Source of the DNA: Anaerolineae bacterium
GTDB lineage: Bacteria > Chloroflexota > Anaerolineae > JAFGEY01
Reading direction: 5' to 3'
DNA: 8,433 nucleotides
Assembly: GCA_016929205.1 (NCBI GenBank)
Contig: JAFGJF010000108.1
Location: 1 to 8,433, forward strand
The notes under the pieces were generated by a model. That model was given only the letters and a program-made list of their open reading frames with translations, searched no databases and had not been told where the DNA came from. This document shows positions 1-8,433 of this stretch, piece after piece. The position numbers were made by a program, and so were the translations under genes. Position 1 is the stretch's first letter. Each line of letters starts with the position of its first letter.

Positions 1-380
1 ACCCCGAACAGCGGCACCCACTGCCTGATCAATGGCGCTTCCTCCCGGAACAACTCGCGGGCCAGCAGGTAGGCAAAGGCGATGGCGATCACGCCGCACA
101 ATGCCGAGGTCAGGCGAAAGGCGAACAGGTTGTAGCCCAGCAGGCGCAGGCTGAGCGCCGCCAGCCAATAAAAGACCGCCTCGCGTCCGGCATAAGCGCG
201 GATGAAAATGGGCCGGCTCTGCCCGGTGGCGATCTCTTGGGCCAGCACCATGTTGCCGGCCTCGTCGTAATCCACTCCCAGGGGCACCGTTTCCAGTTGC
301 CAGGTGCGCAGCAAGAGGGCGACCAGCAGCGTCAGGATCAAAAGCGGTATGTCATATCGAGGTCGCTGATCTGTGCTCAT
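1..380 (-). CDS. GT-C (PMT/ArnT-like) membrane glycosyltransferase, N-terminal part
   Basis: The open frame enters from the left edge and starts at ATG 380, giving 126 visible residues. Residues 11-25 form a first membrane helix (IPLLILTLLVALLLR). It is followed by an extracytoplasmic loop with an acidic motif, PLGVDYDEAGN (33-43), in which D37, D39 and E40 sit where GT-C enzymes of the PMT/ArnT type carry their metal/catalytic acidic residues. Residues 67-82 (EAVFYWLAALSLRLLG) and 86-107 look like further membrane segments. Such enzymes move a sugar from a polyprenyl-phosphate donor to an acceptor outside the membrane; donor and acceptor are unknown here. The gene follows the isomerase-like gene by 23 bases and is probably cotranscribed with it. 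No clear Shine-Dalgarno precedes ATG 380. An in-frame ATG at 419 would add 13 residues and overlap the upstream stop, so the start is uncertain. The rest lies outside the window. Confidence 0.72.
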   Translation of the reverse strand, partial: MSTDQRPRYDIPLLILTLLVALLLRTWQLETVPLGVDYDEAGNMVLAQEIATGQSRPIFIRAYAGREAVFYWLAALSLRLLGYNLFAFRLTSALCGVIAIAFAYLLARELFREEAPLIRQWVPLFG

Positions 381-414
381 CTGTCGGATGTTCTTTATCG
401 TGTTTATCCGCGTC
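369..414. repeat. degenerate 9-bp-period repeat at gene junction
   Basis: Read on the plus strand, units beginning with AT recur at 369, 379, 388, 397 and 406, with steps of 10, 9, 9 and 9. The best units are ATCTGTGCTC, ATCTGTCGG, ATCGTGTTT and ATCCGCGTC, with a rough consensus ATCyGTGTT. The block covers the 23-base gap between the two minus-strand genes and runs into the first codons of the glycosyltransferase and the last codons of the isomerase-like gene. The repeat is imperfect, so it is a modest call. Confidence 0.4.
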
Positions 415-1339
415 CCCATTCTTTTGCCAGTCCCGAGACGACAGGATGCAGGACGCGATAATTTTGCAGATGAACGTCCGCGCTGCCAAATGGTTCGGGA
501 ATGGCCCATACATTCTGTTCTTCAAAAAGGCGCAGCCAGTTGGCGACCTGTTCGAGCGACGGAACTGCACCTTGCGCGACATCCTCGGCCAGAAACCCAT
601 TGTGGCTGTCGGTGCCGTTAAAGGGTGGCACGATCGTCGACAGGTGCAGGTGGCGGGTGTATGGGGCCAGTCGTTTTGTCGCTTTCATCGTCTGTGCCCA
701 GCTCATATCTGGGTCGGCGCAGGCGACCATCATTTCCGAGTAGAGGTGCCCGACGTCGATGCACAGGTCGATCCCCTGTTCGCCCAACCAGCGCATCACC
801 GGGTGGAGCAGCGCGCCGGGATCCACCGTCTGCCGGCGGTCGAACGGTTCGAACGAAAACAGATCGCGGCCGGACAGATTTTCGACGAGCAGGTGTACGC
901 CGCGCTGCCGGCCGTATTCGGCCAGGCGCGCGAGCCGGTCGCGTACGAGCCGGTTGCCGGTCTCAGGTGGTGTGCGATCGCCAACCAGCAGGTTGCGTCC
1001 GGGCACGATCTGCTGTGCCTGGTACGTGCCGGGATGGACGATGATCCCGTCCATTCCTTCGCCGGCGGCAACGTCGATCGTTTGCCGAAAGAGGGCGAGC
1101 GAGGCCTCGGACAGCGCGTTGTGCTGGGTGACGAGATTGGGCACAAACCCGTCTGCCAGCCGCGTCGACGAATGCAGCCGGGTGGCGACACCGTGTTCTC
1201 TCAGCCACGCCCACAGCGGGGCATACATATCCAGCCAATCCAGGTTGAAATAGATCTCGACGTGTCGAATGTTCAGGTCGTTGTCCAGCTTGGTCTGCCA
1301 GTCGTCCGGCCCACTTTTGATGCCCAGGTACACGATCAT
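404..1339 (-). CDS. sugar phosphate isomerase/epimerase-like TIM-barrel protein (AP-endonuclease-2 fold)
   Basis: A 311-residue protein of the usual length for the xylose-isomerase-like / endonuclease-IV-like TIM-barrel superfamily, whose members are mostly cytoplasmic, metal-dependent sugar isomerases and epimerases. The metal-ligand pattern is recognisable strand by strand: H102 in IIVHPGTY, E153 in LLVENLSG, D195 and H198 in CIDVGHLY, H230 and H232 in RHLHLS, D244 and H246 in GTDSHNGF, and E282 in AIPEPFG. Substrate cannot be told from sequence; a nuclease role is less likely but not excluded. The ATG at 1339 directly abuts a perfect AGGAGG (1340-1345), leaving no spacer. An in-frame GTG at 1333 has a 6-base spacer and gives an N-terminus VYLGIKSG, so GTG 1333 may be the true start. 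The gene is transcribed from the divergent promoter at 1362-1390 and is followed by the glycosyltransferase. Confidence 0.82.
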   Translation of the reverse strand: MIVYLGIKSGPDDWQTKLDNDLNIRHVEIYFNLDWLDMYAPLWAWLREHGVATRLHSSTRLADGFVPNLVTQHNALSEASLALFRQTIDVAAGEGMDGIIVHPGTYQAQQIVPGRNLLVGDRTPPETGNRLVRDRLARLAEYGRQRGVHLLVENLSGRDLFSFEPFDRRQTVDPGALLHPVMRWLGEQGIDLCIDVGHLYSEMMVACADPDMSWAQTMKATKRLAPYTRHLHLSTIVPPFNGTDSHNGFLAEDVAQGAVPSLEQVANWLRLFEEQNVWAIPEPFGSADVHLQNYRVLHPVVSGLAKEWGRG

Positions 1340-1345
1340 CCTCCT
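1340..1345 (-). promoter_or_regulatory. Shine-Dalgarno AGGAGG that favours a GTG start
   Basis: The reverse strand reads AAGGAGG-ATGATC-GTG-TAC. The full-strength AGGAGG touches the ATG at 1339 with zero spacing, whereas the GTG at 1333 lies six bases downstream, close to the optimum. This argues that translation of the isomerase-like gene begins at GTG 1333, two codons later than the longest reading. Confidence 0.65.
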
Positions 1346-1361
1346 TGAAAGAGCGATTATG

Positions 1362-1390
1362 ATTATAGCAATTTCTGGCTTTTGTGCCAG
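1362..1390 (-). promoter_or_regulatory. sigma-70-type promoter for isomerase/glycosyltransferase genes
   Basis: On the minus strand a -35-like CTGGCA (1390-1385, four of six consensus bases) is followed by 17 bases and a perfect -10 TATAAT (1367-1362). The -10 is preceded by TGC, which makes an extended -10. Predicted transcription begins near 1355, leaving a leader of about 16-22 bases that contains the AGGAGG. Confidence 0.65.
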
Positions 1391-1403
1391 TTGGGATTAT
1401 AAT
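1375..1403 (+). promoter_or_regulatory. sigma-70-type promoter for the sigma/anti-sigma genes
   Basis: On the plus strand a weak -35-like CTGGCT (1375-1380, three of six consensus bases) is followed by 17 bases and a perfect TATAAT (1398-1403). Predicted transcription begins near 1410, about 50 bases before the sigma gene. It overlaps the opposite-strand promoter, and both share the 1375-1390 segment. Nothing resembling the ECF-type GGAAC/CGTC pair at proper spacing is visible, so basal expression seems to rely on the housekeeping sigma factor. Confidence 0.6.
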
Positions 1404-1447
1404 GTGACCGAACCATCTTTTTGCTCGTCTTACTTGATAGCATACCG

Positions 1448-1454
1448 AAAGGAG
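1448..1454 (+). promoter_or_regulatory. Shine-Dalgarno that selects a TTG start
   Basis: AAAGGAG ends seven bases before TTG at 1462, while the nearby in-frame ATG at 1468 would be 13 bases away. The spacing supports TTG as initiator of the sigma gene. Confidence 0.6.
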
Positions 1455-1461
1455 TTCCCAT

Positions 1462-2055
1462 TTGTCGATGGACGAAATCGACCCCGATCACGCTTTTGAC
1501 ACCTTGTTCTGCGAATACGAGCAGCCGATTTGCTCTTATCTGGCACGGTTGACCGGCGACCTGGCGCGTGCGCAAGAGTTGACCCAGGAAACGTTTCTCC
1601 GTGCCTATCGCGCGCTACTGCGTGGTGCGCGCTGGGATAACCCGCGTGCGTGGCTGTATCGTGTCGCCTCGCGCTTGGCGACGGACGACTATCGCCGGAA
1701 AAAGCTGTTGCAATGGTTGCCGCTGTTATCCACCGATCCCGATCCGTTGCCACCCGTCGAAGCGCGCGTCTCTGAACGGCAGTCCGTGCAGCAGGCGCTG
1801 GATGCGCTCTCGCCCAAGTACCGCGTGCCACTGGTGCTGTATACAAGCCAGCACTATTCGGTCGGCGAGGTTGCCCGGATCTTGCACATCTCGGCCAGTG
1901 CGGTCAAGATGCGGCTGTCACGAGCGCGCGAGATGTTCCGCCGGGTGTATCGATTAGCAGAGCAAGCTCTTTCTCAGGACGACAAGCCGGCGTTGTGCAG
2001 GCCGACTTTGGCCGGGGGCGAGGTTGGCGGGCACCTGTTGGAGCAAGATCAATGA
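1462..2055 (+). CDS. ECF-type RNA polymerase sigma factor (RpoE/SigW-like)
   Basis: A 197-residue protein with the two-domain layout of ECF (group 4) sigma factors. Region 2 spans about residues 12-82 and includes the core-binding and -10-reading stretch DLARAQELTQETFLRAYRAL (33-52) followed by NPRAWLYRVASRLATDDYRR. Region 4 spans about 107-163, with ALDALSPKYRVPLVLY and a helix-turn-helix at 133-158 (YSVGEVARILHISASAVKMR then LSRARE) that reads the -35 element. There is no region 1 or 3, as expected for ECF factors. A tail of about 34 residues (164-197) follows region 4; its codons also contain the ribosome site of the next gene. The start is TTG 1462. The stop TGA (2053-2055) overlaps the ATG of the anti-sigma gene in ATGA, implying translational coupling. 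It should direct core RNA polymerase to a small regulon when released by its partner. Target promoters are not identifiable here. Confidence 0.93.
   Translation: MSMDEIDPDHAFDTLFCEYEQPICSYLARLTGDLARAQELTQETFLRAYRALLRGARWDNPRAWLYRVASRLATDDYRRKKLLQWLPLLSTDPDPLPPVEARVSERQSVQQALDALSPKYRVPLVLYTSQHYSVGEVARILHISASAVKMRLSRAREMFRRVYRLAEQALSQDDKPALCRPTLAGGEVGGHLLEQDQ
2040..2043 (+). promoter_or_regulatory. Shine-Dalgarno for the anti-sigma gene inside the sigma gene
   Basis: GGAG lies eight bases before ATG 2052. It supports starting the anti-sigma protein there rather than at 1995 (deep inside the sigma gene) or at ATG 2064. Confidence 0.55.
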
Positions 2056-4010
2056 ACGAGCATATGAGCGATCATACAAACGAACATACGTGTAAAACTA
2101 TACGGCCTCTTTTGGCCCTGCGGGCGGAAGCCTGGAGCGACGATCAACGCCGCCAGGTACAGGCTCATCTGCCAAATTGTGCCAGGTGCGCGGCTATGGC
2201 TCGTGACTATGCCGAACAGGACCGTCTTTTTGATACCGGCATGCCGAGAGTCGGACTCGCGGTGGAACAGCGGGCGTCCCTCCTTTCGCAAGTAGAACGA
2301 GAAAGGCGAGCGTACGACATGAGCAAAAAATGGCAGGTGGTTCTCAAATCCGTTGCCGGCGCTGTCGCGATTACGGTGCTGGTGTTTGTGCTAAACTGGA
2401 TATTCTCTGGGATGAGTGGACAAAAACAGGCGCAACCGGGCGCGCCTGCGCCAACGGCGACGATGACGGCGACGATTGCCCCATCGCCAACGCCCGTCTC
2501 TGCTGTGGTTGAAACGCCGGTAGCGGCTGTCTCTTTGTCCGGGCCTATCTTTGCCGAACAACTGGCTCTGGAATCGGATTTGCCTGCGATGGCATATATC
2601 CGTTCGGACCAAGCGCTTTCAACCATGGTATTTTCAATCACCCTGACTTGGCGAGCACTTGAGCCTGTGGAGGCCAACTGGTCCTATTTTATCCACCTGG
2701 TGGACGAGAATGACCAACTGGTATCGCAGCAAGACGGGCAGGGGGATTGGCCGGATCAAGTATGCAGCGAGGGACAGTCCAGTGAAGGATGTGTTTTGGT
2801 TACGGTACACCAGGTGTTCATCCCTAGCGATATCAAACCTGGCGAGTACACGCTCTTTGTGGGGTTGTACGATCCTGTTACAATGGTGCGGGCATCAGTG
2901 CGTGGCGGCGATGGTGCCAAATCAAGGGTGGCGATCGAGAGGCTTGTCATCTTGGGTTCGGATGAGGTGACGCCATCGATCGGCTTTGCCTACGGTATCC
3001 AGGCAGATATCTTGCTCGATCCAAACCGTACCGCTTCGATGGTCAGCGATCTTGGCCTGGGATGGTTCAAACAAGAGGTCCGCTGGGCCGAGATCGAGCC
3101 GCAAAAGGGGCAATACGATTGGGCGCAACTGGATGCCATCGTCAATGCCTGCGAGACTGCCGGGATCAGGCTGTTGCTAACCGTGATCGGATCGCCAGCC
3201 TGGGCACGCGATGGCGAGCCGGGAGTGGGGCCGCCGGATGATGTGCAGGATTTCGCGGACTTGATGGCGGCGATGGCTGCGCGCTATCGTGGACAGGTGT
3301 ATGCCTACGAGATCTGGCACAGCCAGAACCTGGCCTCCCACTGGGAGGGTGCGCCGCTCAGTCCCTACGATTACGTGCAACTGCTCCGTGCGGCATACCA
3401 GGCGGTCAAAGTTGCCGATCCGGATGCCCTGGTTGTCAGCGGTGGGCTGGAACCGACGCCGGTGAATGACGCCAATTGGGCGCTCGATAATCTTGAATAC
3501 CTCGAACAGATGTACGCCGATGGGTTGAAGGATCACTGCGACGCGGTTGGCGTGCACGCCGACGGGTACGCCAACCCACCGGACGTGTACTATCAAGGTG
3601 GCGATTTCGATCCCGCGCGGGAGGCTTTTGACGATCACCGCGTCTTTTTCTTCCGCAATACGATAGAAGACAGTTTCGCCGTGATGAAAGAAAATGGCGA
3701 TGGGGACAAGCCAATCTGGGTGACGCGTTTTGGCTGGGGCACGATCGATGGGCTCGGGATGGAGACACCGCAGAGCCAGGGCTTTTTCGATGACATCAAC
3801 GAGACGCAGCAGGCCGAGTATATCGTGAATGCGTTCAAGTGGGCGGAAGCGTTGGGCCACCTCGGCGGCATGTTCTTGGACAATCTCCAGGTGTCGCCAA
3901 CGCGCAGCGATTTTGGCCTGGCCTACAGCATTGTCCACCCCGACGGGACGCCGCGCCCGGCCTATACGGCGCTCCAGGAGATGATGGTCGCGCTGGACAC
4001 GACACCCTAG
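2052..4010 (+). CDS. membrane anti-sigma factor fused to a glycoside-hydrolase-like ectodomain with no catalytic glutamates
   Basis: A 652-residue protein in five parts. Residues 14-46 form a zinc-binding anti-sigma head with C14, H39, C43 and C46 (HLPNCARC, the HxxxCxxC signature), which should clamp the sigma factor in the cytoplasm. Residues 96-118 form one membrane span. Residues 122-160 are a Pro/Thr/Ala-rich linker. Residues 160-302 form a beta-sandwich (LTWRAL at 198-203, FIHLVDENDQLV, GEYTLFVGLYD), with C238 and C247 placed for a disulphide outside the cell. Residues 311-650 resemble a clan GH-A barrel (GH39/GH5-like): GFAYGIQADI, LGLGWFKQEVRWAEIEP, YDWAQLDAIV, EIWHSQNL, VVSGGLEP, DAVGVHADGY, PIWVTRFGW and GMFLDNL. 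The acid/base glutamate expected in a WNEPN-type motif is S424 (W422-H423-S424-Q425-N426), and the nucleophile expected in TEFGW is R559. It is therefore probably a binding or sensing pseudoenzyme. It is translationally coupled to the sigma gene. No autoproteolysis motif was recognised. Confidence 0.88.
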   Translation: MNEHMSDHTNEHTCKTIRPLLALRAEAWSDDQRRQVQAHLPNCARCAAMARDYAEQDRLFDTGMPRVGLAVEQRASLLSQVERERRAYDMSKKWQVVLKSVAGAVAITVLVFVLNWIFSGMSGQKQAQPGAPAPTATMTATIAPSPTPVSAVVETPVAAVSLSGPIFAEQLALESDLPAMAYIRSDQALSTMVFSITLTWRALEPVEANWSYFIHLVDENDQLVSQQDGQGDWPDQVCSEGQSSEGCVLVTVHQVFIPSDIKPGEYTLFVGLYDPVTMVRASVRGGDGAKSRVAIERLVILGSDEVTPSIGFAYGIQADILLDPNRTASMVSDLGLGWFKQEVRWAEIEPQKGQYDWAQLDAIVNACETAGIRLLLTVIGSPAWARDGEPGVGPPDDVQDFADLMAAMAARYRGQVYAYEIWHSQNLASHWEGAPLSPYDYVQLLRAAYQAVKVADPDALVVSGGLEPTPVNDANWALDNLEYLEQMYADGLKDHCDAVGVHADGYANPPDVYYQGGDFDPAREAFDDHRVFFFRNTIEDSFAVMKENGDGDKPIWVTRFGWGTIDGLGMETPQSQGFFDDINETQQAEYIVNAFKWAEALGHLGGMFLDNLQVSPTRSDFGLAYSIVHPDGTPRPAYTALQEMMVALDTTP

Positions 4011-4050
4011 AGCATACCTGCTGTGTTACAATCAAAGGAACAACGCATTC

Positions 4051-5213
4051 TTGCCCGATTTCAGAGTGGTAGATGAGACAGCCTCTGAACATACAACCAT
4101 CTGGCACCTGTTGACCCATATGAGCGGATGGGCAGGCGACCTGTTCGAAGACACGGGTTCTGGCGATGATGCGATGGCCAAGTATATGGCACTCATGGCC
4201 GATCCGGAACAATTTGCTCCCATTGGAACGGTCTGGTCGTACAACAATGCCGGCTTTGGCCTGGCAGGGCACTTGATCGAGCAAGTGACTGGTCAGCGCT
4301 TCGAAGAAGTGATGAAAGAACTGGTGTTCGGTCCCTTGTGCCTGGAACGTTGCCTCTTTGACCTTGGAGACGTGATCACGCATCGGTTCGCGGTGGGCAT
4401 GTCGGGGAAGGGCCAACGGCTCGTGTGCTGCGTCCGTGGTTGTTGCCACGGGCGCGTCATCCGGCTGGCGGCATCATATGCGACGTCAGGGAACTATTAC
4501 GCTATGCGTGTTTCCAGATGGGGAACGGTACGGCTACGGGTGGTGATGGAGGCGAGCGTGCCCAGGTACTTCAGCCAGAGACGATGGCGCTGATGCGCGC
4601 TCCGCAGGCGAGCAGGTGGAAAGAAAAGGAGCGGATCGGCTTATCGTGGTTTGTCGACGACACAGATGGCGTGCGCCAACTCTGGCACAGTGGAAGCAGA
4701 TTGGGGCAGATCTCGATATTGATCGTCATCCCCGAGCATCGTTTTGCGATAGCCGTCTTGACCAATGCGAACGCTGGCCGCGCTGTCATACAAGACGTGC
4801 GCCGCTGGGCCCTGGAGCACTATCTAGAACTGGAGACCCCCGAACCCGAACCTATCGAGGTTTCTGAGAAAGAACTGGCGGCTTATGTGGGATACTACAC
4901 ACGACCTTTGGCCGACATTGAGCTGTGTATGTTGTGCGGGCATCTCGTCGGGCAGATGGTTTATAAGCACGGATACCCCTCCTCGGCAAGTGCGCCACCA
5001 ATGCTGCCACCACCACCGATGGTCTTGGCGGCATCTGAAGAGGATCGCCTGCTGGTGATGAGGGGAGTCCGCAAAGGTGAGCAGGTTGAGGTCATCCGCA
5101 AACCAGATGGTACCATGGAACAGATCGAGCGATATCGCCATTCCCCGAGCATGGTTTATGCGTCAGCTTTACGGGAAGGCCGGGGTCTGTATGAGCAATC
5201 GCCCGCTGCCTGA
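4051..5213 (+). pseudogene. serine beta-lactamase-like hydrolase (class C fold), 5'-truncated and frameshifted
   Basis: The remnant begins in the middle of the fold at LPDFRVVDE, followed by LLTHMSGWAGD. In this family that segment comes after the SxxK catalytic motif, so about 100 N-terminal residues, including the nucleophilic serine and its lysine, are missing. The YxN motif survives (WSYNNAGFGLAGHLIEQVTG) and so does the third active-site box in HxG form (LWHSGSRLGQI). Reading switches frame near 4398: the first frame ends ...HRFAVG and the second resumes ...VGEGPTARVLRPWLLPRA. Adding one C after 4398 would restore AVGHVGEGPTARV. The C-terminal part includes YVGYYTRPLADIEL and a proline-rich PPMLPPPPM, typical of the extra domain in these hydrolases, and ends at TGA 5213. 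TTG 4051 has only a distant AAAGGA, and no other convincing start is visible. The 40 bases between 4010 and 4051 hold the presumed deletion junction. Confidence 0.85.
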
Positions 5214-5229
5214 TTCTCCTGAAACCTGG

Positions 5230-5262
5230 ATCGAGCGCGCTTGCTCCGAAACTCTCGATTTT
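5230..5262 (+). terminator. possible weak terminator
   Basis: ATCGAG (5230-5235) and CTCGAT (5254-5259) can pair over an 18-base loop and are followed by a short run of four T residues. It lies 16 bases after the pseudogene stop. The stem is short, the loop long and the T-run brief, so this is a weak call. Confidence 0.25.
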
Positions 5263-5309
5263 CCTACAAGTCGTTTTTACAGTTCTGGTCACAGTCTTTG
5301 TCAAACGGC

Positions 5310-5324
5310 GTATGCAGGGCATAC
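5310..5324. repeat. short palindrome GTATGC-AGG-GCATAC
   Basis: A perfect 6-bp inverted repeat with a 3-base centre lies about 40 bases upstream of the dnaE -35 region. No T-run follows on either strand, so it is not a terminator. It could be an operator or a chance hairpin. Confidence 0.35.
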
Positions 5325-5364
5325 ACAAAAACACTCGACATAAGACAAGATTAGTCCTTGTGTT

Positions 5365-5394
5365 TTGGTTCTTCGCCTCACTTGGTGGTATAAT
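5365..5394 (+). promoter_or_regulatory. sigma-70-type promoter for dnaE
   Basis: A weak -35-like TTGGTT (5365-5370) is followed by 18 bases and a perfect -10 TATAAT (5389-5394), which is preceded by TGG to form an extended -10. Predicted transcription begins near 5401, giving a leader of about 120 bases before the dnaE start codon. Confidence 0.65.
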
Positions 5395-5448
5395 CTCTTC
5401 AGTGCGTTCCCCGTGATTAGCAGGTCTCGAAAATGGCAGGGAATTTGA

Positions 5449-5506
5449 ATCCTATCCTGTTAATCCTGGAAATCCTGTCCATCCTGAAGTCTTTTGCATC
5501 CTGCAA
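5449..5506. repeat. 9-bp tandem repeat (ATCCTGnnn) in the dnaE leader
   Basis: Four consecutive units in exact 9-base phase are visible: ATCCTGTTA (5454), ATCCTGGAA (5463), ATCCTGTCC (5472) and ATCCTGAAG (5481). A truncated ATCCT (5449) precedes them and a detached ATCCTGCAA (5498) follows. The six-base core is invariant while the last three bases vary. The run lies in the untranslated leader and ends six bases before the dnaE ribosome site. Confidence 0.75.
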
Positions 5507-5521
5507 GTATTAGGAGTTTAT

Positions 5522-8433
5522 ATGCCACAATTCGTCCATCTCCACGTGCACAGCGAATACTCGTTGCTCGACGGGTTGAGCCGGGTCAAGGAATTGGCCA
5601 AGTATGCCAAAAAGCTCGACATGCCAGCCATTGCCCTCACCGACCACGGCGTGATGTACGGCATCGTGGCCTTTGTCCGTGCCTGCCGCGACGCCGGCGT
5701 CAAACCGATCGTCGGCCTCGAGATCTATATCTCGCCGCGCCGCATGACCGATCGCGATCCGCAGAAGGATAGAACGCCCTATCACCTGGTGCTGCTGGCC
5801 GAGAACCAGGTCGGTTACCAGAACTTGCTCAAGATCGCCACCGCCGCCCAGTTGGAAGGATTCTATTACAAGCCGCGCGTGGACAAGGCGTTTTTGTCCC
5901 AACACGCCGAGGGGGTGATCGCTCTCAGTTCGTGCATGGCCGGCGAAGTGCCGCGCCTGTTGATGGACGGGCAGCGGGATAAGGCCGCGGAAGCGGCGAT
6001 GTGGTACCGGGACGCGTTTGGGCCTGACAATTTCTTTCTCGAGATCCAAAAACACGAGGGCATTCCCGAATCGGACGAGCTGAACCACAAGCTGGTCGAC
6101 CTGGCCCGCGAACTGGGGATAGGTATCGTCGCGACCAATGACGCGCACTATGTGCATGCCGAAGACGCCGACGCGCAGGACATCTTGCTCTGCATCCAAA
6201 CCGGCAAGCTGCGCGCCGACCCCGACCGGATGCGCATGACCGACAACGGTTACTATATCAAGAGCGCCGAAGAAATGGCGGCCATGTTTCCCGAATGGCC
6301 GGAGGCGTTGGAAAACACGGTGCGCATCGCCGAGCGCTGCGAGATCGAGGTCGAGAGCCCGGAATATCACCTGCCCGTTTTTCCTGTGCCGGAAGGGTAC
6401 ACGCCGCAGAGTTATCTGCGCGAGTTGACCGAGATAGGGTTCAAAAAGCGCTATCCCGGTGCCGAGCGGGCCAATGGTGATCCCAGGTGGCAGCGTTTGG
6501 ATTACGAGTTGGGCGTCATTCACGATATGGGGTTTGACACCTATTTTCTCATCTTGTGGGACCTGTGTGTATATGCGATCGAACAGGATATCTGGTGGAA
6601 CGTGCGTGGCTCGGCGGCCGGTTCGGTCGTTGCCTATTCGTTGGGGATTACCCGTCTCGACCCGTTGCCCAACAACCTGATCTTTGAGCGATTTCTAAAC
6701 CCCGAGCGGGTGACCATGCCCGACGTCGATCTGGACTATCCGGACGACCGCCGCCAGGAATTGATCGACTACACCAAGCTCAAATACGGCGTGGACAAGG
6801 TTTCCTACATCATCACCTTTGGAACGCTTGGCGCGCGCGCGGCGGTGCGCGACGTAGGGCGTGCACTGGACGTGCCGCTAAACGAAGTCGACACGATCGC
6901 CAAGATGGTCCCCAGCGGCCCCAAGGTCAAGCTCAGGGATGCCTTTGAGAATCCCGAGTTCAAGCAACTTTACGATTCAGAAGAATACGTAAAAGAATTG
7001 ATCGACACCGCGCTCAAGGTCGAGGGTGTCTCCCGGCACGCCAGCGTGCACGCCGCGGGCGTCGTCGTCACCGACAAGCCGATGGTCGAGTACATTCCGC
7101 TGGCCCGCGCGCCCAAGGGCAACACCGACATGACCGTCACCCAGTTCCCGATGAAGATCGTGGAAAGCATCGGTCTGCTCAAGCTCGACTTTTTGGGCCT
7201 GGCGACGCTCTCGCAGATGCGCAAGGCGGCTGAACTGATTGAAGCACGACATGGCGTCAAGTTTGATCTGGAAAACATTCCCATCGACGATCCGTGCATT
7301 TTCAATCTGTTGACCGATGGCGAAGTAGTGGGTGTGTTCCAGGTGGAAAGCGAGGGGATGAAAAAGACGCTGGCCCAGATGCGCCCGACTGGCCTGGATG
7401 ACATCATTGCCGTCGTTGCACTTTACCGCCCCGGCCCGATGCAGTTTATCGAGACCTATTGCAATCGTAAGCATGGCGAAGAAGACACGGCGTATATCCA
7501 TCCTGCACTAGAGCCGATCCTGGAAGAAACCTATGGCGTGATCGTCTACCAGGAGCAGATCATCCGTATCATGCGCGACCTGGCAGGCTATACCGGCGGC
7601 GAGGCCGACGTGATCCGCCGCGCGATTTCCAAAAAGGTCGATGCCCTCATTGCCGAACACAAGATCAAGTTCAGGAACGGTTGTGAGGCCAACGGCATTC
7701 CCGGCGAAAAAGCCGACGAGATCTATGAAGCGATCGCGTATTTTGCCAATTACGGCTTTAACAAGGCGCACGCCGCCGACTATGCCGTGATCACCTGCCA
7801 GACTGCCTACCTGAAGGCCAAGTACCCGGTCGAATATATGGCCGGGCTGCTCACCGTGGAAAAGAACAACCTGGACAAAGTCTCTGTCTTTTTGGGAGAA
7901 TGCCGCCGCCTGGGCATCCCCGTTTTGCCGCCCGACGTGAATCTGAGTGACGTAGATTTTGCGGTTGTCGACGCGACGCCGGACCAGCTAGAGATTCAAA
8001 AACACATCGACACGACCTGTGCCTTGAGCAATGGCGCGATTCGCTTTGGCCTGGGCGGGATCAAGAACGTCAGTTCGACAGCCGTACAAGAGATCATCTG
8101 TGCCCGGGAGCAGGGGGGTGTCTTTGTCAGCCTGGATGACTTTTGTGAGCGCGTGGATTTGCGCAAGCTCAACCGGCGCGTGCTGGAATGTTTGATCAAG
8201 GTCGGTACCCTGGATTGTTTTGGCACGCGAGCCCAGCTTTTGGCCGTTGTCGACCAGATGTTGTCGGTCAGCGCCCAGATCCACTATGCAGAAGAGATCG
8301 GGCAGATGACCATGTTCGACTTGATGGGCGGGGGATCGACCGCGCACAATAGTATTGTGCTGCCCAAGGACGTCCCGCCGGTGTCAAACAAGGAAAAATT
8401 GGGTTGGGAAAAGGAACTGGTTGGCTTTTACGT
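5522..8433 (+). CDS. dnaE: DNA polymerase III alpha subunit (DnaE), 3' end cut by window
   Basis: The replicative polymerase catalytic subunit; 970 complete codons are visible of a protein usually about 1150-1200 residues long. The PHP domain leads with HLHVHSEYSLLDG (6-18), D41-H42 in TDHG, E67, H88, C138 and D207-H209 (TNDAHY), so the usual metal-ligand positions appear retained. The palm carries RGSAAGSVVAYSLGIT, then the aspartates D401 and D403 in PDVDLD, and D556 in KLDFLGL, matching the catalytic triad of the C-family polymerases. YRPGPMQF, the YQEQIIRIMRDLAGYTGG stretch and FNKAHAADYA follow in the fingers, and a helix-hairpin-helix-like segment, LNRRVLECLIKVGTLD, follows near residue 885. 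The start ATG 5522 has AGGAG five bases upstream. No intein interrupts the visible part. The clamp-binding and OB-fold regions lie beyond the edge. Confidence 0.97.
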   Translation, partial: MPQFVHLHVHSEYSLLDGLSRVKELAKYAKKLDMPAIALTDHGVMYGIVAFVRACRDAGVKPIVGLEIYISPRRMTDRDPQKDRTPYHLVLLAENQVGYQNLLKIATAAQLEGFYYKPRVDKAFLSQHAEGVIALSSCMAGEVPRLLMDGQRDKAAEAAMWYRDAFGPDNFFLEIQKHEGIPESDELNHKLVDLARELGIGIVATNDAHYVHAEDADAQDILLCIQTGKLRADPDRMRMTDNGYYIKSAEEMAAMFPEWPEALENTVRIAERCEIEVESPEYHLPVFPVPEGYTPQSYLRELTEIGFKKRYPGAERANGDPRWQRLDYELGVIHDMGFDTYFLILWDLCVYAIEQDIWWNVRGSAAGSVVAYSLGITRLDPLPNNLIFERFLNPERVTMPDVDLDYPDDRRQELIDYTKLKYGVDKVSYIITFGTLGARAAVRDVGRALDVPLNEVDTIAKMVPSGPKVKLRDAFENPEFKQLYDSEEYVKELIDTALKVEGVSRHASVHAAGVVVTDKPMVEYIPLARAPKGNTDMTVTQFPMKIVESIGLLKLDFLGLATLSQMRKAAELIEARHGVKFDLENIPIDDPCIFNLLTDGEVVGVFQVESEGMKKTLAQMRPTGLDDIIAVVALYRPGPMQFIETYCNRKHGEEDTAYIHPALEPILEETYGVIVYQEQIIRIMRDLAGYTGGEADVIRRAISKKVDALIAEHKIKFRNGCEANGIPGEKADEIYEAIAYFANYGFNKAHAADYAVITCQTAYLKAKYPVEYMAGLLTVEKNNLDKVSVFLGECRRLGIPVLPPDVNLSDVDFAVVDATPDQLEIQKHIDTTCALSNGAIRFGLGGIKNVSSTAVQEIICAREQGGVFVSLDDFCERVDLRKLNRRVLECLIKVGTLDCFGTRAQLLAVVDQMLSVSAQIHYAEEIGQMTMFDLMGGGSTAHNSIVLPKDVPPVSNKEKLGWEKELVGFY

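Follow-up and report, generated by a model that had tools for sequence, protein, structure and literature searches.

We propose, with moderate confidence, that the protein encoded at 2052..4010 (+) of the window, i.e., the whole stretch of 8,433 nucleotides analyzed here, is an anti-sigma factor with one membrane span that uses a retired glycoside hydrolase as its outer ligand receptor. The proposal builds on the anatomy of the protein, the overlap of its gene with a sigma factor gene, the predicted fold of its barrel, the loss of the catalytic set, and the grouping of the anti-sigma-fused barrels in hand in one clade.

Gene arrangement and domain anatomy

The upstream gene (+), which begins at TTG 1462 or at the alternative start ATG 1468 and ends at 2055, encodes an ECF sigma factor. 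Its product matches Pfam Sigma70_r2 (1.2e-12) and Sigma70_r4_2 (1.3e-12) as well as the NCBIfam model TIGR02937 sigma70-ECF above its cut-off, and AAAGGAG at 1448-1454, 7 nt before the TTG, was read by eye as the ribosome site. The ATG of the 652-aa anti-sigma open reading frame at 2052 overlaps the sigma stop codon (TGA, 2053-2055) by four bases (ATGA). Matches to an ECF-like promoter pattern were at the chance level (8 in the window vs. 7.2 expected), and a scan of the + strand from 1300 to 4200 for sigma-70-type promoters found no site. Divergent from the sigma gene lies a xylose-isomerase-like TIM barrel gene (404-1339, -; PF01261), a possible member of the regulon, and the start of a PMT-type glycosyltransferase gene (3-509, -; PF13231) continues past the window edge. 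Downstream, a PF00144 beta-lactamase-like serine hydrolase (4051-5213, +) is spread over two overlapping frames, one covering model positions 89-201 and the next 208-319; nothing matches positions 1-88, and the gene looks broken. The DnaE encoded at 5522-8431 shares 79% identity with its counterpart in genome G001, compared with 62% for the runner-up among the 396 genomes searched, and on this basis the source of the window seems to be a relative of Anaerolineae.

The anti-sigma protein starts with a zinc anti-sigma domain (residues 1-62; 2052..2237, +) carrying the motif C14-x24-H39-x3-C43-x2-C46. In the AlphaFold model, which was built on 66 sequences (mean pLDDT 78.4; 78-94 by ten-residue block over residues 11-60), this head has three predicted helices (6-21, 30-42, and 44-61), making four in the anti-sigma head region together with helix 71-121. 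The Pfam zf-HC2 match is under its cut-off (E 0.065), as is that to the NCBIfam model “antisigma” (6.3e-5), and the head was therefore assigned on the motif, the NCBIfam match and the family alignment taken together. In this alignment, the C-x24-H-x3-C-x2-C spacing is identical and the C, H, C, and C are invariant in all 14 proteins that combine head and barrel, on which ground a chance motif was rejected. Moreover, H39-x3-C43-x2-C46 runs across helices 30-42 and 44-61 and the gene lies beside an ECF sigma gene, in agreement with class I anti-sigma domains (ASDI/ZAS), whose Hx3Cx2C signature spans helices 2 and 3 according to the available text of PMC7406223, where 72% of Chloroflexi ECFs are reported to be associated with this class. 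A comparison of the head profile with the PDB gave five weak matches, in which the only anti-sigma chains were RsiW and ChrR (E 0.14, 0.22, and 0.24), the remaining two being to the membrane helix. A fold search with the head alone, using a single-sequence model as the query (pLDDT 73), found no match (best E 2.6) and thus could not show a sigma-binding fold.

Helix 4 (residues 71-121; 2262..2414, +) runs into the single membrane span, with a hydropathy peak from residue 96 and positive charges on the N-terminal side, and is followed by a Pro/Thr/Ala linker of low model confidence (residues 122-160; 2415..2531, +). The model and sequence matches then place a beta-sandwich at residues 161-302 (2532..2957, +), for which seven strands are predicted between 179 and 302 with moderate to low confidence, parts of it being poorly modeled, like the linker. 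No Pfam model matches the sandwich, and among the proteins in hand the stretch matches only P0003, P0067, P0068, P0073, and P0074; in four other proteins the sequence match falls on a domain near the C terminus, and one of these (P0067) is a PMT-type glycosyltransferase by Pfam. The last part (residues 310-650; 2979..4001, +) is, by the model, the PDB comparison, and the alignment, a PslG/GH39-like (beta/alpha)8 barrel that appears catalytically disarmed. Its pLDDT is 80-98 by ten-residue block, except for 63 at residues 611-620, and comparison of the predicted structure (residues 309-651) with the PDB returned a GH-A fold, with PslG entries and the GH39 entry 5jvk ranking highest. This anatomy agrees with the original prediction, which had described a zinc head (C14, H39, C43, and C46), one membrane span, a Pro/Thr linker, a beta-sandwich, and a full-length GH-A-like barrel within a 652-residue protein whose ATG overlaps the stop of an ECF sigma gene.

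Catalytic sites of the barrel and their evolution

Members of clan GH-A carry two catalytic Glu residues, with an Asn before the acid/base. In the window protein, H423-S424 (3318..3323, +) occupy the place of this Asn-Glu pair (N164-E165 of PslG), R559 (3726..3728, +) that of the nucleophile (PslG E276), and D610 (3879..3881, +) that of the aromatic residue stacking on the -1 sugar (PslG F319), which is Trp in 96% of the intact relatives. The roles of N164-E165 and E276 are given in the accessible parts of PMC7237758 and PMC11912335; likewise, F319 is described as stacking on the -1 sugar and R331/D332 as holding it. Two further replacements are H430 (3339..3341, +), where Glu is found in 97% of the 141 intact relatives and in 0/14 of the anti-sigma family, and F621 (3912..3914, +), where 91% of the intact relatives have Glu and which is aligned near R331/D332 of PslG in a part where the alignment is weak. 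Thus, the catalytic set is lost, and the barrel is most likely a fold relative of PslG/GH39 that is not an active member. An ordinary active GH39/GH42 ectodomain was rejected because the catalytic residues are absent. PslG (Pseudomonas aeruginosa, GH39) and the Anaerolineae-type relatives with WNEQN and TEFGW motifs share the barrel fold and are closest in sequence, but unlike the window protein they have the catalytic pair and no anti-sigma domain.

Three protein searches, each scoring about 8,000 candidates, gave 184 proteins besides the window's own, two of the lists being the best 120 of 508 and of 513, and the third search added no anti-sigma member. Of the 186 proteins collected, 14, including that of the window, carry the full zinc motif within their first 90 residues, and all 14 have the barrel; the architecture is thus not unique to the window. 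Three more proteins (P0009, P0093, and P0123) lack their N terminus and are placed among the family in the tree, P0009 still matching the last part of the head profile (8e-9). Seven of 185 rows (P0045, P0067, P0068, P0069, P0073, P0074, and P0075) were dropped from the alignment (E >1e-20, or at least 40% gaps), leaving 178: the 14 with the zinc motif, the 3 truncated ones, and 161 others. The Asn-Glu pair and the nucleophile are kept in 141 of these others and altered in 20, namely ten fusions to O-antigen ligase (PF04932), seven LysM-linked proteins, and three further ones. In the family of 14, the Asn of the pair is kept in none, and at least one Glu is lost in 11, both being kept in P0076, P0079, and P0080; the Asn-Glu place reads HS, PE, EG, SG, HE, DE, YG, or HN, and the nucleophile place R, H, K, or Q. 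The truncated P0093 has WNEQN and TEFGW whole, with all three catalytic letters, and differs at E430, W610, and E621. Since 3/14 keep both Glu and P0093 keeps all three letters, we regard the window protein as disarmed, and disarmament in the family as a strong trend with exceptions, not as a strict rule, to judge from the aligned residues. P0076, P0079, P0080, and P0093 may still cut.

To compare these sites with the rest of the barrel, we took the 141 intact rows and kept the 77 columns in which conservation reaches 90% or more. Among these columns, the 14 family members depart from the conserved residue most frequently at N423 (14), E430 (14), E621 (13), E424 (10), and W610 (10). The four sites fixed beforehand from PslG (423, 424, 559, and 610) are replaced in 38/56 cells; with E430 and E621, which were added after looking, the six sites reach 65/84, vs. 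88/994 in the remaining 71 columns. For 20 sister rows the corresponding counts are 0/120 cells at the six sites and 54/1420 elsewhere, figures that are flattered because the sisters belong to the rows defining the consensus. W338, W345, W384, W422, Y441, H502, W556, and W562, which are aromatic or His positions conserved in intact barrels, are kept in 14/14.

A tree was built with the catalytic columns removed from 77 rows, i.e., the 17 of the family and the 60 of 72 others left after thinning at 80% identity. The 17 form one clade (support 100/100) inside a clade of 37 rows whose other 20 are all intact, and many origins of the anti-sigma barrels in hand were therefore rejected. Over the 17 rows, at least three changes each are required at the nucleophile, at the acid/base, and for the state in which both Glu are present, and at least six for the letter at the Asn place. 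Scored as Asn or not-Asn, one change suffices, P0093 alone having Asn, so that the Asn may have been lost once and regained in P0093, or lost many times. Change counts give no direction, and loss is the simple reading because the sisters are intact. Branches are on average longer in the family than in the sisters (0.68 vs. 0.46 changes per site), and over 91 pairs the family identity is 63% in the barrel, higher than the 54% of the zinc domain, and 39% in the membrane helix.

Altered catalytic places are also found outside the family (20/161), and apparently disarmed barrels are thus not specific to anti-sigma factors. The O-antigen-ligase proteins with an N-terminal barrel (P0047, P0049, P0050, P0051, P0053, P0054, P0057, P0058, P0059, and P0062) have the Asn of the pair replaced in 10/10, and both Glu are found only in P0049. 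The LysM-linked barrels of P0036, P0038, P0039, P0040, P0041, P0043, and P0044 read DAPN or DPPN and VKFGW and form another, probably inactive group. P0168 joins a Ser/Thr kinase to a barrel of the same family with intact letters (WNEQN/TEFGW), a second sign of barrel use in signaling. Two anti-sigma barrel proteins, P0005 and P0009, have long extra C-terminal stretches, and Pfam named no domain in that of P0005; the P0009 entry likewise carried no Pfam domain.

Related heads and known systems

The head profile was searched in 396 genomes drawn from the class to which G001 belongs and in 400 of its phylum, and 42 loci were fetched together with flanks of up to about 1.5 kb. A single genome represents each of four narrower groups, namely the order and the class of G418 and, for G001, its family and its order. 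The nearest head elsewhere (G418, 7.8e-34) has a PD40 propeller outside, that of G350 almost no outer part (167 aa), and that of G015 belongs to a long protein with several hydrophobic stretches. A sigma gene adjoins each of these three nearest heads with an ATGA overlap (3/3), and the one beside the G418 head is, among the loci checked, the nearest to the sigma of the window (2.6e-65). Sigma genes adjoin the head at 25/30 loci of the first head search and at 11/12 new loci of the second, most of these heads being distant; some missing sigma neighbors may be due to the short flank. The order of G350 (48 genomes) has one head past E 1e-10, G350's own, and the head-profile search gave no such head in G001, the closest genome by DnaE. 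None of the 42 fetched loci matched the barrel HMM, a result that concerns the stronger heads of the lists in a draw of genomes and does not imply absence. Scanning of genome contigs with P0001 gave no relative; with A1 it gave three barrel relatives, none with a zinc head, and viral contigs gave one distant partial match. Since related heads with an adjoining sigma gene carry different outer parts, the sigma/anti-sigma core appears, from these comparisons, to exchange outer sensors, the disarmed barrel being one of them. Further zinc anti-sigma heads, at L044 893-4291, L047 7570-9732, and L064 8902-10269, bear an outer domain of the BNR, DUF4232, or PD40 propeller type, and P0075 (747 aa) combines an Hx3Cx2C head (head profile 2.3e-8) with a PF00496 solute-binding domain.

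The zinc class I factors RsiW and ChrR share the H-x3-C-x2-C motif, and to our knowledge neither has a glycosidase ectodomain. In RsgI6/SigI6 of Clostridium (Acetivibrio) thermocellum, a one-span anti-sigma factor encoded beside its sigma gene is reported to have an outer GH10 barrel that binds xylan and cellulose but shows very little activity (PMC4711584), and most RsgI proteins are reported to autocleave in a periplasmic domain, processing being by autocleavage, RseP, and ClpXP (PMC12203970). SigI, however, is not an ECF factor, the RsgI N-terminal domain is not a zinc domain, and GH10 is not PslG/GH39-like; the window pairs an ECF sigma with a zinc head in place of the RsgI N-terminal domain and a SigI partner, and no RsgI model is among the Pfam/NCBIfam matches of its protein up to E 1. 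ECF52 (SCO4117, Streptomyces) is described, in the portions available of PMC5826349 and PMC8999054, as joining an ECF sigma, a zinc finger, a span, a Pro-rich stretch, and a carbohydrate-binding domain in one protein and as exclusive to Actinobacteria. It resembles the window pair in all these elements and differs in being a single polypeptide, compared with two overlapping genes in the window, and in having a carbohydrate-binding module and not a glycosidase barrel. RsiV/SigV of Bacillus subtilis offers a partial parallel, in that the anti-sigma factor is reported to be a direct receptor with ligand-triggered proteolysis (PMC5014341, available part); its ligand is lysozyme and its ectodomain DUF4163/DUF3298. 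The ECF/zinc chassis stands apart from RsgI/SigI, but judging from these accounts of RsgI6 and ECF52 the switch is less isolated than first claimed. Among the titles and abstract openings listed by searches of open-access papers, none describes a GH39-like ectodomain on a zinc anti-sigma factor.

A receptor model and its alternatives

In our model, for which we infer sigma binding, lack of activity, ligand binding, and proteolytic signaling, the zinc domain would hold the ECF sigma factor of the same operon inside the cell at rest. Outside, the PslG/GH39-like barrel would bind a glycan, or lose one; it is presumed unable to hydrolyze it because it has lost its two catalytic residues, the acid/base and the nucleophile, together with the Asn that precedes the acid/base and the residue stacking at -1. 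The linker would relay the change, upon which a site-1 protease would cut near the membrane and a site-2 (M50-type) protease within the span, releasing the sigma factor to transcribe its regulon. M50 proteases are found in 4/4 related genomes, but also in 14/14 control genomes. Since the barrel is most likely disarmed, “carbohydrate-sensing” refers to binding and not to cleavage, and in this sense the carbohydrate-sensing reading of the window protein is likely. Of the ECF/zinc carbohydrate-sensing switch with a glycosidase-like sensor first put forward, the glycosidase-like ectodomain on an anti-sigma factor, the ECF partner, and the non-RsgI/SigI chassis stand, whereas the barrel is most likely no longer able to cleave, the replacement of the catalytic residues by H423, S424, and R559 having been overlooked. 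A glycan of the cell envelope or the matrix as the ligand is a guess, made because some barrel relatives sit beside LysM, SH3_3, GH18, or M23 domains. Among 50 picked barrel relatives, 13 also match GH18, 7 LysM, and 7 SH3_3, and an M23 domain that retains HxxxD and HxH forms the C-terminal end of 4/14 anti-sigma proteins. This company points weakly to the cell envelope, although domains of these types are common in secreted proteins. More tentatively, a glycosidase may have been captured once as an ectodomain within one Anaerolineae-type lineage and then disarmed repeatedly and differently because sensing needs binding without cutting; the M23-bearing members would watch their own envelope glycan and might trim it as part of the switch, and the family would illustrate a general rule by which receptors arise from enzymes when the active site is removed.

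The glycan-receptor reading has to be weighed against a barrel that recognizes a protein instead, such as a secreted hydrolase or an envelope protein. RsiV and lysozyme provide a precedent in the available part of PMC5014341, and the old sugar site, with its -1 site dismantled, may not bind sugar, while the eight aromatic or His residues kept in 14/14, which may line the cleft, argue the other way; we regard a protein ligand as unlikely. We give still less weight to a barrel that remains an enzyme, by altered chemistry or relocated catalytic residues, with the anti-sigma factor sensing its own product or turnover: the barrel is well conserved, and both Glu persist in 3/14 and in P0093, but in the window protein the two Glu have become Ser and Arg and the -1 aromatic Asp, the Asn is kept in 0/14, and P0093 itself differs at E430, W610, and E621.

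About as improbable is a barrel acting as a passive surface spacer or decaying as an ex-enzyme, with signaling through the linker, the span, or another protein. The longer branches of the family would fit such decay, as would the related zinc heads that carry other outer parts or almost none, but the barrel is more conserved than the zinc domain and replacements pile up at the active site, both at the six sites, two of them chosen post hoc, and at the four fixed beforehand. It is highly improbable that the protein is not the anti-sigma factor of the neighboring sigma, because of a wrong partner or a zinc motif serving another purpose. The zf-HC2 score under the Pfam cut-off and the head without a fold match leave some room for this, against which stand the fixed motif spacing in 14/14 with Hx3Cx2C across helices 2 and 3, the overlap with the sigma gene, and the nearest head elsewhere adjoining the sigma nearest to that of the window among the loci checked.

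Taken together, the intact sister barrels and the one altered anti-sigma clade, with at least three state changes at the two glutamates, make up a natural enzyme-to-receptor series. Outer domains of Chloroflexota-type anti-sigma factors seem to be exchanged on a related head, as a propeller, BNR, almost none, or the barrel. The system would take the range of sigma switches that sense glycans beyond the SigI/RsgI pairs of cellulolytic clostridia, onto an ECF/zinc chassis of Chloroflexota-type bacteria, and, should a ligand be found, its barrels could serve as ready-made biosensors for glycans with a transcriptional output.
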